IMG/VR virus record: IMGVR_UViG_3300017963_000253
Span: 1-64,000 of that record
Source of the DNA: a virus
Direction: 5' to 3' (one strand)
DNA: 64,000 nt
Shown here: in pieces, positions 1 through 64,000 of the stretch
How the letters are laid out: every line of letters begins with the position of its first letter
How positions within the stretch are numbered: position 1 is the stretch's first letter
Notes under the pieces: model-generated
Database searches by the model: none
The model's input: the letters and a program-made list of their open reading frames with translations, nothing else
Told to the model about the DNA's origin: nothing
Made by a program: the position numbers and the translations under genes

Positions 1-159
1 CTTCCCCCGCGGGAGAAGATCCGGAGGCTGAAGGAGCGGGGGAAGCTCCAGGAGTCCGGTCCGCGGAAGGTGGAACCCCTCCGCGGGAAGGGGAAGAGCA
101 CTCCGGAGAAGCCCTCCCGCGCGCCGGATAAGGCGGAGAAGAAGAAACCCCAGGGCTGA
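1..159 (+). CDS. C-terminal end of an upstream gene (partial)
   Basis: The frame starting at base 1 is open from the window edge to a TGA at 157-159, giving about 52 residues of a C-terminus. The stretch is very rich in Lys, Arg, Glu and Pro, as in a disordered basic tail. Its position just before fibre and connector genes suggests a virion or head gene, but no domain is visible. The function cannot be assigned. Confidence 0.6.
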   Translation, partial: LPPREKIRRLKERGKLQESGPRKVEPLRGKGKSTPEKPSRAPDKAEKKKPQG

Positions 160-170
160 CCTCTCTCCCC

Positions 171-521
171 GTGATCTACGTCAACCTGAGCGACGGGACC
201 GCCCTCTCCCTGGATCTCCGGACCCGGGAGGGGCGCGGGCGCTGGGAGACCCTCTTCGCGAATCCGGAGTTTCACGCCTCCGTGAGAGGGGTCTCCCTGG
301 CGTACAACGGGACCCGAGTGGACCTCCCCCTCCCGCGGAGATTTTCATCCGTTCGCTACTCCGCGGAACTCATCTCGGACCGGGAGGGGAGCCCGGTAGC
401 GGAGGAGATCTCCGCGGAGGCCGGGGACGTCTACCTCTCCGTGAGGATATTCTACGGGGAGGTGGGGCGTCTCCGGGTGGACTTGGATAGGCGTGGGAAG
501 CGGCGCTTCAATCCGTCATAA
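171..521 (+). CDS. Hypothetical small virion-region protein
   Basis: A 116-residue product starting at GTG, 11 bases after the previous stop. GC-rich third positions match the neighbours. The sequence alternates short hydrophobic and charged stretches that look like a beta-rich fold, with an Arg-rich end. No transmembrane segment, signal peptide or known motif is seen and the ribosome site is poor. The position between an upstream gene and fibre-like genes suggests a structural role, which is inference only. Confidence 0.6.
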   Translation: MIYVNLSDGTALSLDLRTREGRGRWETLFANPEFHASVRGVSLAYNGTRVDLPLPRRFSSVRYSAELISDREGSPVAEEISAEAGDVYLSVRIFYGEVGRLRVDLDRRGKRRFNPS

Positions 522-560
522 CGGTTCAAATTAAGTTAGCTACACCGCTAGGCTTCCCCT

Positions 561-1019
561 ATGCCGTTCTCTCGGATCAGGCAGGACGAGGTACACACGC
601 GGGGATCTCAGATAGACGACGCTCGGGACCCGGTGGATCACGACGCGAACGCGCAGACCCTCCAAGACACGCTGGACTTCGCCCTGAGTCAGATCCGAGA
701 GATCACCGGGGAGTCCAAGTGGTTCTCCCCGGTGAGCAAGAGCCTGAAGGACGTCGAAGCGGGTCTCCCCAGCAAGTCCGGAGTCCTCATCCCGGGGAAC
801 TTCTCCGGGAACCCGAAGCGGGCGACCGTAACCTTCTCCGCTCCCTTTGGGGGGACGAACTACGCCGTGACCCTGACGGTGGAGGCAATTAACGGCAAGA
901 GTTTTGTGGCGACGATGGAGACTAAGACCGCCGCGGGCTTCGACGTGAACCTTGGAGTGAACAACATAGCCAACGTCGTAGAGGTTGGCTGGCACGCAAT
1001 AGAGAACGGAGAGACGTGA
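561..1019 (+). CDS. Short fibre-like protein with lectin-like C-terminal module
   Basis: A 152-residue product starting at ATG after a 39-base gap. Residues 1-60 are polar and probably helical. Residues about 78-150 form a module (GNPKRATVTFS ... N-G-K-S-F ... VGWHAIENGE) that recurs, clearly homologous, at the C-terminus of the next gene (GNPKKATVTFS ... WIAMKSGE). The spacing of hydrophobic and aromatic residues resembles the H-type-lectin-like tip domains of phage tail fibres. The stop overlaps the next start (TGATG). Host-receptor binding is an inference from the module and context. Confidence 0.7.
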   Translation: MPFSRIRQDEVHTRGSQIDDARDPVDHDANAQTLQDTLDFALSQIREITGESKWFSPVSKSLKDVEAGLPSKSGVLIPGNFSGNPKRATVTFSAPFGGTNYAVTLTVEAINGKSFVATMETKTAAGFDVNLGVNNIANVVEVGWHAIENGET

Positions 1020-2191
1020 TGGGCTTTCGCATCTACGCCATTGAGTTCGACGAGTTGACCGCGGATCCGGGGAGTCCCGTCGAGGGGCAAATTTGGTATC
1101 ACACCACCGAGAAGAAGCTGAAGCTCTACCGGAACGGGGTTACGGACACGCTCGTGGACAACGTGACGTTCACCGCGCACTCCAACTCGACTGCGAACCC
1201 GCACACGACCACGTTGGAGCAGGCGAGGACCGCCGGGAACCAGCTCTCCGGGGACGTGGACCTGAACGGGAACGACCTCCTGAACGTGGGCGCGGTCGGG
1301 GCCGGGAACAACGCCGCCTCACAGGCGTGGACCACGGAGCAGATCAACAACAAGCTGAAGGGCCTCGACTGGCAGAACTCCGTCCTGGACAAGGATCTGG
1401 CCACGCCGCCGGGGGTTCCCTCTCTGGGTGACCGCTACATTGTGGCGGCGGTAGCCACCGGGGACTGGACCGGGAAGGAGGACCAGATCGCGGAGTGGGA
1501 CGGCTCCGCGTGGGTTTTCACCGTTCCTAACGAGGGCTTCGCCTGCAAAATCGAAGACGAGAATATCTACTACTTCTACAACGGGTCCTCCTGGGGGAGC
1601 TTTGGGAACGCGGTCCAACACTCCGCGCTGATCGGTCTCGGGAACGACGATCACGCCCAATACCTCTTGGTCTCCGGAGCCCGCGCGATGACCGGGGACC
1701 TGAACATGGGGGGGAACTCCGTTTCGAACGTGAATCTCGTGGACGGGGTGGACGTGAGCGCGCACGCCGGAAGGCACGAGAGGGCCGGCGCAGACGAGAT
1801 CGACGGGGATCACCTCGACATCGACTACACTCCAACGAACTACACGCCGGACACAACGCCTCCGGAAGCGGCGAACGTGGACGACTTGGCCGCGCACCTG
1901 GCCGGGATTGACAACGCTCTGGCGGCTCAGGCGCTGGACCAGAAGGCCGGTAGGATAGCGGGAGGAACCTTTGCGGGGAATCCGAAGAAGGCCACGGTGA
2001 CCTTCTCTACTGCCTTCGGGGACGCGGACTACGCGGTGGTGCTGACCGCGGTGGCGCAGAACAATAAGACGTTCGCTCCCGCGGTGGAATCCCAGGTGGC
2101 GGGGTCCTTCGTCGTAAACATGGGGAGCAACAACGTGACGGACCTCCTCTACCTGAACTGGATCGCGATGAAGAGCGGGGAGAGCAGCTAA
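1019..2191 (+). CDS. Tail-fibre-like protein with DUF2793-type domain
   Basis: A 390-residue modular fibre protein. ATG 1019 overlaps the previous stop by one base; GTG 1016 is the alternative start. Residues 1-40 carry a short beta module (DPGSPVEGQIWY) also found at the start of the next gene. Residues about 120-200 match the DUF2793 pattern of prophage fibre proteins (GDRYIVAAVATGDW, then E-W-D-G-S-A-W). A collagen-poor shaft region follows (NDDHAQYL, then MTGDLNMGGN), typical of fibre repeats. The last 75 residues repeat the lectin-like module of the preceding gene. Likely a receptor-binding or appendage protein. Confidence 0.78.
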   Translation: MGFRIYAIEFDELTADPGSPVEGQIWYHTTEKKLKLYRNGVTDTLVDNVTFTAHSNSTANPHTTTLEQARTAGNQLSGDVDLNGNDLLNVGAVGAGNNAASQAWTTEQINNKLKGLDWQNSVLDKDLATPPGVPSLGDRYIVAAVATGDWTGKEDQIAEWDGSAWVFTVPNEGFACKIEDENIYYFYNGSSWGSFGNAVQHSALIGLGNDDHAQYLLVSGARAMTGDLNMGGNSVSNVNLVDGVDVSAHAGRHERAGADEIDGDHLDIDYTPTNYTPDTTPPEAANVDDLAAHLAGIDNALAAQALDQKAGRIAGGTFAGNPKKATVTFSTAFGDADYAVVLTAVAQNNKTFAPAVESQVAGSFVVNMGSNNVTDLLYLNWIAMKSGESS

Positions 2192-2192
2192 C

Positions 2193-2693
2193 GTGGCTCT
2201 GCGCGTAGATAGCGTCAACATGAACGAGGTGACGACGGATCCCGCGTCTCCGGAGAACGGAGACGTGTGGCTCAACTCCGCGGCCGGGGTGATCCGCGCT
2301 CGCGTCGGGGGATTGACGAAGGCGGTCAACTCGAAGACACTGGAGCTTTCGTTCTGGAGCGAGCTGTCTCCGTGGATAGAGATAGCAAGTATTTCCCCCG
2401 TAGTCGTGGCGCGCTTTGTCTTCCACGGTTCAGACTTCATGGGGCCTATCTGCGCGATCATGGCGCTGATTGAGAACGACTCCGGCGCTACGACGCAGGT
2501 GGGGATTTACGACCTGACGAACGCGAATCAGATCTGCCAGGCAAGCAGCGCCGCGAACGTTCCTACGATTCTGGACCTCGGTACGCCGAGCAACGTGCCG
2601 ACGGGGGAGTCGATCTTCGAGGTGCAGGTTGCCAGGACCGCGGGCCTCGGCGGAAACAAGGCCAAGATTGGATCTCTGAGCGTGTGTTTCTAG
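2193..2693 (+). CDS. Fibre-associated virion protein
   Basis: A 166-residue product starting with GTG one base after the preceding stop. Its N-terminus (VNMNEVTTDPASPENGDVW) is a copy of the short module opening the 1019-2191 fibre protein, which suggests a shared attachment or trimerisation element. The remainder looks like a beta-sandwich without known motifs. The tight coupling and shared module imply that it is assembled with the fibre. The exact role is unknown. Confidence 0.65.
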   Translation: MALRVDSVNMNEVTTDPASPENGDVWLNSAAGVIRARVGGLTKAVNSKTLELSFWSELSPWIEIASISPVVVARFVFHGSDFMGPICAIMALIENDSGATTQVGIYDLTNANQICQASSAANVPTILDLGTPSNVPTGESIFEVQVARTAGLGGNKAKIGSLSVCF

Positions 2694-2707
2694 GCTAGGA
2701 GTTATCG

Positions 2708-3322
2708 ATGGGTAACATCTGCAAGTGGCGCGTGAGGTGTGAGACGGACTCGAAGTTCGTCTACGCGTGGAGTGCTGAGAAGCCGACGGAGTGTCCGGAA
2801 GACGCTGCGCACTCCATCGACTCGAACGCAACCGTCGCGGTGAAACTGCGGCAGAAGTTGAACGTGATCACAGATCCCTCGATGGAGGCTGTGCTTCCTG
2901 GCGCAGCGATCGTGGTCGCAAACGGGCGACCGGCGCTTGAGGTGCAGGCTGGAGATACTGGCTGGGGCGCAATTCAGGCGCGCTGGCCGCATCCGAACCT
3001 GAACGTCGCCAAGCTGTGCGTTTGCCTGAAGTTCATCCTCAAAGCCACGGGAACGGGTACGGTTGCGCGGATTGCGGCGAGAGCAAAAGCGGAGGGAGCG
3101 GGGGACGACTCCTCAGCGGATTGGGCGGACACGCAGTATCTCGACGTGCCTGTTTCCCACACCACGTTGGGGGAGGTTTTCGAGGGTACAGTGCAACTCG
3201 ACGCGTCAGATTTCGACGAGGACGACGCTTTGGCTCTGCAGATTGGGCGGGACGGTTCACACGTAAACGACACGCTGGATCAGGCGCTCCAAATAATTGG
3301 GGTGAAAGCGGAGGCCTTCTGA
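2708..3322 (+). CDS. Virion protein with Cys/Trp-rich N-terminal domain
   Basis: A 204-residue protein, ATG start with TAGGAG about 10 bases upstream. Residues 4-45 (C-K-W-R-V-R-C ... PTECPED) resemble a small domain seen at the N-terminus of phage virion proteins, where it is followed by a jelly-roll-like decoration or fibre domain. The rest is beta-rich and compatible with such a fold (W-A-D-T-Q-Y-L-D-V then a long acidic C-terminal half). It overlaps the next gene (TGATG). Probably a structural or adhesin component. Confidence 0.62.
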   Translation: MGNICKWRVRCETDSKFVYAWSAEKPTECPEDAAHSIDSNATVAVKLRQKLNVITDPSMEAVLPGAAIVVANGRPALEVQAGDTGWGAIQARWPHPNLNVAKLCVCLKFILKATGTGTVARIAARAKAEGAGDDSSADWADTQYLDVPVSHTTLGEVFEGTVQLDASDFDEDDALALQIGRDGSHVNDTLDQALQIIGVKAEAF

Positions 3323-3735
3323 TGCCAGGAAACGAGACCGTAATCAAGAGCCCGCGAGCTTTCCTTCCGACCTCTTGGTTCGCCGTGAACCTCACGGCTG
3401 GGGAGACTACCGGCGTCGAGATGAGTATGACCGGGCTCCCGTTCACCGCGATTCCGCTACCGAGTCAGTGCTCCCTCGTAGCGGTGGGGATAGTCCTCAG
3501 CGCGCCGGTAACCGTCGGACTGATCCGTTTCGAACTGACGAAGAACGGGGTCGGGACCGGGAAGACGGTGGACGTGAATTCTACGACCGGCGTAAAGCGG
3601 ATTTGGGAATTCAAACCCGGGGAGCTGGTTGGAGATAAAGGGGACGAGATTGGCGTGAAGTGGGGTAGCAGCGGATCCTTGCTTCCGAGTGGCAGCATCG
3701 ACGCAGTTGTTTTCCTGGAAGTGCAGGACGCGTAG
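3322..3735 (+). CDS. Hypothetical beta-rich virion protein
   Basis: A 137-residue product. The ATG at 3322 overlaps the previous TGA by one base, the commonest junction in this genome, and is chosen over an in-frame upstream start at 3016 that would overlap the previous gene by 300 bases. The protein alternates hydrophobic strands (SLVAVGIVLSAPVTVGLIRFEL) and ends in V-V-F-L-E-V, giving a jelly-roll-like profile. It lies in the fibre/adhesin block. No named family is recognised. Confidence 0.6.
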   Translation: MPGNETVIKSPRAFLPTSWFAVNLTAGETTGVEMSMTGLPFTAIPLPSQCSLVAVGIVLSAPVTVGLIRFELTKNGVGTGKTVDVNSTTGVKRIWEFKPGELVGDKGDEIGVKWGSSGSLLPSGSIDAVVFLEVQDA

Positions 3736-3957
3736 GTGGAGAAGTTTGTCCAAGCGGTGGGGGTGATTGACGGGGTGAATCGAGATTTCTCCACTCAGAC
3801 CCCCTACGTTTCACTCACGTTGCGGGTTCTCCGGAACGGGTTGGTGGTGAAACGGGAGTTGGAGGACGGGTTCCTGGAGATCTCCTCTAGCGAGTTCCAG
3901 ATGAAGCGGGCTCCGGTTCTCGGGGACACTCTCTTCACCTTCTACGAGGAGGCCTGA
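3736..3957 (+). CDS. Small virion protein, paralogue of next gene
   Basis: A 73-residue product starting with GTG immediately after the preceding TAG. The sequence is built like the first part of the next gene. Both have AVGVIDG-x-N-x-DFST, then a PYV strand, an R-x-G-hydrophobic strand, a run ending in F-Q/R-M-K, and G-D-T-L-F-x-F/Y-Y. This is a tandem duplication. The short beta module probably packs onto fibre or neck proteins. Function unknown. Confidence 0.62.
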   Translation: MEKFVQAVGVIDGVNRDFSTQTPYVSLTLRVLRNGLVVKRELEDGFLEISSSEFQMKRAPVLGDTLFTFYEEA

Positions 3958-4331
3958 TGAGCGGTAGGATCGACGAGGCGGTAGGGGTGATCGATGGATC
4001 GAACTTAGATTTCTCCACTCCTGATCCCTACGTGGCGGGGACATTAGTTGTCTTCCTCAACGGTCGTCAACTAACGGCGGCTCGAGATAACGGGTGGGTC
4101 GAAGTTGACCCGGACGCCGGGACCTTCCGGATGAAGATCCCCCCAAAAGCGGCGCTCCCCGGGGTGGTGGAGGACGGAGGAGACACGCTCTTCGCCTACT
4201 ACAGGACGGAGGAGAGCGTGGGTGGGGCGGACGGCGGGGTTCCCCTGATGACCGGCGCGGAATTGGTTAGACCTATAGCGGCGGGGGCGGTAGAGTTGAG
4301 ACCCGAGATGATCAGCGCGGAGGAGGAGTAG
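3957..4331 (+). CDS. Small virion protein, longer paralogue
   Basis: A 124-residue product whose ATG overlaps the previous stop (TGATGA). Residues 1-80 repeat the 73-residue neighbour (AVGVIDGSNLDFST, then GDTLFAYYR). A further 40 residues rich in Gly, Ala and Glu extend the C-terminus and are absent from the shorter copy. The pair probably arose by tandem duplication followed by divergence. Structural role inferred from location. Confidence 0.62.
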   Translation: MSGRIDEAVGVIDGSNLDFSTPDPYVAGTLVVFLNGRQLTAARDNGWVEVDPDAGTFRMKIPPKAALPGVVEDGGDTLFAYYRTEESVGGADGGVPLMTGAELVRPIAAGAVELRPEMISAEEE

Positions 4332-4333
4332 AC

Positions 4334-5344
4334 ATGAGCGTAATTAAAGTATCCTTCACCGTGGCGAAGTTGAGCAACGTCCTCAGTCTTTTCGACGTGG
4401 TCAAGGTCTACCGCTCCACCACTGGGGTGGGGGGACCGTACTCTGAGATCACCACTCCGGCGACCCGGATCCCGCTGCTGGCGGGGCAGTCCGTCTACGT
4501 CTACGACGACGTGGCGGGGGATCCGGCCTACTACTACAAGACGAGCTACTACAACTCCGTCAACTTCCTGGAGAGTTCCCTCTCCGAGGCGATCCTGGGG
4601 AGTGCCTCCAACTATTACGTCTCGGTGGATGAGATCCGGGCGGAGGGGGTCCTGGTGTCGGTGGCGGACGACGCCCGGGTACTGAGCCTGATTAAGACCT
4701 GGCAGGCGTTCATCGAGCGGGTGACTCGGCAGTGGTTCGTTCCCCGGGCCGGAACCTGGGAGGTGGACGGGAGCGGCTCCACTCTGATGCAGCTCCCGGT
4801 TCCCATAGTCTCCGTCACCGCCCTCTACGTCAACTCCGATTTCGAGACCGCGCTTCCCGCGGACGAGTACGAGGTTTACAACGGGCGGGGGGAGGACGGG
4901 GGACGGGACGACCGGAAGAACCCGCGGATCAAGTTGGTCACTGGGGAGACCTCAATCTTCACCGGGACGGGACCTCTCCGGAACCGGCAGGTGGTCTTCG
5001 AGATCGGGGAGAAGAACCACCGGATCGTGGGGTCCTTCGGCTACGTGGAGGCGGACGGGACTACGCCGGAGCCCATCAAGTACGCGCTTCGAAAGCTGGT
5101 GGTTCGCTCCTCCACCCCAATGGCGGGTGTCAACGGAGGAGGAGCGGGTCCGGCGGGGCCGGTAATCGAGGAGGAGACGGATAGACACCGGAAGCGCTGG
5201 GCGGATCCCCTCGTGGGTTCCAAGGCGTTCTCCACCACGGGGGACCTGGAGTTGGACCAGATCCTGGCGCTCTACAAGTCCCCCTTCTCTATCAAGGCCC
5301 CGCGGACGATGTGGAGGCGACTCACCGGAGGGGCGGTACTCTGA
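4334..5344 (+). CDS. Head-tail connector-like protein with Fn3-like N-terminus
   Basis: A 336-residue product. Residues 1-95 read like an immunoglobulin or fibronectin-III-type domain (VVKVYRSTTGVGGPYSEI, then YYYKTSYYNS). Residues about 97-200 match the helical head-tail connector family (HK97 gp6-like): DEIRAEGV, DDARVLSLIKTWQAFIERVTRQWF, then LPVPIVSVTALYVN. The C-terminal third continues the adaptor fold. It is followed by neck and tail-completion genes, as expected for a connector. The fusion of an Ig-like domain to the connector is unusual. Confidence 0.7.
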   Translation: MSVIKVSFTVAKLSNVLSLFDVVKVYRSTTGVGGPYSEITTPATRIPLLAGQSVYVYDDVAGDPAYYYKTSYYNSVNFLESSLSEAILGSASNYYVSVDEIRAEGVLVSVADDARVLSLIKTWQAFIERVTRQWFVPRAGTWEVDGSGSTLMQLPVPIVSVTALYVNSDFETALPADEYEVYNGRGEDGGRDDRKNPRIKLVTGETSIFTGTGPLRNRQVVFEIGEKNHRIVGSFGYVEADGTTPEPIKYALRKLVVRSSTPMAGVNGGGAGPAGPVIEEETDRHRKRWADPLVGSKAFSTTGDLELDQILALYKSPFSIKAPRTMWRRLTGGAVL

Positions 5345-5805
5345 TGCTCCCCAATCTAATTCACCCAATCCCAATCAAGATCCAGCGGGTGAACCCCGGG
5401 GTAACGGTGATAGACCCGGTGGCGCGGGAGCCGGTCCGGCAGCTCTGGAAGGCGGGGCAGGGTCCGGGGACCGGAACGGTCACGGAGTTGGTGGCTCAGG
5501 TCAACTGGAACCAAGGGCACGTGGCGAAGCCGAAGTTCCACCCGGGGGGTCCGGAGGAGGAGAGCATGGGTTACATCCTCTTCCGGGTCTTCGACTTACT
5601 GACAGCGGGAGTAGCCACGGACAACGGGGACGGGACCGTGGAGGTCGGGATCGTTCGCGGGGACCGGATAGTCCAGATCGGGATCCGTCAGACGAACCTC
5701 TACGTTCTCTTCTTCCGGGACGTGGCGGGGTACCCGGACCAGGGAGGGACAACCCTCCTGGAGGCGGACTTCTCCGACCGTCAACCGAGTTCGGTTCCGG
5801 GGTAG
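5344..5805 (+). CDS. Putative head-closure/neck protein
   Basis: A 153-residue product, ATG at 5344 overlapping the preceding stop by one base. The protein is strand-rich (VTELVAQVNWNQGHVAKPKF, then GYILFRVFDLL, then GDRIVQIG), with the size and place of the small beta-barrel stopper or head-closure proteins between connector and tail-completion genes. No signature residue proves this. Position between a gp6-like connector and a virion-morphogenesis-like gene is the main support. Confidence 0.55.
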   Translation: MLPNLIHPIPIKIQRVNPGVTVIDPVAREPVRQLWKAGQGPGTGTVTELVAQVNWNQGHVAKPKFHPGGPEEESMGYILFRVFDLLTAGVATDNGDGTVEVGIVRGDRIVQIGIRQTNLYVLFFRDVAGYPDQGGTTLLEADFSDRQPSSVPG

Positions 5806-5809
5806 CGCG

Positions 5810-6394
5810 GTGGGCTTCAAGCTGAGGTTCAACCGGGGGTGGGGGAAGTTCATCTCCTACTTCTCGGAGCGGCGGAGACGGGACCTCCTATACAGAGAAA
5901 CTCAACGGAAAGTGAAGGAGCAGCTGGTCCTCCTCCGCCGGGACATTGTTCAGTACGTTCAAGACGAGCGGCACGGGGTGGAGAACTCCCCGTTAACCAT
6001 CTTGACCAAGGGTAGCTCCAAGCCGCTGGTGGACCGGGGGGACCTCCGGCAGGGGATCAGCGAGGAGACGGCGGTCAAACCTCGGGGGGTGGACGGGGCG
6101 GTCGGGGTCCTCCGGAGCAAGCGGAGTTCGGACGGTCAGAAGCTCTGGAACGTGGCGGCGGCGCTCCACGAGGGGTACACGGTGAGGGTCACCCCTAAGG
6201 TTAGAGCGGCGGTCTTCGCGGAGATGCGGAAGCGCCGTGGGCGGAGGGTGGAGGTCCCTAGCAGTGGAGCGGCTGGTGCCTCAACTTGGAAAGTCAGGGG
6301 GAGACCGTTCATTCAAGTCCCGTTCGACGACGCGGAGGAACGCATTAAAATGGCCCTGGGGGACGGGGTCCGCCTTACGCTTATGAGGGAATGA
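5810..6394 (+). CDS. Tail completion / virion morphogenesis-like protein
   Basis: A 194-residue product starting with GTG. The layout matches the phage virion-morphogenesis (Mu gpG / P2 gpS type) family: a basic helical N-terminus, then K-P-L-V-D-R-G-D-L-R-Q-G-I near residue 67, L-H-E-G near 120 and R-P-F-I-Q-V-P at about 164. Such proteins act in neck or tail completion and in joining head to tail. The next gene starts within the last four bases (ATGA). Confidence 0.7.
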   Translation: MGFKLRFNRGWGKFISYFSERRRRDLLYRETQRKVKEQLVLLRRDIVQYVQDERHGVENSPLTILTKGSSKPLVDRGDLRQGISEETAVKPRGVDGAVGVLRSKRSSDGQKLWNVAAALHEGYTVRVTPKVRAAVFAEMRKRRGRRVEVPSSGAAGASTWKVRGRPFIQVPFDDAEERIKMALGDGVRLTLMRE

Positions 6395-7758
6395 GCTATG
6401 AGTCCCGCGTTATAACGGAGATCTGGTGGGAACCCGGGCAGGGGTTCGACCCGCGGACGGAGACCGTCTTCTCCGACGCCTCGAAGGTCCGTCTGGATCC
6501 GGCGGACTTCAAGCTGAAGCTGAAGCTCCAGTCAAATTCCCGCTACCCCGTAGACCCGAATCTCTCCGCGCGCTCCAAAACCTACAGACTCGCGGCGGTG
6601 AGGCAGCTCCTCATGCTGCAGTTGAACGCGGTCACCCCGGAGGATGAGGACGGAAACGCGGTCACCTCCGTGGGTCTCCGGCTTTACGACGGGACGGACG
6701 AGCGGTTCTGGGACGGGGGAGCCTGGTCTCCCGCGGGACCGGGGGACTGGAACACGGAGGCGGAGGTCAACCAGAACATCGCGGCGTTCGACGTCCTGAC
6801 CTCCCGGGAGTTCGCGGTGGTCCTGAACCTCTCCACCTCGGACGATCGGTTCACGCCGGAGGTGGAGTCCGTCTTCGTTCTCTGGAGGGGTCCGGTGGAT
6901 TGGACTCAGGATGTCCTCATAGACTCCCTGACCGCGACGGTACAGGAGGAGGCGGTTTATCCGGTGGACTTCGCGCTCCCGCCCCTGGAGGCGGACTCCT
7001 CCGTCCTGAACCTCTCCGCTTACCAGGTGGAGGCCAACCTCCAGGTCTCCGGCGCGGAGGCGGTCTTTGACTACGACTCCGACCCGAACCTCTTGAGCAA
7101 CCTCTTCGCCTCCTACAACCCGGGGACCGGGGACGTAACTTTGAGTTCTCCTATATTGGCTGGAAACCGCCCTTATCTCAGGCTCTTGTGTAAAGCCAGC
7201 GTGGCGTGGGATACGAATCAGGACTTCCAGGAGGTGGGGAGACTCCCCCAGGTGGTGCTCCGGGACGCGGAGGCGATGACCTCATCTCCGTACCCGTCCA
7301 GATCCCGCTCCGCTATCTTGCGGAAGGATACGAATGAGGCGGTGGTAACCCCCGCCCCCTATCGGATGACGTACAACGTGACGATGGAAGTGAGAACGGA
7401 CAGGAGCAGGGAGCAAGCGCGGGTGATGGACTCGCTGAGTACCCTCTTGTTTGCGGGACCCTCCTCTGAGGTCGGACCCTTTCTCCGGAGTCGCGCCACG
7501 GATCGAAGGTACCGCCTCTGGTTAACTCAGGAGTTCCGTGCGGAGGCCCCGGACCTGAAGATTGCGGACGTTCGTTCCTATCGTGCGGAGTTCCGACTCG
7601 TAGACGTTGCGCTGAATCTCAAACCGGCGGTGGATACCTTCGGGATCACCGCCTTCAAGGCAGGATTTTCCGCGGTATCCTCGCAGGCCGATGAAGCCGC
7701 TAAGTTGGCGAACGCTCCGGTGAAGCCCACCGAGGCGGAGGTCGTCGAGGTGAACTGA
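6391..7758 (+). CDS. Large neck/tail-terminator-region protein, unknown
   Basis: A 455-residue product overlapping the preceding gene by four bases and followed by the sheath gene. No known motif is seen. The sequence is strand-rich with several W and Y residues in the first 250 positions. Residues about 325-415 (YRMTYNVTMEVRTDRSREQA, then LLFAGPSS, then R-A-E-F-R-L-V-D-V) resemble a tail-terminator style fold, because phage terminators commonly have a Y-x-v-x-v core. Position directly before sheath and tube fits a tail terminator with a large N-terminal addition. This is a hypothesis. Confidence 0.6.
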   Translation: MSYESRVITEIWWEPGQGFDPRTETVFSDASKVRLDPADFKLKLKLQSNSRYPVDPNLSARSKTYRLAAVRQLLMLQLNAVTPEDEDGNAVTSVGLRLYDGTDERFWDGGAWSPAGPGDWNTEAEVNQNIAAFDVLTSREFAVVLNLSTSDDRFTPEVESVFVLWRGPVDWTQDVLIDSLTATVQEEAVYPVDFALPPLEADSSVLNLSAYQVEANLQVSGAEAVFDYDSDPNLLSNLFASYNPGTGDVTLSSPILAGNRPYLRLLCKASVAWDTNQDFQEVGRLPQVVLRDAEAMTSSPYPSRSRSAILRKDTNEAVVTPAPYRMTYNVTMEVRTDRSREQARVMDSLSTLLFAGPSSEVGPFLRSRATDRRYRLWLTQEFRAEAPDLKIADVRSYRAEFRLVDVALNLKPAVDTFGITAFKAGFSAVSSQADEAAKLANAPVKPTEAEVVEVN

Positions 7759-7778
7759 ATCCCCAGAGGAGGAAGAGA

Positions 7779-10130
7779 ATGACAGTTCGCAGATTCGGAC
7801 CAGTACAGGGCGCTGGAGTGGCTTTGGAGGAAGAGCAGGGAGACCGCCAAATCATCCCCGCGCCGCTCGGGGTCACCCTCATGGTGGGGGAGTTTCCCAA
7901 GGGTCCGGTTGCCACTCCGGGGTTCCCCGCCGGGAAGATCGATTACAGGAAGCGTTACGGGAAGCGGAGGTTGGAGAACTCCGAAGCCCCGACCGCTGCT
8001 TTCGACTTCTACAAGCTGGGGCGTGGGACGGGGGAGTTGATCCCCTGGCGTGTGACCGCGGGGGACGAGGCGAAGGCTTGGATGTACCTCTACACCCGGC
8101 AGGGGAGCGCGGCGTCTCCTGCTTCCGGAAGGAAGATCCTGGGACGTCTCTTCGCCAAGAACGGTGGGATCTGGGGCGGGCAACGGGACGTCCACGTGGA
8201 CGAGATCACCGGAGCCGGGGACCTGACGGAGACCTCCCTGGACACCGGGGACACGATGATCGAGAACGAGTGGGCGGGTGGGACCCTTCAGCTGAAGAAG
8301 GTCAGCACCAAGACCTACCGGATACTCGGGAATACCGCCGCCGGGGTAGTTCAGCTCGAGGCGGACCAGACGGTCCTCACTGACTGGAACGCCGGGGTCG
8401 GGACACCCGCGAACCGCTACGTCCTCTCCCGAGAGAACGTGGATCGCCTCGGGACGGACCAACACCTCGCGGTGGAGGTACGGGACGGGATCGAAAACCC
8501 CAGCACGGAGTTCGGGATCTACGTCTACGAGGACAACGCGCTGGTCAAGCGCTGGGAGAACCTGAACACAGATCCCACGAAGGCGAACTACTGGGAGAAG
8601 GTGATCAACGACGACAAGGGGAACTTCTGGGTGGAGGCGGAGGACGACTACGTGGGGGACAAGACGGTGGCGACGGTCCGTCCCGCCAACTTCTACGGGG
8701 TCTCCAAGACCCTGACCTCCTTGACTCTGACCCTCCCGGATCCGGACGTGACTATCGACTCCCCGGGGGCGGCGGATCCGACGGTGGCAATTGGTTCCCT
8801 CGGTTCCCTCGTCCTCTCCCAGGTGATCACCGGGACGGTGGAGAACGGCGGGGCGGACATCCGCTGGACCACTACCCTCGGTCCCCTGGAGGTGGTGCAG
8901 GCGGCTTTCACCGGGGTGGCGACGGACCTCGGGGAGGAACTCCTCTCCGTGACCGTGACCAACGGGGGAACCGCTCTCTCGGACGGGGACAAGATCGTCA
9001 TCGACGTCAACGTCATGGTTCCGGACGAGGCGAAGGGTGGGAAGGTCTGGCCGGACAAGGTCAACGAGCCAAACCTCTCCTTCCCGATCGACAGCAACAC
9101 CCGGACGAGCGTCTCAGTCCGGACCGGCGTGGACCTGACGGACGGCGGAAGCATCTCAGCCGGGGAGGAGTTCATGCTCCAGTACCGGCAGGAGTTCGGG
9201 GGCGGTCACAACGGATCCGCGGTCACGGACTCGGACTACCTGGCGGCGTTCGACGCGGTGACCTCCACCATCAACAAGCTCTTCGGGAAGAACAAGGGCC
9301 TGGTGAAGATGGCGGTCCCGGGGGTCACCTCCTCCGTAGTGGTGAAGGCGGGCTTGGAGTACGCCGCGGCGCGGAACTACCAGTTCGGTTACGAGATCCC
9401 GGCCTCCATCCTCGCGGAGGCGGAGGCGGTGGACCACGTCAACTCCACGATCGGTCGCTCGGACTACGGGTTCACCTACTTCCCGAGCTTCGGTTCGGTC
9501 CTGGACCCGGACGCAACTCCGGGGGCGACGGACGTCCCGCTGAAGCAGCAGACGCTCCTCGGGATGATCCTGGGGCGGCACGCCCTGACCGCCTACAACT
9601 TCGACGGGTATCACAAGGCCCCGGCGGACATCGAGACCACCCTCCCGGACGTCCTGGAGCTGACGACCGGGGACGAGGAGACGGCGGTCGCCCTGAACGA
9701 GGAGGTCCTGAACCCGCAGGGCTGCAACGTGGTGAAGTTCCGCCAGGGTGTGGTCATTGTCTTCGGGGATCGGACCACCTCCCCGACCGCGGAGTGGAAG
9801 TGGCTGCATCAGCGTTCCCAGATGAGCCACTACGAGAACCTCCTCCGGGAGAACTACGATTGGATCGTCTTCGCCATCAACGACCGGACCGCCTGGGAGC
9901 GGGTCGGTTCCTCGATCCGGGAGTACTTCTTCGCGGAGTGGGTGAAGGGCGCTCTTCGCGGGGAGACCTTCGAGAAGGCCTTCTCCCTGAAGATCGACGA
10001 GGAGAACAACACGGACGCGACGGCGGCGGCGGGGGACCTGAACGCGGAGATCCGCCTCAGACTCGCGGAGACCGTGGAGCGGTTCAAGATCGTGATCGGG
10101 AAGGCGGGCATCTTCGACAGCGTCGAGTAG
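7779..10130 (+). CDS. Contractile tail sheath protein
   Basis: A 783-residue protein, ATG with GAGGAGGAAG upstream. Residues about 1-130 contain the sheath N-terminal strand pattern. Residues about 600-783 match the sheath C-terminal domain: ALNEEVLNPQGCNVVKF, then G-D-R-T-T, then a helix with ENLLRENYDW, F-A-I-N-D-R-T-A-W, and a final domain ending in K-I-V-I-G-K-A-G-I. It assembles around the tail tube and contracts during injection. At 783 residues it is long; residues about 300-470 look like an inserted strand-rich domain. The sheath-small protein-tube order is standard for myoviruses. Confidence 0.93.
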   Translation: MTVRRFGPVQGAGVALEEEQGDRQIIPAPLGVTLMVGEFPKGPVATPGFPAGKIDYRKRYGKRRLENSEAPTAAFDFYKLGRGTGELIPWRVTAGDEAKAWMYLYTRQGSAASPASGRKILGRLFAKNGGIWGGQRDVHVDEITGAGDLTETSLDTGDTMIENEWAGGTLQLKKVSTKTYRILGNTAAGVVQLEADQTVLTDWNAGVGTPANRYVLSRENVDRLGTDQHLAVEVRDGIENPSTEFGIYVYEDNALVKRWENLNTDPTKANYWEKVINDDKGNFWVEAEDDYVGDKTVATVRPANFYGVSKTLTSLTLTLPDPDVTIDSPGAADPTVAIGSLGSLVLSQVITGTVENGGADIRWTTTLGPLEVVQAAFTGVATDLGEELLSVTVTNGGTALSDGDKIVIDVNVMVPDEAKGGKVWPDKVNEPNLSFPIDSNTRTSVSVRTGVDLTDGGSISAGEEFMLQYRQEFGGGHNGSAVTDSDYLAAFDAVTSTINKLFGKNKGLVKMAVPGVTSSVVVKAGLEYAAARNYQFGYEIPASILAEAEAVDHVNSTIGRSDYGFTYFPSFGSVLDPDATPGATDVPLKQQTLLGMILGRHALTAYNFDGYHKAPADIETTLPDVLELTTGDEETAVALNEEVLNPQGCNVVKFRQGVVIVFGDRTTSPTAEWKWLHQRSQMSHYENLLRENYDWIVFAINDRTAWERVGSSIREYFFAEWVKGALRGETFEKAFSLKIDEENNTDATAAAGDLNAEIRLRLAETVERFKIVIGKAGIFDSVE

Positions 10131-10144
10131 GACTCGGCGGTTTT
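10121..10144 (+). terminator. Hairpin with short U-run at the end of the sheath gene
   Basis: The arm at 10121-10128 pairs with 10132-10139 (eight pairs including one G-U, loop AGG) and is followed by GTTTT at 10140-10144. It overlaps the sheath stop codon (10128-10130). It could partly terminate transcription or protect the 3' end of the sheath message. The short loop and four-T tail make it a weak terminator. Confidence 0.45.
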
Positions 10145-10177
10145 GTAACTCAACTAACCTTTTTCTAGGAGGACGTT

Positions 10178-10492
10178 ATGAGCAGCGGAGTATCAAGGAA
10201 CATCAGCGGGTCCTACGTGGGGACCGGTGTGGCGCAGAACATCGAACTCGACAAGGTGGGCTTCGAGCCCAAGCGGGTCCGGATCTACCGGATGGCGGCG
10301 GGCGCTTACGACGTCGCGGAGCACCTGAAGGGGATGGACGACGACTCCTTCCTCAAGACCAACGGCGCGGACGGCGTCCGCTCCCTGGTGGCGTCGGAGG
10401 GCGTGACCCTGCTGGATACCGGCTTCTCCGTGGGGACGGACGACTCGGTCAACAACGCGGGGGACACCTTCCGGTACTTCTGCGAGGAGTAA
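10178..10492 (+). CDS. Small tail protein between sheath and tube
   Basis: A 104-residue product with a very good ribosome site (TAGGAGG, seven bases before the ATG). Residues 12-45 (YVGTGVAQNIELDKVGFEPKRVRI is the start of the pattern) and the end (DTGFSVGTDDSVNNAGDTFRY) follow a beta-sandwich pattern often met in phage virion or decoration proteins, with the G-F-x-V-G and V-N-x-x-G-D elements. It lies between the sheath and tube genes. Precise role unknown. Confidence 0.62.
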   Translation: MSSGVSRNISGSYVGTGVAQNIELDKVGFEPKRVRIYRMAAGAYDVAEHLKGMDDDSFLKTNGADGVRSLVASEGVTLLDTGFSVGTDDSVNNAGDTFRYFCEE

Positions 10493-10523
10493 GCCCGGAG
10501 GATCTCGCGTAACCCGAACTGAC

Positions 10524-10539
10524 CTCCGGTCAACCGGAG
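10524..10539 (+). other. GC hairpin upstream of tail tube gene
   Basis: A perfect six-base stem, CTCCGG/CCGGAG, with loop TCAA lies about 20 bases before the tube start and just upstream of its GGAAGGAGA ribosome site. There is no U-run, so it is more likely an mRNA-stability or processing element than a terminator. Confidence 0.4.
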
Positions 10540-10558
10540 CTGGAAGGAGACGATTCCT

Positions 10559-10996
10559 ATGAAGATGACCCTGTTGCCGGATCATATCCCGGTCAACGAC
10601 TTCGAACTCATCGTTCCCGGTGGACCCCCCATCCTGAACTTCATCACGATGGACGGGTTCGAGAACGAGTTGGAGACCGTCGACCTCCCGGACCGGACAA
10701 CCGCGAGCGGGGGGAACACGAAGCCAATTGAGTTTCCCGCCACGCACCCGAAGCATCACACCGCGGAGGACGTATTCCTCCACGCGTGGCATCAGCAGTC
10801 GGTTGCGGCTCTCCCGGGGTACAAGAAGGCCTGCACTCTGCTCATCCGTTCGGTCTCTGGGCTCAACGTCCGATCCTACAACCTGCTGGGGATGTACCCC
10901 TTCAAGTGGAAGATCGCGGACAAGGACAGTGAGAACGAGGGCGAGATGGACGTCACGGAGTGGACGTTCAAGGCGGACCTTCCCATCGCGCTCTAG
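10559..10996 (+). CDS. Tail tube protein
   Basis: A 145-residue product, ATG with GGAAGGAGA upstream. Features of the myovirus tail-tube family are visible: an N-terminal half with V-D-L-P-D-R-T, a central S-G-L-N-V-R-S-Y-N-L-L-G, then F-K-W-K-I-A-D-K-D-S-E-N-E-G-E and a final strand T-E-W-T-F-K-A-D. The protein polymerises as stacked rings inside the sheath. The size (about 145-170 residues) and the gene order sheath, small protein, tube, chaperone, tape measure agree. Confidence 0.85.
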   Translation: MKMTLLPDHIPVNDFELIVPGGPPILNFITMDGFENELETVDLPDRTTASGGNTKPIEFPATHPKHHTAEDVFLHAWHQQSVAALPGYKKACTLLIRSVSGLNVRSYNLLGMYPFKWKIADKDSENEGEMDVTEWTFKADLPIAL

Positions 10997-11002
10997 CCGG
11001 AG

Positions 11003-11016
11003 GGCGCGGAAGCGCC
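11003..11016 (+). other. GC hairpin downstream of tail tube gene
   Basis: The perfect stem GGCGC / GCGCC with loop GGAA lies six bases after the tube stop codon. It lacks a U-run. It probably shields the 3' end of the abundant tube message. The 119-base gap up to the chaperone gene holds nothing else that I recognise apart from the ribosome site GGAGG near 11101. Confidence 0.4.
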
Positions 11017-11115
11017 GCCAACAGGCCGGGAACCACGGCACCTGGGGCGGGCGCGTACCCCCCGACTAGGTAAACCCTCACAAGGGCGAAGAGCCCACTT
11101 GGAGGAGTCAACTCA

Positions 11116-12045
11116 ATGAGCAACGTAGAAGAGAAACTGGAACCCGGAGCGGACGCGGAGCGGCGCGTCCTGGACCCGATCCTAGGGGAGATCCCCCCGG
11201 ACCTTTTGAAGCTGGACGCGGAGGAGGACGCGGAGGACGCGGAGAAGCTCCCCACTCTAGCGGAGGTGGGGAGGGTTCTTCCGATCGGGTTCGAGGACCA
11301 GAACGGGGAGCGCCACCGGGACTTTGAATTGGTGGAGTGGAACTGGGACCTGGAGGAGGCCCTCGGGGAACTGGCGGAGAACGAGTCAGAGATGCTCCTG
11401 AACCAGTACGTCTCGGAGCTGATCGGTCACGGGGTGAAGCGGATCGGGAGCGTGGACTTCTCCAAACTGAAGCGGAGTCAGCGCCGGACCCTGGTCCGGA
11501 ACCTCTACTTCGCGGACGCCCTCTACCTCTACGTCTGGATCCGCATCGCCGCCCTGGGACACGGGCTCAAGTTCGAGCCCTTCAAGCACTGCCGGGGCAA
11601 GTACATCGAGCGCTACGTCGGGGACCTCCGGACCCTGGAGGTCCGGACGTTCGACGAGGGGGTTCCGACCCGGGAGGTGAAGCTGGAGCACGGGGTTCAG
11701 TACGCCGGGAAGCGGTTGACGGACTTCACGGTGGGGCCGATCCGCTGGGCGTTCATGGAGACGGACGACCCGGGACAGTTGACGAACCAGGCCAAGTACA
11801 AGAAGGCGGTCCTCCGTCAGGGAGTCGTGGGTTTGAAGGGCGCGCCGGAGGGTCCGGTCTACCTGACGCGGGAGCACCTCCGGAGTATGAAGCCGCGGGA
11901 GATCGACCGCCTCGTGGACGAGATCGACCAGTCCAACGGGGGTCTCGTGATGGAGGTCCGGGACAGATGCCCGCACTGCAAGAAGGAGTTTCGCCACCCG
12001 ATCAACTGGAGACACGACGCTTTTTTCGCGCCGTCCTCCCACTGA
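11116..12045 (+). CDS. Tail assembly chaperone, unshifted product
   Basis: A 309-residue product, ATG with GGAGG upstream. It lies directly before the tape-measure gene, the place of lambda gpG/gpGT-type and myovirus E/E' chaperones. The N-terminus is acidic, the middle is helical (RTLVRNLYFADALYLYVWIR) and the end carries a C-P-H-C pair (V-R-D-R-C-P-H-C-K-K-E-F) resembling a half zinc-ribbon. Translation ends at TGA 12043-12045, but a slippery site lies 16 bases before that stop codon. Such chaperones coat the tape measure during tail assembly. Confidence 0.82.
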   Translation: MSNVEEKLEPGADAERRVLDPILGEIPPDLLKLDAEEDAEDAEKLPTLAEVGRVLPIGFEDQNGERHRDFELVEWNWDLEEALGELAENESEMLLNQYVSELIGHGVKRIGSVDFSKLKRSQRRTLVRNLYFADALYLYVWIRIAALGHGLKFEPFKHCRGKYIERYVGDLRTLEVRTFDEGVPTREVKLEHGVQYAGKRLTDFTVGPIRWAFMETDDPGQLTNQAKYKKAVLRQGVVGLKGAPEGPVYLTREHLRSMKPREIDRLVDEIDQSNGGLVMEVRDRCPHCKKEFRHPINWRHDAFFAPSSH

Positions 12046-12070
12046 CCAGTAGGAACCAGCTCTGGGAGGA
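12021..12070 (+). promoter_or_regulatory. -1 programmed ribosomal frameshift signal
   Basis: The heptamer T TTT TTC at 12021-12027 is in the correct register (X XXY YYZ) for the upstream frame. Six bases later a perfect eight-pair stem forms between 12034-12041 (TCCTCCCA) and 12063-12070 (TGGGAGGA), enclosing the zero-frame stop. Spacing and structure match known -1 signals. The 3' arm also contains GGGAGGAGG, a ribosome-binding-like purine run. Confidence 0.82.
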
Positions 12071-12218
12071 GGAGTTTGCGATAGTTCTCGGTTCGGAGGG
12101 GGCCTACTCCCCGGCGGACGTTCGGGAGATGACCCCGGAGAAGCGTATTTGGGTGCTACGGAGGATCGGGGACCTGGGGAAGAAGCGGAGGGAGGCGGCT
12201 AAGAAGAAGGGGTTCTAG
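12027..12218 (+). CDS. Tail assembly chaperone C-terminal extension made by -1 frameshift
   Basis: A 63-codon segment in the -1 frame relative to the upstream chaperone. It has GC-rich third positions like real coding DNA and no suitable start of its own. A ribosome slipping one base back at T-TTT-TTC (12021-12027) would join residue 304 of the short form to this segment, giving a product of about 367 residues. The segment is helical and strongly basic at its end (KKRREAAKKKGF). By analogy with lambda gpT the extension would contact the tape measure, the next gene. Confidence 0.8.
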   Translation, partial: RAVLPLTSRNQLWEEEFAIVLGSEGAYSPADVREMTPEKRIWVLRRIGDLGKKRREAAKKKGF

Positions 12219-12238
12219 AACCCCGGGAGGAGCGGTAG

Positions 12239-14791
12239 ATGAAGAAGTTCGGGATCGCGGCGTACCTCTCCTTCGTGGACAAGGGAGCCACCGCGGCTAT
12301 GGGCCGGGTAGGCCGTGCCGCGACCGTCCTCCAGAGTCGCTTTCGCGGGATAGGAACGGGGGTCTCCCAGGTCGGGACCGGGATGACCGGGTTGGCGATG
12401 ACCCTGGCTCCCGCCGCCGCTGGACTCGGCCTAATGGCCAAGAAGGGGGCGGACTTCCAGCAGAGCGTGGCAAACCTCCGCGCCGTGACCCTGGACGTCA
12501 CAAACAGCACCACCCCGGCGCTTCGGAGCCTGGCTAAGACGCTCGGGGCGACCACGGTCTTCTCCGCGACTCAGTCCGCGAACGCGATGACGGAGTTAGC
12601 GCGCGCCGGTCTGGACACCCAGCAGATCATGGGGGCGGTTCGGGGCACCCTGGACGCGGCAGCGGCGGAGGGGATCGACCTCGCGTCCGCGGCTCGGATG
12701 GTCTCCTCGAACATGAAGGCGTTCAACATGGACGCTTCGGAGGCCTCCAAGATCGCCGGGATGCTCGCGCTCGCCTCCGCCCGTACCAACACGAACATGA
12801 CCCTGCTTCAGGAGTCCCTGAAGCTCGCCGCCCCCGCCGTGAAGGACTTGAAGATCCCGATGGCGGACACCGTGGCGCTCGTGGGGGCGATGGCGGACAT
12901 CGGTCTGCGCGGGACGCTGGGAGCTACGGGGCTCCGGGCCGCGGTGGGTAAGCTCCTGAACCCCACGAAGGACGCCCGGAAGGCGATGTCCGCGATGGGG
13001 GTCTCCTTCGCGAAGGTCCAGGAGATGCTGGACCGGAAGGACTTGGCGGGGGTCTTCAAGATGGTGATGACCCAGCTCCGGGGGATCCCCAGCAACTCGA
13101 AGCGGGCGGCGCTGGCGGTGCGCCTCTTCGGGATCCGCGGTCGCTCGATGGTGGCGGCGATGGACCTCTCCGACACCGCGATGAAGCGGTTCAACGTCAC
13201 GCTGGAGAAGCTCCGTAAGGAGACCGGGCAGACCGCGACGGACATGAAGAACATCCAGCTGAACACCCTCCGCGGTCAGGTGACGCTCCTCTCCTCCGCA
13301 TTCGAGGGTCTCTCCATCGAGATCTTCGACGCCTTCTCCACGGAGATACGGAGCGGGGTTGAGTCGTTGGGAAGTGGGATCCAAAACGTGGCGCTGGCGT
13401 TGCGGGTTATGAGCGGGGAGAAGATAATCGACCCGGACGCGGCGAAGCGGGTCAAGGAGATGAGTCCGGTCTTCTTCGAGATTGCTAGGGGGATCAGGGA
13501 GGGACTTGGGGAGGTTAAGTCCGCGATCCGGAGCGTGGGGGAGTCCGTCGGGTGGTTGGGGGAGAAGTTCGGTCTAACCGGGGATGGGAGCGCGCAGAGC
13601 ACGGCGCGGATAATCACCAAGGTGACCCTACTCGCGGCGGCGTTCGCTCCGGTGGCGCTGGCTATCGGTGGGGTGACCCGTCTCTTCGTCTCCCTAGGAC
13701 AGGTGGCGGCGGGGACCGCGAAGATCGTGGGGAACACCTTGGCGCTCGCCGCGAAGGGGGCCGGGGGACTCCTTGGGGTTGTGGGGAAGCGGGTCCCGAA
13801 GCTGGGGGCGTTCCTCGGGAAGTTCGGCGGACTCCTCGGGAAGGCGGGGCGTTTGACAGAGCAGGTCACGGCGCAGCCGGTCCGCGTGGTGAACTTTGGG
13901 GAGATGGGAATGGGGACCGCGGCGGCGAAGGTCCTCCCGGGGACCTCCTCCGGGGCGCGGGAGCTGGAGTTGGCAGGGAGTAAGGTGAAGGGGGTCCTCT
14001 CCAGGTTCGGGACCGCGGTCAACGGGGTGACCTCCAAGCTGGGTCAGTTCGGACTCCTGGGGGCCGCGGCCGGGTTGGGGGTGGCGATCGGGACTCTGAT
14101 AGACCGGATGACCGGGGCGTCCGATAAGATCTCGGACGCGGCGATGGAAGTCCGGAACTCCATCTCCAAGCCCGCTCAGGACGCCGCGAACTCGATGACT
14201 CGGACCCTGATAGCGGCGGAGTCCATCGAGAAGGCGGTGGCGTTGAGCAGGAGAGGGATCAAGACGGTGGGCGTAGCGGGGACCGACAAGCGGGTGGGGT
14301 TAGACCGGGCGGCGGTCCAGGCGCGTATCGTGGAGGGCTTTCGCCGGAACAACTTGACTCAGAAGCAGATAGCGCTGCAGCTCACGCGCCTCCAGCCATT
14401 CCTAGCGCGTCTACCCGCCGCTCCCACCGGGGTGAAGGTGAGCAAGCCGAAGGTGGCGCGGGACGCCATGATCGAGCGCGGGGGGCTGATCCCGGTCTCC
14501 GCCGGGGACGTGGTCCTGGACCGCGCCAGCCTGGCCAGGGCGGTCGTTTCCCAGATGAGGGGTGGCCTAGTACCCCGCGCCGTTTCGGAGGCCACCGCGG
14601 GCGGATCCGGGGCTCCTAGGGGGTCCGGGGGTGGGGAGACGGTGGTAGCGGTGCCGGTCTCCATAGACGGGCGGGAAGTGGCGCGCGCCGTCGCCCGGGT
14701 GAAGCTGGACGAGCTGGAGCGGAGCGGGGCGCAGATGAGGCCCGGGGATCGAACCAACCTGCTGGAGCGCGGCTTCGAGGGGGTGAAATGA
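12239..14791 (+). CDS. Tail tape measure protein (TP901 core type)
   Basis: An 850-residue protein, ATG with GGAGGAG upstream. Residues about 75-330 match the TP901-type tape-measure core: G-A-D-F-Q-Q-S-V, then T-V-F-S-A-T-Q-S-A-N-A-M-T-E-L-A-R-A-G, then L-A-S-A-A-R-M-V-S-S, GTLGATGLRAAVGKLLNPT, and F-G-I-R-G. Hydrophobic Gly/Ala-rich segments lie near residues 455-500 and 600-620. The protein sets tail length; 850 residues at about 1.5 Angstrom each would suggest a tail near 130 nm if the usual rule holds. The stop overlaps the next start (ATGA). Confidence 0.92.
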   Translation: MKKFGIAAYLSFVDKGATAAMGRVGRAATVLQSRFRGIGTGVSQVGTGMTGLAMTLAPAAAGLGLMAKKGADFQQSVANLRAVTLDVTNSTTPALRSLAKTLGATTVFSATQSANAMTELARAGLDTQQIMGAVRGTLDAAAAEGIDLASAARMVSSNMKAFNMDASEASKIAGMLALASARTNTNMTLLQESLKLAAPAVKDLKIPMADTVALVGAMADIGLRGTLGATGLRAAVGKLLNPTKDARKAMSAMGVSFAKVQEMLDRKDLAGVFKMVMTQLRGIPSNSKRAALAVRLFGIRGRSMVAAMDLSDTAMKRFNVTLEKLRKETGQTATDMKNIQLNTLRGQVTLLSSAFEGLSIEIFDAFSTEIRSGVESLGSGIQNVALALRVMSGEKIIDPDAAKRVKEMSPVFFEIARGIREGLGEVKSAIRSVGESVGWLGEKFGLTGDGSAQSTARIITKVTLLAAAFAPVALAIGGVTRLFVSLGQVAAGTAKIVGNTLALAAKGAGGLLGVVGKRVPKLGAFLGKFGGLLGKAGRLTEQVTAQPVRVVNFGEMGMGTAAAKVLPGTSSGARELELAGSKVKGVLSRFGTAVNGVTSKLGQFGLLGAAAGLGVAIGTLIDRMTGASDKISDAAMEVRNSISKPAQDAANSMTRTLIAAESIEKAVALSRRGIKTVGVAGTDKRVGLDRAAVQARIVEGFRRNNLTQKQIALQLTRLQPFLARLPAAPTGVKVSKPKVARDAMIERGGLIPVSAGDVVLDRASLARAVVSQMRGGLVPRAVSEATAGGSGAPRGSGGGETVVAVPVSIDGREVARAVARVKLDELERSGAQMRPGDRTNLLERGFEGVK

Positions 14792-15594
14792 CCGCTGGAA
14801 TCGGGGGGCACGGGAAGAACCAGAAGCTCTGGAGCCTCTGGGACCAGGACCGGGACGAGGTGATCTACGGTCAGTTCACGGCGGAGGGGGTCCAACGGTT
14901 TCTGGGGGCCAACATCGCGCAGTCCTCCACGATGAACTCCCAGTACCCGATCCTCCAGTGGGTCTCCGGGGACCTTGAGGAGATCTCCTTCGACGCCAGA
15001 CTCTGGGCGAACGACGCGGGGGACTTCACGGTAGAGCAGCGTTTGGACCGCCTGGAGGATCTGATCCGCCGGAACTCGGACCTGGAGCGCCCGCCGGTCT
15101 GCACCTTTGGCTGGGGGGACGTTGCCTCCCTGGTCGTGGACTGCCTGGTTCGCTCAATGAGCGAGGGGTTCGACGAGGTGCGGGACGATGGGACCCTCCG
15201 CGGCGTCTCCATTCGGATCTCCCTCGCGCGGTACGAGGCGGTGGAGTTCTCCCCCACGGACTCCTCTCTCCCGGAGCGGATGACCCGGATCCGGCGCGCC
15301 CGGAAGGGGGACACCTACGAGCGGATCGCCCTCCTGGAGTACGGAGATCCGGAGCTGGGGGTCCTCCTCCGGCAGCTGAACCCCCGCCTCCCCGGGATGC
15401 CCCTCGCGGACCTGAACCCGAAGGACCCGGTCCACGTCTACCCGGAGGACTTCCTCCTGAGCAAGCCGATAGAGCCGGAGTTCCACGCGTTCAAGAGCGG
15501 GCCGGGGTACGAGGCGGCGGAGGAGCGGCGGCGGGAGATCTTCGACGCGCGGGGCGGGGACACCTACTCCACGATCTACCCGAGGAGCGGCTAG
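14788..15594 (+). CDS. Tube-baseplate adaptor with LysM-like segment
   Basis: A 268-residue protein overlapping the tape-measure gene by four bases. Residues about 40-155 resemble the contractile-injection-system tube adaptor family: P-I-L-Q-W-V-S-G-D, then a P-P-V-C-T-F-G-W strand, and G-T-L-R-G-V-S-I-R-I-S-L-A-R. Residues about 170-230 (ARKGDTYERIALLEYGDP, then L-R-Q-L-N-P) match a LysM-like fold. Its place between tape measure and hub matches XkdP/gp53-like proteins that link tube to baseplate. Confidence 0.78.
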   Translation: MTAGIGGHGKNQKLWSLWDQDRDEVIYGQFTAEGVQRFLGANIAQSSTMNSQYPILQWVSGDLEEISFDARLWANDAGDFTVEQRLDRLEDLIRRNSDLERPPVCTFGWGDVASLVVDCLVRSMSEGFDEVRDDGTLRGVSIRISLARYEAVEFSPTDSSLPERMTRIRRARKGDTYERIALLEYGDPELGVLLRQLNPRLPGMPLADLNPKDPVHVYPEDFLLSKPIEPEFHAFKSGPGYEAAEERRREIFDARGGDTYSTIYPRSG

Positions 15595-15595
15595 G

Positions 15596-15817
15596 ATGAC
15601 CTCCCTGGAGTTCGACAGGAAGGACTGGGAGGCGCTCCACGAGTTCATCTCGGCGGCGAACGAGGCCCGTTTGGTTATAAAGCGGGCGTGTGACAAGGGG
15701 AAGCAGCAGATCTCGACGAATCAGGAGGCGATCCAGAACCTCCTGAACCAGGACATCCCTCCCGCGGTCTGGCTCAAGCTCGGGGGGATCCTCTCAGACC
15801 GCTTGAAGGGGGACTAG
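15596..15817 (+). CDS. Small baseplate-region protein, unknown
   Basis: A 73-residue mostly helical product starting two bases after the previous stop, with AGGAGCGGCTAGG upstream. It contains N-Q-D-I-P-P-A-V-W-L-K-L. It sits between the tube adaptor and the hub gene and is co-translated with them. No family recognised. Confidence 0.6.
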   Translation: MTSLEFDRKDWEALHEFISAANEARLVIKRACDKGKQQISTNQEAIQNLLNQDIPPAVWLKLGGILSDRLKGD

Positions 15818-15818
15818 G

Positions 15819-17018
15819 ATGCGGAAGGTAAACGTCGATCACCTCGCTCCGCGCTACTTGATTCGAGTAGAGGGTACGAAGCTGAAGGCGGACGTTACCC
15901 AGTTCATCCGGGGGGTGGAGTACCACGAGGACGAGGACTCCGCCTCCCGAATCTCCCTGACCGTAGCAAACCCTCGGTTTCGATTCCTAGAGTCCAAGAT
16001 CTTCGCGGAGGGGAACCGGGTGGACCTCTGGATGGGTTACGTGGGGAGACCGCTCCGTTTCCAGAACCGCGGGATCATCGTCCGCCCCAACCCTCTCTTC
16101 CCCCGCGGGGGAATGCCCGTCTTGAACGTGGTCGCCCACGACGTCTCCCGGAAGTTGATGGAACCCGGGGAGGGGGATAAGGGGAAGCTGTACCGGAAGA
16201 AGCGGGACTCGGATATTGCCTCTGAAATCTTCCGGGAGATCGAGGCGGCTCCCTTCGTTTACGAGACCCGGGCGATTCAAACCCGGGTTCGGAAGCGGGG
16301 AGTCTCGAAGTGGGAGTTCCTCCGCCGGTTGGCAAGGCTCCACAACTTCGTGGTCTTCACGCGCTACGACCCGACGCGGAACGTCACCTACGGGTTCTTC
16401 GGACCCCCGGATCAGGAGGACCAGCCGCGGAAGTACTCCTTCGTCTACGGGTCCGGGGAGCCGGACGCGACCTGCCTGGAGTTCTACCCGGACCTCTCTC
16501 TGGCGTCCCAGGAGACGGAGTTGACGCTGGTCTACACGGACCCGAAGAAGCGGAAGACCTACTCCCTCCAGTTGAAGGTCCGGGGGAAGACCGCGGAGGT
16601 GACCAAGTTCTCCGGGGTCTCCGGGACTCGGGAACTGAAGAAGGAGATCCGGAACGGGACGGAGGTCCAGTTGACCGTCTTCGGGCAGCGGGCGGAGGTC
16701 GTCCCGGGGAAGCGGTTCTCCTCCGTCCGGGAGGCCAAGCGTTGGGCCGCGGCGTGGTGGGCGCGCCGGGAGTCCGAGTTCGCCTTCGCCACCGGCACCG
16801 TTCTAGGGGAGGCGGACCTCCGCCGCGGACAGGTCCACGCGTTCAGAGGACTGGGGAATCGCCTCTCAGGGGACTGGCAGTTGACTAGCGTCACCCAGCG
16901 TCAAGACGGGCGAAGCCTCTTCGAGTCCTCCTTCTCCGCGCGGAAGGTGGTACTGGCCAGCGTGGTGGGGGCACCGGACTCCGTGAGCAACGTCCGGAGG
17001 GAGGAGGCGGCGCAGTGA
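15819..17018 (+). CDS. Baseplate hub protein, late-control-D (gpD) like
   Basis: A 399-residue product. The arrangement follows the phage gpD/VgrG hub family: an N-terminal strand domain (PRYLIRVEGTKLKADVTQFI, then D-S-A-S-R-I-S-L-T-V, V-D-L-W-M-G-Y), then VLNVVAHDVSRKLMEP, a helical S-D-I-A-S-E-I-F-R-E-I-E segment, and V-S-K-W-E-F-L-R-R-L-A-R-L-H-N-F-V-V-F. It probably forms the trimeric hub that joins the tube to the spike. It is followed at once by the spike candidate with a GTGA overlap. Confidence 0.85.
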   Translation: MRKVNVDHLAPRYLIRVEGTKLKADVTQFIRGVEYHEDEDSASRISLTVANPRFRFLESKIFAEGNRVDLWMGYVGRPLRFQNRGIIVRPNPLFPRGGMPVLNVVAHDVSRKLMEPGEGDKGKLYRKKRDSDIASEIFREIEAAPFVYETRAIQTRVRKRGVSKWEFLRRLARLHNFVVFTRYDPTRNVTYGFFGPPDQEDQPRKYSFVYGSGEPDATCLEFYPDLSLASQETELTLVYTDPKKRKTYSLQLKVRGKTAEVTKFSGVSGTRELKKEIRNGTEVQLTVFGQRAEVVPGKRFSSVREAKRWAAAWWARRESEFAFATGTVLGEADLRRGQVHAFRGLGNRLSGDWQLTSVTQRQDGRSLFESSFSARKVVLASVVGAPDSVSNVRREEAAQ

Positions 17019-17722
17019 AGCGGGAACTCCAGTTGGGTACGGTCTTGGACTCCGCGGATCCCTCCGCTCAGGGTGGGGCGCAGCTGCAGATAAACGAGAT
17101 CCTGGACGGTGCGGCGCTGGACCTCCCGGACTTCGTCCCCGGACGCTACCCCTTCGCGGGGAACGGGGAGGGCTTCTACTACGCGCCCCAGAGAGGGGCG
17201 CTCCTGGAGGTGGAGGTCGAGGAGGACCCGGAGGACGCGGTGGAGGAGTTGTCCCCCCGCTGGGTCGGGATGCTCTACTCTGACGAGGACCAGATCCCGG
17301 CGGAGTTTCGGAGCGACCCGGTGAATCGCGGGGGAATCAAGTTTGGGGAGGAGGTCTTCCTCCAGGACAAGGTGAAGGCGTTGACGGCGCTCATCTCCGC
17401 GGCGCTCCGCCTAGGGGAGGAAGGTGCGACGGAGGCGGTGATGAGGGGGGACGCCTGGAACTCCGCTTGGGACACCTGGGTCTCCGCCCTGGATCAGTAC
17501 CTTAGCGCGGAGGTCACGTGCGCCAACATAACGGCTACGAACTTCCAGGCCCTGGCGACGGCGTCCGCGGTCCCACCCCTAACGCCCCTCCAACCTCTCT
17601 TCCAGGCGTTGGCCACCGCTTGGACGAACTTCGGGGCGGCTATCCCGGGGTTCCAGACCGCGACCTCGACCCGGAAGGGACAGAAGCAGACGTGGCTCTC
17701 AACCAAGGTGAAGACGGAGTAG
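17015..17722 (+). CDS. Baseplate spike-like protein (gpV/gp5 OB type)
   Basis: A 235-residue product, GTG start overlapping the hub stop. The first 80 residues look like the OB-fold of central spike proteins: L-G-T-V-L-D-S-A-D-P-S-A-Q-G, V-P-G-R-Y-P-F, then F-Y-Y-A-P-Q-R-G-A-L-L-E-V-E-V. The C-terminal half lacks the usual repeated spike beta-helix and is helical with a Thr/Lys-rich end, so it may instead organise the hub-spike connection. Position after gpD and before gp25/W and gpJ is canonical. Confidence 0.72.
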   Translation: MKRELQLGTVLDSADPSAQGGAQLQINEILDGAALDLPDFVPGRYPFAGNGEGFYYAPQRGALLEVEVEEDPEDAVEELSPRWVGMLYSDEDQIPAEFRSDPVNRGGIKFGEEVFLQDKVKALTALISAALRLGEEGATEAVMRGDAWNSAWDTWVSALDQYLSAEVTCANITATNFQALATASAVPPLTPLQPLFQALATAWTNFGAAIPGFQTATSTRKGQKQTWLSTKVKTE

Positions 17723-17725
17723 AGT

Positions 17726-18157
17726 ATGGCTAGAGGGATGGCAATTCCGGTGAGAACGAATCGGCGGGGCGGAGCCTTCCTGATAGAGGCGTCCCGCTAC
17801 CTCCGGCAGGTGGTCTTCTACGGATTGACCCCAAACTTGAATATGAACCCGTTCCAGGCCGGGGGTGGCGTGGAGATTGGGATCTCCGAGCGGGTGATCT
17901 TCTCCAACCTGACCCCAGTGGCGCGGAGTCTGGCGCGCCGGGGGATAGGTCGGTTCTTCGCCAGGTTGAGGGCGGAGGACATCGCCCGCCTCGTACCCGG
18001 TGCGGAGGGTCTCTCCTTCGAGGACGCGGACGGGGAGCTGATCGCAAACGTCCGGTACCTGGATCTCGAGGCGGACGAGGAGAACGTGGTGAGGACCAAC
18101 ATGATCGGGGCGTTGGGGGGAACCGCTCCGAACAACACCAACCTCTCGGAGGGTTAG
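17726..18157 (+). CDS. Baseplate wedge protein, gp25/W-like
   Basis: A 143-residue product, ATG four bases after the previous stop. The N-terminal to central pattern (a T-N-R-R-G-G-A strand, helix ASRYLRQVVFYGL, then P-F-Q-A-G-G-G-V and a helix ending R-S-L-A-R-R-G) corresponds to the gp25-like wedge family, where P-x-x-G-x-G follows the main helix. Its length (about 110-150 in the family) and its place just before baseplate J agree. The short basic C-terminal helix is typical of wedge initiators. Confidence 0.68.
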   Translation: MARGMAIPVRTNRRGGAFLIEASRYLRQVVFYGLTPNLNMNPFQAGGGVEIGISERVIFSNLTPVARSLARRGIGRFFARLRAEDIARLVPGAEGLSFEDADGELIANVRYLDLEADEENVVRTNMIGALGGTAPNNTNLSEG

Positions 18158-18161
18158 CGGC

Positions 18162-20618
18162 ATGAGCACGAGCACAATCGTCGTACCGGACTTCCAGTTC
18201 TCCGGTTTCTACTACGGGGAGATCGTCCGGAGGATCCGGATCTTCAACCGGATCAACGCGCCGGAGATCACCGCGGAGGTCCCGGAGGAACCGTTTATCC
18301 AGCTGGAGCGGACCTTCGGCTTGGTGGGGCACTACTGCAACGTCCTCCTGGACCTCGCGGCAAACGAGGTCCTCCTACCGACCGCAAAGCTTCAGGACTC
18401 CGTTCGTCTCCTTCTGGCGCTGATAGACTACCAAATCAAGGACTACGCTCCCGCCTCCGTGGAGCTTCTCCTGAAGTTGGCCCAGGTCCCGACTTCTTTA
18501 GTTCCTGTTCTAGAGGAGGACTCTCTCTTCGAGACGGAGCGGAACGATGACGGGGAGACCGTCCCCTTCGAGGTCGCGGACGCCGTCTCCGTGGGTCCCT
18601 CCAACGTCCTGGACGGGGTCTTCGGACTCCAGCTGGACCGGCAGGGTGCGGATGGCGCTACGGTAGTGGGAGACCCGACGGTCCTCCAGTCTGGAGCAAT
18701 GGCGGTAACCGCCGCGGACCTGAACGCGGAACTGGAGTTGACGGGGAGCGTCCTGGGTAACAACGGGACGTTCAAGATTTCGGAGGTGATAACCACCGGG
18801 GCGACCTCTCGGATCCGTCTCTCCGCCACGTTGGGCGGGGAGGAGCCGCTCTTCCTCTTCGAGACCGGGTTGACCTGGAAGATCCGGAAGTTCACCGCAA
18901 ACGGGGCTAGCGACGTGAACACCGGCGGGGTTCCGTACTTCACTCCCTGGACCGGGCGCGTAGCGGGGGACAAGCTCTATGTCGGCTCCAGCTGGGTGTT
19001 GTGGACCAAGTTGGAGTTGGCGTTCCGGACCCTCGGGGCTAACATGACCGGGGTCTGGGAGTACTACGACCCGGACCTCTCGGACGAGACCCCGGACTCC
19101 GTCTCAAATCAGGGCACGTACTTGAAGGTCCAGGTGGACGGACTCCTGGACCCGGACGGTGCTAGCCTGGACCGGAGCGGGGCGTTGGTTAAAGTGACCT
19201 ACCTCCCAACCGGAGTGAGTGAGACCCTGGTCTCCTACTGGGATGGACCCGGGAACTACGTGGACACCTCCGCGTTCCTGGGTCAGAGCGGAACCCCGAG
19301 CACGGCTCTGGAGGACTACGCGGTGGGGACGGACTGGAATCCCCTGGAGGGTGCGACGGACGGGAGCGCGGACCTCTCCGCGGACGGGGACCTGGAGTAC
19401 ACTCTCCCGCAGACGCTGCTCTCGAACTGGAGCAAGGTGGAGGTGGAGGGAGTGGAAGGCTTTTACCTCCGCTTCCGGGTGATCTCCACCTCCGGAGCTG
19501 GGGATCCTGAGATAGACACTCTCTCCATCGCGGGCGGGGACCAGTACCTCCTGGAGGACGGGGTCCAGGGGGAGACGGTCTCCAGCGAACCGCTCTACTC
19601 CTCCACCGGGACAGCGAAGCAGGAGGTGGAACTTTCCACGACTCCGGGCCTCCGCGATTCCGTTCGGGTCTTCGTGGACGAGGGAGGCGGGGAGATCGAG
19701 TGGACGAACCTGACCGCGATCGGGGAGACCCTCCTGACCTCCGGGAGCAAGGACCGGCACTTCGCGGTGAAGCAGGACTCCACCGGGACCCTAACAGTGA
19801 GATTCGGGGACGGGACCCGGGGGAAGATCCCCCCGATCGGGGTGGAAAACGTCCGGTTCGAGTATCGGGTCAACGCGGTGACGGACGGGAACGTTGGGGC
19901 GGGGACAGTGGTGGTGAACTCCGGGGGAGCCGCGCTGGTCTCGGAGGTGACGAACCCTCGCCCCGCCTTTGGTTGGCGGGAGGCGGAGGGTGCCTCCCCG
20001 GAGTCCCTGGAGTTGGTCAAGGAAGCGGGTCCGGCTTCCCTCCGGACCGGGAACCGAGCGGTGAACCCGAGCGACTACGAGGACCTAGCGCTGGCCTTCA
20101 CCGCCTCGAACGGAACCCGCCCGGTCGTTCGAGCTAAGGCAATCGAGGAGGGCTTCGGTCCGAAGACGATCAAGCTGGTGGTGGTGGGGACCAACGGAGT
20201 GGCGATCTCCGCCACCGTGAAGGCGGAGCTGGAGACCTACTTTAACGGGAACGAGGCGGAGGGGATCGAGGGAGTGGGGCAGAGCAACACGGAGGTGACG
20301 GTGGTCAACTTCACCCCGCGGTTGATCGTTCTCTCCATGACCGTAGAGGCCACCTCCGCCCTAACGGAGACCCTGGTCAAGACGAGGATGGCTACGCTCC
20401 TGAACCCCACCGCCGCGGAGGGGGGAACCTACGTCTGGAAGTTTGGGGGGAGAGCCCCGAACTCCAGGATAGCCTCGGAGGTCTTCAAGATCTCCCCGGG
20501 GAACGTCTTCGACGTGGACATCTCCCTCCCGTCCGCGGACGTCGAGTTGCTGGAGGACGAACTCCCGCTGCTGGACACCGCGGCTCTCAACGTAGCTATC
20601 TACCCCCCGAGCAACTAA
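18162..20618 (+). CDS. Baseplate J-like wedge protein
   Basis: An 818-residue protein. Residues 15-110 are the helical N-terminus of gpJ-type wedge proteins (Y-Y-G-E-I-V-R-R-I-R-I-F-N, then HYCNVLLDLAANEVLLPTAK). The C-terminal 230 residues are characteristic: AVNPSDYEDLALAF, then V-V-R-A-K-A-I-E, S-A-T-V-K-A-E-L-E-T-Y-F, N-F-T-P-R-L-I-V-L-S-M-T-V, and S-R-I-A-S-E-V-F-K-I-S-P-G. A large beta-rich insertion of about 400 residues lies between, so the protein is about twice the usual P2 gpJ length. It forms the inner wedge of the baseplate. Confidence 0.84.
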   Translation: MSTSTIVVPDFQFSGFYYGEIVRRIRIFNRINAPEITAEVPEEPFIQLERTFGLVGHYCNVLLDLAANEVLLPTAKLQDSVRLLLALIDYQIKDYAPASVELLLKLAQVPTSLVPVLEEDSLFETERNDDGETVPFEVADAVSVGPSNVLDGVFGLQLDRQGADGATVVGDPTVLQSGAMAVTAADLNAELELTGSVLGNNGTFKISEVITTGATSRIRLSATLGGEEPLFLFETGLTWKIRKFTANGASDVNTGGVPYFTPWTGRVAGDKLYVGSSWVLWTKLELAFRTLGANMTGVWEYYDPDLSDETPDSVSNQGTYLKVQVDGLLDPDGASLDRSGALVKVTYLPTGVSETLVSYWDGPGNYVDTSAFLGQSGTPSTALEDYAVGTDWNPLEGATDGSADLSADGDLEYTLPQTLLSNWSKVEVEGVEGFYLRFRVISTSGAGDPEIDTLSIAGGDQYLLEDGVQGETVSSEPLYSSTGTAKQEVELSTTPGLRDSVRVFVDEGGGEIEWTNLTAIGETLLTSGSKDRHFAVKQDSTGTLTVRFGDGTRGKIPPIGVENVRFEYRVNAVTDGNVGAGTVVVNSGGAALVSEVTNPRPAFGWREAEGASPESLELVKEAGPASLRTGNRAVNPSDYEDLALAFTASNGTRPVVRAKAIEEGFGPKTIKLVVVGTNGVAISATVKAELETYFNGNEAEGIEGVGQSNTEVTVVNFTPRLIVLSMTVEATSALTETLVKTRMATLLNPTAAEGGTYVWKFGGRAPNSRIASEVFKISPGNVFDVDISLPSADVELLEDELPLLDTAALNVAIYPPSN

Positions 20619-20630
20619 GAGGTCCCTTCT

Positions 20631-21461
20631 ATGCGCTTTGAACTCCTCCCCCTAGACCCCCCGGACGGTTCTCTCCTGGTTCGAAAGGACGCTTGGATCG
20701 CTCTTAGAGTTCTGGGGGATGACCCGAACCTTCGCATCGAGATCTCCCGCGGGGGGAAGTGGGAGAAGGTCTGGGCTCACGGGGCTCCGCAACCCGGTTA
20801 CCCCACGTTTCGCCGGGAGGTCTCCCCGGGGGAGGTGGAGTTTCGGGTGAAACCGGCCCGGGAGTTCTCCGTCGGTAACCTGATCTCCGTTCGAGTTATC
20901 TCTAGAGAGGAGCGAGCGGGGTATGAGTTCGAGATCGGGGACCCCGCCAGCGTCCTGAACGTGGTTCAGACCGGAGCGGAGGAGGTCTCCCTGATCTTCT
21001 CCACGCCCCTGAAGTTGGAGGGTGCCGCCGCGAAGGCCCTCTGGGACCGGGACTCCTACCTCGTAGAGGGCAGCGTTTGTCTCTATCCCACGGAGGTCTC
21101 CGTGGTGAGTCCGACCCTGGTTAGACTCCGGATCTCCGAGATCCCGAACGGGGAAGTGTTCCGCCTCTCCGTTCGCGGGGAACTGGAGACCTGGGAGGGA
21201 CTCCCGCTGAAGGGAGCCTCTCGATATTGGACCTCCAGGATGGAGTCCCCGCGGGTGGCTCGAGTGGAGATGCAGGATCCCTGGACTTTGGACGTCTTCT
21301 TCACCCGGGCAGTGGGAGCGCGGGCAACGGACCCGGAGATCTACAACTTCACAAACGGACTACAAGCGGAACGTGTTCAGAAGCTGGACTCCAACTCCGT
21401 TCGCATGAAGTTGAAGACCGCCACGTTGCCGGGCGTTCAGTACGTCCTCAGCGTCTCGTAG
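20631..21461 (+). CDS. Baseplate-associated Ig-like protein, unknown
   Basis: A 276-residue product between gpJ-like and gpI-like genes. The whole sequence alternates short strands (WIALRVLGDD, LRIEISRGGKW, R-V-I-S-R-E-E-R-A). It may contain three Ig-like repeats of about 90 residues; residues 105-190 and 205-276 both begin with a V-x-x-V-E/Q turn and end in L-S-V-R/S. No enzyme motif is present. Probably a wedge or spoke accessory protein. Confidence 0.6.
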   Translation: MRFELLPLDPPDGSLLVRKDAWIALRVLGDDPNLRIEISRGGKWEKVWAHGAPQPGYPTFRREVSPGEVEFRVKPAREFSVGNLISVRVISREERAGYEFEIGDPASVLNVVQTGAEEVSLIFSTPLKLEGAAAKALWDRDSYLVEGSVCLYPTEVSVVSPTLVRLRISEIPNGEVFRLSVRGELETWEGLPLKGASRYWTSRMESPRVARVEMQDPWTLDVFFTRAVGARATDPEIYNFTNGLQAERVQKLDSNSVRMKLKTATLPGVQYVLSVS

Positions 21462-21470
21462 GAGGTAGAG

Positions 21471-23492
21471 ATGGCGACTTTGGACCAACCCATAGACCCC
21501 TCCAGCGTCTCCTTTAGAGGGTTCTCCACCAGCAACGCGCCGGTCTTCCCGCACGACACCTACTCCTTCCTGATGGCGTCCCTCCGGGAGCAGGACGCGA
21601 CGGAAGGAGAGGAACTACTCCTCCGCTGGCTTGCCTCAGAGCAGAGCGAGTTCGAGGACACCTACGCGCGGATAAAGACCCTCTTGACGTTTCCGGACCC
21701 GGAGATCTGTCCCGCGGAGGCTCTCCCCTATCTCCGCTGGATAGTGGGCCTGACCGCGAAACTGGACGGGGTGATAGGGGATATCTCGGAGGCGGACCTC
21801 CGACGACTGATCTCCGTAGCGGTCCGGATGTGGAAGTTGAAGGGAACGGAGAAGGGACTTGCAAACACGCTCCGAGCGCTGACCACGCGGACCGCGCGGA
21901 TCCTCAACTGGTTCTTCTTCCGAATCATCCTCGGGGAGGCGGAGCTGGGACGCGCGGAACTCAGCGTGGATCCCTGGCTCCTGGACGAACTTGGGATGCA
22001 GACCTCTATCCTCCCGGACTCCGTGATCACGGGGGGTCCGTACCTCCGCGGGGACGTTCTCCCCTCCGCGGACACTCCCGCCTGGACTTACGTCAGCGAG
22101 GGGGAGTCGGAGGGAACTATCTTCGCGGTCTCCGGAGAGGCTCTATTTCAGTTTCAGAGCTTCGGAAACGCCTTTGGGGGTCGGTACTACCTAGACGCAC
22201 CTTTGGACGCCTCCACGGCTGAAATAGGGGCCATCTGGACGGCATTGGATCTAACCGAGGTGGGGGGTCGTCCGTTCAGGCTCTTTCTGGAGGACGGTTC
22301 CCGTGGTTACGTCTTGAGCTGGTCAGATACGGAGGTGGCGCTGGAGAGCGTCTCCGGTTCCGTGATAGTGAGTCCGCGGAGTCGCGGGTTCTCCGTGGGT
22401 AACTCCTACCGGATGAGACTCTACAAGGACGGGGCGGGATCCGTTCGCGCCTCCGCGGACGGAGTGGACCTCTTCGGGGAGGTGTCCTCCGCACTCTTCC
22501 CGGTTAGTGTAAACTCTCGCTACGGATTTGGGTACCTGAACCTGGGGGAGAACCAAACCTGGACCGTTACTTGGGACGACGTGGGTCCCCTCCCGGAGTT
22601 GACTCTGAACCTGACCACGCTCTTGGGGGCAACGGAGGCGGTTCCCCACCGGATCCGTGTGAAGCACGTCCCGAGCAAGTCGGTCCGGACCGTCTACTCC
22701 TACTGGGACGGGTCCTCCAATCTCTGCCGCGTCTTAGACGCCTTCGGGAACGGAGCGCCGTTCACCGTCTCCCAGAACGACCTCCGGGTGGGGGTGGACC
22801 CGGACGAGTACGTCTCGGATGTTCGGATCGTGGACGACGGGACCGGGACTCTGGACCGGAACTTGATCGAGGGGATTATGTCCACGCTCCGGCCCTCCGG
22901 GGAGCGGTACTTCCTCCGCTACCTGGACTTCTCGGACGAGTTTCGACGGACCTTTGACTGGATTGCCGTTTCGGGGACGGCGGTTCCTAGTCTGGAAGAG
23001 GGACTCGTTACCCTGGGGGACCCCACTTTCGAGACCGTGATCAAGACGGACTACCCGAACGACGCGACGTGGGAGCAACCGCAACTGGTTGCGCAGTTCT
23101 CCCTAAAGGATCCCACTTCCTGGGGGGAGGTGAGGTTCAACTACCAGGACGAGTTCAACTTCTACGCGATGCGGTTGGACGCGGCGGGGAAACAAGTTCT
23201 TCTGGACCGGATGTTGGGAGGGGTCCGGACGAACCTCTCCACCGTGGGGATCCTGGTCTTCCACCCGGAGGTGAACTACTACCTCCACGTTCACGTGGAG
23301 AACTCCGTCACTCCCGGGACTTTGGTGATCAACTTTCACTTAGACGGGAACCTCCTAGGGACCGTGATCGACGCCGGAGGGAGTACCTCCGGGAAGTTGG
23401 CGGTCGCGGCCGGGATAGGGCAGGAACTGAAGTTAACTTTCTCGGAGATGTTCCAGCTTCCGCTGGACTCCGTTAGAATCGGACCACCTTAG
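21471..23492 (+). CDS. Tail protein I-like baseplate protein fused to lectin-like domains
   Basis: A 673-residue product, ATG with AGGAGGTAGAG upstream. Residues about 35-175 match P2 gpI-type proteins, which link baseplate and fibres: C-P-A-E-A-L-P-Y-L-R-W, LRRLISVAVRMWKLKGT, and then G-L-A-N-T-L-R. After residue 190 two beta-sandwich regions resemble laminin-G or concanavalin folds: one with FGNAFGGRYYLDAP near 230-260 and one with V-R-F-N-Y-Q-D-E-F-N-F-Y-A-M-R-L near 550. The fusion makes the protein three times longer than a normal gpI (about 180-220 residues). Confidence 0.74.
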   Translation: MATLDQPIDPSSVSFRGFSTSNAPVFPHDTYSFLMASLREQDATEGEELLLRWLASEQSEFEDTYARIKTLLTFPDPEICPAEALPYLRWIVGLTAKLDGVIGDISEADLRRLISVAVRMWKLKGTEKGLANTLRALTTRTARILNWFFFRIILGEAELGRAELSVDPWLLDELGMQTSILPDSVITGGPYLRGDVLPSADTPAWTYVSEGESEGTIFAVSGEALFQFQSFGNAFGGRYYLDAPLDASTAEIGAIWTALDLTEVGGRPFRLFLEDGSRGYVLSWSDTEVALESVSGSVIVSPRSRGFSVGNSYRMRLYKDGAGSVRASADGVDLFGEVSSALFPVSVNSRYGFGYLNLGENQTWTVTWDDVGPLPELTLNLTTLLGATEAVPHRIRVKHVPSKSVRTVYSYWDGSSNLCRVLDAFGNGAPFTVSQNDLRVGVDPDEYVSDVRIVDDGTGTLDRNLIEGIMSTLRPSGERYFLRYLDFSDEFRRTFDWIAVSGTAVPSLEEGLVTLGDPTFETVIKTDYPNDATWEQPQLVAQFSLKDPTSWGEVRFNYQDEFNFYAMRLDAAGKQVLLDRMLGGVRTNLSTVGILVFHPEVNYYLHVHVENSVTPGTLVINFHLDGNLLGTVIDAGGSTSGKLAVAAGIGQELKLTFSEMFQLPLDSVRIGPP

Positions 23493-23505
23493 CGAAGGGG
23501 ACGAG

Positions 23506-26500
23506 ATGAGCAACCGAACTTTCTTCGAGGACAAGCGATTCCTCCCGCAGCAGAGGATCAAGGACACTTTCTTCGACTACCTCCTGGACCGCTTCTTGGA
23601 CCTCGCCTCCCGGGTCTGGGGCGGACAACGCGGGGTCTTCGGATCCCTGAACCTGGTCTCCGGGGGAAACGACAAGTTCTCCGTTCAGACCCTCCCGGCG
23701 GAACTGCTGGACGGGGACGGTAACATCCTGAGCCTGGACGGTGCGGACGGGACGGGGATCCAGTTTGAGAACCTGGCGGCGACGGACTACTACGTGGGGG
23801 CTCGTCACAACTTGATCCCCTCCGGGGTCCTCCGGAATCAGCGTAACAACGTGATCTTCTACGACACGGAGGAGGACCGGATCGGGGAGGTCGGGGACCC
23901 CACCTCCGTGACGGAGGTCGCCGGGACGCTGGAGATCGTGGTCGACTCCGTCTTCGAGGCGGGGGTCTCCCACGCCGGGAGGTTGGTTACGGTCTGGCTC
24001 CGGCGCGCGTTGACCACGGAGGAGTCCGTAGCGATCGAGCGGAACTTGACGGTGGTCTGGACCGGGGGCGTGAACAAGGTCGTTACCTCCGGTCTCCTGG
24101 GACAGGCCGGGGGGAGCGCCTCAACGGATCCTACGGACTACCAGGTCTTCGCTCAGGGGGTCACGGTCCGGAAGGCGGACCTCTCCCTCGTCTCCCCCTA
24201 CGCGTACATCGGGAAAGTGACCGGCGGCGGCGCGGGGAACCCCCCGTCTGCCTTCTCCACCCTGGGACAGATTGACGTCTCGGACGGGATCAACCCGGAT
24301 CTCCAGGAAGCGTACACCGCGGGGCGAGAGATCTCCCCCTCCGGAGCTTACGGGGGCGCGGTGAAGATCGCCTCCGCGGACTCCGGGGACGCCCTGAGTT
24401 CCCTCCTTCACCTGGACCGGAAGGGTGCCACGGAGACAAATCCCGTGGACCTAGCTCTCGTGATGGACGAGGACGGAACCGGGCAGTTGAACGTCTACCC
24501 CCTATCTCACTCGACGGTGCTGCAGCTGGACGAACCGGCTCAAGTCAATGGGGGTACGGACGGACGCCTGGATCTGACCCGCGGCGGTGTGAACGTAGGG
24601 ACCGCTAAGGTCCGCCGGGACTGCGACCTAGTCCTCCTGACCGGGTTCGCCACCGCCGCTGTCAACGGGCTCTACAAGTTCGCGTCTCCCCCCAGCGGAG
24701 CAACGGTTTTCCTTACCCGCTGGGACGACGGAAGCGTGGCGGGTTACTGGAGCGGTGCCGGGGCGGAGGCGGGGAACGCGAGCTTCCTCCGCCTGGGAGT
24801 GGGGATCTCGAAGCGCCCGGAGGGAACCGGGACGGAACTCCAGCCCGGAAGACCTATGGTCGTAAACGGGTCGAACGAGACCGGAGACCCCGCCGCGGTC
24901 AAGCTCTACCCCAGGATGGGGTCCGCCGCGCTGGAGTGTTTCGAGGGAGACTCCGTAGTTCCCAGACTACAGGCGCTCCTTTCGAAGTTCGGGACGTTCG
25001 AGGGGAGAACTACCGGGAGTCCGGGGACCCCGGCGAACGAACTCTACCTCGCGGACCGCCTGGACAACACGGATTACATGCAGCTCGCGTACCTCGCCCT
25101 CTGCGGGGACTCCTCCACCGCGCCGTTCGCGGCGTTGCAGCCGGTTTTAAACTCCCCCTACCTCCTAGCGGAGGAGGACGTAACGCTGGCCGGGGACATC
25201 GTGACCTTCACGCGCGGGGGGAGTTTGGACCTGACCCAGAAAGACGGGCGGATCAACTCGGACCTGAACCTGCTCCTCCTGACGGACGCGGCGAACGAGG
25301 CGGACAACGGGCTCTACCTGATCGGATCACTGGCCAGTACCTTCATCGCGGCGGAGGACATGGACGGGAACACCTCGAGTTTCTTGGGGGCCTCCGCCAA
25401 GGCCAGGTTAGTGATCCCCAAGTTCCTCGTTGGGGGCTCTCAGGCGACGGGCGGGGGGAGCGGAAATTGGCTCCGCGGAAGCACGTTCGTCCTTCGGGAT
25501 CCCTACACTCAGGGCGCGGCACCGCTCAGGATCTTCACGGAGAACCAGGGCGGCGTGGAGGTCTACGACGGGGGTAAGAGCAACGCAACCTCCTACGCGG
25601 CACCGCGGACGTTCTTTGTGCTGGATCCCACGGTGATCGGGAACGACAACGCGCACCCGATCAAACTCCACCGCGCGACGGTGGTCCGAGGCGGAGGGGC
25701 CGGAGGGGGAACGGAGGAGGACTTCCACCTTCGGGACGGCGTTCGGATCTACGACGCGGGCGGCGGCGTGGACACCCGGGATCCGGCCTTTGCCCTCGCG
25801 GTGGACGGGGGCTTCCCGGAGGATCTCCCGACCCTTCACACGAAGCCGGCCTTCGCGGCGGATACGGTCGGGGGCGTCTCCAGGGGTCACAACTTCCGGG
25901 ACGACTTCATGTCCTACGACCCCACCACCGCTTGGACGAACGCTTGGCCGCAACCCCCACACTACTACACGTTCTTCGTGGGTGCCGGGACGATCACCCC
26001 GCGGGACATCTCGAACGGCGCGGGGTACGGGCACGGGTGCGTGGAGTTAGCCACCGGGACGAACGTCAGCGACGTTGCGGAGCTGGGGATCAACTCTATC
26101 TGCTGCAACCTGGACACCGCGAAGGACTTTCGTTGGTCCTTCCGCGGACGCTTGAAGGTGGGCAGCGTCACGAACATGACCTGCCGCTTCGGGTTCTACC
26201 GGGGAACCGGGAGTCAGAGGTACTACTTCGAGTGCAACAACGGGGTCTGGAGATTTGTCTACTGGAACGGAGCCGGGTACGTGGTCTCCGCGGAGAGCTG
26301 CAACGCCACGGTCGGGGAGTACCAGTGGTTTGACATTTACCTGTCGTCTAGCACGGTCGTATTCGTCGTGGAGCGGAAGGATCACGCCGCTGGGAGTTAC
26401 ATGAGCGGAGCTTACTCCATCCCCAACCTGGACGGTCAGGCCGGTGGGATCGGGGTGAACTGCTGGATCCAGACCCAGATCGCCGCGGCCTCCAAGTCTT

Positions 26501-26583
26501 GCGTCTTGGACTACTGGGAGGTCTTCGACACGGAGGTCTTGTACGGTAGGCTTGGAAACTCTCACAACCTGAACCACCCGTAG
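23506..26583 (+). CDS. Long tail fibre protein
   Basis: A 1025-residue product downstream of the gpI-like gene, the usual place for a fibre. Residues 1-50 form a short helical attachment part (F-F-E-D-K-R-F-L-P-Q-Q-R). Two internal copies of a domain are seen near residues 360-445 and 570-650 (T-R-G-G ... D-L-x-L-L-T ... N-G-L-Y). Residues about 800-1015 form a Cys/Trp-rich beta-sandwich (FRWSFRGRLKVG, then G-F-Y-R-G-T-G-S-Q-R-Y-Y-F) related in style to the C-terminal domain of the upstream gene. Likely determines host range. Confidence 0.78.
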   Translation: MSNRTFFEDKRFLPQQRIKDTFFDYLLDRFLDLASRVWGGQRGVFGSLNLVSGGNDKFSVQTLPAELLDGDGNILSLDGADGTGIQFENLAATDYYVGARHNLIPSGVLRNQRNNVIFYDTEEDRIGEVGDPTSVTEVAGTLEIVVDSVFEAGVSHAGRLVTVWLRRALTTEESVAIERNLTVVWTGGVNKVVTSGLLGQAGGSASTDPTDYQVFAQGVTVRKADLSLVSPYAYIGKVTGGGAGNPPSAFSTLGQIDVSDGINPDLQEAYTAGREISPSGAYGGAVKIASADSGDALSSLLHLDRKGATETNPVDLALVMDEDGTGQLNVYPLSHSTVLQLDEPAQVNGGTDGRLDLTRGGVNVGTAKVRRDCDLVLLTGFATAAVNGLYKFASPPSGATVFLTRWDDGSVAGYWSGAGAEAGNASFLRLGVGISKRPEGTGTELQPGRPMVVNGSNETGDPAAVKLYPRMGSAALECFEGDSVVPRLQALLSKFGTFEGRTTGSPGTPANELYLADRLDNTDYMQLAYLALCGDSSTAPFAALQPVLNSPYLLAEEDVTLAGDIVTFTRGGSLDLTQKDGRINSDLNLLLLTDAANEADNGLYLIGSLASTFIAAEDMDGNTSSFLGASAKARLVIPKFLVGGSQATGGGSGNWLRGSTFVLRDPYTQGAAPLRIFTENQGGVEVYDGGKSNATSYAAPRTFFVLDPTVIGNDNAHPIKLHRATVVRGGGAGGGTEEDFHLRDGVRIYDAGGGVDTRDPAFALAVDGGFPEDLPTLHTKPAFAADTVGGVSRGHNFRDDFMSYDPTTAWTNAWPQPPHYYTFFVGAGTITPRDISNGAGYGHGCVELATGTNVSDVAELGINSICCNLDTAKDFRWSFRGRLKVGSVTNMTCRFGFYRGTGSQRYYFECNNGVWRFVYWNGAGYVVSAESCNATVGEYQWFDIYLSSSTVVFVVERKDHAAGSYMSGAYSIPNLDGQAGGIGVNCWIQTQIAAASKSCVLDYWEVFDTEVLYGRLGNSHNLNHP

Positions 26584-26593
26584 GAGGATTGGA

Positions 26594-26884
26594 ATGCAAA
26601 TAACCGTGGAGTGCGCGGAGTGCTCGAAGGAATTCGAGTTGACGATCCCCAGGGATCTCCCCGCTCAGATGAGGTTACGGAACGCAGGTACGCTCTCCGG
26701 GGTGACATGCTCTCATTGCGGGGGAGAGTTGGACTTGGAGACTCTGGATCTAAGCGAGACCGTCAACTCGAAGGCGAAGGAGAAGTCCCCCGCGAAGTCG
26801 AAGAAGTGCAAGAAGAAGGCTAGCGAGAGGCTGGCAACCCCTCCGGATCCGAACTTCGAGTACGGGGTGGGAGGTGCGAAATGA
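26594..26884 (+). CDS. Small zinc-ribbon protein
   Basis: A 96-residue product, ATG with TAGGAGG upstream. Residues 7-10 (C-A-E-C) and 37-40 (C-S-H-C) form a two-pair zinc ribbon. A basic, disordered stretch rich in Lys and Ser follows (AKSKKCKKKASER). The ATGA overlap couples it to the next gene. It may bind nucleic acid or a partner protein. The function is not known. Confidence 0.65.
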   Translation: MQITVECAECSKEFELTIPRDLPAQMRLRNAGTLSGVTCSHCGGELDLETLDLSETVNSKAKEKSPAKSKKCKKKASERLATPPDPNFEYGVGGAK

Positions 26885-27147
26885 ACGCCCCGGAACTGGA
26901 TAGCAAGGTCACCGCAACGGAAGCGGACGGTTGGCTCGTGAAGTCCTTCGAGGTTCCGGCGGAAAGACCAGACCCGTCGGTCTTCAAGTTGAAGGGGGTT
27001 CCCCAGGTGGAGGGGTTGGACTTCACTCTGGAGGGGAACGTGGTAACCTGGCGGACCGCAATCTCCCCCTACGCGCGGGTGGAGATCTTCGACTCCGGGG
27101 ACTCCCTGTCCTGGGGTTGGTCCGCGGTGGCTGGGGAAGACAGCTAA
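26881..27147 (+). CDS. Small beta-rich hypothetical protein
   Basis: An 88-residue product whose ATG overlaps the previous stop. It shows F-K-L-K-G-V-P-Q-V and then E-G-N-V-V-T-W-R, like one beta-sandwich module of the fibre-accessory proteins in this window (V-x-G-x-x-x-x-L-x-G-x-x-V). It may be a chaperone or accessory protein of the fibres. No family is recognised. Confidence 0.58.
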   Translation: MNAPELDSKVTATEADGWLVKSFEVPAERPDPSVFKLKGVPQVEGLDFTLEGNVVTWRTAISPYARVEIFDSGDSLSWGWSAVAGEDS

Positions 27148-27186
27148 CAACAGACCCCGGAGAGACCGGGGAGAAAGGTGGTTGGG

Positions 27187-27804
27187 ATGAGAAAGTACCT
27201 GATCGCGGCGTTCTTCGCCGCCCTACTTGCGGTTGAGATTGGAGGAGTCTACTCGGACGCGTTCGCAGGCACGGACGCCGCGGTCTCGGGGGTGACCGCT
27301 CCCTCCACTGCCTCCGCGGAAGTGAAGCTCCTGGACTCCTCCGTCGAGGTGAAGAAGGCGGACGCGGGGACCACCGCGGGGAGTTCCAAAGATCCCCCGG
27401 TAGAGAAGAAGGTGGAGGGGACTCAGAGTTGGTGGCAGGCGTTACTCTACGACGTTGTCTTCAACTTTATCCTCCCTGTCTTCACCCCGGTGATCCTTGC
27501 CCTTCTGATGTGGCTACTTCGAAAGTGGGGTCTGAAGATTGAGTACGAACGCCTGGAGAAGGTGGCGGAGTTCGGCTCGAACTACGCGGAGCAGAAGGGA
27601 GCGGAGTGGCTGAAGGAGAAGGGAGCGAAAAGCCCCGGGGCGAAGAAGGAGGAGTGGGCCTGGGAGCTGGTGGAGTCCCTGGACAAGAAACTGAAGGGCT
27701 CCAAGAAGCTCCAGGCGCTGCTCATCTCCAAGATCCCCGGGGCGGAGGCCTCCGTCTCCGAGGCGGCGAGCTACAAACCGGACGCCGCGATAAGGGAGGA
27801 GTAG
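27187..27804 (+). CDS. Holin, superfamily 6 (LLH-type) candidate
   Basis: A 205-residue product. ATG 27187 is preferred to in-frame GTG 27178 because AAAGGTGG lies just upstream. Residues 1-22 are a signal-like hydrophobic segment and residues about 90-112 are a strong membrane segment (F-N-F-I-L-P-V-F-T-P-V-I-L-A-L-L). An amphipathic region with K-I-E-Y-E-R-L-E-K-V-A-E-F-G and Y-A-E-Q-K-G-A-E-W-L follows. This pattern resembles LLH-type holins. It is followed by spanin-like genes, so a lysis role is likely, although the endolysin is 33 kb away. Confidence 0.68.
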   Translation: MRKYLIAAFFAALLAVEIGGVYSDAFAGTDAAVSGVTAPSTASAEVKLLDSSVEVKKADAGTTAGSSKDPPVEKKVEGTQSWWQALLYDVVFNFILPVFTPVILALLMWLLRKWGLKIEYERLEKVAEFGSNYAEQKGAEWLKEKGAKSPGAKKEEWAWELVESLDKKLKGSKKLQALLISKIPGAEASVSEAASYKPDAAIREE

Positions 27805-27808
27805 GGAG

Positions 27809-28171
27809 ATGCCCTGGTGGGGTTGGTTGCTCCTGGGAGCCGGGGTCTCCCTCCTCTCCGTCTTGATCCTCTGGCTCATCCTGCGGAAGCGGGGAGGTGG
27901 GGAGGTGGACCGCGCCGCGCTGGCGGACGTGAAGTTTCGTCGCCTCCGGGAGGAGTTGGAGGCGGAGTCCGAGATGCGACGTAAGGCGGAGCGGATTGGA
28001 AGGGACCTCGAACTGGAGCTTCGCGGCGTTGCGGAGCGGAAGAAGAAGAGACTGGAGGAGGTAGATGAAGAGACTCGCAAGCGCTTTTCTGACCTTTCTG
28101 ACGATCCTGACGCTCTCCTCTCCCGGGTGGACGAGATCCTCTCCGGAAAAACCGGAACCGGACCTCCGTAG
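27809..28171 (+). CDS. Inner-membrane spanin-like coiled-coil protein
   Basis: A 120-residue product with one transmembrane segment at residues 4-25 (W-G-W-L-L-L-G-A-G) followed by a basic stop and a long charged coiled coil (E-E-L-E-A-E-S-E-M-R-R-K). The next gene starts inside it in another frame. A short anchor plus coiled coil overlapped by a signal-peptide-bearing gene resembles the Rz/Rz1 spanin pair that fuses inner and outer membranes. Sequence similarity to named spanins is not evident. Confidence 0.55.
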   Translation: MPWWGWLLLGAGVSLLSVLILWLILRKRGGGEVDRAALADVKFRRLREELEAESEMRRKAERIGRDLELELRGVAERKKKRLEEVDEETRKRFSDLSDDPDALLSRVDEILSGKTGTGPP

Positions 28172-28526
28172 GGTCAAGGTGGAGGTTGGAAAACCGGCAC
28201 CCTTCTCCGGGATCCTCCTGACCCCGGCGGCGCTGGCGAAGGTGATCACGGAGTTGGAGCGGAAGACGGTAACCTGTCAAACGGAGAGGGACGCGGAGCG
28301 CGCGGAGGCGGAGGCGAAGCGGAACGCGGCGGAGCAGGTCTGCACCGCTCGAGTGGACGCGGAGAGGGCCAAGACCGCGGCGGTAGCAGGTGAGCGGGAT
28401 GCCCAGCGGGTGATCTACGAGAAGGCCCTCTCCAAGTGCTCCGCCTCTCCGCCCTGGTACAAGAGCCGGTACCTGGCGTTTATCGCCGGTGCGGCGGTCG
28501 CGGGTGGGGTCTGCGCCGCCCGTTGA
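28065..28526 (+). CDS. Spanin-like or lysis-associated membrane protein
   Basis: A 153-residue product beginning 107 bases inside the previous gene. Residues 1-24 are a signal-peptide-like segment (F-L-T-F-L-T-I-L-T-L). A G-K-P-A-P-F-S-G-I-L-L motif follows, seen in phage lysis-cassette proteins, then a charged coiled coil with two Cys, then a hydrophobic C-terminal tail ending G-A-A-V-A-G-G-V-C. There is no lipobox Cys close to the signal peptide, so it would not be a classical Rz1 lipoprotein. It may be a variant i-spanin. Confidence 0.55.
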   Translation: MKRLASAFLTFLTILTLSSPGWTRSSPEKPEPDLRRVKVEVGKPAPFSGILLTPAALAKVITELERKTVTCQTERDAERAEAEAKRNAAEQVCTARVDAERAKTAAVAGERDAQRVIYEKALSKCSASPPWYKSRYLAFIAGAAVAGGVCAAR

Positions 28527-28571
28527 GACATCTGGGAAAGACCGCTAGGAGATGAGCCGCCCCTCCGCTAT

Positions 28572-28600
28572 CCTCTAGGGGAAGAGAGGGATTTTTGTTG
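28572..28600 (+). terminator. Possible weak intrinsic terminator
   Basis: CCTCT at 28572-28576 pairs with AGAGG at 28585-28589 (loop of eight bases) and is followed by GATTTTTG. The stem is short, so termination would be partial. The surrounding gap (28527-28622) otherwise shows no gene and no clear promoter. Confidence 0.35.
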
Positions 28601-28622
28601 ACCGGCTTGACTGGTGGTTCAG

Positions 28623-28844
28623 ATGACGTCGTCTCTACTGAAAGGACTGCTGGAGACCGGAGCACCGTGGGGTATCCTCTGCGCGGTGCTCCTGGCGGCT
28701 GTGTTCGCGCTCTGGCGACGTTGCAACCTCGTTTCGGACAAACTGTACGCCCTCGGGTTGGCTCAGGTGGAGCACGATAAGGAGATCTGCTTCGTGATGG
28801 AGCGGATCCGCGAGGACGTGAGGGAGATCAGGAGGAACGAATGA
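28623..28844 (+). CDS. Small membrane protein of the lysis region
   Basis: A 73-residue product with one membrane span near residues 14-33 (P-W-G-I-L-C-A-V-L-L-A-A-V-F-A) and a short charged tail with predicted helix. ATG 28623 is chosen; an in-frame GTG nine bases upstream is possible, and no strong ribosome site decides. The topology suits a holin-like or accessory lysis protein, but function is unproven. The stop overlaps the next start (ATGA). Confidence 0.52.
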   Translation: MTSSLLKGLLETGAPWGILCAVLLAAVFALWRRCNLVSDKLYALGLAQVEHDKEICFVMERIREDVREIRRNE

Positions 28845-29242
28845 GTAGCAATTCCACCGGGGGTAACGGAGTGGGACACAGTATCGGGAGCGTCCTCCTG
28901 CAGATGAAGGTCCTCCGCCCCCGGGAACTGGCCGCGATCCTCAAGATCCAGGAGAAGTTGAGTCCGGAGGAACTCCTCGGGGAGTTACTCGTCTCCCGGG
29001 GGTTCGTCACCCGGGAACAGTTGGAGACCGCTCTGGAGTCCCAGCGGGCGCTCCGCTCCGGGAAGCCTCACGTTAGGGCGCTGGCGGTGGCCAGGGTTGC
29101 GGAGATCTCCGGGGGGAGGGTCCAGCGGTTAATGCGACGAACCAGGGCGGAGTGCGAGGCGGCGCGTCGGAGGGTGACCGGGGAGGATCACCCCGCGGTC
29201 ACCTCCCAGATGTTGGCGGTTGGGGAGGAGGACGGGAGATGA
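28841..29242 (+). CDS. MshEN-like domain protein
   Basis: A 133-residue product overlapping the preceding gene by four bases. Residues 45-70 (LGELLVSRGFVTREQLETAL) match the N-terminal type II secretion/MshEN motif L-G-x-x-L-v-x-x-G-x-i-t-x-x-x-l-x-x-A-L, known as a c-di-GMP-binding or adaptor element in host ATPases. Residues 13-44 hold a weaker half copy. The rest is basic and helical. Presence in a tiny phage protein is unusual. Whether it binds a nucleotide is unknown. Confidence 0.55.
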   Translation: MSSNSTGGNGVGHSIGSVLLQMKVLRPRELAAILKIQEKLSPEELLGELLVSRGFVTREQLETALESQRALRSGKPHVRALAVARVAEISGGRVQRLMRRTRAECEAARRRVTGEDHPAVTSQMLAVGEEDGR

Positions 29243-29697
29243 GCGGGGAGAAGCAGACGGACGGGCTGCAGAAGCTGAAGGCTCGAGCTATCAACGCCCT
29301 GATCTACCTCCTGATAGGGTCCCCCGGGGCCTACGCGGCTTACACGAACCAGGACCGGGCCACGGTGGAGATTGTCCGGAAGGTCAACGTGAAGCGCGCG
29401 GACGACATCGAAGGACTTCAGGACTGGACGCGGTCGAACAAGGACCTGATAGAGAAGCTAGCGAAGAGCCTGGAGGAGTTTCGCCGGGAAGTCGCGGAGG
29501 ACCGCCGGGAGACGAACCGGATCCTCTTCCAGCTGGCGAACCGGAGTCGAAGCAAAAGCGGGAGGATCCTCCGGGAGGAGATCCGGGATCGCCGGGAGAA
29601 GCCGGAACCGGTCCCCAGGATCACGGCGCAGATCAAGTCGCAGCGGAGGAAGCTCCCCACCCTGAAGCGCCCCGCCAAGGCGCTAGCGGACCTCTGA
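29239..29697 (+). CDS. Membrane-anchored coiled-coil protein
   Basis: A 152-residue product starting at ATG 29239 (four-base overlap), rather than the upstream in-frame start that would overlap the previous gene by 90 bases. Residues about 15-35 are a probable membrane segment (A-L-I-Y-L-L-I-G-S-P-G-A-Y-A-A-Y). A long charged coiled coil with R-R-E-V-A-E-D-R-R-E-T follows, and the tail is very basic. It resembles accessory membrane proteins near lysis genes. No enzyme motif. Confidence 0.55.
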   Translation: MSGEKQTDGLQKLKARAINALIYLLIGSPGAYAAYTNQDRATVEIVRKVNVKRADDIEGLQDWTRSNKDLIEKLAKSLEEFRREVAEDRRETNRILFQLANRSRSKSGRILREEIRDRREKPEPVPRITAQIKSQRRKLPTLKRPAKALADL

Positions 29698-29814
29698 GAA
29701 AAAATCGCTAGACGTCACCCCAAATTTGGAGTATGGTTCTCCGCGTAGATGGGAAACAGCCCGGGGCGGTCGAGACCTCCTCGGTAACGGAATCCCCGGG
29801 ATGGTCTACTTGAG

Positions 29815-29849
29815 AACCCCGCTCTTCAAAAAGGGCGGGGTTTTCTTTT
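29815..29849 (+). terminator. Strong intrinsic terminator
   Basis: AACCCCGC (29815-29822) pairs perfectly with GCGGGGTT (29835-29842), with a 12-base loop and a T-rich tail (TTTTCTTTT overlapping the arm). It closes the late/lysis operon in front of the replication block. The 196-base gap (29698-29893) holds no gene. Confidence 0.9.
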
Positions 29850-29893
29850 ATCCGGAGTTAAGTCGAATGACTCATTTTGGGATAGATGAGGGC

Positions 29894-31510
29894 ATGAAGA
29901 CGCTCCCGATCACCGTAGACTCCCACCTGAGGCTGAAGACCCGGGACCTGAAGGCGGCGGGTCTCCGCCTCCGGGACCTCTTAGACGAGTTCGAGTACGA
30001 CAACCCGGAGTACTGGAAGAAGAAGCGGATGGGCTTCTATACCGGGGACACCCCGCGGAAGCTCTCTCTTGTGGTCCGGAGGGGACCGGAGATCGCCCTC
30101 CCCCGCGGGGGCTGGGACCGCCTGAAGGACCTCCTTCCCCGGGACGTCTCCTTGGAGATCCGGGACGAGACGGTCTCCGGGACCTCCCTCGGGATGACCT
30201 ACGCGGAGCCGGCGGACTGGACGCTGGACCCGGACCAACTCTCCGCGGCAAGAGCGGCGCTCCGCCGGAGGCAGGGGTTCCTGATCGGCCCCTGCTCCAG
30301 CGGGAAGACGGAGATCCTCCTCAAGTTCGCCTCGGACGCGGGGGAGCGGACGCTGGTGATCGTTCACACGGAGCGGATCCTCAAGGACTGGGCGGCGAAG
30401 GTCTCCGAGCGCTTCTTCGTCCCGGCGAAGGAGGTAGGTCTCCTCTACGGGAAGGCGAAGCGGGAGCGGACCCTGACGATCGGGATGGTCCGAACCGTCT
30501 TGAACCTGATCGAGAAGGACCCGGATTTTGTCCGGCGCTGGGGGACCGTGATCCTGGACGAGGCCCACCACGCCAGCGCCGCCACGTTCTCGGAGCTGAT
30601 CAACTCCTTCCCCGCGCGGTACCGGATCGCGGCGACCGCGACCCCGAAGCGGAAGGACGGGAAGGAGGTCCTCACATTCGACGCGTTCGGATCCGTCTAC
30701 GCGCGGAAGCAGCGGGGGACGGGCCGGAAGGTGGCCCCGAGGGTCCTCTTCGAGATCACGGACGCAGATCTGGACCGCTACGGGCGGATAATCCCGGTGG
30801 ACGTGGTGGTGGTCCCCACGGAGTTCGACTTCGACCTGAACCACGCCCGGAGGATGGAGGCGGACGGGTGGGAGCAGCGGGCGAAGGGGAGCCAGATCCA
30901 GGCGGCGAAGGACTGGGCCAAGTCCCGGAAGTGGGAGGGACCTCTGAACACCTACGCGGACATGCTGGACGAGATGAGCCGGGACGCCCACCGGCAGGCG
31001 CGGATCCTGGAGTACCTCCTCCCGGAGGTCAGGGACGGGCAGACCTGCGTCCTTCTCGCGGACCGGCGGGAGTTCTGCCTGGACACCCAGGCGTGGCTGA
31101 AGCGCCGGAAGATCCCCTGCGGACGCCTGATGGGAGGGCGGAACTCGAAGGAGCAGGACCGGACCGCGAAGGGGCTCTCCGACGGGTCCCTCCTCTGCGC
31201 GGTGGGGACGACGGTGGCGGACGAGGGGATGGACATCGGGAGACTCTCCCGCGGCTTCGGTTGCACCCCCGCCGCCAAGAACCCGGGGAGGCTGACCCAA
31301 CAGCTGGGGCGCTTCAAGCGCAAGTTCCCGGGGAAGACGGACGCGGTCTACTTCTACTTCTGGGACCGGAGCGTCCCGGACCTCCGGGGGCACGCCCGGG
31401 CTGTCTTCAACGCGGTGAAGGCCCCCCACCGGGTCTGGTTCTCGGAGCGACCGGGGGAGCGGGTCCCGATGACGCGGGAACTCCTTAGGAGGTTGGAAGA
31501 TGAGCGATAG
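29894..31510 (+). CDS. Superfamily 2 DNA/RNA helicase
   Basis: A 538-residue product starting at ATG 29894 behind GATGAGGG. An in-frame start at 29726 would run through the strong terminator and is rejected. Residues about 131-139 hold the Walker A motif G-P-C-S-S-G-K-T-E. D-E-A-H-H near 222 is motif II, A-T-A-T-P near 245 is motif III, and G-R-L-T-Q-Q-L-G-R near 480 is motif VI. It resembles UvsW/RadD-like helicases in phages. It opens the early gene block and may act in branch migration or replication restart. The stop overlaps the next gene. Confidence 0.88.
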   Translation: MKTLPITVDSHLRLKTRDLKAAGLRLRDLLDEFEYDNPEYWKKKRMGFYTGDTPRKLSLVVRRGPEIALPRGGWDRLKDLLPRDVSLEIRDETVSGTSLGMTYAEPADWTLDPDQLSAARAALRRRQGFLIGPCSSGKTEILLKFASDAGERTLVIVHTERILKDWAAKVSERFFVPAKEVGLLYGKAKRERTLTIGMVRTVLNLIEKDPDFVRRWGTVILDEAHHASAATFSELINSFPARYRIAATATPKRKDGKEVLTFDAFGSVYARKQRGTGRKVAPRVLFEITDADLDRYGRIIPVDVVVVPTEFDFDLNHARRMEADGWEQRAKGSQIQAAKDWAKSRKWEGPLNTYADMLDEMSRDAHRQARILEYLLPEVRDGQTCVLLADRREFCLDTQAWLKRRKIPCGRLMGGRNSKEQDRTAKGLSDGSLLCAVGTTVADEGMDIGRLSRGFGCTPAAKNPGRLTQQLGRFKRKFPGKTDAVYFYFWDRSVPDLRGHARAVFNAVKAPHRVWFSERPGERVPMTRELLRRLEDER

Positions 31511-31778
31511 CAGACTGATCAACGCCCTGAACTACGAGCTGAAGCTCCCGGGGGAGAACCGGGTCGTAGACCACCTCTCCGCCCTGAAGCTCCGCGCCGC
31601 CGCCTTCTCCGCGGCGGTCCAGCTGCGGTTTGACAAAATCACCACCGCCGTGACGCTCCTGGACTTCGCGGTCCTCCTCCTCTCCCTGAACGAACCCCGG
31701 TACGGACCGGAGCGGGTGGTGGAGGCGTTCCAGGAGAGTGTTCAACGTCACTACAACTTGAAGGGAGTCGGAAGATGA
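31500..31778 (+). CDS. Hypothetical small protein in helicase operon
   Basis: A 92-residue, mostly helical product starting within the last 11 bases of the helicase gene, with TAGGAGG as ribosome site. A hydrophobic helix with TLLDFAVLLLSL near residues 52-63 could be a core helix rather than a membrane span. No motif is recognised. Its close coupling to the helicase suggests early expression. Confidence 0.6.
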   Translation: MSDSRLINALNYELKLPGENRVVDHLSALKLRAAAFSAAVQLRFDKITTAVTLLDFAVLLLSLNEPRYGPERVVEAFQESVQRHYNLKGVGR

Positions 31779-32107
31779 GAACCGAGACAATGGGAACGGA
31801 CGCGGCGAAGCTGGACAACTTCGCGGAGCTGAAGAGCGGGAACGTAGCGGGGGTCGGTACGTTGGGAAGGGACCTCGTAGTCTTCTTCCACGCCGGGAGC
31901 GCCTACCTATACCCGGAGGCGGCGGATCACTTCCCTCTACTGAAGCAGGCGGTCTCCCCCGGGGGGTACTTCTCCTCCAACGTTCGGAAGCTTAAGTACC
32001 GTAAGATCTGCGCCTTCTCCTCTTGCCTCGAAGCGGTGACCCCGCCGGATATCTACTGCCGGGGCTGTGAGAGGAGTATCTCCGAGGAGGGAGGGGAGGA
32101 TGAGTAA
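31775..32107 (+). CDS. KTSC-domain protein with Cys-rich end
   Basis: A 110-residue product, ATG overlapping the previous stop. Residues 28-75 match the KTSC pattern found at the end of some lysyl-tRNA synthetases and in many phage proteins: L-V-V-F-F-H-A-G, then Y-L-Y-P, L-L-K-Q-A-V-S-P-G-G-Y-F, N-V-R-K-L-K-Y. After it come four Cys (C-A-F-S-S-C ... Y-C-R-G-C), a probable zinc site that is not part of the usual domain. KTSC may bind nucleic acid, but its role is unsettled. Confidence 0.68.
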   Translation: MRTETMGTDAAKLDNFAELKSGNVAGVGTLGRDLVVFFHAGSAYLYPEAADHFPLLKQAVSPGGYFSSNVRKLKYRKICAFSSCLEAVTPPDIYCRGCERSISEEGGEDE

Positions 32108-32333
32108 ACCGGACTTGAAGGTTCACTTCTCCCTAGGTGAGGTAGTTACCACGCTCCTGGAACTGGCGGATGATCAGGGGAGGATCCCGGAGGAATTTGA
32201 AGATAGATACCAAAAGCTAAGAGACGGTGGGACCGCGGACGGGGCTTGCGTCACCCTGGAGCAAGTTGCGGAAGACTGCCTCGCCCTGGGAATTACCTTC
32301 AAGGAGAAGAAGCGTCCCTCCCCCACCTTCTAG
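32100..32333 (+). CDS. Hypothetical small protein
   Basis: A 77-residue product. ATG 32100 sits behind GGAGGGGAGG and overlaps the preceding stop; the in-frame upstream extension to 32067 is not used. The protein is acidic and helical with V-T-L-E-Q-V-A-E-D-C-L-A. A 99-base gap follows (32334-32432), containing a GGGGT-AAA-ACCCC hairpin at about 32366 and a good ribosome site (AAGGAG), but no recognisable promoter. Confidence 0.58.
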   Translation: MSKPDLKVHFSLGEVVTTLLELADDQGRIPEEFEDRYQKLRDGGTADGACVTLEQVAEDCLALGITFKEKKRPSPTF

Positions 32334-32432
32334 AAAACATCCAAGGCGGACCTTTCCCTACATCTGGGGTAAAACCCCCCGGTAGCGAAAATTAGCCCGG
32401 AAGCACCAAACCCCCACCAAGGAGACCGGAAC

Positions 32433-32792
32433 ATGTTTCCCATCTTCGAACTTCCCCTGGCGGTCGCCTGCTCGCGCCGCCTCCTCCCAATATCCAAACT
32501 CGTCTACGCCTCCCTCCACTCCTGGCAGTACCACCGGGAACCCGCGGACTTCGAGGAGATGGCGGACCGCGTGGCTATCTCGAAGCGGGAGTTCATCCAG
32601 ACCCTGGAGTACCTGGAGGAGGAGGGTCTCCTGGAGTACACGACGGAGCCGGAGTGGTACAGTCTGATAGATCCCCCCTGGTTAGAGGAGGAGGCCGCGA
32701 GGCACAAGTGCCCGGAGTGGTTGACCGTACTGGATCCGGACGGAGACCTCCTCCCGGACGAGGAGGAGGAAGGGAAGGAGGCCGCGCTATGA
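32433..32792 (+). CDS. Winged-helix DNA-binding protein
   Basis: A 119-residue product, ATG with AAGGAG upstream. Residues 20-75 form a winged-helix pattern (SKLVYASLHSWQYH, F-E-E-M-A-D-R-V-A-I-S, then T-L-E-Y-L-E-E-E-G-L-L-E-Y) as seen in DnaD-type and replisome-organizer proteins. The end is very acidic. It directly precedes another winged-helix gene, then the helicase loader, so it probably acts in replication initiation or its regulation. Confidence 0.68.
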   Translation: MFPIFELPLAVACSRRLLPISKLVYASLHSWQYHREPADFEEMADRVAISKREFIQTLEYLEEEGLLEYTTEPEWYSLIDPPWLEEEAARHKCPEWLTVLDPDGDLLPDEEEEGKEAAL

Positions 32793-34024
32793 ACGCCAAC
32801 TGCTACCTCTTCCTGAAGACCCCGCTCCCAATCCAGGCAACTAAGAAGATCTCCCGCGTCGAGAAGGACGTTTGGAGTGCCGTCTTCACCCTCCGGGAGA
32901 TCAACAAGCGGAGGACCCCCACCGTAAAGAGAATAGCCGCGGTGGCAACTAACGGGGACCGGCGAAACGCGAAGCGGGCGCTCCTCAAGCTGGAGTCGCT
33001 TGGTCTCATCTCCGCCCGAAAGAAGAGAACCCCGGGCGGCTACGCCATGGACTACCGCAGCGAGTGGCCGGACTGGATCGAAGAGGAGGGACGGCGCTTC
33101 CTCCTGAAGGAGAAGAACCGATCTGCGGACGTGGAGGGGGAGGAGTACTTCGACGATAAGTACCCCGAGGATGTCCCAATTTCACCCGAAAATGAGGGAG
33201 AGGGGGTGCGTCATAGTGACGCAGGGGGGGTGGGTCAAGGTGACGCAGGGGGGGTGGGTCAAGAGACCCCCCCCTTTAAGACTATAGAGACTAAGGAAGA
33301 GATCTTAAAGCAAACGGGTGTCCCGTTTGCCGACGAAGAAGAAACCTGGGACGACCCGCCGGAGGACGATGAGGAAGAGGATCTGAACCCGGACGGGGAC
33401 TCCAGGACCGGGAAAGAGCGCCTCGCAGCGGAGAGGGACCGCCGGAAGAAGGGGAGGAAGAAGAAGGTTCGGAAGGCCTCCGGGTCAGACCTCGCGGAGA
33501 CTCCCTCGGAGCGGTGGGAGTTCCAGGTCCACCGCGGTAAACCCGTTCGTACTTGGGGCGGGATAGACATCATCGGATACTGGGTAAGTAGGTTTCGGGA
33601 GGTTTGGCGGAAGGAGGACCCAATGTTCTTTGTCTCCGGTGTGGACGCGGTCTACGTTCGGAGGTGCGCCAGGAACTCGAAGCTGTTCGTCAAGAATCAC
33701 CTCGGGGGGGACAACCGGAGGGCGAAGGAGGCCATAGACGGGATCCTGGAACACGCCAATGAGCGGGGTAGGCCGGTCTCCCTGGCTTACTACTTCACTC
33801 CGAAGAGTGACTCCGCGCTCCGGGAGGTCCTCGGGGAGCGCGGGTTGAGTAGACCCCCGCGGGAGAAGACGCTCCGGGAGATGAACAACGAGAGCGGGAG
33901 CAAGGATCTGGACTACTGGCGGGAGGAGTCGGAGCGCTGCAGAAGGAAGCGGATGGCGAAGCGTAAGAGAGAAGAGGCGAAGAAGAGGGCCGCGGGGGAG
34001 AAGAGGGCCGCGAATGGGAACTGA
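32789..34024 (+). CDS. Replication initiator-like protein with internal repeats
   Basis: A 411-residue product, ATG 32789 overlapping the previous stop (an upstream extension is discarded). Residues 8-85 are a winged helix (KISRVEKDVWSAVFTLREIN, then N-A-K-R-A-L-L-K-L-E-S-L-G-L-I-S). Residues about 125-240 are a flexible linker that starts with G-V-G-Q-G-D-A-G repeats and turns very acidic, then very basic. Residues 255-370 form a folded helical domain (GIDIIGYWVSRFREVW). The lambda O protein has the same plan, with iterons in its gene's middle, and here DNA repeats sit at the same place. The next gene is a DnaC-like loader, as in O-P. Confidence 0.68.
   Translation: MNANCYLFLKTPLPIQATKKISRVEKDVWSAVFTLREINKRRTPTVKRIAAVATNGDRRNAKRALLKLESLGLISARKKRTPGGYAMDYRSEWPDWIEEEGRRFLLKEKNRSADVEGEEYFDDKYPEDVPISPENEGEGVRHSDAGGVGQGDAGGVGQETPPFKTIETKEEILKQTGVPFADEEETWDDPPEDDEEEDLNPDGDSRTGKERLAAERDRRKKGRKKKVRKASGSDLAETPSERWEFQVHRGKPVRTWGGIDIIGYWVSRFREVWRKEDPMFFVSGVDAVYVRRCARNSKLFVKNHLGGDNRRAKEAIDGILEHANERGRPVSLAYYFTPKSDSALREVLGERGLSRPPREKTLREMNNESGSKDLDYWREESERCRRKRMAKRKREEAKKRAAGEKRAANGN
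33203..33274 (+). repeat. 24-bp tandem direct repeats inside initiator gene (candidate iterons)
   Basis: Three units of 24 bases begin at 33203, 33227 and 33251 with GGGGTG; the third diverges after 13 bases. They encode G-V-x-x-x-D-A-G. Unit 1 contains TGCGTCA-TAG-TGACGCA (33207-33223), a perfect inverted repeat, and unit 3 GGGTC-AAGA-GACCC (33256-33269). Confidence 0.75.
33203..33330. other. Candidate replication origin
   Basis: The 24-bp repeats are followed by an A+T-richer segment (33275-33316) bounded by the inverted pair CTTTAAG (33274-33280) / CTTAAAG (33304-33310), and then a nine-pair palindrome with a TGT loop, GCAAACGGG/CCCGTTTGC (33310-33330). Repeats, an AT-rich stretch and a palindrome inside an initiator-type gene are the layout of lambda-type origins. 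Function inferred from arrangement only. Confidence 0.5.
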
Positions 34025-34640
34025 GCGCAATCTGATCCGGGAGTTGAAGCTCCGCTGCGGGGTTCCTCGCGCCTTCGCGGAGTTGGAACTCTCTGAGATG
34101 GACTCCGGTGGGGACGAGAAGTACCGGGAGGACCTCCAGGAGTTCCAGAGGATAGCCCGGGAGCGGTTGGACACCGGGAAGTTCCTGGATGATCCCCTCT
34201 CCCTTTACGTCTCCGGCCCGTTCGGGACCGGGAAGACCCGGATCCTAACCGGGCTCCTGAAGCGCGCCTACCAGCACCTCGTTTCCCGTCGCCCGGGACT
34301 GATCGCGCCGCGGACCTCCCCGCTCTTCGTCCGCGCCGCGGACCTCGTTGAACTCCGGTTTCGGAGGTTCGAGGAGGAGGAGGAGATGGAACTTCTCCGG
34401 GAGCGGGTGAAGAGTTCCGTCTTCCTGGCGATAGACGACGTGGGGCGGCTTAACGACTTCCGCGGGGAGATGAACTACCTGGAGCGGGTCGTGGAGGACC
34501 GGGTGGAGGAGGGTCTCTCCGTCCTGATCTCCTCCAACCTCGGGGGGCCGGAGCTGAAGAAGAGCGCTCCTCGCTTCCTGGACTTTCTCTCCTTCTTCGA
34601 CGTCTACTCGCTGACTTGCGCGTCCTGGAGGGGTAGATGA
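34014..34640 (+). CDS. DnaC-like helicase loader (AAA+ ATPase)
   Basis: A 208-residue product overlapping the initiator gene by 11 bases. Walker A is G-P-F-G-T-G-K-T near residues 68-75; Walker B F-L-A-I-D-D-V-G is near 137-144; a sensor-like S-V-L-I-S-S-N follows. Size and domain order match DnaC/IstB-type loaders. It precedes the DnaB-like gene with an ATGA overlap, giving initiator, loader and helicase in consecutive order. Confidence 0.85.
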   Translation: MGTERNLIRELKLRCGVPRAFAELELSEMDSGGDEKYREDLQEFQRIARERLDTGKFLDDPLSLYVSGPFGTGKTRILTGLLKRAYQHLVSRRPGLIAPRTSPLFVRAADLVELRFRRFEEEEEMELLRERVKSSVFLAIDDVGRLNDFRGEMNYLERVVEDRVEEGLSVLISSNLGGPELKKSAPRFLDFLSFFDVYSLTCASWRGR

Positions 34641-35941
34641 GCCTGACCCTGGACGTCAACGTCGAGAACGAGCAGGTCGTAATTGGGGCGCTGATTAACG
34701 ACCCGGAGGCGTTCCGGGACGTCCTTCCGCGCCTGGACCCCGCCCTCTTCGCGGAGGAGAAGCACCGGGCGCTTGTCTCCGCCCTCCGGGAACTCCGGAA
34801 GCGTGGGGCGGGTTACGCGGCGGACACCGTGGTGGAACTGACCGGGGAGGAGGTGAAGTTCAAGTACCTCCGGGACCTGGAAGAGAACTTCGGGGCGCTC
34901 CCGAAGGAGAACCTGAAGGTCCACCTGGAGGTCCTCCGCTCCAGCTCCGCGAAGTACGCCGCCTCTGAAGCCTTCTTCGAACTCTATGGCGCGTTGGATG
35001 ACGCCCACGCCCCGGCGGCGGAGGCGGAGGCCGCGGCGCTCTCCGTCCTCCGGAACCTTCGGGAGCGTACCTCCGGAGGAACGCGCCTTCGCGGGGGGAA
35101 TAAGCTCTTCTCCGACTGGTACGGGAACCTTGCGGACCTAGCCGCGAAGAAGACCCAGAACTTCGTGGGGACTCAGTTCTCGGCGCTGGACGCCCACCTC
35201 TATGAGGGACTCCGTCCCTCCAAGGTGGTGGTCATAGCGGCGCGCCCCGGGATGGGGAAGTCCACCCTGTGCTCCAACCTGACCCTACGCCTGGAGCGGG
35301 TCGGTCTTAACGTCCTCTCCGTGCCGGTGGAGGCGGGGACGGAGAGCGTGGTTGAGCAGATGGCGTGCTGTAAGGCCAAGGTCTCCGCGGAGAAGGTGAT
35401 CAAGACCCCGGACGAGCTGACGCCCGGGGAGTTGATGTCCCTCCAGCGCGCGGGGCGGAAGATCCTGAGCAGCGAGCGGATCCAGTTCGACGACGAGATG
35501 GCGAGTCTGGACGACCTGGAGATGGCGGTGGAGGGGCGGGACTTCGACGTCGTGATCCTGGACCTCTTTGAGTACCTCCTCCAGGGGGAGCTAGACTCCG
35601 CCTTCGTCACGGAGCAGCTCCGGAGGCTGAAGCGGCTCGCGAAGCGGCGGAACTTCTGTGCGGTGGTAGTCCAGCAGATCCGGAGGATTAAGCGGAAGAA
35701 GAACCCCCGCCCTCTCCTTGCGGAGCTGAAGAACTCCGGCGGCTACGAGGAGGTGGCGGACCTGGTGATCCTCCTCCACCGCGCCGCCTACTACAACCCG
35801 GAGACGTGTGAGGAGGACGTCCTGGAGATGAAGATCGCCAAGCAGCGGCGGGGACCCCAGAACGTGACGGTGGGGTTCAAGTTCCACCCGGATATCTGCC
35901 GGGTCGGGGCGCACACGAAGGACTACGATGGGTCGAGCTAG
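34637..35941 (+). CDS. Replicative DNA helicase, DnaB-like
   Basis: A 434-residue product. Residues 5-100 match the DnaB N-terminal domain (E-Q-V-V-I-G-A-L-I-N-D-P, then FAEEKHRALVSALREL). Residues about 180-430 form the RecA-like motor: Walker A A-R-P-G-M-G-K-S near 203-210, Walker B V-V-I-L-D-L-F-E-Y near 303, a Q-Q-I-R-R sensor near 350 and N-S-G-G-Y-E-E-V-A-D near 368. It unwinds DNA at the fork together with the loader upstream and primase downstream. The start of the next gene overlaps by 14 bases. Confidence 0.9.
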   Translation: MSLTLDVNVENEQVVIGALINDPEAFRDVLPRLDPALFAEEKHRALVSALRELRKRGAGYAADTVVELTGEEVKFKYLRDLEENFGALPKENLKVHLEVLRSSSAKYAASEAFFELYGALDDAHAPAAEAEAAALSVLRNLRERTSGGTRLRGGNKLFSDWYGNLADLAAKKTQNFVGTQFSALDAHLYEGLRPSKVVVIAARPGMGKSTLCSNLTLRLERVGLNVLSVPVEAGTESVVEQMACCKAKVSAEKVIKTPDELTPGELMSLQRAGRKILSSERIQFDDEMASLDDLEMAVEGRDFDVVILDLFEYLLQGELDSAFVTEQLRRLKRLAKRRNFCAVVVQQIRRIKRKKNPRPLLAELKNSGGYEEVADLVILLHRAAYYNPETCEEDVLEMKIAKQRRGPQNVTVGFKFHPDICRVGAHTKDYDGSS

Positions 35942-37082
35942 GGACCTGGAGCGGACCCAGCGGCTACTCCGACGCCTGGACCTGGAGGAGGTCCTAGAGG
36001 AGGGCCTCGGGATCGACGTCCTCTGGAGGAGCGGGGCGGACGCTTACGCGGAGTGTCCGGACCCGGAGCACGTGGACGAGAATCCGTCTTTCCACGTCTG
36101 CGTGGAGGACGTCGAGGACTCTTCCGGGCGCTCGATGCTGGGGTGGTTTAACTGCTGGAGTCACCCGGATCCGGACGGGATGCGGGGCTTCAACTTCCTA
36201 GACCTCGTTGCCAAGGTCCGGAACGACCTCTGGGGGGAGCGGGAGGACGGGCGGTTGAACTGGCCGAACGACGCGCAGCGGGCGGAGGCCGCGGCCTGGC
36301 TCCGGGAGGAGTTCCTGACCGGGGAGGAGCGGGAATCTCGGGCGGAGCTGGCGATGCGCCGCCGTCGGAGGGTCTCCGCGCCGGAGTGGCGGGAGCTGCT
36401 CTTCCCCCCGAACGTCCCTATTGATCGGGCGGAGCCACGCTTCCGGGAGTACTTGGAACGCCGGGAGATCCCGCTTCAGCGCGCCCGGGAGTTGGACGTC
36501 CGGGTCGTCTACCACGCCGGGGAGGCGCTGAAGGGAGCTATCTCCGGGACGGTCCCGGGGGTCCTCTTCCCCATCCCCTGGGAGGGGCGGGTCGTGAACT
36601 GGTTCCTCCGCGGGGTGAACAAGCGGCTGAAGTCCCGGGACAAGGGGCGGTACTGCCCGGGCCTCCCCCTCGGGAAGGGAGCCGGGGTCCTCTGGGCTCC
36701 GGACGGGCTCCCGCCGGACCGGCCGGTGGTCCTCGTGGAGGGTATCTTCGACGCGGAGCGGGTCCGGGCGTTACTCCGACGGGAGGGTCTGGAGCGCTCC
36801 GTCGCCGCCGTCCTCGGGGGGCGGCTCTACCCGGCCCAGGCGCAGCGCCTCCGGACGGTCCCGTACCTCATCCACTTAGCGGACGGGGACGACGGGGGGT
36901 TAACCTTGGGTAAGACTGTGGATGAACAGGTGGGGAGCTTCACCCGGGCGGAAGTTCGGCAGCTCCCGGAGGGTACGGACCCCGGGGACGCGCCTGAGGA
37001 CGTCCTCCTGAGGTACCTGGAGCCCCCGCGGAGCCGACTCGAGTGCAGAGTTCGGTTCCGGCGGACCCGGAGGTTGAGATGA
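35928..37082 (+). CDS. DNA primase with zinc-binding and Toprim domains
   Basis: A 384-residue product. C43-P-D-P-E-H48 and C76-W-S-H79 make a variant CHC2-type zinc site near the N-terminus. A Toprim region follows: V-V-L-V-E-G-I-F-D-A-E-R near 268-280, with the catalytic Glu at about 271, and H-L-A-D-G-D-D-G near 315. The last 60 residues are basic. It makes RNA primers with the DnaB-like helicase. A compact DnaG-like primase, shorter than bacterial DnaG (about 580-600 residues). Confidence 0.84.
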   Translation: MGRARDLERTQRLLRRLDLEEVLEEGLGIDVLWRSGADAYAECPDPEHVDENPSFHVCVEDVEDSSGRSMLGWFNCWSHPDPDGMRGFNFLDLVAKVRNDLWGEREDGRLNWPNDAQRAEAAAWLREEFLTGEERESRAELAMRRRRRVSAPEWRELLFPPNVPIDRAEPRFREYLERREIPLQRARELDVRVVYHAGEALKGAISGTVPGVLFPIPWEGRVVNWFLRGVNKRLKSRDKGRYCPGLPLGKGAGVLWAPDGLPPDRPVVLVEGIFDAERVRALLRREGLERSVAAVLGGRLYPAQAQRLRTVPYLIHLADGDDGGLTLGKTVDEQVGSFTRAEVRQLPEGTDPGDAPEDVLLRYLEPPRSRLECRVRFRRTRRLR

Positions 37083-37333
37083 GAGAGGAACTGGAAGAAC
37101 TGAAGCGGGAACCGGAGGAGGAGGACACCGCGCAGCGGAGACCGCGGCGGACGTTCGTCACCCTCCCGGAGGTGGCGGAGGCGAAGGGGATCTCCCGGGT
37201 CGCCGTCCTCTACGCGATCCGGAGCGGGAAGCTCCCGGCCACCCGGATCGAGGGGCGGCGGGAGTGGATGATCCACGTCGAGGACGCGCGGAAGTACCTC
37301 TCCCTCCCCGTCCGCTCCCGCGCCGCGGTCTAA
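37079..37333 (+). CDS. Excisionase/MerR-type helix-turn-helix protein
   Basis: An 84-residue product. The start at ATG 37079 overlaps the primase stop (ATGA). An acidic N-terminal tail precedes an HTH_17-type domain near residues 30-80: F-V-T-L-P-E-V-A-E-A-K-G-I-S-R, A-I-R-S-G-K-L-P-A-T-R, and W-M-I-H-V-E-D-A-R-K-Y-L. Such proteins act as excisionases or small regulators. With the serine recombinase 1.3 kb downstream, an excision-directionality role is possible but unproven. Confidence 0.78.
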   Translation: MREELEELKREPEEEDTAQRRPRRTFVTLPEVAEAKGISRVAVLYAIRSGKLPATRIEGRREWMIHVEDARKYLSLPVRSRAAV

Positions 37334-37335
37334 TC

Positions 37336-37947
37336 GTGGGCCTCTGGGAGTTCGTCAAGCGGCACCGTTGGACGTTCGTCGCCGCCGGGGGCGTCCTCCT
37401 CCTGGCGCTCTCGGGTGTGATCTACGCGCTCGCGGTTCGACCGGGGGACCTCGGGTTTTTGGAGCGGGACGGCGCGGAGCTGAGGTGGGACCGGGCGGAC
37501 GTTCCGGTCCCCTGCTTCTACGCACCGGAGGTTCCGGAGGAGTTCCTTCAGGTCTACGATCGGGTCCGGGAGGAGACCACCCTCCCGGGGGGCGCGCTCC
37601 TCTCCCCCTGTATGCCCTGGAGGCTCGAGACGCGCCCGGAGAGCCCGCGGACGGGCTTCCTCTACCTCCGGACCCTCCCTCCTTCTTCGTGGCCCTACGG
37701 GGCGTCTGAGGGCGTCACGGAGCACGCCTACGATAAGAGGACCGGGCAGATCCTGGGGGCTACGGTCTCCGTCCGCGCGGACCTCGTCACGGACTTCCGC
37801 CTCCCCGTCCTCAGGCACGAGCTGGGGCATTCGTTAGGGCTAGCTCACGACCGGGAGCGGTCCTCTGTGATGCACGAGAATGTCTCCTGGAGGGGTGGGT
37901 TTGGGGATCGGGATCTCGAGGCGCTCCGGAAAGCCTACCTAGAGTAA
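37336..37947 (+). CDS. Membrane-anchored matrixin-like zinc metalloprotease
   Basis: A 203-residue product, GTG start two bases after the preceding stop. Residues about 12-32 form a transmembrane segment (W-T-F-V-A-A-G-G-V-L-L-L-A-L-S), with the N-terminus basic and probably cytoplasmic. Residues 161-172 hold the metzincin zinc motif (H161, E162, H165, H171, D172), followed by a S-V-M-H Met-turn. The core before it (V-R-A-D-L-V) fits the matrixin fold. The target is unknown; it could process a phage or host envelope protein. Confidence 0.78.
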   Translation: MGLWEFVKRHRWTFVAAGGVLLLALSGVIYALAVRPGDLGFLERDGAELRWDRADVPVPCFYAPEVPEEFLQVYDRVREETTLPGGALLSPCMPWRLETRPESPRTGFLYLRTLPPSSWPYGASEGVTEHAYDKRTGQILGATVSVRADLVTDFRLPVLRHELGHSLGLAHDRERSSVMHENVSWRGGFGDRDLEALRKAYLE

Positions 37948-38053
37948 CTTTCTTTTAAGTAATTCCAAGAACTTAAAGCTAATAATTTATTTTATATCTG
38001 GATATTTTCTTACTATATATTAAGATATTAATATGAGCCAAGGAGATAAAAAG
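37948..38053 (+). promoter_or_regulatory. AT-rich intergenic control region
   Basis: A 106-base gap of very high A+T content in an otherwise GC-rich genome. It includes TATATT at 38016-38021 and TACTAT at 38011-38016 as -10-like elements, although no convincing -35 lies at 17 bases. The ribosome site AAGGAG (38040-38045) sits eight bases before ATG 38054. It probably holds a promoter. The region also contains no gene. Confidence 0.5.
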
Positions 38054-38278
38054 ATGGATACCCTGCTTTTGAAGGTTAAGCTCTCTACCCTGATTTCTAA
38101 CTACGGGACCGCCTCTTCTTGGACCTCCCTTAAGGGCGGTAGGCTAGACCGGATGGTCTCCGCCGTAGTTAAGAACTCTTCCGCCGCGGAGGAGCTTATC
38201 TCTCTGGACGTTAATGATAATCTCTCCGCTTGTTCCTGGTTAGACCGTTACGCCGGTATCCTCCGGAGGGTAGCTTAG
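38054..38278 (+). CDS. Hypothetical small protein
   Basis: A 74-residue product. ATG 38054 is preferred over in-frame ATG 38033 because AAGGAG (38040-38045) is ideally placed and would otherwise lie inside the gene. The protein is helical with S-S-A-A-E-E-L-I-S-L. Codon use is more A/T-rich than that of its upstream neighbours. No family is recognised. Confidence 0.6.
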   Translation: MDTLLLKVKLSTLISNYGTASSWTSLKGGRLDRMVSAVVKNSSAAEELISLDVNDNLSACSWLDRYAGILRRVA

Positions 38279-38303
38279 TTATAGCTCTAGAAAGGGATTA
38301 GAA

Positions 38304-38615
38304 ATGGATATCGAAAAGGCGTTGACCCCTTCTGAGACCTGGGACCTGTTGAAGGCCGGGAAGCTCTACATGGACTTCGAGGGCGACGTTCCCCTCCACG
38401 TTTGGAGCGTGGAGAACGACCGCTTCTTCCGTTACCCCGGGGAGCGGGTCTACGTCGAGAGCGAGGACGGGTGGAAGACCCTTTGGGTCAGGCAAAAGGT
38501 GAGGTCGATCTGCAGAGGTGCCAGCGGAGACGGGGTTGTCTTGAACTTCAAAAACCACAACGGAGCCTCCGGGTGGTACCCGTGGCAGAACGTGCGGCTC
38601 GAGGTGGGAAAGTGA
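38304..38615 (+). CDS. Hypothetical small protein
   Basis: A 103-residue product with AAAGGG upstream. It shows W-D-L-L-K-A-G-K near the N-terminus and a compact Trp-rich strand region (VPLHVWSVENDRFFRYPGER). The stop overlaps the GTG of the recombinase. No known domain. Probably co-transcribed with the recombinase. Confidence 0.6.
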   Translation: MDIEKALTPSETWDLLKAGKLYMDFEGDVPLHVWSVENDRFFRYPGERVYVESEDGWKTLWVRQKVRSICRGASGDGVVLNFKNHNGASGWYPWQNVRLEVGK

Positions 38616-39319
38616 AGTATATCGGGTATATACGCGTATCGACGCTAGACCAAGCCCGGACGGGCGTCTCCCTCGCGGACCAGGAGGAGAAGATCCGTCA
38701 GTACGTGGCGCTCGCGGACGGGGAACTCGTGGACGTTATCCAGGACGGGGGGCGGAGCGGGAAGGACCTCGACCGGGAAGGGGTCCAGGAGGCGTTCTCC
38801 CGGGTCCTGAACGGGGAGGCGGACGTCCTAGTGGTCTACGCCATCGACCGCCTCTCTCGTTCCGCTCTGGACCTCCTGCAGCTGGTCTCGAAGCTTAGGG
38901 ACGGGAAGCGGGGGTTCGCTTCCGTCCGGGAGCAGATGGACTCAACTACGCCCCACGGACGGTTCACGATGACGATCCTCGCGGCGGTCGCGGAGATGGA
39001 GCGGGAGATGATTCGCTCCCGCTGCCGCGACGCCTCCGCGCGCTGCGTTCGGGACGGGCGGGTCTGGGGGAAGGTCCCCTTCGGCTACCAGAGGGACCGG
39101 GGTGGGAAGCGCCTGATCGAGGACCCCGTCGAGATGGAGGTCCTCCGCGGGATCCTGTCTCTCCGGGACGCGGGGTACAGCTACGCGAAGATCGCCGCCC
39201 ACCTGAACCGTCGCGGTCGGGGACCGAAGATCGGCGCGCGCTGGTACCCCTCCTCCGTTCGCTCCGTCGTACTGACCCACCAAAAGTACCGCGAGGTTCG
39301 TAGCTTACGAGAGGGTTGA
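38612..39319 (+). CDS. Serine recombinase (resolvase/invertase family)
   Basis: A 235-residue product starting at GTG 38612 (GTGA overlap). Residues 4-20 are I-G-Y-I-R-V-S-T-L-D-Q-A-R with the catalytic Ser at position 10; A-I-D-R-L-S-R follows near 77 and A-E-M-E-R-E near 128, all family motifs. The end has a short recombinase-type helix and an HTH (Y-S-Y-A-K-I-A-A-H-L-N-R). It is larger than Hin (about 190) and much smaller than large serine integrases (over 450). It could invert, resolve or integrate DNA; no obvious att or crossover site is seen. Confidence 0.84.
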   Translation: MKYIGYIRVSTLDQARTGVSLADQEEKIRQYVALADGELVDVIQDGGRSGKDLDREGVQEAFSRVLNGEADVLVVYAIDRLSRSALDLLQLVSKLRDGKRGFASVREQMDSTTPHGRFTMTILAAVAEMEREMIRSRCRDASARCVRDGRVWGKVPFGYQRDRGGKRLIEDPVEMEVLRGILSLRDAGYSYAKIAAHLNRRGRGPKIGARWYPSSVRSVVLTHQKYREVRSLREG

Positions 39320-39328
39320 GATTTACCC

Positions 39329-39357
39329 TTTACAGGAGTTAAAAAAGGAGATTTAAT
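39329..39357 (+). promoter_or_regulatory. Sigma-70-like promoter
   Basis: TTTACA (39329-39334) and TTTAAT (39352-39357) are each five of six to consensus and are separated by exactly 17 bases. This places a start about 39364, just ahead of GAGGAGG (39375-39381) and ATG 39392. It is the best-matching promoter I found in the window. Confidence 0.55.
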
Positions 39358-39391
39358 CGCCGGTCTGACCAACCGAGGAGGTCTCACCAAA

Positions 39392-40036
39392 ATGGATAGT
39401 CGAGAGCTGGCCCTTCGGGCCTACCGTTCCAATCCCTCCAATTCCACCTTCCGGCGCGTCGAGTCGGAGTACCGCGGCTGGCTGACGACGGTTTCCGGAA
39501 GCGTCCTCCGGAGGTACCCAGGTTTGACCGGGGTCCGGGAGGACGTCTTGAACGAGGGCCTCCTGGCCCTCTCCCGGAGCGTCAGGCGGTTTCTCTGGTT
39601 CTGCGGGCGCTGCGGAGCGCCGTTCCTCGAGTTCTCGGACCTCCGCGCTCACGCCGCGGCGGAGCACCGCGTCCGCGGGGAGGTGGAGCTGGTCTCCCTC
39701 CGGAAGTTCGCGGAGCAGTCCGCCGGGTACGCCATGAAGCGGACCGCGCTCCGGCTCTACCGTCCGGAGGTCCCCAGCGAGTTCTCGGAGCAGGTCCCGG
39801 ACGAGCGCTGGAGCCGGGACGTCCTAGACGTGGAGCTGCTGGTCCGGCGCGCGGAGCTTCGGATGAGCCGGGACGCCCTCCACCTCCTCCACCGCGTTCT
39901 GGGGACGCCGGAGCCGGATCCCCTCGCCCCGGAGGAGCCGGGTCTCCCGGAGCTGAGGGACCTCCTCCGGGACCTCCCTCAGGCTCATCTTGGTTATGAG
40001 TCCCCGAAGGAGGCGACATGTCGGTACCGGAACTAG
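39392..40036 (+). CDS. Sigma-factor-like protein with inserted C2H2 finger
   Basis: A 214-residue product. Residues 25-70 look like sigma-70 region 2 (R-E-D-V-L-N-E-G-L-L-A-L, then R-S-V-R-R-F). The chain is then interrupted by a C2H2 finger near residues 70-95 (C-G-R-C-G-A-P-F-x-E-F, then L-R-A-H-A-A-A-E-H). It resumes with F-A-E-Q-S-A-G-Y-A-M-K-R near 110, matching region 2.3-2.4. No clear region 4 is visible. If active it could redirect host RNA polymerase to phage promoters. The family assignment is inference. Confidence 0.55.
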   Translation: MDSRELALRAYRSNPSNSTFRRVESEYRGWLTTVSGSVLRRYPGLTGVREDVLNEGLLALSRSVRRFLWFCGRCGAPFLEFSDLRAHAAAEHRVRGEVELVSLRKFAEQSAGYAMKRTALRLYRPEVPSEFSEQVPDERWSRDVLDVELLVRRAELRMSRDALHLLHRVLGTPEPDPLAPEEPGLPELRDLLRDLPQAHLGYESPKEATCRYRN

Positions 40037-40725
40037 AGGGACCTCGTTTCAAGCAACTGAACCTGAGCACGCTGCGGAAGACGTCCGCGGAGGTCCTGGG
40101 CTTCGAGCCCCAGGGTCGGAAGATCCGGGAGGCTCACGCGGAGGTGATGGCGGAGCTGGACCGCCGGAGGCACGAACTCCCCTACGTCTGCGGGCGGTGC
40201 AACTCCTCCTTGGACGGGGAGATGAGCAAGTGCTGGGCCTGCGGGTCCGTGATCCAGGACGAGGCGGAGGACGCGCCGCGGATGACCACTGAGGAGGTCG
40301 AGAGTCGCGCCGGGAAGCTGGGGATTGACCCTGGGGAGAAGGGGGAGGAGGAACTCCGCGCGGAGGTGGAGGCGGCGGAGAAGCGGAAGCGGAACCGCCG
40401 CGGGGACCTCGGGGGGATGGAGGCGGAGCGCCTGAACGAGCAGTTGACGGAGGCGATGGGGGACGGTTGGCGGAAGGATAGGACAAAGTTGTATATTTCC
40501 TATTTTGATCCAAGTGGTCAGAAGAGAATCGGAGTCTACAATCGTGGGCTTCAAGTACAATTTTCCGTCAATGATGGAGTTTTGGATCACTTCGAAAATT
40601 TGGAATTTTTGGACAAGGATGCACGACGCAGACGGCACACGGGGCGGACTAACTATATCTATGTTGGGGACGTCTCCCGCGAGGCCTTAGAGGTCGCTCT
40701 CTTCGTTCTACGCAAGTACAGCTGA
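40018..40725 (+). CDS. Zinc-ribbon protein with AT-rich C-terminal domain
   Basis: A 235-residue product overlapping the sigma-like gene by 19 bases. Residues 59-75 contain C-G-R-C ... C-W-A-C, a zinc ribbon. Residues 160-235 form a compact strand domain (L-Y-I-S-Y-F-D-P-S-G-Q-K-R, then Y-I-Y-V-G-D-V). The DNA for this C-terminal part (about 40480-40640) has only about 35-42% G+C in counted lines, against much higher values upstream in the same gene. This suggests domain acquisition. Function unknown. Confidence 0.62.
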   Translation: MSVPELEGPRFKQLNLSTLRKTSAEVLGFEPQGRKIREAHAEVMAELDRRRHELPYVCGRCNSSLDGEMSKCWACGSVIQDEAEDAPRMTTEEVESRAGKLGIDPGEKGEEELRAEVEAAEKRKRNRRGDLGGMEAERLNEQLTEAMGDGWRKDRTKLYISYFDPSGQKRIGVYNRGLQVQFSVNDGVLDHFENLEFLDKDARRRRHTGRTNYIYVGDVSREALEVALFVLRKYS

Positions 40726-40736
40726 CGGGGCTTCTG

Positions 40737-41684
40737 ATGAAGCCTGAAGAGACGCTCGTCCTCGGGGCCGGTCCCGTGGGCTTGATTGCGGCGGAGATCC
40801 TGGGGGCGCGCTACGTGGTGGGGAAGGATCCCGGGGGTTCCAAGACCCTTCGCAACCTGGCTCCAACCTACCTCTGGTGGACCCCCTCTGTGGAGCGCTT
40901 CCTCCTGGATCTTGGGCTGAATTGGGGATCTCGCTGGGTTAAGTTTGGGTGGCTTTGCTCGGGTGAGGTTAGGGACGCCCCCTCCGAGGCGGACTTGAAG
41001 AGCTATTACCGGCGTAGCCGCGGGGGCGTCTCCGGGAAAGTACCCTCCTCCGTGGCCTCCTCCGGGAAGCCGGGGGAGATCGAGGTCTCCAGCGTTCCCC
41101 TGGAGCAGATAATCGACCTTCTCTTGGAGAGGAACCTGATTTACGAGATGGAGGTGGAGTCTATCTTCCACTTGGGAACGGTGATCCGGTTCAATCAATC
41201 CCCGACGGTGGAGTTCCCCGCTACTACGTTGGTCAACACGCTCCCGAGGTCGGTCTTCTGTGAGATGATATTCCCGAAGATGGAGTTCCCACCGGAGGCA
41301 AAGGCGGGTTGGAAGACCTTCGTAAGTGGGGACGCCTACACTAGTGCGTTGGACCGGGTATGGGAGGAGCGGGAGCTTGACTTCCTCTACGTAGCGGACG
41401 AATCGCTCCCGTTCGAGCGCGTGAAGTTCCTGCATGATTCCTGGAAGAACGAGAGGTTCGTCTACGAGTTCAACGCGGTGTCAGTCCCGCCGGAATTCCT
41501 GGATCTGGTCCATGGGAAGCAGGTTTACTCCGCGCCGCTGCAGATCTCGGAGGTCTCCACCCGTCCCAGGGTGGAGGAGTTGGGGGGTAGGGTCCGGAAC
41601 GTCGGGCGGTTGGCGCGGTGGGATCACTCTATCCGCCTTCACGACGTGATAGAGGAACTCTATCGCTGGAGGGATGTACGATGA
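40737..41684 (+). CDS. FAD/NAD(P)-binding oxidoreductase-like protein
   Basis: A 315-residue product. The N-terminus shows a Rossmann dinucleotide motif (L-V-L-G-A-G-P-V-G-L-I-A-A-E) followed by a hydrophobic strand. The rest (T-P-S-V-E-R-F-L-L-D-L-G-L, then S-V-P-L-E-Q-I-I-D-L-L) resembles flavin amine-oxidase or mutase-like folds without a clear active-site signature. It heads a row of nucleotide-metabolism genes and overlaps the MazG-HAD gene (ATGA). It could act on a nucleotide or sugar, but the substrate cannot be inferred. Confidence 0.62.
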   Translation: MKPEETLVLGAGPVGLIAAEILGARYVVGKDPGGSKTLRNLAPTYLWWTPSVERFLLDLGLNWGSRWVKFGWLCSGEVRDAPSEADLKSYYRRSRGGVSGKVPSSVASSGKPGEIEVSSVPLEQIIDLLLERNLIYEMEVESIFHLGTVIRFNQSPTVEFPATTLVNTLPRSVFCEMIFPKMEFPPEAKAGWKTFVSGDAYTSALDRVWEERELDFLYVADESLPFERVKFLHDSWKNERFVYEFNAVSVPPEFLDLVHGKQVYSAPLQISEVSTRPRVEELGGRVRNVGRLARWDHSIRLHDVIEELYRWRDVR

Positions 41685-42628
41685 AGGACGCGTTGGAGGA
41701 GATCTTCGAGACCCAGACCGCGTTCAACCGGAGGTTCTTCGCGGATCGTGGCTTGGACCTGGCGGAACTCTCCGGAGCGGACCGGGCGCAGTGGACGAAG
41801 CAATTCGTCCTCCACGTGGAGGGGGAGCTTCACGAGCTACTCCGGGAGACGAACTGGAAGATGCATCGCCTGGAGGGGAAGCGGGTCAACCGGGGGAACG
41901 TTCTGGAGGAGTGGACGGACTGCTTCAAGTTCCTGCTCGGGCTCGCCAACGTCTGGGGGTTCTCCGCCTCCGAGGTCCTGGAGGAGTTCCGCCGGAAGTC
42001 CCGGGTGGTGGACTACCGTTACGGGATGGAGCAGCGTCTCCGGGCGATCTCTCCGGGGAGTCCGGTGGTGGCGGTGGACATCGACGGGGTTCTGAACGAC
42101 TACCCAGGTTGCTTCCTCCGCTGGGTTTCCCCCCCAGCTGAAGAACCGTTCGAGACGCTTGCGGCGCTCCGGGAGAAGGTGGGTCCCAAGCGGTACCGGG
42201 AGATCAAGGACGAGTACCGGAAGAGCGGGGCGAAGCGGGAGCAGGGGGTTCGACCCGGTGCGCGGGAGATGCTCAACGGACTCCGCGCCGCCGGTTACTC
42301 CGTGGTCCTACTATCCAAGCGTCCCTACTGGCGGTTCTACCGGATCTACGCGGATACGCTGGAGTGGCTGGAGCGGAACGGGCTCCGCTGCGACGCGGTC
42401 CTCTTCCACCGGGAGAAGCACCGGAAGATCCTGGAGGACTTCCCTAACCTTATCGCGATGGTGGAGGACGACCCCGCGGTGGCGCGGGAGATCCTCTCCA
42501 TCGGGGTGGAGGTCTTCTTGGTAGAGGGGGAGCTGAACGTAGGGGCGGAGGTACCCGGGGCAAACAGAATTTCCAACGTCGCGGACGTCGTGACGGAACT
42601 GGAGGAGATTGGGTATGAGTCACGATAG
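41681..42628 (+). CDS. MazG/dUTPase-like pyrophosphatase fused to HAD phosphatase
   Basis: A 315-residue product starting at ATG 41681 (an upstream start would overlap the previous gene). Residues 1-115 look like the all-alpha NTP pyrophosphatase fold: H-V-E-G-E-L-H-E-L-L, then V-L-E-E-W-T-D-C-F-K-F, with acidic metal ligands. Residues about 130-315 form a HAD-type domain: V-V-A-V-D-I-D-G-V-L-N, then S-V-V-L-L-S-K-R-P, and E-D-D-P. Such a fusion could convert nucleoside triphosphates to monophosphates and further dephosphorylate them. The GGAGGAG near its end serves the next gene. Confidence 0.75.
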   Translation: MKDALEEIFETQTAFNRRFFADRGLDLAELSGADRAQWTKQFVLHVEGELHELLRETNWKMHRLEGKRVNRGNVLEEWTDCFKFLLGLANVWGFSASEVLEEFRRKSRVVDYRYGMEQRLRAISPGSPVVAVDIDGVLNDYPGCFLRWVSPPAEEPFETLAALREKVGPKRYREIKDEYRKSGAKREQGVRPGAREMLNGLRAAGYSVVLLSKRPYWRFYRIYADTLEWLERNGLRCDAVLFHREKHRKILEDFPNLIAMVEDDPAVAREILSIGVEVFLVEGELNVGAEVPGANRISNVADVVTELEEIGYESR

Positions 42629-43736
42629 AGTAGAGGAGATCCGGAAGTTGCGACGCCTGATGGGAACCGCTCCAGAGGCGGAGCCTGAGTTCGAGACGAA
42701 GTTCTACCGCGGGGTAGAGGGGATCCGCGTGAAGCTGGTAGATGGACCTCGGAACCCCTACCGGGCGATGTACGCGATGGGGGTCTCTACCTGGGGGCAT
42801 ATTCACTCTTTAGCTACTGACCGTTGGGAGGATACACCGCCGGAGGCCCGGGAGGCGGTAGTCCGGGCGGTCCTAGGGTTTAACGCCCTCCCGCTAGCGA
42901 TGGAGGCCCCGAAGTTTACGTTCGAGGTCTATAACCTTACGCGGTGGAGCTTCGATCAGATCGCCCGCGCGCGGATCGGGGCGGTCTTCGCTTCCCTCGG
43001 GACGCGGGATAACAACCATTTGGGGATCCCCTTCCGGATGCACGAGGCGACTTGGAGGAACGAGTCGAAGCGAGGTCTCTTTGTGGGCAACGCCAAGAAC
43101 GCCAAGGACGCGTACCGGACGTTGGTGGAGAGTGGGAGGGGGAGTTGGCAGGAGGCGCGGACGTTCCTCCCGATCTCGGTGGTCCATCGCTTCACGATGT
43201 CGATCAACTTCCTTGCCCTCCGGGGGATGTGCGCCCGGAGGATGACCTTCTCGGAGGCGGAGGACACTGTTGCGGTGGCGTGGCTCCTTCGAGACCGTTT
43301 GATGAAGGCGGACGCCTACCCGCTTCTCGCCGCCCATCTTCGACCCGCTTGTGACGGCGCGGGGACCTGCCGGTATCACAAGGCTCACACGATTTCAGAG
43401 GCCTTTGGGTGTCTTTTCAAGAGCTGTGGTCGACACCCGGTGAAGAGCGCCCCCGGGAACCCGGATTTCGATTACGAGTATGCGGACTTTAACGTCAGTT
43501 GTTCGGACCGAAAGACGATTCAGGATCAGCTGCAGATTTCGATCCCGGAGCGGACCATGGATCCTGACAAGGTGGAACTTACTTCCCGCGACCGTTTCCT
43601 CTTAGGATTTCAGGCTCAGAATGAGGAGGAGTTTGAAGATTGGAGGTGGTACGCGCAGGCGGAGAGAGGGGTGGATGCAAACCCGTTCCCCCTCCCGGAT
43701 TCCGGGGCTGCAGTTGAACCGGTGGACCTCCCGTGA
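42615..43736 (+). CDS. Divergent ThyX-family protein with Cys-rich C-terminus
   Basis: A 373-residue product starting at ATG 42615 behind GGAGGAG. The ThyX plan is recognisable: K-F-T-F-E-V near residue 108, a helix with F-D-Q-I-A-R-A-R-I-G, and later A-Y-R-T-L-V-E-S-G, A-R-T-F-L-P-I and R-F-T-M-S-I-N. The family signature RHRxxSxNExSxR is changed to R-A-R-I-G-A-V-F-A-S-L-G-T-R, so catalysis on dUMP may differ. After residue 250 come C-D-G-A-G-T-C and then C-L-F-K-S-C-G-R-H, a likely metal site not typical of ThyX (210-260 residues). Possible modified-pyrimidine synthase. Confidence 0.65.
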   Translation: MSHDRVEEIRKLRRLMGTAPEAEPEFETKFYRGVEGIRVKLVDGPRNPYRAMYAMGVSTWGHIHSLATDRWEDTPPEAREAVVRAVLGFNALPLAMEAPKFTFEVYNLTRWSFDQIARARIGAVFASLGTRDNNHLGIPFRMHEATWRNESKRGLFVGNAKNAKDAYRTLVESGRGSWQEARTFLPISVVHRFTMSINFLALRGMCARRMTFSEAEDTVAVAWLLRDRLMKADAYPLLAAHLRPACDGAGTCRYHKAHTISEAFGCLFKSCGRHPVKSAPGNPDFDYEYADFNVSCSDRKTIQDQLQISIPERTMDPDKVELTSRDRFLLGFQAQNEEEFEDWRWYAQAERGVDANPFPLPDSGAAVEPVDLP

Positions 43737-44269
43737 TCCGCGCGCTGGAGGGGGTGAACTTCGTCGGGAAAAGTACGGCTACTAATCTTCTCTCTGTGGA
43801 GTTTGGTTTTCCTGTTTATTCGGATCCTGGAAGGCATGGATTGTTTGAAGATTGGTTAGTTCCGTTTTCTCCGCGTGAATGGCAGGTTCAAGGGACTCAA
43901 AATGCATTAGCTAGTACAGTGTTTTCCAACTGGGTAGACGTAATTTTGGATCGCTGGATCCTCTCGAATTTGGTTCACGATGAGGAGCGGGGATTGAAAA
44001 TCCCGGACCGCGTTATCTGGAAAATTTTGGAGTTGACTGATAATGCGAGGGTGTACCTCCTACATGCGGATCTTTCGGTGGTGTTGGAGCGAGCGGAGGA
44101 GCGTGGTGTGGTAGTAACTGATTCGCTCCGGGATACGATATTCAAGCGGGCAGAAGCCTTTCTTCGTTGGGCCACCGTTTTGGATTCTTACTATGGGGTC
44201 GAAGTTTATCTCGTTAACGCAAACTGGAGTAGTGGAGAGGTTTTCGATGCGATATATCGTAACTGGTAG
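43733..44269 (+). CDS. Deoxynucleoside monophosphate kinase-like protein
   Basis: A 178-residue product, GTG start overlapping the ThyX-like stop. Residues 5-16 are a P-loop, L-E-G-V-N-F-V-G-K-S-T-A, as in thymidylate kinase. D-R-W-I-L-S-N near 72 resembles the D-R-Y/H motif, and R-A-E-E-R-G near 118 suggests a lid. It would phosphorylate a nucleotide, possibly the product of the ThyX-like enzyme. The DNA is clearly less GC-rich than that of its upstream neighbours. Confidence 0.7.
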   Translation: MIRALEGVNFVGKSTATNLLSVEFGFPVYSDPGRHGLFEDWLVPFSPREWQVQGTQNALASTVFSNWVDVILDRWILSNLVHDEERGLKIPDRVIWKILELTDNARVYLLHADLSVVLERAEERGVVVTDSLRDTIFKRAEAFLRWATVLDSYYGVEVYLVNANWSSGEVFDAIYRNW

Positions 44270-45254
44270 CAGTGGGATGCTGGGTCATGTCTTGGACGAG
44301 ACCCTTCGGTCCCTGGGTCACGAGCGGTTGATCCCGAGCGGTCGGAACTGGAAGAGCCCTTCCACCGGGGAGATAGAGCCGGACTTCCGGGACCCTGTAT
44401 ATCTTCGTTGGCTGGAGGGGGCGAACGTGGACGTCTTCTTCCACGCCGGGGCGTTGGTGGGGACGACGCGATGTGAGGCGCACGCGGAGGATGCCTGGAG
44501 CTGCAACGTCGAGGCGGTCCGGAGGATCGCGGATATCCTCTCCCGGCGACGGATCTACACCGTCTTCTACGCCACTGCTGCGGAGATGGAGCCGGGGGAG
44601 TATGGGTTGGACCGGCCTATCGACGTGGGACGGACCCCCCGGAACCCGCTTACCCGTTACGGGATTACGAAGTTGGCGGGGCGGGAGTTGATGGAGGTCC
44701 TTTTCCGGGAGCGTGGTGTGGAGGAACTCCTTCTCCAGGTCTATCCTAGCTTTGGCTTCGGAGGGGCGCGGGACGGGAACTCCTGTGTGGCCGACCTTCT
44801 GAAGTGTGCCCTCGGGGTTTATGACCGCAGACCCTTCCTCCCGCTCGCCCCGGAGAACATCAAGGAGGTCACACCGCACTCCTACATCGCGGAACTTTCC
44901 GTCCGCGCCGCGGAGCGACGTCTCTCTGGGAAGATTCCTATCGCGTCTGGGGTCTGGACCCGTTACGCGGAGATCGTGGAGATGGTCGAGGATGTCACCG
45001 GGGAGAAGTTGGACCCGGAGTGGCGTGCGGACCTGGACTACAAGGGGGACTTCTTACATGTACGGGAGGACGTCTTCTCCTTGGCAGAGGATCTGGGGGT
45101 TCCGGTCCTGACGCGGGTGGAGATCAAAGCGGCTCTCGTGGATGAGATGAACGGGATCCTGAACGCGGAGGGTGCCGGGGTGATGGCGAATCACGAGTGG
45201 CGGTTCGCGGAGAAGCTTGTGGAGGCGTTCCCGGGTTGGGAGGGACGTAGATGA
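44247..45254 (+). CDS. Extended SDR epimerase/dehydratase (RmlD-like)
   Basis: A 335-residue product, ATG 44247 overlapping the kinase gene by 23 bases with GGAGAGG upstream. The N-terminus carries T-G-S-S-G-M-L-G (NAD site), and R-Y-G-I-T-K near 137 holds the Y-x-x-x-K pair. V-F-F-H-A-G-A follows the usual third strand. It matches dTDP-4-dehydrorhamnose-reductase or NDP-sugar epimerase-type proteins. Sugar or nucleotide-sugar processing is implied; whether for a DNA modification or envelope change is unknown. Confidence 0.76.
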   Translation: MRYIVTGSSGMLGHVLDETLRSLGHERLIPSGRNWKSPSTGEIEPDFRDPVYLRWLEGANVDVFFHAGALVGTTRCEAHAEDAWSCNVEAVRRIADILSRRRIYTVFYATAAEMEPGEYGLDRPIDVGRTPRNPLTRYGITKLAGRELMEVLFRERGVEELLLQVYPSFGFGGARDGNSCVADLLKCALGVYDRRPFLPLAPENIKEVTPHSYIAELSVRAAERRLSGKIPIASGVWTRYAEIVEMVEDVTGEKLDPEWRADLDYKGDFLHVREDVFSLAEDLGVPVLTRVEIKAALVDEMNGILNAEGAGVMANHEWRFAEKLVEAFPGWEGRR

Positions 45255-45934
45255 TTAGATATTTGAATAAATTAGTTGAAGTATTGACTAATTTGGATAA
45301 CGAAGAGCGTATTGAGGCTTTGAATTTGGTAAAGACGGAGCTTCATAAAATTTCTCCTTTCAAGGCGGAGCCTGTGGATTGTGTGCTTTGGGAGCGTACT
45401 TCTCGTGTAATTGCTAACGATTACAATCCTAATGCTGTTGCTCCTCCGGAAATGGAGTTACTTCGGATTTCGATAGAGTCGGATGGATTCACCCAACCTG
45501 TTGTGACGGATTTCAGTGACGAGTCTGAGGTGTTTGTGGTGGTGGATGGATTTCACCGTAATCGAGTGGCTCGAGAGTGTGAATCTGTGGTGGATAAGTT
45601 GGGTGGTTACCTTCCGATAGTTCAGATACGTGCTGATCAGAAGGGGCGTTCAGATAGAATTGCTTCGACGATTCGTCACAATCGCGCAAGGGGTAAGCAT
45701 CAAATCGCAAAGATGTCTGATATTGTGATTGAATTGAAGCGGAGAAATTGGTCTGACAAGAAGATAGGTCGTGAACTTGGGATGGATCCTGATGAGGTGT
45801 TGCGATTGGCTCAGATTACTGGGTTAGCAGAAGCGTTTCGGGACAAGGAGTTCACTCGGGCCTGGGAGGCAGATTTGAAGTTGGATGACGAGTTGATCGA
45901 GGGATTGGTCGAAGAGGTCGACTTGGATGAGTAG
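45251..45934 (+). CDS. ParB/Srx-fold protein, IbrB-like
   Basis: A 227-residue product, ATGA overlap with the SDR gene. Residues about 45-125 match the ParB nuclease-type fold (A-V-A-P-P-E-M-E-L-L-R-I-S-I, G-F-T-Q-P-V-V, V-V-V-D-G-F-H-R-N-R-V). A helix-turn-helix near 150-190 follows (ELKRRNWSDKKIGRELGM). IbrB proteins pair with IbrA (PAPS-reductase-like). The DNA is very A+T-rich (38% G+C in a counted 60-base line at 45301), in sharp contrast with neighbours. It is the first gene of a three-gene foreign-looking cassette. Confidence 0.75.
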   Translation: MIRYLNKLVEVLTNLDNEERIEALNLVKTELHKISPFKAEPVDCVLWERTSRVIANDYNPNAVAPPEMELLRISIESDGFTQPVVTDFSDESEVFVVVDGFHRNRVARECESVVDKLGGYLPIVQIRADQKGRSDRIASTIRHNRARGKHQIAKMSDIVIELKRRNWSDKKIGRELGMDPDEVLRLAQITGLAEAFRDKEFTRAWEADLKLDDELIEGLVEEVDLDE

Positions 45935-46343
45935 GTTGGAAACGATAGATTTTGAGAGAGTTCAACCTGGTAGAGTTTACTTTCATTACTTGGATTTGGA
46001 GGAGTATCACGCCGGGTTTTGGAAGTCTGTTTACAATCGGGATATTAAGGCGCGCTTGACTGCTACTTCGGTTAAGATTTTGCGGGATCGGGATATTTTT
46101 AGTGGTGCAGTTCAACGTGTGATAAAGGAGTGGCCAAACTCTTGTCTAGCGGAATTTACTGCTCCTGGAAATCACAGGGCTTGGTTGGGTCAGGCTGCGT
46201 GCTGTCTCGTTGCTGGTGTTCCGGAGAACCTGACTCGGTTAGCGTGGTGGAAGTTAACTGAGGTCCAAAGAATCGCCGCTAACGATATTGCGGAGATTGC
46301 TATTCGAGATTGGAGGATAAGACGTGTTGAAACGAAGACTTGA
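45927..46343 (+). CDS. Unknown protein of the ParB/PAPS-reductase cassette
   Basis: A 138-residue product between the IbrB-like and IbrA-like genes, overlapping both by 8 and 20 bases. It contains a central DIFSGAVQRVIKEWPNSCLAEF stretch and then H-R-A-W-L-G-Q-A-A-C-C-L, with paired Cys. No family is recognised. It shares the low G+C content and close spacing of the flanking genes, so it is part of the module. It could be a partner or immunity factor; function not known. Confidence 0.7.
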   Translation: MSRLETIDFERVQPGRVYFHYLDLEEYHAGFWKSVYNRDIKARLTATSVKILRDRDIFSGAVQRVIKEWPNSCLAEFTAPGNHRAWLGQAACCLVAGVPENLTRLAWWKLTEVQRIAANDIAEIAIRDWRIRRVETKT

Positions 46344-47556
46344 GATCAACGTCTTGGAGGCAGCTCGGGAACGGATAGCGCGGGTTTTCGACGATTTTGA
46401 GAGAATTTATGTGGCGTTTAGTGGGGGTAAGGACTCAACTGTGATGATGCACTTGGCGTGTGAAGAGGCACGCCGTCGGGAGTGTAGAGTTGGGATCTTA
46501 ATGGTGGATTTGGAAGGTTACTTTGAAATCACGGTGAAACACTGCGTTGAAATGTTTGAAATGTACGCGGATGTGATAGAGCCGTTTTGGATTTGTCTTC
46601 CGATTCACCTTCGTAATGCAGTGAGTGTGTTTGAGCCGTTTTGGGTTTGTTGGGATCCTAAAGCAGAAGGGGCTTGGGTTCGACGACCTCCAAAGGAAGC
46701 GATTGTTGATTCAGGGTACTTTCCTTTTTTCCGTGAAGGTATGGAGTTTGAGGAATTTGTGCCGCTATTTGGGGATTGGTACGCAGATGGGAAGCGGTGT
46801 GCGTGTCTTGTGGGTATCCGCACGGACGAGAGTTTGAATCGCTTTCGAACAATTGCGATTTCCCAAAAGGAGAGATTTGAGGGTCTTTCTTGGACGACGA
46901 AGATCACCAAGGATCTCTATAACGTATACCCTATTTACGATTGGTCTGTTGAAGATATTTGGGTATATCACGCGAAGTTTGGAGATAAGCCTCACAATCG
47001 GCTGTACGATTTGATGCACCAAGCGGGTATGACGCCTTCCCAGATGCGAATTTGTCAACCTTATGGAGACGATCAAAGGCGTAACTTGTGGCTATTTCAC
47101 ATTATCGAACCTAAGACTTGGGCCAGGATTGTTGCACGTGTGAATGGTGCTAATGGGGGAGCACTTTATATTCAGGAGTGGGGAAATATTAATGGTTATC
47201 GAAAGATAACTAAACCTGTTGGGCATACTTGGAGAAGTTTCTCAGAACTCCTCGTGGCTTCGATGCCAGAAAAGTCAAAGATTCACTATCGTAACAAGAT
47301 CCTTCTTTTTGAAAAGTGGTGGACAGAGCGTGGTTACCCTGAAGGGATTCCTGATGAGGCGGATCCACGAATGGAGGCTAATCGCAAAGCTCCAAGTTGG
47401 CGGAGAGTATGTAAATCGTTACTTAGAAACGATTATTGGTGTAAGGGACTTGGATTTAGTCAGCAGAAGAGTGCTGCCTACAAGGCTTACTTGGAGTTGA
47501 TGAAGCGGCGGAAGAAATCTTGGGGTGTCAGTGATGTTAAGTTGGGGTTTGTATGA
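46324..47556 (+). CDS. PAPS-reductase-like protein, IbrA/DUF3440 type
   Basis: A 410-residue product, GTG start. S-G-G-K-D-S-T at residues 33-39 is the PP-loop ATP-pyrophosphatase motif, followed by V-M-M-H-L-A. V-G-I-R-T-D-E-S-L-N-R-F-R near 160 and I-Y-D-W-S-V-E-D-I-W-V near 202 match the IbrA/PAPS-reductase family. The C-terminal part (Y-R-N-K-I-L-L-F-E-K-W-W) corresponds to the DUF3440 extension. It may activate a substrate by adenylation and transfer sulfur or act on nucleic acid. The low G+C content continues to its end. Confidence 0.82.
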   Translation: MLKRRLEINVLEAARERIARVFDDFERIYVAFSGGKDSTVMMHLACEEARRRECRVGILMVDLEGYFEITVKHCVEMFEMYADVIEPFWICLPIHLRNAVSVFEPFWVCWDPKAEGAWVRRPPKEAIVDSGYFPFFREGMEFEEFVPLFGDWYADGKRCACLVGIRTDESLNRFRTIAISQKERFEGLSWTTKITKDLYNVYPIYDWSVEDIWVYHAKFGDKPHNRLYDLMHQAGMTPSQMRICQPYGDDQRRNLWLFHIIEPKTWARIVARVNGANGGALYIQEWGNINGYRKITKPVGHTWRSFSELLVASMPEKSKIHYRNKILLFEKWWTERGYPEGIPDEADPRMEANRKAPSWRRVCKSLLRNDYWCKGLGFSQQKSAAYKAYLELMKRRKKSWGVSDVKLGFV

Positions 47557-50480
47557 GAAGTCCACGTGTTAAGAGACTTCAAGAGAACGGGTTTCGATCT
47601 GGAGCTTCTCTTGTAGCTGATGCGGACACTCAGGCGTTTGCGGAGGATCAAGTAGAGCACCGCGCGCAGTACCAGCAGACCGCTGCGTCCGTGGAGGAGG
47701 TCAAGGACAAGCGGAGCGTTGAGGACCTCCAGGACGCTACGGACTTCGACGACTTGAAGAAGGCGGCTTGGACCTTCAATCCGGGGACGGAGTACTACCA
47801 CGGGTGGTCGGAGGGAAACGACATAATCTTACTTCGGAGGGATCCGGAGACGGGGCGGCGGATCCGGGAGATTCACCCGTTTGAGTGGTACTTCTACGTC
47901 ACTCGGGAGGACTATGAGAGTGTACCCAAGGATTCCTGGGATTGGCTCTGTAGTTGTGGAACGCTCGCGGAGAAGGTGGTTCCGGACGAGAACTATCCTG
48001 ATTTGTACTATCGGGTTTACGTAAAGAACCCTGTTCCGAAGTTGGATAAGAAGAGGATCTTTTCGAATGTCGGAGATCCGGATCGTGGTGCGAATTGGGC
48101 GATTCCTTTCTATCGAGGTGAGAGTTCAAGATCTATCAGATGGCCACGGGACCGGGAGAAGTGGACGAGAGTTCACAAAGTGATCAATTGGTGTGAGCGA
48201 AAGGGAGTGACACCGTTGGAGGCGGATCTTACGCCGAAGCAGCGGTTTCTCACGGATTACGATATAACGATCACTCCGAAATTTCGGATAGGGTTCTTCG
48301 ATATTGAGACGGATGACTCTGTTGGAGGGTTCGATAAGAAGGAGCAGTGTCGAATTCTCTCAATAGCTTGGGAGGGGGACCGCTTCGAGGAAGATCCAAC
48401 TGATTGTGGATTCTTGTTGCTACAGGAGGAGACGGACGAGGCTGAGAAGAAGTTGCTTTTGGAGTTCAAGCGTAGTTGCGTCAATAAATACGACGTATTG
48501 TCGGCTTGGAATGGGACTGGGTTTGACTTTCCTGTTCTATTCTATCGGTTTTGGAAGCACAAAATTCGAATCGACTGGCGTTATCACCTCTTTGCAGATC
48601 CGCTTCCTATCTTCAAGCGGCACTACGTTAGAGCCGGAGGGGATGCGATTTCCTACTCCCTTGATTCTATCGGGGAGAAGGTTCTGAAGATGAATAAGAT
48701 CGACTGGAGGACGATCTTTCGGAAACGTCACCCTGGGGTGGTCCCGAAGTTCATCAACCTCTACCGGCACGACCCGGAGCTTTTGGAGGAGTACAACCGT
48801 CTGGACGCCACAATCCTCCGGAAGCTGGAGGCGTTCACCGGGTTCGTGGCGATCGAGCAGATCTTCTGCCGGATTGCGAACGGGTTCCCGAACGATTTTC
48901 AGATTTCGACTAAGGTGGACCAGCTCTTACTGAAGAAGGGGTTCAAGGAGGGGCATCACTTCCCGACGAGATACTGGTCTCCTGGTAAGCCGGAGAAGTA
49001 CGAAGGAGCTTACGTATTTCCGCCGGTTCGCGGGATGCACCGGAACGTTGCCGCGTTTGACTTCAAGAGCCTGTACCCCTCGATGATCTCCAGTTTCAAT
49101 ATCTCCCCGGAGACAATCGTGAAGGAGGAGAACAGGGCGGATTTTGAGGAGAAGGACCTTTGCAGGATCCCGGAACTTGATTTGGAGCGGGAGGACGGGG
49201 ACGGGGAGATAGAGGTCTTGCAGAAGGGTGGTTCCACCTTCAGGTTGGACAAGCAGGGGTACCTCTCGCAGATGTTTGAGCGTACTTTGATGAGGAGGAA
49301 GAAGTACCAGGACCTTCAGAAGGAGCGTTTGAAGGTCACCGGGACGACTCAGGACGATCTCTTCCTCCTCTACTATCGCTTGGCTTACTCCTTCAAGCGG
49401 TTGGGGTTATCCTTCTACGGAGATATCGGGAACTCCAGGTCCAGGTTCTACGACACTGAGGTGGCGGAGGCGATCACTCTCTCTGGTCAGTTCTTTATCA
49501 AGGAAACAGCTAAATACGCCCAAGAGTGCGGAATGATTCCACTTTATGGGGACACCGATTCCATCTACGTCCAGTTAGCACCTACTGAACAGGAGTGGGA
49601 TTCGCAGGAGGAGCGGATCGCGGAGTTGAACGAAATTGGGGAACGCTTCGTGGAGTATTGTCAGGAGCGTTATCTGAAGATCCTCAAGGAGCACAATTGC
49701 AACCTGGATTGGAACCTTATCTTCCTGGAGTTCGAGGACACCTACGACCGGATTTTCTTCATCGTCAAGAAGCGGTACGCCGGGAGGATGCTCTCCCACA
49801 AGGGGGGGAAGACGGACCACGTGGAGGTCAAGGGTCTCGAGGTGATGCGGAGCGATTGCTCCGGGAAAACGCGGGCGCTTCAGCAAGCGGTGTTGGACGG
49901 AATTCTCATGACGGGGATGACCGCGGAGCAGCTGGAGCGGGAACTGATAGAGCCGGAGTTCAACAGGTGCGTCTCCGGTGAACTTACCGTGGACGAGGTC
50001 TGCATCGGGAAGGGGATCTCCAAGGAGCCGGAGAAGTACAAGACGACCCCGCTCCACGTGGCTTTGGCACAGGAGATCAAGGACCACGGGCGGGAGTTCT
50101 TCGTTGGGATGAAGGTGGAGTACGTGGTCACCGGGGTGAAGCCGAAGCTCCAGGGCGTGACGCGAGAGGAGTACGAGGACTCGAACGGGGAGTTGGTTTA
50201 CGACCCGGAGTACTACTGGGATCGGGTGGTCTACCCCGCCTCGATGAGGATCCTGGAGGTCTGTTACCCGGAGAAGGACTGGACTCGCTGGAAGGTGGCG
50301 GACAATCGGAGGCGGCGGAAATTGGTGGACCGCTACAAGATCTGGTTAGCTGACCCGAAGCGGGTAGAGAAGGCGCTCCTCCAGATCCGGGAGAATAAGC
50401 GTGGACTCCTAGGACCGCCGGAACTGGCGGAACTCCGGACCGCGCCCCGCGTCCGCATCTTGGATAGGAGTGAGGGATGA
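47553..50480 (+). CDS. Family B DNA polymerase
   Basis: A 975-residue product overlapping the previous stop (ATGA). The 3'-5' exonuclease motifs are seen: F-F-D-I-E-T near 247-252 and Y-N-R-L-D-A-T near 417. Polymerase motif A is F-D-F-K-S-L-Y-P-S (Asp 503), motif B-like L-G-L-S-F-Y-G-D near 625, and motif C Y665-G-D-T-D-S. K-K-R-Y-A-G near 747 is the KxY motif. It replicates the phage genome. The first ~30 codons share the AT-rich composition of the upstream cassette and the rest is GC-rich, so the 5' end looks chimeric. Confidence 0.93.
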   Translation: MRSPRVKRLQENGFRSGASLVADADTQAFAEDQVEHRAQYQQTAASVEEVKDKRSVEDLQDATDFDDLKKAAWTFNPGTEYYHGWSEGNDIILLRRDPETGRRIREIHPFEWYFYVTREDYESVPKDSWDWLCSCGTLAEKVVPDENYPDLYYRVYVKNPVPKLDKKRIFSNVGDPDRGANWAIPFYRGESSRSIRWPRDREKWTRVHKVINWCERKGVTPLEADLTPKQRFLTDYDITITPKFRIGFFDIETDDSVGGFDKKEQCRILSIAWEGDRFEEDPTDCGFLLLQEETDEAEKKLLLEFKRSCVNKYDVLSAWNGTGFDFPVLFYRFWKHKIRIDWRYHLFADPLPIFKRHYVRAGGDAISYSLDSIGEKVLKMNKIDWRTIFRKRHPGVVPKFINLYRHDPELLEEYNRLDATILRKLEAFTGFVAIEQIFCRIANGFPNDFQISTKVDQLLLKKGFKEGHHFPTRYWSPGKPEKYEGAYVFPPVRGMHRNVAAFDFKSLYPSMISSFNISPETIVKEENRADFEEKDLCRIPELDLEREDGDGEIEVLQKGGSTFRLDKQGYLSQMFERTLMRRKKYQDLQKERLKVTGTTQDDLFLLYYRLAYSFKRLGLSFYGDIGNSRSRFYDTEVAEAITLSGQFFIKETAKYAQECGMIPLYGDTDSIYVQLAPTEQEWDSQEERIAELNEIGERFVEYCQERYLKILKEHNCNLDWNLIFLEFEDTYDRIFFIVKKRYAGRMLSHKGGKTDHVEVKGLEVMRSDCSGKTRALQQAVLDGILMTGMTAEQLERELIEPEFNRCVSGELTVDEVCIGKGISKEPEKYKTTPLHVALAQEIKDHGREFFVGMKVEYVVTGVKPKLQGVTREEYEDSNGELVYDPEYYWDRVVYPASMRILEVCYPEKDWTRWKVADNRRRRKLVDRYKIWLADPKRVEKALLQIRENKRGLLGPPELAELRTAPRVRILDRSEG

Positions 50481-51076
50481 AGCGCGCAAGGACCAAGAAG
50501 CTCAGCTCTAAGGCGGCGCTGGAGGAGCACCAGAAGCGGGGGGAGCGGTTCGGCTTCCTCCGGCAGCGACTCGCCCGGGTGGACGTGGAGGAGGTCTGGG
50601 AGACCCTGGAGGAGGCCCTCTCCCTGGGGGAGGGGCGGGGGAACGCGGAGCGGATCCTCCGGGCGCTGGATACGACGGAGGCCAACCTCCGGCGGGCCGG
50701 GATGCTCCTCCAGGTCGCGATCGAGGAGCTGGACGAGTTCGACATCCACTGGAGGGCCGCTTACGCGGAGTGGTCCCGGCACGCGCGGGACGCGCTGGAG
50801 CGGGACAAGAAGGAGAAGCGGATGTCCGGTCAGATCACCACGGAGGTGATCGAGAACTGGATCGCGGAGAACCTCCCGGACTACACCCAGTGGAGGCGCG
50901 CTCGCCGGGACCTGGAGCGCAACCGGAACTTGATGAAGCACATGTTCGCCGCGTGGGAGTTCCGCTCCGCCTCTCTTCGGAAGCAGGCGGATCTGGTGGA
51001 GCGGAGACGCGGCGTGGACACTAATATGCTGCCCCGGAGGGGCGAGAGCAAAGGAGAACGACGTGGGACTGAGTAA
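50477..51076 (+). CDS. Coiled-coil protein, possible recombination mediator
   Basis: A 199-residue helical product, ATG overlapping the polymerase stop. Residues 120-180 (TTEVIENWIAENLPDYTQW, then R-R-A-R-R-D-L-E-R-N-R-N-L-M) have the rhythm of UvsY-like mediators and related phage proteins found beside RecA-type genes. The two downstream genes are a gp32-like candidate and a UvsX-like recombinase, an order consistent with the mediator idea. No proof from motifs. The next start lies inside its last 14 bases. Confidence 0.55.
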   Translation: MKRARTKKLSSKAALEEHQKRGERFGFLRQRLARVDVEEVWETLEEALSLGEGRGNAERILRALDTTEANLRRAGMLLQVAIEELDEFDIHWRAAYAEWSRHARDALERDKKEKRMSGQITTEVIENWIAENLPDYTQWRRARRDLERNRNLMKHMFAAWEFRSASLRKQADLVERRRGVDTNMLPRRGESKGERRGTE

Positions 51077-52472
51077 AGAGCAGCGCCTGGAGCGGGCGCG
51101 GAAGCGGCACGAGCAGCTCCGGAAGGCGACCAAGACCCGGGGTCTGACGGACCGGATGGACTGGAAGCCGAAGTCGAAGATCGTCCTTCACCCGGATTCA
51201 GACATCGTGGACCGACTCCGCGTCTGGTTCCCCGTCCTCCTGGAGGACGACGAGGAGAAGGAGGAGAAGCGCGGGAAGAAGGGGAAGAAGGGGAAGAAGG
51301 GGAAGAAGAAGCGGAAGAGCAACGTGGTTAACATCCCCTTCAACGTCCCGGACGACCCGGCGCTATGCCCGTTCACTCAACTCCGGGAGAAGCTGGAGGA
51401 GGACGAGGAGATCGACGAGGAGGATACGGTCATCTCCGTTGGGAGCGGGCGGGACAAGGTCGAACTCTGCAAGGGGGAGATCCTCGCCTGGGACGGGTAC
51501 GACTTCCGGAAGAGTTTGAAGCCCCAAGCGGACTTCGTCACCGTTGCCGTGAAGATCGAGGACGCCAAGAAGAATCGCCCGGATACTCTGAAGGCGGAGA
51601 CGCTCGCCGCCGCCAAGTCCCTTGGGAACGAGATCCGGAAGGAGATCGAGAGCGAGGTGGACGAGGGCGGAGAGGAGGCGTCCCCGTTCTTCGTTCCGTA
51701 CCCGTTTCTGATCAAGTTTGATGAGGCGGAGCGCGGGTCTGACATGTACTCCGCGCGGGCGATGTCGAATAAGGTCTCCGAGGTAGAGGAGGACGTGGAA
51801 CTCCAGGAGATCCTGAACGCGGAGCCTCCTTCTCTGGAGTCCGAGTTGGAGTTGGCGGACCTCGAGAAGTGCGTGGAGATGATCAACGATGCCATCGTGA
51901 TAGATGGACTCTCCGTGGAGCTGAAGGGGGAGGGTCGGAAGCGCCGCAAGAAGAAGCAGGAAGAGCAGGAGCAGGAGGAGGAAGAGCCGAAGGAGGAGGA
52001 GGTCGAGGAATCGGAGAAAGAGGAACCGGAGGAGGAAGAGCAGGAGCAGGAGGAGGAAGAACCGGAGGAGGACGAGGAGGAAGAGCAGGAGCAGGAGGAG
52101 GAAGAGCCGAAGGAGGAAGAGGAGGACGAGGTAGCGCGAGCGGAGAGGATGCTTGCGGAGGCTAAGGCAAAGAAGGAGGCCAAGGCAAAGAAGGAGGCCA
52201 AGGCAAAGAAGGAGGCCAAGGCAAAGAAGGACTCCGAGGCAAAGAAGGACTCCGAGGAGAAGCCGAAGAAGACCGCGAAGCGGAAAAAGAAGGTCGAGAA
52301 GAAGAAGGTCGAGAAGAAGGAGGACGGGGAGGAACTTGGTTGGGAGCCGGGGGAGGATGAGGATTTCGACATCTGTCCTAAGTGCCGGAAGAAGGTCCCT
52401 ACGGACGCGATGGAGTGCCCTCACCCCACCTGTGATGCCGTCTACGCCCCGGAAGATGGGGACCCGTTCTAG
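51063..52472 (+). CDS. gp32-like ssDNA-binding protein candidate with repeats
   Basis: A 469-residue product, GTG start. Residues about 28-270 look like the structured core (DWKPKSKIVLHPDSDIVDRL, then N-I-P-F-N-V-P-D, then L-C-K-G-E-I-L-A-W, P-F-F-V-P-Y-P-F). Residues about 300-365 are almost only Glu, Gln, Pro and Lys in E-Q-E-Q-E-E-E-E-P repeats, then come A-K-A-K-K-E repeats to 400. A zinc ribbon (C-P-K-C ... C-P-H-P-T-C) closes the chain. Acidic tails are common in ssDNA-binding proteins; the assignment is tentative. Confidence 0.55.
   Translation: MGLSKEQRLERARKRHEQLRKATKTRGLTDRMDWKPKSKIVLHPDSDIVDRLRVWFPVLLEDDEEKEEKRGKKGKKGKKGKKKRKSNVVNIPFNVPDDPALCPFTQLREKLEEDEEIDEEDTVISVGSGRDKVELCKGEILAWDGYDFRKSLKPQADFVTVAVKIEDAKKNRPDTLKAETLAAAKSLGNEIRKEIESEVDEGGEEASPFFVPYPFLIKFDEAERGSDMYSARAMSNKVSEVEEDVELQEILNAEPPSLESELELADLEKCVEMINDAIVIDGLSVELKGEGRKRRKKKQEEQEQEEEEPKEEEVEESEKEEPEEEEQEQEEEEPEEDEEEEQEQEEEEPKEEEEDEVARAERMLAEAKAKKEAKAKKEAKAKKEAKAKKDSEAKKDSEEKPKKTAKRKKKVEKKKVEKKEDGEELGWEPGEDEDFDICPKCRKKVPTDAMECPHPTCDAVYAPEDGDPF
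51944..52260 (+). repeat. Low-complexity tandem repeats in ssDNA-binding candidate
   Basis: Two arrays: GAGCAGGAGCAGGAGGAGGA-type Glu/Gln repeats (about 51955-52130) and a 15-18-base unit containing GGCAAAGAAGGAGGCCAA repeated four or more times (about 52165-52240). Each preserves the reading frame, so the number of copies could change without breaking the gene. Confidence 0.7.
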
Positions 52473-52474
52473 GG

Positions 52475-53611
52475 ATGGCGGAGAAGAAAACCCGGAGGAC
52501 TAAGGCGGAGGGGGGTTCTCCTCCGTCTAAGTCCCCTCCGGTCTCGAAGAGGAGCAAGCAACTATCCCGGGCGATCCGCTCGATGGAGGGCTTTCAGATC
52601 TGGTCGGAGGTTCCGCCGCCGCTGGTCTGCCCTACCAGGATCACCTCCCTGAACCGCGGGATGAAGTGCGGGGGGATCCCCGGGGGGATGCTCGGGGTCC
52701 TCCACGGACCGTCCCAGGGTGGGAAGACGCTCCTCCTCGCGGAGATCCTCTACTCCGTCTGGGCCTCTGGGGGCTGGGGACTCTTCGGGGACGCGGAGTG
52801 TCGCGGGGTGGACCTGAAGTGGTTCTCCACGATTTGCGGGTCCCTGGACGAGGTGGCGTATTGTAAGCCTAAGACGTTCGAGCAGTTCATCGCGCAGGTT
52901 GAGGAGTTCCGCGGGAAGTTCCGGGTAGCGAAGGAGAAGGGGGAGGTCCCACCCGGGGCGTTTCTGGGGATCGGAATAGACTCCGTCAACCGGCTGACAC
53001 CGCGGACGGAGCTGGAGGAACTTCTGAAGGGGAAGGTGGAGGCGCGGGGGTACCCGCTCCGGGCGCTCCTGACCTCGAAGTGGTTGGACAAGATCATCCC
53101 GACGTTGGAGCGGGACGAGATCCTAGCCTGCGTGATGCGGGAGGGGAAGAAGCTGGACGCGATGCCCGGGCAGAAGACCTACACGGTCAAGGGCGGCGTT
53201 GCGGCGATCTACGACGGGGGTTGGATCCTCCGGGTAACGTCCGCCACTAAGATCCGGGCGGAGGACAAGGGAGAGAAGAAGGGACCTTTGATTGGGGAGA
53301 AGCACGAGATCGAGGTCCTGAAGAACTCCCTGGGGCCGCACCTGGAGGAACTGGCTTATTTCTACTCCTCCGTCGGGGCGAAGAATCAGACCCCGTTGGG
53401 GTTGGACTTCGCGCGGGAGGTCCGGGAGGAGAGTCTGACCCGCGGCTTAGTGAAGTACAAGGCGTCGAAGGGGTACTTCAAGGACGGGGAGGTCATCGCG
53501 GCTAGTAAGAGGGATTACCTCAAGTGGCTCCAGTCTCCGGCGTCGGACGGGGAGCTAAACTGGTACAAGGTATCGGAGGAGCTGAACGGTGAGTTCAACG
53601 AAGAAGGGTAG
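52475..53611 (+). CDS. RecA/UvsX-like recombinase
   Basis: A 378-residue product, ATG 52475 two bases after the previous stop. Walker A is G-P-S-Q-G-G-K-T near residues 79-86, and the neighbours L-L-A-E-I-L fit a RecA core. G-I-G-I-D-S-V-N-R near 166 is the Walker B region with its following loop. A basic Lys/Arg-rich N-terminal tail and an extended C-terminus are also present. It would catalyse strand exchange with the flanking ssDNA-binding and mediator candidates. The N-terminal tail is unlike that of bacterial RecA. Confidence 0.85.
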   Translation: MAEKKTRRTKAEGGSPPSKSPPVSKRSKQLSRAIRSMEGFQIWSEVPPPLVCPTRITSLNRGMKCGGIPGGMLGVLHGPSQGGKTLLLAEILYSVWASGGWGLFGDAECRGVDLKWFSTICGSLDEVAYCKPKTFEQFIAQVEEFRGKFRVAKEKGEVPPGAFLGIGIDSVNRLTPRTELEELLKGKVEARGYPLRALLTSKWLDKIIPTLERDEILACVMREGKKLDAMPGQKTYTVKGGVAAIYDGGWILRVTSATKIRAEDKGEKKGPLIGEKHEIEVLKNSLGPHLEELAYFYSSVGAKNQTPLGLDFAREVREESLTRGLVKYKASKGYFKDGEVIAASKRDYLKWLQSPASDGELNWYKVSEELNGEFNEEG

Positions 53612-53900
53612 TACTGCGGCGGGGAGGTTAGCGCTGTTTACCGCGGCGCTGAATTACGCCAAGGACCTGGGAAGGGCGGATCCACTGGACGTGAATCAAA
53701 TTTTGGGGCGTGTAGTCCGGGCGGTCAATGGAGTTGGGGACTTCCCGGAGGACGACCGGAAGCTGGTGAAGCTCTCCGCCGCCGCGGTCGCCTTCTACCG
53801 GGAGGTCCGGCGGATCTGCGCCGGTCCCGTAGAGTTGGATCTCCGGGAGGAGGAGGTCCTTCAGGCGGTCCTCCAGCACCTCCGGGAGGCGGGGAACTGA
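53589..53900 (+). CDS. Hypothetical helical protein
   Basis: A 103-residue product, GTG start within the last 23 bases of the recombinase gene. Helical with A-A-L-N-Y-A-K-D-L-G-R and a Glu-rich end. The nuclease gene starts two bases after it. Unknown function; context suggests recombination or repair. Confidence 0.6.
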   Translation: MSSTKKGSTAAGRLALFTAALNYAKDLGRADPLDVNQILGRVVRAVNGVGDFPEDDRKLVKLSAAAVAFYREVRRICAGPVELDLREEEVLQAVLQHLREAGN

Positions 53901-53901
53901 G

Positions 53902-54663
53902 ATGAGGCTCCTGGTCAGCGGGGACAAACACTTGGGGTTGATCTCGGACGGGATGGAGCGCCTCGAGGAGCAGGCGCGGGTCCTCCGGGGGATAGTCAAG
54001 ACCCTGCTGGAGGAGGACCCGGACGTCTTCGTGGACCTCGGGGACCTCTTCCACGTCCCGAGACCAAGTCCCGCCGTCTACGTCCTGGCGTTGAAGTACT
54101 TCTTCGAGGTGAACTACTGGGCCTCCAGGAAGGGAAGAAGGGCCTTCTTCCTCGCGGGGAACCACGACAAACCGACGCGGGGGGACGTTCACGCCCTCTC
54201 TCCCCTGAAGGAGGTCTCCGAGTTGTTGGACTGGGGGGTCTCCAGTCCCGTGATAGACCTCCCGCTGATGGTGGAGGGGCGGAATTTGAACTTGATCTTC
54301 CTCCCGCACGTGACGGACTTCGAGGCGCTAGTGAACAGTGTTGGGGGGAAGAACGCGGAGGAGTACCTGGAGGAGTTCGCGGAGGTCTCCCTCCGGGATA
54401 CGGGAGTGAAGAAGATCCTGGTCTTCTCCCACCTGGAGGTCCCCGGTGCAACTGCTTCCGTGGACGAGACGGTGCAGCGGGACGTGGGTCTCTCCGTTCC
54501 GCGGTCCCTCTTAGAGGCGGAAAACGTCCTACGGGTCTACGCGGGTCACATCCACCGGTATCAGGAACTGGAGAAGGTGACCGTGGTCGGCTCCTCCATC
54601 TACGTCGACTTCGGGGAGGCGGATGACCCGAAGGGGATGATCCTCTCGGAGGTGCGGACGTGA
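53902..54663 (+). CDS. Mre11/SbcD-like nuclease (calcineurin-type phosphoesterase)
   Basis: A 253-residue product. Metal-binding motifs lie in order: G-D-K-H near 7, G-D-L-F-H near 47, G-N-H-D near 90, S-H-L near 175 and G-H-I-H near 214. These match the calcineurin-like phosphodiesterase core of Mre11/SbcD and T4 gp47. Its Rad50-like partner lies 0.7 kb downstream. Together they would process DNA ends for recombination-dependent replication. Confidence 0.9.
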   Translation: MRLLVSGDKHLGLISDGMERLEEQARVLRGIVKTLLEEDPDVFVDLGDLFHVPRPSPAVYVLALKYFFEVNYWASRKGRRAFFLAGNHDKPTRGDVHALSPLKEVSELLDWGVSSPVIDLPLMVEGRNLNLIFLPHVTDFEALVNSVGGKNAEEYLEEFAEVSLRDTGVKKILVFSHLEVPGATASVDETVQRDVGLSVPRSLLEAENVLRVYAGHIHRYQELEKVTVVGSSIYVDFGEADDPKGMILSEVRT

Positions 54664-54887
54664 AGAAGCTGGTGGAAGAGAAAGAGACCCAGCCGGACCG
54701 GGTCTGGATGACCCTGGAGCGGAAGTACCGGGTCGCGCAGTACGAGAGCCTTCAGGTCTCCCTCGGTGCTTCCTCCAACGTGGAGCCGGGGGAGAACCTC
54801 TCCGCGGCGCAGAAGCGGGTCTTCTCGCAGCTCCGGGAGGACTTCTACGACGTCGTCGACGTGATGAGGGAGGCGGAGGGGATCTGA
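54660..54887 (+). CDS. Small hypothetical protein in nuclease operon
   Basis: A 75-residue product, GTG start overlapping the nuclease stop (GTGA) and overlapping the next gene's ATG by one base. It shows W-M-T-L-E-R-K-Y-R-V and then G-A-S-S-N-V-E-P-G-E, a pattern I have not linked to a named domain. Probably a small accessory protein. Confidence 0.58.
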   Translation: MKKLVEEKETQPDRVWMTLERKYRVAQYESLQVSLGASSNVEPGENLSAAQKRVFSQLREDFYDVVDVMREAEGI

Positions 54888-55381
54888 TGCCGCGAAAGAA
54901 GAAGCTTCGGAAGACGCGCTCGGAGGTCAAGGTCTCCGGGATGAGAGTTCGGTCCGCCGCGGAGGTGAGCTGCGTCTCCGGGCCGGTCTCCAACCGACTG
55001 ATCCGAACCGGCGCGGACCCGACGGTGGAGGTCACCTTTGAACTTCCCGCGGACTGGGACGGGAAGTTCCCCCTGGACCCCGGGGCGGTGAAGGGGACGC
55101 GGGTCAAGCCGGTAGTGGTCCTCCCGGAGGAGTTGGTCTCTGGGGTAGATAGGCACGCTCTGAGGACCGCCATCCTGGACGCCGGGGCGCTCTACTGCAA
55201 GGTCCCCTTTCTCCGGGTGATCCGGAGGAAGCAGACGCGGGACCGGAGGCACGCCCCGGACCTCCCCCTGGAGGAGTCCCTTCGGATCTTCGCGGAGGAG
55301 ACCAAGACGGAGGATCCGGAGGAGGTCGTAAAGTTCGCGGCGGCGCTGGCCCGGGAGGCGGACGCGGGGGCTACGGAATGA
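54887..55381 (+). CDS. Hypothetical protein between Mre11- and Rad50-like genes
   Basis: A 164-residue product with a basic start and a middle part of beta strands (P-T-V-E-V-T-F-E-L-P-A-D-W, then R-V-K-P-V-V-V-L-P-E-E-L). The C-terminus is an acidic helix. ATGA overlap with the Rad50-like gene. No domain is recognised. The position between the two nuclease subunits suggests a function in the same complex. Confidence 0.6.
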   Translation: MPRKKKLRKTRSEVKVSGMRVRSAAEVSCVSGPVSNRLIRTGADPTVEVTFELPADWDGKFPLDPGAVKGTRVKPVVVLPEELVSGVDRHALRTAILDAGALYCKVPFLRVIRRKQTRDRRHAPDLPLEESLRIFAEETKTEDPEEVVKFAAALAREADAGATE

Positions 55382-57594
55382 TCTATAAGACCGTCAGACT
55401 GAAGAACGCCGGACCCTTCCTCGCGGACTGGGAGGTGGAACTCCCGGAGGGGCCCACCGTGGTGGTGGCCCGGTACGAGGAGAGCGAGGTCCGGAGTAAC
55501 CGGGGAGGCAAGTCCTTCTTCGCGGTGGACTGCCCCCTCTACGCCCTCTTCGGGCGGTTCCGCGGGAGTAAGGTGGACGAGTTCCCCCACCGCCTCGCCC
55601 GCGGGAAGGAGGAGTCCTGGGTGGAGCTGGAGGTCACCTCCAGCGACGGGCGGGACTGGACGGTCAAGCGCGGGAGGACCGCCTCCGGGGACCCGATCCG
55701 GGAGCTTAACGGGAGTCAGATCTCGGAGAAGGACCTCCTCCGGACGGTGGAGGATGAGATCCTGGGTCTGAGTTACGAGGAGTACGTCTCTACCAACGCC
55801 TTCGTTCAGGGGGAGATGCACGCCTTCATGCAGAAGACCCCGGCGGAGAAGCGGAAGCTGGTCTCCCCGTGGTTCAAGACGGATCGCTGGGTCCCCCGGG
55901 TGGAGCTGGCCCGGAAGAGACTGAAGGCGGCTCAGCGGGACCTCCGGGTTCTGGCGGAGCGGGAGGCGGAGGAGCGGGAGGATCTGGACCGCCGCGCCGG
56001 GGCGGAGGAGGTCTGGACCTTGGCCGCGGCGGAGACCGCTGAGCTTCGGGAGGACTTGTCCGCGGTTTTGGAACGCGGAGGCACCCTGAAGGCGGACCTC
56101 GCCGCGCTGGAGGAGAGTCGGAAGAACCGGACCGCCCTGGAGGCGGAGCTGGAGCGCGCCCGGGAAGAGGCCGCGGAGGAGCGGGAGGCCGCGGAGGGCG
56201 CGGTGAGGTCCTCCGGAATGGCCCTAGATCGCTCCAAGGAGGCCCTGAAGGAGGCCCGGGTCCGGGAGGACCGTCGCCGGGTCTTAGAGGGCGAGGTGGA
56301 GCAGCTGGAGGCCCTACGCGCGGACCTGGAGGGGACCCGGGGGGACCTCCGGACCGCGGAGCGGGAGGTGAAGGAACTCTCCGCGCAGCGGGAGGTGCTA
56401 CTGAAGCAGTTCCGGGAGCTGAAGGACTCCCGGACCGGGGTCTGCCCCGTCCTCCGGGAGAGCTGCGACCGGGTGGAACCGGACCCCGCCGTCCTGGACG
56501 GTCTGAAGCGGGAGGGATTGACCGCCCGTCGCGCGATAGAGCGCGGGAAGAACTCGGTCTCGGAGTTGAAGTGGAAGCTGGAGAACGTCCTCGCGGAGGT
56601 GAGCGAGGCGTCTAAGGCGGAGCAAGATCTCTCCCAACTCCGGGAGGAGGTCTCCCTGGCGGAGGCGGAGCGGAACTACGAGGAGGCGTCCCGGAGGTTT
56701 CAGCGGGACAAGACCGCGCTCTCCAAGTTGAAGTCCAAGGGGAGCGCCTCCACCCGCGCGGTGAAGCGGCTCTGCAAGGAACTGGAGAAGCTCTCGGAGG
56801 TGGACGACTCCGGGCTTTTGGAGAAGGCGGCGGCGCTCCGGGAGGAGAAGTCGCTCCTGGAGGTCGAGATCAAGGAGGCGGAGGCGCGGGAGGTGGACGC
56901 CCTGGGTACCCTGAAGCGCTGCGAGCGGGCGGAGGTGGAGCTGGAGAAGATCTCTCAGGAGCGGGAGGAGACGCGCCGGAGGGTGAAGCTCCTCGCCTGG
57001 ACCTCCTACGCCTTCGGGGCCGCGGGGATCCCGAGTCGGGAGCTGGAGAACGCCTTCGGGGCCGCGGAGGACTCGATGAACCGGGTCCTCTCCGGTATCG
57101 GGACCCCGCTCCGGCTCTCCTTCTCCCCCACCCGGGAGTTGAACGACTGGGAACCCGCCTGTCTTGCCTGCGGGGAGACCTTCGAGAAGGGGGAGCGGAC
57201 GCACGTCTGCAAGGAGTGCGGGACCCCGCGGCGGAAGCGGCGGCGGGACGAACTCCGGTTGGAGGTGGAGGACGGGGGACAGGAGTCCTCCTTTGATCTG
57301 GACTCCGGTGGGGGGAAGGTCTTCCTCTCCATCGGGGCGCGCTTGGGGCTCTCCGCCCTCCCCGGTTCTACTAGGGCGGTGCGGTGCGAACATATCCTGA
57401 TAGATGAGCCAGACGGGGCGCTGGACGAGGTGAACCGCGCCGCGCTCCACGAGTTGATCCGGAGTCGGATGGCGGAACTGGGGATCCGGCAGGTGATCCT
57501 GGTCACCCACGCGGACGTCCGCCGGGAGTTCTCCTCGGTGGTCACGGTTCACCGCTGGGAGGAGGAGGACCGCTCTGCGGTCTGGAAGGAGTAG
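55378..57594 (+). CDS. Rad50/SbcC-like SMC-type ATPase
   Basis: A 738-residue product. Near residues 38-45 a P-loop reads R-S-N-R-G-G-K-S. The centre is a long coiled coil with C356-P-V-L-R-E-S-C363 at its tip, a hook-like but not C-x-x-C sequence. Residues about 590-615 carry an additional ribbon (A-C-L-A-C-G, then V-C-K-E-C-G). The ABC signature is S-G-G-G-K-V-F-L-S-I near 643, and I-D-E-P-D-G-A-L is Walker B. It is the partner of the Mre11-like protein. Confidence 0.87.
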   Translation: MIYKTVRLKNAGPFLADWEVELPEGPTVVVARYEESEVRSNRGGKSFFAVDCPLYALFGRFRGSKVDEFPHRLARGKEESWVELEVTSSDGRDWTVKRGRTASGDPIRELNGSQISEKDLLRTVEDEILGLSYEEYVSTNAFVQGEMHAFMQKTPAEKRKLVSPWFKTDRWVPRVELARKRLKAAQRDLRVLAEREAEEREDLDRRAGAEEVWTLAAAETAELREDLSAVLERGGTLKADLAALEESRKNRTALEAELERAREEAAEEREAAEGAVRSSGMALDRSKEALKEARVREDRRRVLEGEVEQLEALRADLEGTRGDLRTAEREVKELSAQREVLLKQFRELKDSRTGVCPVLRESCDRVEPDPAVLDGLKREGLTARRAIERGKNSVSELKWKLENVLAEVSEASKAEQDLSQLREEVSLAEAERNYEEASRRFQRDKTALSKLKSKGSASTRAVKRLCKELEKLSEVDDSGLLEKAAALREEKSLLEVEIKEAEAREVDALGTLKRCERAEVELEKISQEREETRRRVKLLAWTSYAFGAAGIPSRELENAFGAAEDSMNRVLSGIGTPLRLSFSPTRELNDWEPACLACGETFEKGERTHVCKECGTPRRKRRRDELRLEVEDGGQESSFDLDSGGGKVFLSIGARLGLSALPGSTRAVRCEHILIDEPDGALDEVNRAALHELIRSRMAELGIRQVILVTHADVRREFSSVVTVHRWEEEDRSAVWKE

Positions 57595-57600
57595 AGAGAG

Positions 57601-57993
57601 ATGGACGCTTCTGTGAATAAGGTCATTTTGATCGGGCGGCTGGGAACGGACCCGGAACTCCGGTACTTTGACTCCGGGAAGGCGCTCTGTAACTTCTCCC
57701 TGGCGACTAACCGGAGTTGGAAGGACCGAAACGGGGAGAGTCAGGAGCGGACGGACTGGCACCGTATCGTAACCTGGTCGCGACTTGCGGAGAACTGCTC
57801 CAAGTACCTGGAGAAGGGAAGGAAGGTCTTCGTGGAGGGGCGTCTGGAGACCCGGAACTGGGAGGACGAGGAGGGGAAGCGTCACTACATCACGGAGGTG
57901 GTGGCGAGCAATGTACTCTTTCTCGGCGGCGGGAGCGTTAACGAGGGACCTCCTCCGACGCAGGAGGAATTGGACGAGGACCTTCCCTTTTGA
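57601..57993 (+). CDS. ssb: Single-stranded DNA-binding protein
   Basis: A 130-residue OB-fold SSB. Residues 5-110 contain the family pattern: [26 protein letters not shown], then W-H-R-I-V and [10 protein letters not shown]. The C-terminus ends in D-E-D-L-P-F, the conserved acidic tip that recruits partner proteins. The length is short but typical for phage SSBs. The MTase gene begins in the stop codon region. It coats ssDNA during replication and repair. Confidence 0.94.
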
Positions 57994-58847
57994 GACTGAA
58001 GCAATCCATTTGCCCGGGGTACGTTTGGGAGGACCCGGAGGGTCTGCACCTGATCGCTTGCGGGGACTTCCGGGACCCGGGCCTGCTTCGCGGGCTCCTG
58101 AAGCGGTTCGGGGAGGAGGAGTTCCAACTCACGCTCGCGGATCCTCCCTACGCGGTGGCATCGGAGAAGCAGCGGATCCAGTTGGAGGGGCGTAAGGACC
58201 AGTTCCTGACGGAGAAGTGGGACCTCCTGACACCGGAGGAACTGAGAGACCTCCTCGTTCGTCTGTGTCTGGAGGTCACGCGGGTTACTCCCGCCGGGAA
58301 CGTCTGGATCTGGACCTCCGACTGGTACGTCTCGGAGCTGAAGTGGGAGCTGAAGCGTCTCGGACTCCGGGTCTGGCCCACCTACGTCTGGTGCAAGTCC
58401 AACCCACCTTGGCAGGTCCGGAAGTCGAACCCCGCCTCCGCCTGCGAGTTCCTGGTGATGGCCAGCAAGAAGGGGAACTATTTTGAACTAGACGCCCTCC
58501 CGAAGCAGCGAAACTGGTTCGTTGCCTCCGCGTCCGGGGAGTTGGATTACTCCCCTGCGGTCTCCCCCTACTGGGTGGAGCGCCCGGTGGTTCACGCCGC
58601 GGAGCGCCTCCGGAAGGTGGGGGAGAAGGAGTTCCTGAATCGCGCCCAGAAGCCGCTAGACGTGACGGAGGCCCTTGTTCGCGCCGGGTGTCCGGAGGGT
58701 GGTTTGCTCCTGGACCTCTGCGGGGGGACCGGAACAGGGTTACTCGCAGCGGAGCGGACGGGTCGCCGCTGCGTCTACGTGGAGAAGGACCCAACGCAGG
58801 TGCGGGCGGCGGGACGCCGCCTCCTGGAGGAGCGGAGGAATGGTTAA
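57990..58847 (+). CDS. DNA methyltransferase (N6-adenine/N4-cytosine class)
   Basis: A 285-residue product with a TTG start overlapping the SSB stop (TTGA). L-A-D-P-P-Y near residue 48 is the catalytic D-P-P-Y motif, followed by a target-recognition-like middle, and D-L-C-G-G-T-G-T-G near 235 is the AdoMet motif. This motif order (catalytic before AdoMet) is that of beta-class methyltransferases. No cognate restriction gene is seen, so it may be an orphan used for self-protection. The target sequence is unknown. Confidence 0.86.
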
Positions 58848-59547
58848 GAGACTCAGGGACCCCGGGTACGGTCCCTTCGTGGGGATAGACCAGTCCGCGC
58901 GTGGGACCGCCGCGGTCGCCATCGTGGACGGGAAGATGGCGGGGCTTTTCTTCTACGCGGACACGAAGACGAAGGCGGCGGAGATCCGTAAGTCTTTAGA
59001 CTCTAAGGATATCACCGTATTGGATCCTATAGAGGTGAAGGCCGCTGATGAGTGGGGTCGAGTGGAGCGACTAGCTCATTTACGGGGGTGTCTCCGCGCC
59101 TTTCTTCGAAGATGGAATCCCGTCAACGCTGCCTTGGAGGATTACGCTTTATCTAGGAAGGCATTCGTTCACTTCCTTGGGGAGGTGGGTGGCGTCGTTC
59201 GATTGGAGTTTCGAGCGGCTGAGATCCCGTTCCGGGCTTACGACGTGCAGGCGGTGAAGATGTTCGCCACCGGGAGGGGGGACGCGGAGAAGGCGGACAT
59301 GGTTCTGGCCTGCCGGGACCGCTGGGAGGGTCTGAACTTCCTGGAGTACGGGAAGACGGAGAAGGCCGCGGGGAACGTGGCGGATGCCTACGTCATCGCG
59401 CAGCTCCTCCGGACGGAGATCCTCATTCGCGCCGGGGTGGTGAAGCTGGAGGATATTCGGGAGGAGGAGCGCCGGACCTTCCTCCGGACTACGAAGCAGC
59501 GCCCGGTGAACATCCTGGACACCCCGTTCGCGGTGAGGGCCAGCTGA
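58840..59547 (+). CDS. RuvC-like Holliday junction resolvase
   Basis: A 235-residue product starting at ATG 58840 behind GCGGAGGA (upstream in-frame start at 58675 rejected as it lies inside the MTase). V-G-I-D-Q-S near residue 16 gives the first acidic ligand, L-E-D-Y near 103 the second, and G-N-V-A-D-A-Y near 197 the last. This is the RNase H-like RuvC pattern. It would resolve recombination intermediates before packaging. Confidence 0.78.
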   Translation: MVKRLRDPGYGPFVGIDQSARGTAAVAIVDGKMAGLFFYADTKTKAAEIRKSLDSKDITVLDPIEVKAADEWGRVERLAHLRGCLRAFLRRWNPVNAALEDYALSRKAFVHFLGEVGGVVRLEFRAAEIPFRAYDVQAVKMFATGRGDAEKADMVLACRDRWEGLNFLEYGKTEKAAGNVADAYVIAQLLRTEILIRAGVVKLEDIREEERRTFLRTTKQRPVNILDTPFAVRAS

Positions 59548-59834
59548 TGACCCGCTACTTCGACATCCCCGGGGGGTTGGTTCTAGAGCTAGAGGACGTC
59601 CTGGAGGGGATCACCGGGGACTTGAACCGGGAGATGGAGAAGAATCTCCGGGAGGTGGTGAAGGACGTCTACCAAGACGGGGCGGCGGACCTCTCCACCG
59701 CGGTGGTCGAGGAGGCGCTGAACGTACTGGACCTCCCGTTGAAGTTGCTTGTGGACGAGCTAGACCGCGCCGGGTGGGATTTACGCAGGCGGCACCGGGG
59801 CGGTAGGATGAGGCGCGTGAAGAAACTCGCTTAG
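59547..59834 (+). CDS. Hypothetical acidic/basic helical protein
   Basis: A 95-residue product, ATG overlapping the previous stop (TGATG). It begins with a strand and contains a helix N-R-E-M-E-K-N-L-R-E-V-V and a very basic end (R-R-R-H-R-G-G-R-M-R-R). No family recognised. May bind nucleic acid, based only on its charge. Confidence 0.6.
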   Translation: MTRYFDIPGGLVLELEDVLEGITGDLNREMEKNLREVVKDVYQDGAADLSTAVVEEALNVLDLPLKLLVDELDRAGWDLRRRHRGGRMRRVKKLA

Positions 59835-59849
59835 AGAGGAGGAGATGTT

Positions 59850-60110
59850 ATGTCAGAGTTGCTGCAGGAGGACGCGAATCCGGAGGAGGCGATCGAGTTC
59901 GCTAAGGACCTCCTGGACGACATCGAGATCCTGAGGGAGAAGGAGGACGGAGGGGAACTCCCCTCCTACGCCCGGGACTTCGCGGATGAGGTGGACGAGA
60001 AGGTGGAGGGGATCCTGGACTGGATGGACGTGGAGTCCCACGTGACGGAGAAGCAGATCTCCACCCTGAACGGGATCCGCGGCGGCGTGGACCGTTGGTT
60101 GGGTAGGTGA
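59850..60110 (+). CDS. Hypothetical acidic protein
   Basis: An 86-residue product, ATG with AGAGGAGGAG upstream. Mostly acidic helices, with F-A-D-E-V-D-E-K-V-E-G, and T-E-K-Q-I-S-T-L-N-G-I near the end, like a small helical adaptor. It is followed after one base by the DPBB gene. Unknown function. Confidence 0.6.
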   Translation: MSELLQEDANPEEAIEFAKDLLDDIEILREKEDGGELPSYARDFADEVDEKVEGILDWMDVESHVTEKQISTLNGIRGGVDRWLGR

Positions 60111-60111
60111 G

Positions 60112-60597
60112 ATGCTGGCGGGACTCCTCCTCCGGACCGGACTCCTCCTCTCCCTCCGCGGGGAGGTCCTGGAGTCCGGGCTCCTTTCCTACTACTGGCC
60201 CGGGGACTCGACGGGGACGGGTTCCGTCTTGGCGTGCGACCGTCCGAAGCGGCGGAGGTTCTACCGGAGGGGGAGCGTTCACGTGGCGATGCGGACCTGG
60301 TACCGCCTGGGGTGCGGGACTGAGGTCCTTCTCTGCGCCTCGGACACTTCTCGCTGCGCGCTGGCTCCCGTCCTGGACTCCGGTCCCTGGGGGATCGTCC
60401 GGGGACCGCTCCGGAACGCGCGGGCGGAGGGGCGCTGGAGGCGTCCCCGGAGCGCGGTGGAGGCAAATACCTGGCTCCGCGCCCTCCCGGAGGGGTGGAG
60501 GTTTCGCGGGGTTGCGGACCTCTCCGTAGCGCTCTGGAAGAAGCTCGGGAGACCGTTGCCTCTGACCCAGATCTCGATCTACCGCTTGAGGCGCTGA
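60112..60597 (+). CDS. Double-psi beta-barrel (RlpA-like) protein
   Basis: A 161-residue product. A possible signal sequence occupies residues 1-20 (L-A-G-L-L-L-R-T-G-L-L-L-S-L). The DPBB pattern follows: S-Y-Y-W-P-G-D near 27, then H-V-A-M-R-T-W-Y-R-L-G-C-G-T-E-V near 57-73, and V-L-D-S-G-P-W near 88. RlpA and related proteins cut or remodel peptidoglycan, and the catalytic Asp/His pattern is partly present. Together with the amidase nearby it may assist host lysis. Confidence 0.58.
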   Translation: MLAGLLLRTGLLLSLRGEVLESGLLSYYWPGDSTGTGSVLACDRPKRRRFYRRGSVHVAMRTWYRLGCGTEVLLCASDTSRCALAPVLDSGPWGIVRGPLRNARAEGRWRRPRSAVEANTWLRALPEGWRFRGVADLSVALWKKLGRPLPLTQISIYRLRR

Positions 60598-60599
60598 GG

Positions 60600-61010
60600 A
60601 TGTATTGCAAGATGGACCTGGACGACGCCTTTGTCATGGAGCGGATGGAACCGCGGACGCGCGCTTGCGCCTGCAAATCGGTCCCGGTTGCGTCCTCGAC
60701 TTCCTACGGGTGCGTCTGCCCCGTTTGTAGATCTGAATGCCGGGAGTGCCCCGGGTTCGGTTACGCCGCGCCTCCGAAGAAGCGGGTTCATCAGATCCTC
60801 TCCCGGGTCCGGGGGCAGATCCGCCGCCGGATGAGAATTCACGGTAGACCACCGGGGTTCGTCCGTTTAACCTTCCTGGAGATCCGGCAGCTGCTCCGGA
60901 AGCGGAGCGCGGAGGAGGCGGATCACTGGATCCGGGACTTTGTGGAACCGGGTCCACCGCTAAGAGTTTACGACGTGATAGTGGTCACAGATCGGAGAAG
61001 AGAGGAATGA
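60600..61010 (+). CDS. Cys-rich zinc-binding-like protein
   Basis: A 136-residue product starting at ATG 60600 after GAGGATG, chosen because an upstream in-frame start would lie inside the DPBB gene. Near residues 20-50 six or more Cys (C-A-C-K, then C-V-C-P-V-C-R-S-E-C-R-E-C) form a possible zinc cluster. A basic helical region follows. Its stop overlaps the endolysin start. Function unknown. Confidence 0.6.
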   Translation: MYCKMDLDDAFVMERMEPRTRACACKSVPVASSTSYGCVCPVCRSECRECPGFGYAAPPKKRVHQILSRVRGQIRRRMRIHGRPPGFVRLTFLEIRQLLRKRSAEEADHWIRDFVEPGPPLRVYDVIVVTDRRREE

Positions 61011-62134
61011 AGCAGGTAACGCAGTATACGACCGCGGAGGCCCGGGACTTCTTCGAGCGCCTCTCCACCTACAGCGCGGAGTACGTCCGGGTCGCTATCC
61101 CGAAGATTCACGCGCACTGGCCCTCGAGCAACTACTACGACGAGTGGAGGTACGATCACCCAATCGGACACGTTCTACACTACACGGCGGGGACCTCCTT
61201 CGCGGGGACGGTCCGTCACTTCGTAACCCAGCACCGCGCCTCCAGTCACTGGGTGATCGGGAAGGCCCTGGACAGACGCTTCGAGCAACTCCGGTTGAAC
61301 CTGGACCTAGACTTGGCGCTCCGCTCGGAGTGCGTCCAGATCGTACCCCCGGACCGACCGGCCTGGCACGCGGGGTGGGTCAACCGAATCCTCGCGGGGA
61401 CGGAGTTGCGGAACGCCGGGATCCTCCGCCCCGTCCCGAAGGGGAAGCCGGTTCACCCCGGGCGGATCTCCCGGGGCGACTTCTTCTCCTGCGGGAAGTA
61501 CGAAGTCGAGGACCTGGATTTCTACTGGTGGCCGGGTGGTTGGAGCACGCCCTTCCGCGGGGAGGTCCTTCGGGTGAAGACCCCGGGCGGCGTTTCCTTT
61601 TGGGAGACCTTCTCCCGGGGGCAGCTCTCCACCCTTGTCACCGTCCTGCGGTACCTGAACTCCCTCTACCCGGAGAAGTTGGACCCGGTCTGGACGCTGG
61701 CTCACCACAACCTCGACCCCGGGAAGAACGACGTGGTCCTACCTCTCCCCCTGAACGAGATCCGGGAGTCCGTCCTCTTCTCCAACGAACACGTCGACGA
61801 GTTGGACTGGCTCGCGGAGTACGACGACTTCGAGGACGACTTCGAGGACTTGGACGATCCGCTCCTCCTCCGGGAGTCGGACGACCGCCAGCGGGACAGA
61901 GCGGAGGAGGACCTGGACGACTTCGACCCGGGGGACATTCGCGGGAAGGTGGACACCCCGGAGGAGACCAAGGAGGCGCTCCGGCGGTTCGCCTTCTGGA
62001 CGGAGGAACCGCAGGACGTGGTTCGCTCTGTTCGGATCTTCCAGCGCGGTCGTCGCCTTCGGGTGGACGGGGACGCGGGACCGGAGACCAACGGACGCCT
62101 GGAGCGGGAGCTGAAGGAGTGGCGGATCCGCTGA
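61007..62134 (+). CDS. Endolysin: N-acetylmuramoyl-L-alanine amidase with peptidoglycan-binding domain
   Basis: A 375-residue product. Residues about 30-230 match the Amidase_2 fold: L-H-Y-T-A-G with the zinc His near 58, S-S-H-W-V-I-G near 83, W-H-A-G-W near 120, and a final L-A-H-H-N-L-D-P-G near 230. An acidic linker (D-D-F-E-D-D-F-E-D) is followed by a peptidoglycan-binding module near 340-370 (F-Q-R-G-R-R-L-R-V-D-G-D-A-G-P). It cuts the amide bond between muramic acid and the stem peptide. It lies 33 kb from the holin candidate. Confidence 0.9.
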   Translation: MKQVTQYTTAEARDFFERLSTYSAEYVRVAIPKIHAHWPSSNYYDEWRYDHPIGHVLHYTAGTSFAGTVRHFVTQHRASSHWVIGKALDRRFEQLRLNLDLDLALRSECVQIVPPDRPAWHAGWVNRILAGTELRNAGILRPVPKGKPVHPGRISRGDFFSCGKYEVEDLDFYWWPGGWSTPFRGEVLRVKTPGGVSFWETFSRGQLSTLVTVLRYLNSLYPEKLDPVWTLAHHNLDPGKNDVVLPLPLNEIRESVLFSNEHVDELDWLAEYDDFEDDFEDLDDPLLLRESDDRQRDRAEEDLDDFDPGDIRGKVDTPEETKEALRRFAFWTEEPQDVVRSVRIFQRGRRLRVDGDAGPETNGRLERELKEWRIR

Positions 62135-62156
62135 CTCATCTCGGTTAGGAGTAGAC

Positions 62157-62768
62157 ATGTCGAGCGAACTCTTCTACGTCCGCGTCTACCGCCCCTCTGA
62201 GGTCTTCGAGTGCGAGGTAGAGGTGGACCCGGACCTGATCGGCCTAGACGACGAGTCGGAGGCGGAGAACACGGACCCGAAGCGGGAGGCGCTCCGGCTC
62301 GCGTTGAAGCAAGCCAAGTCCGGTCGGGGGAAGCAGGTTCCCGGGGCGGGGGAGGAGTTCGTCGCGCTGATCTGGAACGAGGAGAACGTCCTCTCCACCC
62401 ACACCCTCTTACGGTCCTCCGAGAAACTCCGGAGATTAAAGGAGATGACGGAGGATCCCGTCTACGGGCTGATGCCGGACGTGAGATTGAAGTTCCTGGA
62501 GATCTTGAACCCGCTTCTGGGGGAGGTAGAGCGAGATGAATCCGAACACCGGGGGACTATACCCGATAGAGAAGGACGAGAACTGAGTGGAGAGGTTCCG
62601 GAAGCAGTCGGAGAGCCTGAAGGAGGCGCTCCGGCGGGCGCGGGAGTCGGAGGACCGCAGAGCGGCGGACAGCGAACCGCTACCCGGAACCGCCGTCCCC
62701 GCCGAGTGGCCCCGGTTCAACGTCGGAGACGAAGTCGGGCCGGTAAAGGGGTGGCTGATGACGGTTGA
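62157..62768 (+). CDS. Hypothetical protein with out-of-frame-like tail
   Basis: A nominal 203-residue product. Up to about residue 125 (base 62530) codon use matches neighbours and the protein looks folded (F-Y-V-R-V-Y-R-P-S-E, then L-R-L-A-L-K-Q-A). After that the translation is Arg/Gly/Ala-rich and third positions lose the GC bias, while another frame becomes coding-like from 62536. The end may therefore be non-native, or a frameshift may be present. No family is recognised. Confidence 0.55.
   Translation: MSSELFYVRVYRPSEVFECEVEVDPDLIGLDDESEAENTDPKREALRLALKQAKSGRGKQVPGAGEEFVALIWNEENVLSTHTLLRSSEKLRRLKEMTEDPVYGLMPDVRLKFLEILNPLLGEVERDESEHRGTIPDREGRELSGEVPEAVGEPEGGAPAGAGVGGPQSGGQRTATRNRRPRRVAPVQRRRRSRAGKGVADDG
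62536..62586 (+). CDS. Possible 16-codon mini-ORF
   Basis: ATG 62536 behind GGGAGG-type purines opens a 16-residue frame (begins M-N-P-N-T-G-G-L-Y-P) ending in TGA at 62584-62586, directly followed by the GTG of the next gene in the same frame. It might be a leader, the N-terminal piece of the next gene behind an in-frame stop, or nothing. Confidence 0.3.
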   Translation: MNPNTGGLYPIEKDEN

Positions 62769-62874
62769 GTCCATCGACGTCCTGAAGCAGACGATCACCC
62801 TCCGTCCCTCCCGGAAGGCGGGTCGGAAGAGCAAGCGGGGGAACCGAAGGAAGCGGAAGCGGGGGCGTAAATGA
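62587..62874 (+). CDS. Hypothetical basic protein
   Basis: A 95-residue product starting at GTG immediately after a TGA in the same frame. Residues 40-75 hold a compact strand part (FNVGDEVGPVKGWLMTVESID), SH3- or KOW-like in style, and the last 20 residues are almost all Lys and Arg. The coding frame is supported by strong third-position G/C. The next ATG overlaps its stop. Possibly nucleic-acid binding. Confidence 0.58.
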   Translation: MERFRKQSESLKEALRRARESEDRRAADSEPLPGTAVPAEWPRFNVGDEVGPVKGWLMTVESIDVLKQTITLRPSRKAGRKSKRGNRRKRKRGRK

Positions 62875-63065
62875 GTGAAGACCCCAGAGACCCCAGAGAT
62901 CGCTACGTGACGGTTTGCGCAGCGTGTCTCCGTGCTTCCTGCTGGCAAGGTCGCTTCTACTGTGACACCGCGCGGGACGCCGGGACTCGGGAGCTTTCTG
63001 TCTCTCATCTGAAGAGGTTAGACCTGGAAAATCCTGAGTACTGGGAGGAGGATAGAGATGAGTAA
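62871..63065 (+). CDS. Small Cys-containing protein
   Basis: A 64-residue product. Residues 16-31 contain C-A-A-C and C-W-Q-G-R-F-Y-C, a possible zinc site. It starts within the previous stop (ATGA) and ends inside the start of the epimerase gene. Similar short C-x-x-C proteins recur across the window. Function unknown. Confidence 0.58.
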   Translation: MSEDPRDPRDRYVTVCAACLRASCWQGRFYCDTARDAGTRELSVSHLKRLDLENPEYWEEDRDE

Positions 63066-63732
63066 GCGCGTGATCGTTACGGGCGGGTGCGGATTCCTGG
63101 GTTCCCACGTCGTCGACGAGTTGCTGGAGAGGGGTCACTCCGTGACGGTGGTGGACAACCTTTCCTCCTGCTGGATGGAGGAGTCCGGGGGAAATCCAAC
63201 CCCGAGGTTTCAGCGGGATGAGGCGGAGTACAACTTCTTCTGCATGGAGGAGGGTCGCTGGACGCTTTTGGAGGGCGTGGCGGAGGCGGAGGCGGTTATT
63301 CACCTCTCCAAGCGTCACCCCCTGGAACCGGAGCGCCCGTTGGTCACTTCCGCCTGGAACGGGTACGTCTCCGGGGGGATCTCCCTCCTGAACTTCCTCT
63401 TGGACATCCGCGCGCCGTTGAAGCGCTTCGCGGCGGTGGGGACCGCGGAGGCGTTCGACGCGCGGGGTAGACCCGCCCCGTTCTTCCCGGTAGAGCGCGC
63501 GCTGAGTTCCTGGCTGGAGCACTGGCACCGCCCACCCGCGCTTGGGGCGTACATGGTTAACTTCCAGGAGTTGACCGGGGAGAGAAGACTCCCGGAGGCG
63601 GGGGAGGTGGGTCCGGGGTACTCCGCACCCGTAACTTGGGCCGCTCGAGAACTGGCGGATCTCGCGGACGGGACGCGGAAGCATCAGAAGGCATCGAGAC
63701 TCTTCCCGATATACAAGTTGACGGAGTTATGA
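63058..63732 (+). CDS. Short NAD-dependent epimerase-like protein
   Basis: A 224-residue product. T-G-G-C-G-F-L-G near the N-terminus is the NAD motif, and V-V-D-N-L-S is the usual second strand of UDP-glucose-4-epimerase-type proteins. The protein is about 100 residues shorter than typical (about 310-340), and the Y-x-x-x-K pair is not seen (Y-M-V-N-F occurs where it would be expected). It may be a degraded or non-catalytic homologue. A second, complete SDR is at 44247-45254. Confidence 0.66.
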   Translation: MSKRVIVTGGCGFLGSHVVDELLERGHSVTVVDNLSSCWMEESGGNPTPRFQRDEAEYNFFCMEEGRWTLLEGVAEAEAVIHLSKRHPLEPERPLVTSAWNGYVSGGISLLNFLLDIRAPLKRFAAVGTAEAFDARGRPAPFFPVERALSSWLEHWHRPPALGAYMVNFQELTGERRLPEAGEVGPGYSAPVTWAARELADLADGTRKHQKASRLFPIYKLTEL

Positions 63733-64000
63733 GTAAGAACGGGTACGCCATACTCCGGACCTCCACCCTGGCGTGGCTTCTGGAGCAGTCGAAGTCGAAA
63801 GTAGGGGAAGCGCCTCATCAAGTCCTCTCGGAGATTGCGGAGTTGGTGGAGAACCCGAAGGTGGAACCACCTCCGGATCTGGAGTTGGAACTCCGGGGAT
63901 CCGGTCCGCTCCTGACGGTAGAGGAGCACGTCTCGCTCCTGGAGGACGCGGACCTGGGACTCCCGACGGATCGTCACGGTGGAAGCTTCTGGAGGCTGGT
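63729..64000 (+). CDS. Hypothetical gene cut by window end
   Basis: A frame opening with ATG at 63729 (overlap with previous stop, ATGA) is open to the window end for 90 codons. The translation begins M-S-K-N-G-Y-A-I-L-R and includes an acidic helix-rich region (S-E-I-A-E-L-V-E-N-P). GC-rich third positions support coding. The C-terminus lies outside the window, and no domain is recognised. Confidence 0.6.
   Translation, partial: MSKNGYAILRTSTLAWLLEQSKSKVGEAPHQVLSEIAELVENPKVEPPPDLELELRGSGPLLTVEEHVSLLEDADLGLPTDRHGGSFWRL

Follow-up and report, generated by a model that had tools for sequence, protein, structure and literature searches.

Does a short stretch of direct repeats and palindromes, situated in the middle of a putative initiator gene, serve as the replication origin of the phage that carries it? 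This had been proposed in an initial annotation of a viral DNA, of which a stretch of 64,000 nucleotides was analyzed here (positions 1-64000 of a virus record that is 75,133 bases long, in the following called the window).

The phage and the genes around the locus

The window contains a tailed-phage gene set with a contractile tail (sheath at 7779-10130), and it also encodes a DNA polymerase, a UvsX-like recombinase, a serine-type integrase, and a ribonucleotide reductase. This gene content indicates a tailed phage that has much of its own replication machinery. The plus strand bears 70 of the 71 mechanically called genes. The phage is little-known and divergent among contractile-tailed phages. 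Searches with the initiator protein retrieved no relative from phages or from genome contigs, and from viral contigs only a single close relative, with 99.94% identity over 13.3 kb and no difference within the candidate origin element. Searches with the helicase loader and the DnaB-like protein likewise retrieved only this near-identical contig, and a DNA search of plasmids gave no match. The features of the locus are:

32789-34024, plus strand: candidate O-like replication initiator gene, 411 aa (profile matches to PHROG 678 and PHROG 3502)
33202-33263, plus strand: iteron candidates, namely two full and one partial 24-nt direct repeat (TRF)
33207-33223, no strand: perfect 7-bp dyad TGCGTCA-TAG-TGACGCA in repeat unit 1
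33248-33273, no strand: G/C hairpin with 8-bp arms, GGGGGGGT...ACCCCCCC
33275-33314, no strand: candidate DNA unwinding element, ranking third in instability among the separate 40-bp loci of the 75-kb record
33310-33330, no strand: palindrome GCAAACGGG-TGT-CCCGTTTGC, 9-bp arms and 3-nt loop
34014-34640, plus strand: DnaC/IstB-like helicase loader (PF01695, E 4.6e-6; PHROG 50, E 4.3e-16)
34637-35941, plus strand: DnaB-like replicative helicase (PF03796, E 1.9e-35; PHROG 19, E 1.1e-52)
35928-37082, plus strand: primase-like gene with a Toprim-like domain (PHROG 47 DNA primase, E 2.3e-15)

By profile comparison the initiator gene is remotely O-like. The match to PHROG 678 (replication initiation O-like) is weak but significant, with E-values of 6.5e-6 for the whole protein and 2.5e-4 for residues 1-116, and PHROG 3502 is matched with an E-value of 1.2e-5. 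Because residues 1-116 match on their own and the linker alone matches no profile, the O-like match is independent of the repeats. The protein consists of a predicted winged-helix N-terminus, a linker that is predicted with low confidence to be disordered, and a C-terminus without known relatives, for which the profile search gave nothing convincing and no recognizable partner-binding domain. Structure models of the whole protein and of the N-terminal part were of low confidence (mean pLDDT 44.5 and 43.3, respectively), and both contain three helices and a two-strand wing at the position expected for a winged helix (helix-helix-helix-strand-strand). Comparison of the protein sequence with the PDB yielded no relative.

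The loader gene starts at 34014, before the initiator gene has ended, so that the two overlap; according to the PF01695 and PHROG profiles its product is no P homolog. The match of the primase-like gene to PF13155 (E 0.005) fails the cut-off of that profile. A winged-helix gene followed by a DnaC-like loader and a DnaB-like helicase had been described before, and this gene context was recovered, with an O-like profile match for the first gene and a primase-like gene following the helicase gene.

Directly upstream of the initiator gene a second small winged-helix-like gene is located (32433-32792), which has a weak HTH_Crp_2 match (E 0.006). Its E-value against PHROG 3502, the profile that also matches the initiator N-terminus, is 0.058. 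Its product is possibly a paralog of the initiator or a regulator.

Repeats and an adjoining unstable stretch

The direct repeats and the dyad that had been noted from the sequence are present. TRF reports a 24-nt period at 33202-33263 with 2.6 copies, a score of 103, and 92% matches. In the best register, unit 1 occupies 33206-33229 (GTGCGTCATAGTGACGCAGGGGGG) and unit 2 33230-33253 (GTGGGTCAAGGTGACGCAGGGGGG), while the partial unit 3 (GTGGGTCAAG) begins at 33254 and runs into a C-run. The counterpart of the unit 1 dyad in unit 2 (33231-33247) is imperfect. Further copies of the 24-nt unit with up to five mismatches were not found in the 75-kb record, which may not be a complete genome.

The repeats exceed what the coding sequence would produce by chance. 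The tandem score of the initiator gene is 29, compared to a maximum of 12 in 200 codon-shuffled genes, and when the repeat zone was resampled synonymously 2000 times, the maximum was 26, so that none reached 29. The gene is probably constrained at the level of the DNA in this part. Between about 33113 and 33400 its codon usage deviates from the norm (z down to -4.96), while most of the remaining gene is near average. This codon dip supports, but does not prove, a DNA-level constraint, because it ranks only about 17th in strength among the dips of the record; several of the stronger dips belong to an AT-rich region or to uncertain gene calls.

Twelve nucleotides 3' of the repeat array begins the candidate unwinding element, which is also the least stable 40-mer within the surrounding 5 kb. 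The A+T content of the tract is only about 60-65%. The AT-richer stretch is bordered, as the initial annotation had stated, by the inverted repeat CTTTAAGA/TCTTAAAG (33274-33310). The nine-pair palindrome at 33310-33330 was found as described; it is one of five hairpins in the record whose stem has at least nine pairs without mismatch and whose loop measures 3-10 nt. The order observed on the DNA is thus repeats, unstable stretch, and palindrome.

As the region had been picked after it had been seen, a comparison of 60 genes is the chief guard against selection bias. Only two of them combine a tandem repeat above the shuffled level with an adjacent least stable site of the gene, namely the initiator gene and a Lys/Glu-rich gene at 51063-52472, and the initiator gene has the highest in-gene instability of all 60 (z 4.26). 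The GC skew at fourfold sites has no change point (permutation p 0.57) and is uninformative as a signal for an origin. The gene at 51063-52472 is unrelated to the initiator gene and contains long tandem repeats with an 18-nt unit (52157-52249) and a 45-nt unit (52029-52130).

The repeats could also stem from a neutral or recent tandem duplication, i.e., slippage would have copied an in-frame 24-nt unit in the disordered linker without any role in binding. The near-identity of unit 2 and the partial unit 3 fits a young event, a linker without a fold should be tolerant of such insertions if the low-confidence prediction of disorder holds, and disordered genes like the one at 51063-52472 bear tandem repeats as well. 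However, a duplication leaves unexplained why a locus that ranks third in instability within the record adjoins the repeats and a palindrome follows, why the codon dip extends past the repeats and on to about 33400, and why the layout matches those of lambda gene O and of a remote initiator family (see below). We therefore regard it as unlikely.

Hairpins, folding, and a possible promoter

A further hairpin, which is absent from the initial annotation, is formed at 33248-33273 by the truncated third unit and the C-run after it. Taken as single-stranded DNA, a region of 143 nt folds much more strongly than its dinucleotide shuffles (z = -6.5, DNA parameters).

Within the AT-rich stretch lies a weak sigma-70-like promoter match in antisense orientation (33281-33308, 9/12). 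The antisense promoter pO of lambda is located at the start of gene O (PMC3985674), and the match could be a parallel to it.

Dyads can be operator-like, and together with the antisense promoter match (33308-33281) and the winged-helix-like gene directly upstream they would agree with an intragenic operator, which serves autoregulation or binds another protein, e.g., the product of 32433-32792, and is no origin. Yet an operator requires neither in-phase tandem units nor a melting element with a palindrome, the observed layout coincides with that of the lambda origin, and autoregulation by origin binding is compatible with origin function. An operator in place of an origin is hence highly improbable in our view.

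Comparison with lambda and SPP1

As a positive control, lambda gene O was passed through the same scripts. Its best tandem is the annotated iteron region, its least stable site is the AT-rich element just 3' of the iterons, and directly next to this lies a 28-nt hairpin. The fold z-score of the lambda origin is -6.1 in comparison to -6.5 here. As the DNA of a known origin folds equally strongly, strong single-strand folding does not discriminate between an origin and an RNA element. This bears on the proposal that the palindromes act in the mRNA, by attenuation, by stabilization, or by slippage at the G7 and C8 runs. Both runs are inside the open reading frame and stop codons follow soon in the two other frames, which together with the folding would suit such a role, but the plus strand has no terminator-like site with a T-run, Rfam was searched without a match, and a role in the mRNA does not predict a melting element. 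Among the explanations considered it has the least to recommend it, and we give it hardly any credence. The neutral repeat, the operator, and the RNA element are all ranked below an origin.

The likeness to lambda, which the initial annotation had invoked with the iterons in the middle of gene O, is borne out by the control. In both phages the locus lies in the middle of an O-type initiator gene, where the linker is encoded, the order and polarity of dyad-symmetric repeats, AT-rich DNA, and palindrome are the same, with the palindrome at 33310-33330 in the place of the 28-nt palindrome of lambda, and a helicase-loading gene is situated directly downstream of the initiator gene. Judged from its sequence, the element has every testable defining feature of the lambda type. 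There are also differences. The units are 24 bp long and G-rich, with two full units and one partial unit, in contrast to four units of 18 bp in lambda; the loader is an AAA+ protein of the DnaC/IstB type instead of P; the initiator, unlike O, has no detectable C-terminus of the P-binding type; and this phage, unlike lambda, encodes a DnaB and a DNA polymerase of its own as well as a primase-like protein. In lambda, O dimers bind to each 18-bp hyphenated inverted repeat, the O complex destabilizes the AT-rich DNA right of the iterons, and a flexible linker joins the DNA-binding and the partner-binding domains of O (PMC6022878). Two iterons beside the AT-rich tract have been reported to be sufficient in vitro (PMC7466680).

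The Bacillus phage SPP1 offers a second precedent. Its genes 38, 39, and 40 encode an origin-binding protein, a helicase loader, and a DnaB-type helicase, and oriL is within gene 38 (PMC6316719). By this description SPP1 shares with the phage studied here the order initiator-loader-DnaB, and in both the initiator gene contains direct repeats and an AT-rich element. Besides oriL, SPP1 possesses oriR as a second origin, whereas no second copy of the unit was found in the possibly incomplete record. By sequence, the window combines the DNA layout of lambda with an SPP1-like gene order and a primase-like gene. The precedents of lambda (PMC6022878, PMC7466680) and of SPP1 genes 38-39-40 (PMC6316719) favor an origin.

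Remotely related initiators

Six members of a remote initiator family were surveyed (L010 from Bradyrhizobium phage BDU-MI-1, L005, L017, L019, and L020 from viral contigs, and L018). In five of the six (L005, L010, L017, L019, L020) the linker contains 24-nt (8-codon) repeats, which code for GGVxQxD-type peptides, and the least stable 40-mer lies at or after the last unit. A significant linker tandem is lacking in L018 and also in the Arthrobacter phage initiator L011. As the members are related to one another, the surveyed family amounts to about one independent case beside lambda. L005 and the initiator studied here match the same part of PHROG 678, and the N-terminal identity to the Bradyrhizobium-phage-like initiators is only about 30-37% in a gappy alignment. 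The family of the L005 type differs in having more repeat units, a dyad of the form GTGTCA...TGACAC with a longer spacer, and no strong palindrome after the AT-rich stretch, and its fold z-scores as single-stranded DNA lie between -3.2 and 0.3. The terminal palindrome is not universal. Two further matches to the repeat-peptide pattern were dropped, L007 because no initiator-like frame was present at the match, and L004 because the sequence ends at the repeat.

It is tempting to speculate that in a number of unrelated phage lineages the initiator gene contains such an origin, and that the origin DNA dictates the linker peptide. The GGVxQxD octapeptide, which recurs both in the initiator studied here and in the Bradyrhizobium-phage-like ones, would then result from translating one common 24-bp dyad unit in a constant frame, with the TGAC half-site being kept while protein and unit co-diverge. 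For the time being, we see this as a tentative and rather doubtful generalization.

Probable initiation at the locus and its meaning

Several lines of evidence point to an origin: the excess of repeats over shuffled and resampled sequences, the codon dip, the instability 3' of the repeats with a hairpin next to it, the fold z-score, the comparison of 60 genes, the lambda control, five of the six surveyed members of the remote family, the O-like match, the neighboring replication genes, and the published precedents. Weighing against it are the number of units (only two full and a partial one versus four in lambda), the tract of only about 60-65% A+T, the GC skew without a turning point, the C-terminus without a partner-binding domain, a sole relative that is 99.94% identical, L018 and L011 without a significant tandem, and the 17th rank of the codon dip. 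Taken together, 33202-33330 is probably the theta origin of the phage, of the lambda/SPP1 type and located where the phage's own initiator gene codes for the linker. The sequence tests (repeats, codon dip, melting site, palindrome, O-like match, and gene order) are in agreement with the original proposal of an origin, in which binding and initiation are inferred.

By analogy to lambda and SPP1, the locus would act as follows. The initiator, probably as dimers, would contact the dyad-symmetric 24-bp units through its winged-helix N-terminus, and the resulting complex of protein and DNA would put strain on the neighboring AT-rich element at 33275-33314 and open it. The initiator would then recruit the DnaC/IstB-like loader, which would put the phage-encoded DnaB on the opened strand, and the primase would be next.

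The design is already known from lambda and SPP1, and the locus is a further example of it, which is convincing but fairly ordinary. Mildly surprising is the exactness with which a contractile-tailed phage that is otherwise unrelated repeats the lambda layout. Phages well outside the circle of the models appear to share the lambda/SPP1 layout, and a divergent phage with its own polymerase, helicase, and primase-like genes now has a concrete and testable candidate origin. A simple scan for phage origins also suggests itself, namely for an O-like initiator gene with a linker repeat and, just 3' of this repeat, the gene's least stable site.

Other features of the record

Of all 40-mers in the record, the one at 37983 is the least stable; it is situated shortly before the gene for the serine-type recombinase (38402-39319; PHROG 95 integrase, E 1e-62), the presence of which suggests a temperate life style. 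From 45000 to 50000 the G+C content is clearly lower (0.48-0.55 versus about 0.63); this stretch includes the DNA polymerase gene (47553-50480) and was possibly acquired from another source.

Follow-up and report, generated by a model that had tools for sequence, protein, structure and literature searches.

The 64,000-nucleotide stretch of viral DNA analysed here (the window) contains a cassette of five ORFs on the + strand, at positions 40737–45254, encoding a small flavoprotein, a MazG-HAD fusion, a divergent ThyX, a dNMP-type kinase and an RmlD-like SDR. With moderate confidence, this cassette is interpreted as a pre-replicative route to a non-canonical pyrimidine deoxynucleotide destined for the virus's own DNA, because of the genes present, their linkage, the residue changes in the ThyX-like enzyme and the separate canonical ThyX encoded by relatives. 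A more specific version, whose chances fall just short of even, is that a viral ThyX has been re-tooled to form a non-methyl pyrimidine dNMP product, with a possible metal or Fe-S site and a UGM-like partner, and that both the base and the route are undescribed.

The five genes had been characterized in a preliminary description, made from the sequence alone, as consecutive and coupled by overlaps. This was borne out for all five ORFs (Table 1): successive genes, from FAD to SDR, overlap by 4, 14, 4 and 23 nt. The operon had been drawn too short, however, since the overlapping run does not stop at 45254, but continues into a family-B DNA polymerase gene and reaches 50480. The ParB-like, 138-aa and PAPS-reductase/DUF3440 genes lying in between have a GC3 of 0.44–0.46 and were not found in the loci of relatives L003–L006. 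The 235-aa zinc-ribbon gene is syntenic in PolB-type relatives and was not found in the DnaE-type loci examined; it is outside the cassette core.

Table 1. Predicted features of the cassette and its surroundings (positions within the window).
Feature	Position	Strand	Likely start	Basis
235-aa zinc-ribbon protein, immediately 5′ of the FAD gene	40018..40725	+		synteny
Small FAD protein, 315 aa, UGM/PPO/MAO-class fold	40737..41684	+	40737	AF2 model, Foldseek, profile matches, synteny
MazG (dUTPase_2-type)-HAD (NT5C-type) fusion, 315 aa	41681..42628	+	41681	domain matches, kept catalytic residues
Divergent ThyX-family enzyme, 373 aa	42615..43736	+	ATG 42615, GGAGGAG upstream	PF02511, residue tables
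Altered ThyX signature RARIGAVFASLGTRD, R118–D132, replacing RHRx(7)S	42966..43010	+		residue tables
ThyX-like C-terminal cysteine cluster (C246, C252, C266, C271, C296)	43350..43502	+		sequence
P-loop dNMP-kinase-like protein, 178 aa	43733..44269	+	GTG 43733	family matches, composition
RmlD/epimerase-type SDR, 335 aa, optional member	44247..45254	+	ATG 44247, not 44193	family matches, patchy in relatives
ParB-like, 138-aa (no assignment) and PAPS-reductase/DUF3440 genes, SDR-to-PolB interval	45251..47556	+		family matches, synteny
Family-B DNA polymerase (PolB), end of the overlapping run	47553..50480	+		family matches

The distribution of the cassette was examined in related viruses. All nine other virus contigs retrieved in the ThyX search carry the flavoprotein, MazG, HAD and kinase genes, together with polymerases of either the PolB or the DnaE type. 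When MazG-HAD was used as an independent anchor, a ThyX-like gene was located no more than 10 kb away in 12 of 13 further contigs. The order 235aa-FAD-MazGHAD-ThyX-kinase is preserved in L003–L006 and L029, at protein identities of 27–66%, and in the distant DnaE viruses L011, L025, L027 and L032 the FAD, MazG, HAD, kinase and ThyX genes lie within 10 kb. The preliminary description had named absence of the group from relatives as one finding that would speak against it; this is not the case, and recurrence in contigs with unrelated polymerases rules out a collection of unrelated strays. The association of these genes exceeds chance. PolB matches hinted at a haloarchaeal host, against which stands a non-acidic proteome (D+E 14.6%).

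The central enzyme matches the ThyX family profile PF02511 (37.5 bits, cut-off 24.8; same score in the genome search), and its score against the equivalog model TIGR02170 (18.9 bits) lies under the 87.9-bit cut-off. Alignment to Thermotoga TM0449 and to canonical ThyX paralogs encoded by the same viruses as cassette copies served to locate its active site; the residue assignments rest on this alignment because the AlphaFold model is poor (pLDDT 37.5). In the window protein the RHR motif reads RAR, and L, G and D occupy the positions of H53, S88 and Y91 (the latter two corresponding to G129 and D132). The residue table revealed L53, S86, G88 and D91, and no His79, in all 14 close members, in which arginines R78, R80, R90, R147 and R174 are all kept, the window protein included. 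H53 is important in ThyX chemistry (PMC11940539), as are S88, Y91 and R174 (PMC8316439). As judged from these alignments, the cassette ThyX is a re-tooled enzyme, with the residues for methyl formation lost and the substrate/flavin arginines retained.

Canonical ThyX proteins and the cassette forms were separated in the phylogenetic tree, the latter constituting one clade (support 100/100). Four relatives (the L003, L005, L006 and L011 viruses) encode a canonical ThyX apart from the cassette (paralogs L038–L041), which retains H53, H79 and S88; therefore, these viruses probably do not rely on the cassette copy for dTMP. A second ThyX was not found in the 75 kb record of the window virus, which is possibly incomplete, and a scan of genome contigs gave no confirmed match to the cassette ThyX. 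Compared with canonical ThyX (TM0449, L038–L041), the cassette form shares the PF02511 family and the flavin/dUMP arginines, but lacks H53, H79, S88 and Y91, forms the separate clade and carries an additional cysteine-rich C-terminal extension, whose cysteines may constitute a metal or Fe-S site. The preliminary interpretation holds in part: the proposal that this enzyme makes an altered dNMP gains from the loss of methyl-chemistry residues, the kept arginines and the separate canonical ThyX of four relatives, while the product itself we only infer.

The MazG domain of the fusion belongs to PF08761 (dUTPase_2, E 2e-6), with catalytic E49, E52, E76/E77 and D80 kept. The HAD domain matches phrog_415 (8e-13) and, below the cut-off of that family, PF06941 (NT5C, E 3e-4); its catalytic D133xD135, S212, K246 and D263 are also kept. 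Distant members show conservative changes in both sets. The kinase gives weak matches to phrog_761 (6e-10) and PF02223 (5e-4, below cut-off), and its gene (GC3 0.51) is compositionally foreign. The domains and conserved catalytic residues are consistent with the roles previously suggested, namely clearance of the normal dNTP by MazG-HAD and activation of the altered dNMP by the kinase.

The FAD/Rossmann protein contains an N-terminal GxGPVGL and a C-terminal VGRxARWDHxIRxHD motif, and has no match to any sequence family. Its AlphaFold model (pLDDT 79) adopts the fold of UDP-galactopyranose mutase (UGM), protoporphyrinogen oxidase (PPO) and monoamine oxidase (MAO). The top structural match is UGM (Z 17.6 over 301 residues, identity about 12%; Foldseek, VIA-align), and UGMs are also the best solved-structure matches of the family profile (E 0.011); since the fold is common to PPO and MAO, this match is not UGM-specific. 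A tblastn search of the phage collection gave no match to the window flavoprotein. The SDR matches PF01370 (2e-13) and TIGR01214 rmlD (1e-9, below the equivalog cut-off). It is missing from the close relatives L005 and L006 and is therefore regarded as accessory, its core membership being ruled out.

Additional partners were identified in the relatives. Short ThyA-like proteins (154–248 aa) are encoded in the cassettes of ten of them, and each of the 12 distinct proteins combines Cys146 with an Asp at the position of E. coli Asn177, a dCMP signature; Asp177 in TS has been tied to cytosine modification (PMC8670742). Loss of His147 was left uncounted as evidence, since this residue is also missing from 1bko, a canonical bacterial ThyA. 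A UDG-family protein is present in seven of nine environmental records and is fused to DnaE in L027 and L032, and a dCMP deaminase gene lies beside the pyrophosphohydrolase gene in relatives. These three partners are known only from relatives and hence were invisible in the preliminary description. In the 75 kb record of the window virus, possibly incomplete, neither a UDG gene nor a ThyA-like gene (PF00303) was found, and a purpose-built ThyA-like profile gave none in the window or the remainder. The dCMP signature points to cytosine as the probable origin of the modified base, or of a second base, in the ten relatives. For the window virus, the kept R174 would favour a uracil substrate and no ThyA-like gene was seen, so that its base may derive from U/T or C.

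The proposed pathway would begin with MazG-HAD, whose domains and active-site residues suggest that it breaks down a canonical pyrimidine dNTP first to the dNMP and then to the nucleoside, lowering competition. The ThyX-like enzyme, given its kept arginines, would bind a pyrimidine dNMP and flavin and, given that the normal H53/S88/Y91 set is missing, place a non-methyl group at C5, which could be hydroxymethyl or a larger adduct. The UGM/MAO-fold flavoprotein, with the SDR if present, might then finish, oxidise or reduce the added group. The dedicated kinase would phosphorylate the modified dNMP, and the polymerase encoded in this run of genes would incorporate the product. Several observations weigh against this pathway: the possibly incomplete record of the window virus lacks ThyA-like and UDG genes and a second ThyX, the flavoprotein fold is generic, the kinase matches are weak and the kinase gene compositionally foreign, and neither a glycosyltransferase nor any other known DNA-decorating enzyme was recognised next to the cassette.

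ThyX, MazG and dNMP kinases are commonplace among phage metabolic genes, and the cassette might just raise the dTMP/dTTP supply, with ThyX forming dTMP, the kinase dTDP and MazG cleaning dUTP. The dUTPase_2 match and the single ThyX of the window virus's record fit such ordinary salvage, but it is unlikely: the cassette enzyme has lost H53, H79, S88 and Y91, the first three of which persist in canonical paralogs from the same viruses, and supply would require no HAD phosphatase and UGM-like flavoprotein in fixed association. The modified nucleotide could also act free instead of within DNA, inhibiting host polymerases or signalling, or the cassette could deplete host dNTPs as a means of take-over or counter-defence. 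MazG-HAD is plausible as a depleting enzyme and incorporation into DNA is itself deduced; nevertheless, the dedicated kinase, the gene run shared with a replicative polymerase and the DnaE fusions with a UDG-family domain seen in two relatives point to DNA and make this very unlikely.

Still less probable is that the FAD protein and SDR are sugar-nucleotide enzymes (a UGM-like mutase and an RmlD-like reductase) serving surface glycans or a DNA-attached sugar, as the UGM matches and the weak rmlD match would suggest. The FAD gene still adjoins MazG-HAD in the relatives without an SDR (L005, L006), and L056 has it as a fusion with MazG; its products (294–319 aa) are shorter than the matched UGM chains (about 360–517 aa), and no glycosyltransferase adjoining it was recognised.

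To our knowledge, every described phage pathway of pyrimidine hypermodification either starts from a ThyA-type enzyme or takes place on completed DNA. If the pre-replicative route is correct, a re-tooled ThyX would be a second chemical entry point, genes that now carry the labels "thymidylate synthase", "oxidoreductase" and "phosphatase" would be explained, and new DNA bases, possibly affecting restriction and other defences, would be predicted. The cassette accompanies different polymerases, and sequenced actinophages available in culture have a looser version of it. This opens the reading to direct test, since laboratory strains of Mycobacterium smegmatis, Gordonia and Microbacterium support growth of phages with the related set, among them Mycobacterium phages Onyinye and Troll4 (M. 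smegmatis mc2 155), Gordonia phage Rumi and Microbacterium phage RikSengupta.

A literature search on ThyX and phage DNA modification did not reveal a description of this gene set, although an earlier mention may exist. The SPO1-type hydroxymethyluracil and T4-type hydroxymethylcytosine pathways comprise a TS-homologue hydroxymethylase, a dNTPase, a dNMP kinase and a polymerase. The cassette would share their logic, with an enzyme acting on C5 of a dNMP, a means of removing the normal dNTP, a dedicated kinase and adjacent replication genes. It differs in that the putative C5 enzyme is a flavin-type ThyX variant, MazG and HAD are fused and a UGM-like flavoprotein belongs to the core, with no hydroxymethylase identified within the window. 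The MetaGPA cytosine-modification gene sets contain TS with Asp177, deaminase, pyrophosphohydrolase and carbamoyltransferase, and the main text describing them mentions neither ThyX nor MazG (PMC8670742). Cassette relatives likewise have an Asp177 ThyA-like protein and dCMP deaminase beside a pyrophosphohydrolase, but their ThyA-like protein is short, the ThyX-like enzyme and flavoprotein hold the central place, and a carbamoyltransferase was not recognised.

Comparison of HAD proteins and of profiles revealed a link to the actinophages Onyinye, Rumi, RikSengupta, Wentworth and P3.1, in which phrog_8720 is annotated as "oxidoreductase", the HAD protein as "phosphatase" and the ThyX-like protein as "thymidylate synthase". 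The ThyX-like protein is present in all five tested actinophage records with related FAD-HAD genes. There too, the FAD and HAD genes are adjacent or nearly so, with a MazG-like gene and in some an SDR, near DnaE. The actinophage genes are, however, dispersed, with MazG and HAD unfused; the FAD proteins bear only a distant resemblance (their profiles match in part, with 96.9% probability across 120 columns), and the actinophage ThyX-like protein also has H53 and H79 replaced, but keeps S88.

The five genes at 40737–45254, which the preliminary description proposed to be a nucleotide-modification operon, all lie on the + strand of the window (bases 1–64000 of a 75,133-base virus record) and mutually overlap. 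The genes and their overlaps were confirmed, apart from two revisions, to the start of the SDR and to the right-hand boundary. The overlapping run carries on past the SDR, with ParB-like, unknown and PAPS-reductase/DUF3440 genes leading into a family-B DNA polymerase (PolB; to 50480).

Cassette genes and the adjoining low-GC3 genes in the window
Feature	Position	Strand	Remarks
FAD/Rossmann protein	40737-41684	+	
MazG-HAD fusion	41681-42628	+	
ThyX-family protein	42615-43736	+	
P-loop kinase	43733-44269	+	
SDR	44247-45254	+	
ParB-like, 138-aa unknown and PAPS-reductase/DUF3440 genes	45251-47556		low GC3; between SDR and PolB

The GC3 of the kinase gene (0.51) and the three genes following the SDR (range for all four, 0.44–0.51) is below that of their neighbours (0.72–0.86), and they therefore look like recent acquisitions. 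The three-gene insert, whose ParB-like and PAPS-reductase/DUF3440 genes we take to be an IbrB/IbrA-like pair, is present in the window virus and absent from this site in four distant relatives (L003–L006). The kinase, with 27–40% identity among relatives compared to 58–66% for MazG-HAD and ThyX, seems to have been swapped more often than the adjoining genes.

These relatives were identified with the ThyX query (best-segment identity 60–66%; the near-identical contig L002 was left out as non-independent). All four share the gene order 235-aa gene, FAD, MazG-HAD, ThyX, kinase, PolB; the SDR is found only in L003 and L004. Broader ThyX profiles brought in contigs L011, L025, L027, L029 and L032. 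FAD, MazG, HAD and kinase genes lie within 10 kb of ThyX in all ten contigs, window included (the L025 kinase match is weak), and the genes thus recur as a group in relatives, as the original proposal implied. MazG and HAD form one fused protein in nine of the ten and are separate in L011. The window and L003–L006 have a PolB polymerase, and L011, L025, L027 and L032 have DnaE (L029 is a 5.7-kb fragment), so the cassette would either have moved between replication systems or have persisted while polymerases were swapped.

Since these contigs had been picked by ThyX, the search was repeated with a MazG-HAD profile, which yielded 13 new contigs (L046, L047, L049–L059) once contigs already identified (L048 being identical to the L025 contig) and three short matches to MazG alone were set aside; in L056 and L058 only the MazG half or the HAD half was matched. 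A ThyX-like gene was present within 10 kb in 12 of the 13, the exception being L050, whose right flank is only ~3.4 kb. FAD was clear in L049, L053, L054, L056, L058 and L059 (forming a single ORF with MazG in L056), and SDR, kinase and ThyA-like genes turned up repeatedly.

Alignment with Thermotoga TM0449 (numbering used here) and with canonical ThyX proteins revealed that Q75, R78, R80, R90, R147 and R174 are retained in all 14 close cassette ThyX proteins, that all 14 carry H53→L, E86→S, S88→G and Y91→D, and that none has His at position 79. According to published work on ThyX, H53 stacks against flavin or folate (PMC11940539), S88 and Y91 help methylene transfer and R174 activates dUMP (PMC8316439), while the RHR residues bind cofactor and the arginines substrate (PMC6514825). 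Position 91 by itself is not decisive, since Phe occurs there naturally in two same-virus canonical paralogs. The window protein scores 18.9 bits, below the NCBI ThyX equivalog cut-off of 87.9, and the ten first-found cassette proteins form one clade (100/100) on long branches apart from canonical ThyX. By these sequence tests, the cassette ThyX is a re-tooled enzyme and not a canonical thymidylate synthase. Intermediate forms (H53 replaced, S88 kept) occur in the MazG-linked contigs L046, L047, L051, L052, L055 and L057 and in actinophages. A further family trait is a cysteine-rich extension at the C-terminus (window C246, C252, C266, C271, C296); distant members share a C-x5-C pair with two more cysteines after it (L006 ends before the last one), and a metal or Fe-S site may lie here.

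Whole-record searches detected a second, high-scoring ThyX (E about 1e-48) carrying H53, H79, S88 and R174 in the viruses of L003, L005, L006 and L011. Because a separate canonical ThyX is encoded, the dTMP source in these viruses is probably not the cassette ThyX. No second ThyX was found in the 75-kb record of the window virus, only the cassette copy.

Two adjacent ThyX-like genes are located in L054 (18067-18873 and 18849-19541): the first retains the CRDN loop and has lost the RxR motif, and the second still has RARIG, the cysteine cluster and an equivalent of R174. Together the two may form a split (heteromeric) active site. Intein-like (HINT) insertions were observed at L032:10001-11446 and L025:14431-16137, one in a ThyX-like gene after RMKF-C and one in a UDG-family gene.

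MazG-HAD, chiefly via its HAD domain, matches "phosphatase" or "hydrolase" genes in 79 phage records (77 from actinophages), where they adjoin or neighbour an "oxidoreductase" gene (phrog_8720; homologues in 120 records). All five phages inspected (Onyinye, Wentworth, Rumi, P3.1 and RikSengupta) encode a ThyX-like protein with H53 and H79 replaced and S88 retained. In a profile comparison, the C-terminal 120 columns of the cassette and actinophage flavoproteins matched with 96.9% probability, making a common origin likely. The AlphaFold model of the cassette flavoprotein (pLDDT 79) matches UDP-galactopyranose mutase (UGM), protoporphyrinogen oxidase and amine oxidases (Z 14.5–17.6 among the matches listed), and UGMs rank first among solved structures for a nine-member profile (E 0.011); the predicted fold does not decide the reaction.

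Ten relatives encode 12 distinct short ThyA-like proteins (L003, L004, L025, L027, L032, L054, L056, L059, and two each in L011 and L058; a thirteenth row of the residue table, L048, duplicates L025), PF00303 being passed only by L011 and L027 and the other calls coming from purpose-built profiles and alignment. Cys146, the catalytic residue, is present in all 12, as is Asp at the Asn177 position (E. coli numbering), and MetaGPA tied Asp177 to modified-cytosine contigs (PMC8670742). A dCMP deaminase, likewise seen in relatives only, is encoded in L011, L027, L032 and several others. Of nine environmental records searched, seven encode a UDG-family protein, with one of these matches scoring under the curated cut-off; the window virus and L011 gave no such match. 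In L027 (6141-9941) and L032 (5749-9972) a UDG-superfamily domain is the N-terminal part of the replicative polymerase DnaE.

Elsewhere in the window, a serine-recombinase integrase (38402-39319; phrog_95, E 1e-62) suggests a temperate virus, and a CcrM-like adenine DNA methyltransferase (57990-58847; below the equivalog cut-off) is a possible second DNA-modifying enzyme. A second SDR-like ORF (63058-63732; 224 aa) matches phrog_540 over its first 37 residues only.

The observed linkage and residue changes probably reflect a modification route whose enzymatic steps we infer as follows: (i) MazG-HAD would convert a canonical pyrimidine dNTP to the nucleoside, (ii) the ThyX-like enzyme would place a group other than a plain methyl onto C5 of a pyrimidine dNMP, (iii) the flavoprotein, and the SDR where present, would complete this group, (iv) the kinase would activate the modified nucleotide and (v) the polymerase would take it up. 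Retention of R174 and the lack of a ThyA-like gene favour U/T as the base in the window virus, and Asp177 of the ThyA-like proteins favours C in many relatives. The gene set is without description in the open-access literature searched, a search incomplete on key papers. The cassette would follow the same working logic as SPO1/T4-type pre-replicative hypermodification, but no gene in the window was recognised as a hydroxymethylase.

Follow-up and report, generated by a model that had tools for sequence, protein, structure and literature searches.

The window, as we call the whole 64,000-nucleotide stretch of viral DNA analysed here, carries a gene for a divergent ThyX homologue within a run of genes on the same strand (Table 1). 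The genes for a flavoprotein-like protein (partner 1), a two-domain protein with a HAD phosphatase part (partner 2), the ThyX-like protein and a kinase-like protein overlap one another, which gives the group an operon-like arrangement. Partner 1 has no match in Pfam, and its fold comes from a structural model (pLDDT 87.4) that aligns with 4dsh (Z 20.0 over 304 residues). It features a GxGxxG motif by the N-terminus and a GRxAxW motif by the C-terminus, and G10, G12, G290 and R291 are invariant in an alignment of 37 family sequences. Based on the model, we regard partner 1 as a predicted flavoprotein with the fold of the UDP-galactopyranose mutase superfamily, with FAD binding and mutase activity being putative. 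Partner 2 scores above the cut-off for PF08761 dUTPase_2 (28.4 against 22.9 bits), matches phrog_415 (49.6 bits) and stays below the cut-off for PF06941 NT5C (21.1 against 24.8 bits).

Table 1. Positions of the ThyX-like gene, its sequence features and its neighbours in the window.
Feature	Position	Strand	Description
Partner 1, flavoprotein-like, 315 aa	40737..41684	+	UDP-galactopyranose mutase / protoporphyrinogen oxidase fold (model)
Partner 2, MazG/dimeric-dUTPase-like domain fused to HAD phosphatase (NT5C/PNKP-like)	41681..42628	+	
Divergent ThyX homologue	42615..43736	+	ATG-started open frame, 373 aa; AlphaFold model has the ThyX fold
Rebuilt ThyX signature RARIGAVFASLGTR	42966..43007	+	Residues 118-131; residue-by-residue counts in 13 ordinary and 56 Cys-tail sequences
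C-terminal Cys cluster	43350..43427	+	C246-x5-C252, C266, C271
P-loop nucleotide kinase, thymidylate-kinase-like	43733..44269	+	4-base overlap with the end of the ThyX-like gene
NAD-dependent epimerase / RmlD-like reductase	44247..45254	+	PF01370, 51.3 bits

The kinase-like protein matches phrog_761 (40.2 bits), scores below the cut-off for PF02223 (20.2 against 27 bits) and has counterparts at four related loci (L004, L006, L010 and L023). Counterparts of the epimerase/RmlD-like gene occur at L003 and L004 and were not seen in other clades, and we are unsure whether this gene belongs to the cassette. Between the cassette and the polymerase gene lies a PAPS-reductase/DUF3440 protein (46324-47556), a possible sulfur-handling partner. 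A serine-recombinase-like gene with Resolvase and Recombinase domains (38402-39319) is found beside the replication genes, and the window phage may therefore be temperate.

The window protein is a real, if distant, ThyX homologue. It matches the Pfam Thy1 family with 37.5 bits (cut-off 24.8) and reaches only 18.9 bits against the ThyX equivalog model TIGR02170, under the cut-off of 87.9. Searched alone against PDB sequences it gave no match, and a profile of five sequences retrieved ThyX only at an E value of about 0.5, so that recognizing the fold required a structure search. An AlphaFold model built on 44 related phage sequences (pLDDT 88, pTM 0.89) has clear PDB matches exclusively among ThyX structures, such as 3gwc (Z 16.8 over 207 residues) and 1o26 (Z 15.4 over 202 residues). 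The model also has a helix at the N-terminus and, predicted with less confidence (pLDDT 59-78 around residues 251-300), a Cys-rich part at the C-terminus.

The first-pass annotation had described the canonical signature as missing and a Cys/His tail as present, and both descriptions hold. The signature region, RARIGAVFASLGTR, does not conform to RHRxxSxNExSxR: alanine replaces the histidine of RHR and glycine replaces Ser88, while the equivalents of Arg78, Arg80 and Arg90 are retained. The following residue, 132, is an aspartate where ThyX has the lid tyrosine. The Cys-rich part begins past residue 245 and includes CDGAGTC (residues 246-252) and CLFKSCGRH (residues 266-274). An identical protein (100%) is encoded on a second contig (L002), and relatives at 58-67% identity and down to 35% retain the changed signature as well as the cysteines of the tail. 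Since the second contig is identical and the relatives keep the changes, these are not errors, and an assembly or frameshift artefact or a sequencing error can be ruled out.

Searching viral contigs and phage records, we found relatives that fall into three groups. G1 is the family of the window protein and reaches down to 35% identity; G2 comprises proteins of actinophages, for example Onyinye, PHTowN and Wentworth; and G3 those of Pbunavirus, Wifcevirus, Carpasinavirus (FoX7) and Myosmarvirus (WR01). All 56 aligned members carry the C-terminal Cys cluster, and we refer to them as Cys-tail proteins. C246 and C252 are among the invariant residues in an alignment of 44 sequences; a third tail cysteine lies at variable distance, and G1 has a fourth. 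A further cysteine in G1 is at residue 296 of the window protein (43500-43502). The tail cysteines are a probable binding site for zinc or an iron-sulfur cluster. Neither the Cys tail nor the histidine losses described below are confined to the window protein; they are found even in such well-known phages as Pbunavirus.

A tree that also included 13 ordinary ThyX sequences from phages or archaeal viruses separates the Cys-tail proteins from these by a branch supported at 95/94, or at 97/95 when the tails of nearly all members are removed. Because the branches are long, a single origin is likely rather than proven. Two scans of genome contigs found no cellular relatives, so the clade looks viral within the data searched. 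In one member (L028:6989-8443), an intein-like insert follows the sequence RMKF within the conserved R174 motif of the ThyX-like gene; such an insertion site is typical of essential enzymes. In the literature searched, we found neither the clade nor its cassette described, nor any account of which bases these phages contain; papers on thymidine hypermodification or base-modification prediction may mention them.

We next compared active-site residues between the 13 ordinary ThyX sequences and the 56 Cys-tail sequences, using T. maritima numbering unless M. tuberculosis (Mtb) is stated. H53, the histidine of the EH motif and H79 are present in 12-13 of the 13 ordinary proteins and in none of the 56 Cys-tail proteins. 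Position 91 is a tyrosine or phenylalanine in 13/13 ordinary proteins (phenylalanine in three), but alanine or aspartate in 56/56 Cys-tail proteins; the window protein has Leu92 at the position of H53 and Asp132 at that of Tyr91. Conversely, R78, R90, R147 and R174 are retained in every Cys-tail protein and correspond to R118, R131, R182 and R209 of the window protein. H53 stacks on flavin and folate (PMC11940539). dUMP is activated by R174, and Y91 has been proposed as the general acid; any one of the substitutions S88A, R90A and Y91A makes methyl transfer much slower (PMC8316439). In the M. tuberculosis enzyme, for which residue roles have also been described, this tyrosine (Tyr91/Tyr108) screens the reactive carbon from solvent (PMC6514825).

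The groups differ at further positions. Mtb Arg87 is retained in G1 and G2 and is a lysine in G3. Position 88 is glycine in G1, and G2 and G3 keep serine or threonine. The FAD-holding Arg190 of Mtb ThyX is replaced by alanine, leucine or methionine in G1 and is present in G2 and G3; at the position of Mtb Ser71, the window protein has Leu94, and G2 and G3 have serine or threonine. As the FAD-binding arginine and the Ser/Thr residue are retained there, G2 and G3 proteins could still bind FAD. Across the clade, the pattern of residues indicates that the means of holding and activating the nucleotide are retained and those of handling folate and flavin are lost.

A search of 17 genomes for Thy1 and ThyA genes identified four G1 relatives (G001, G003, G004 and G005) with two Thy1 genes each, a divergent one (44-52 bits) and an ordinary one (158-163 bits). 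The latter reads GHESILEH...RHRIAAYTQESQRF or a close variant. That an ordinary ThyX is encoded elsewhere in the same genomes is the strongest evidence against regarding the divergent protein as simply the thymidylate synthase of the phage. The window's own record (75 kb, which may be incomplete) contains the divergent gene only, with no ThyA gene and no PF00303 match. Likewise, apart from the Cys-tail gene, neither a ThyX nor a ThyA gene was found in the G2 and G3 phages searched, and for this reason the Cys-tail protein could still supply thymidylate in these two groups.

The cassette is conserved along with the protein. Both the flavoprotein and the HAD partner are present at 52 of the 60 Cys-tail loci, a count that takes in near-identical Pbunaviruses and relies on partner HMMs partly trained on the counted loci. 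At the other eight loci (PHTowN, four further G2 loci and three contig ends), the DNA ends early; in PHTowN, the flavoprotein is annotated just beyond the examined piece, and at L037 and L028 the initially missing partners were found once more flanking DNA was included. Neither partner was found near any of the 12 ordinary ThyX loci whose flanking sequence extends over kilobases (0/12). All three clades have homologues of the flavoprotein; the one in G3 is an unannotated gene upstream of the "thymidylate synthase". Given this recurrence and its absence from the 12 ordinary loci, the flavoprotein can be ruled out as a chance neighbour.

Some loci carry additional genes. In L010, a ThyA-superfamily protein (31.4 bits) adjoins the flavoprotein, and a second neighbour is ThyA-like by eye without a Pfam match (L010:696-1340 and L010:2202-2783), so that there the cassette is shared by ThyA- and ThyX-fold proteins. 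The same locus also encodes a dCMP deaminase-like gene, as read by eye. In Wifcevirus, Myosmarvirus and FoX7 (L013:9634-10959, L014:10328-11728 and L016:9751-10965), the cassette is followed by a short-chain dehydrogenase and a glyoxalase-like protein, which may tailor the product; Pbunavirus LMA2 has neither gene at that position.

Taken together, the canonical ThyX in four relatives, the loss of the histidines and the tyrosine, and the conserved cassette give good support to the view that the chemistry of this enzyme differs from that of ordinary ThyX. This part of the first-pass proposal of a changed substrate or product stands; nothing specifically favours the hydroxymethylated pyrimidine that it had named as an example. 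For the product, an altered pyrimidine of phage DNA can reasonably be inferred from indirect evidence: the dUMP-activating arginines, the neighbours resembling nucleotide enzymes and the restriction resistance of relatives discussed below. We favour, with a probability of roughly 0.58, a nucleotide-level pathway in which C5 of a pyrimidine deoxynucleotide destined for phage DNA would receive a substituent other than methyl.

Our observations cover the fold, the residues lost and those retained, the clade, the cassette and the second ordinary ThyX of relatives; from them we infer a substrate, a tail cofactor, a division of labour, a product and a base in virion DNA as follows. The protein would be a paralogue with the ThyX fold that has given up ThyX-type synthesis of dTMP. 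It would bind a pyrimidine deoxynucleotide, most likely dUMP, whose C5 the retained arginines would activate as a nucleophile. The residues that position folate and flavin (H53 and H79, and in G1 also the FAD-holding serine and arginine) would have been dropped together with the Tyr91 acid and lid, and a Cys cluster gained at the C-terminus. With the partner flavoprotein, the enzyme would attach a non-methyl group to C5, yielding a modified dUMP that the kinase would phosphorylate; the MazG/dUTPase-like and HAD phosphatase domains would remove the canonical competitor, and the polymerase would insert the new base. Two precedents make such a split between the ThyX-like protein and the flavoprotein plausible, namely the covalent adduct at flavin N5 in UDP-galactopyranose mutase (PMC8316439) and the modification of uridine at C5 by MnmEG (PMC9626948). 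A more specific version, in which a metal- or Fe-S-bearing ThyX-fold enzyme and the mutase-like flavoprotein together create a new C5 substituent on dUMP and hence a new class of base modification, is tentative and somewhat short of an even chance.

Other readings share parts of this pathway. The tail cysteines might form a structural zinc site only, with the flavoprotein doing the base chemistry and the ThyX-like protein presenting dUMP; this overlaps with the favoured pathway and differs in which protein performs the chemistry. The C-x5-C motif with its further cysteines would suit such a site, and the same precedents of the mutase flavin N5 adduct (PMC8316439) and of MnmEG acting at uridine C5 (PMC9626948) would suit a flavoprotein in the leading role, yet we consider the reading unlikely. 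A special case of the favoured pathway, with the product named, is that the exocyclic methylene of dUMP still forms and that, with the lid tyrosine gone, water replaces hydride to give 5-hydroxymethyl-dUMP. Phages with hydroxymethyl-pyrimidines purge canonical nucleotides through dedicated phosphatases. The solvent-shielding Tyr91/Tyr108 (PMC6514825) is, moreover, replaced in 56/56 proteins. However, with H53, H79 and, in G1, the FAD-holding serine and arginine lost, delivery of the methylene is doubtful, and the Cys cluster and the constant flavoprotein would be left unexplained, so that we judge hydroxymethylation quite improbable.

We are slightly more sceptical still of a divergent but ordinary thymidylate synthase that makes dTMP with different residues while its partners serve other nucleotide steps. 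The ThyX fold, the annotation as thymidylate synthase in public records and the lack of another ThyX or ThyA in the checked G2 and G3 phages speak for it. Against it stand the canonical ThyX in four G1 genomes and the loss of Tyr91 and His53 in all members; a single S88A, R90A or Y91A substitution already slows the reaction strongly, and G1 has lost both S88 and Y91. Least credible is a non-catalytic regulator or decoy that binds dUMP or dTMP, for instance to control pools or to inhibit the host ThyX. Although the nucleotide-holding arginines are retained and much of the cofactor site is lost, the strong conservation including the invariant cysteines, the constant flavoprotein and the intein-like insert in the conserved core of L028 suggest an enzyme, and we give this reading very little weight.

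Published data on restriction of phage DNA bear on the favoured C5 modification. Wifcevirus has published restriction resistance, but EcoP1_I is still effective. Of 16 restriction enzymes, the DNA of Pbunavirus AA20 withstood 10; HindIII and MspI did cut it (PMC11945000). JG024 DNA was cut by SacII (PMC3008698). The AA20 sequence PP916316 (66-kb genome; L074 and L075) encodes the cassette and contains sites for 14 of the 16 enzymes, with counts of 38 for EcoRI, 30 for Eco32I, 15 for PaeI, 12 for PstI and 12 for SalI. With 10 enzymes resisted and only two lacking a site, some enzymes with several sites must have failed; the argument rests on enzymes with at least four sites and is weak for those with 1-3 (KpnI, BamHI, BglII, XbaI and HpaI). 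Since HindIII and MspI cut Pbunavirus DNA and SacII that of JG024, a modification, if there is one, must be non-bulky or incomplete. The resistance of Wifcevirus and Pbunavirus fits base modification, as a correlation, and our literature search found no report of a modified base in any cassette phage. The frequent EcoRI (38) and GATATC (30) sites in PP916316 suggest that these palindromes are not avoided. The window also encodes a DNA methyltransferase (57990-58847; phrog_67, 92 bits), which might likewise protect the DNA of its phage from restriction.

These results define a new ThyX variant that is widespread in phages and lies within a conserved cassette. This "thymidylate synthase" gene is probably present in hundreds of sequenced phages, among them Pbunavirus used in personalised therapy, and the residues of the clade imply that it should not synthesize thymidylate in the known way. 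The gene probably makes an altered DNA base, also in therapy phages. If the cassette does make a new base, this would explain the restriction resistance of Wifcevirus and Pbunavirus; the annotation of the gene as thymidylate synthase would be the reason why the modification has escaped notice in Pbunavirus, Wifcevirus, actinophages and uncultivated phages. The ThyX branch would then join a base-modification chemistry hitherto built on ThyA, and a widespread annotation would be corrected.

Compared with ThyX/FDTS (PF02511, TIGR02170; T. maritima TM0449 and M. tuberculosis ThyX), the window protein shares the fold (Z 15-17), the equivalents of R78, R80, R90, R147 and R174 and the glutamine before RHR. 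It differs in lacking H53, the EH histidine, H79 and Y91, and its group, G1, in lacking also S88, Mtb Ser71 and Arg190; it adds the N-terminal helix, the Cys tail and constant partners, and an ordinary ThyX coexists with it in four relatives. The phrog_35637/phrog_85 "thymidylate synthases" (Onyinye gp86, PHTowN gp46, Pbunavirus LMA2 gp59 and Wifcevirus WFH_00064) belong to the same clade and share the missing histidines and lid tyrosine, the Cys tail and the flavoprotein and HAD partners. Those of G2 and G3 keep Ser/Thr88 and the FAD-holding arginine, whereas G1 has moved further and has more tail cysteines. Partner 1 shares its fold with UDP-galactopyranose mutase, protoporphyrinogen oxidase and amine oxidase over nearly its full length (12% identity), along with the GxGxxG and GR motifs, but it is shorter, matches no sequence family and has relatives only in phages among the data searched. 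The known pyrimidine-modification pathways of the SPO1 (hmU), T4 (hmC) and SP-15/phiW-14 (thymidine hypermodification) types use ThyA-superfamily enzymes; the window protein, having the ThyX fold, is not a pyrimidine hydroxymethylase of that superfamily (PF00303), and we know of no phage pyrimidine-modification pathway with a ThyX-fold enzyme. In the cassette, as in these pathways, a putative base-carbon enzyme would stand beside kinase-like and predicted nucleotide-purging enzymes.
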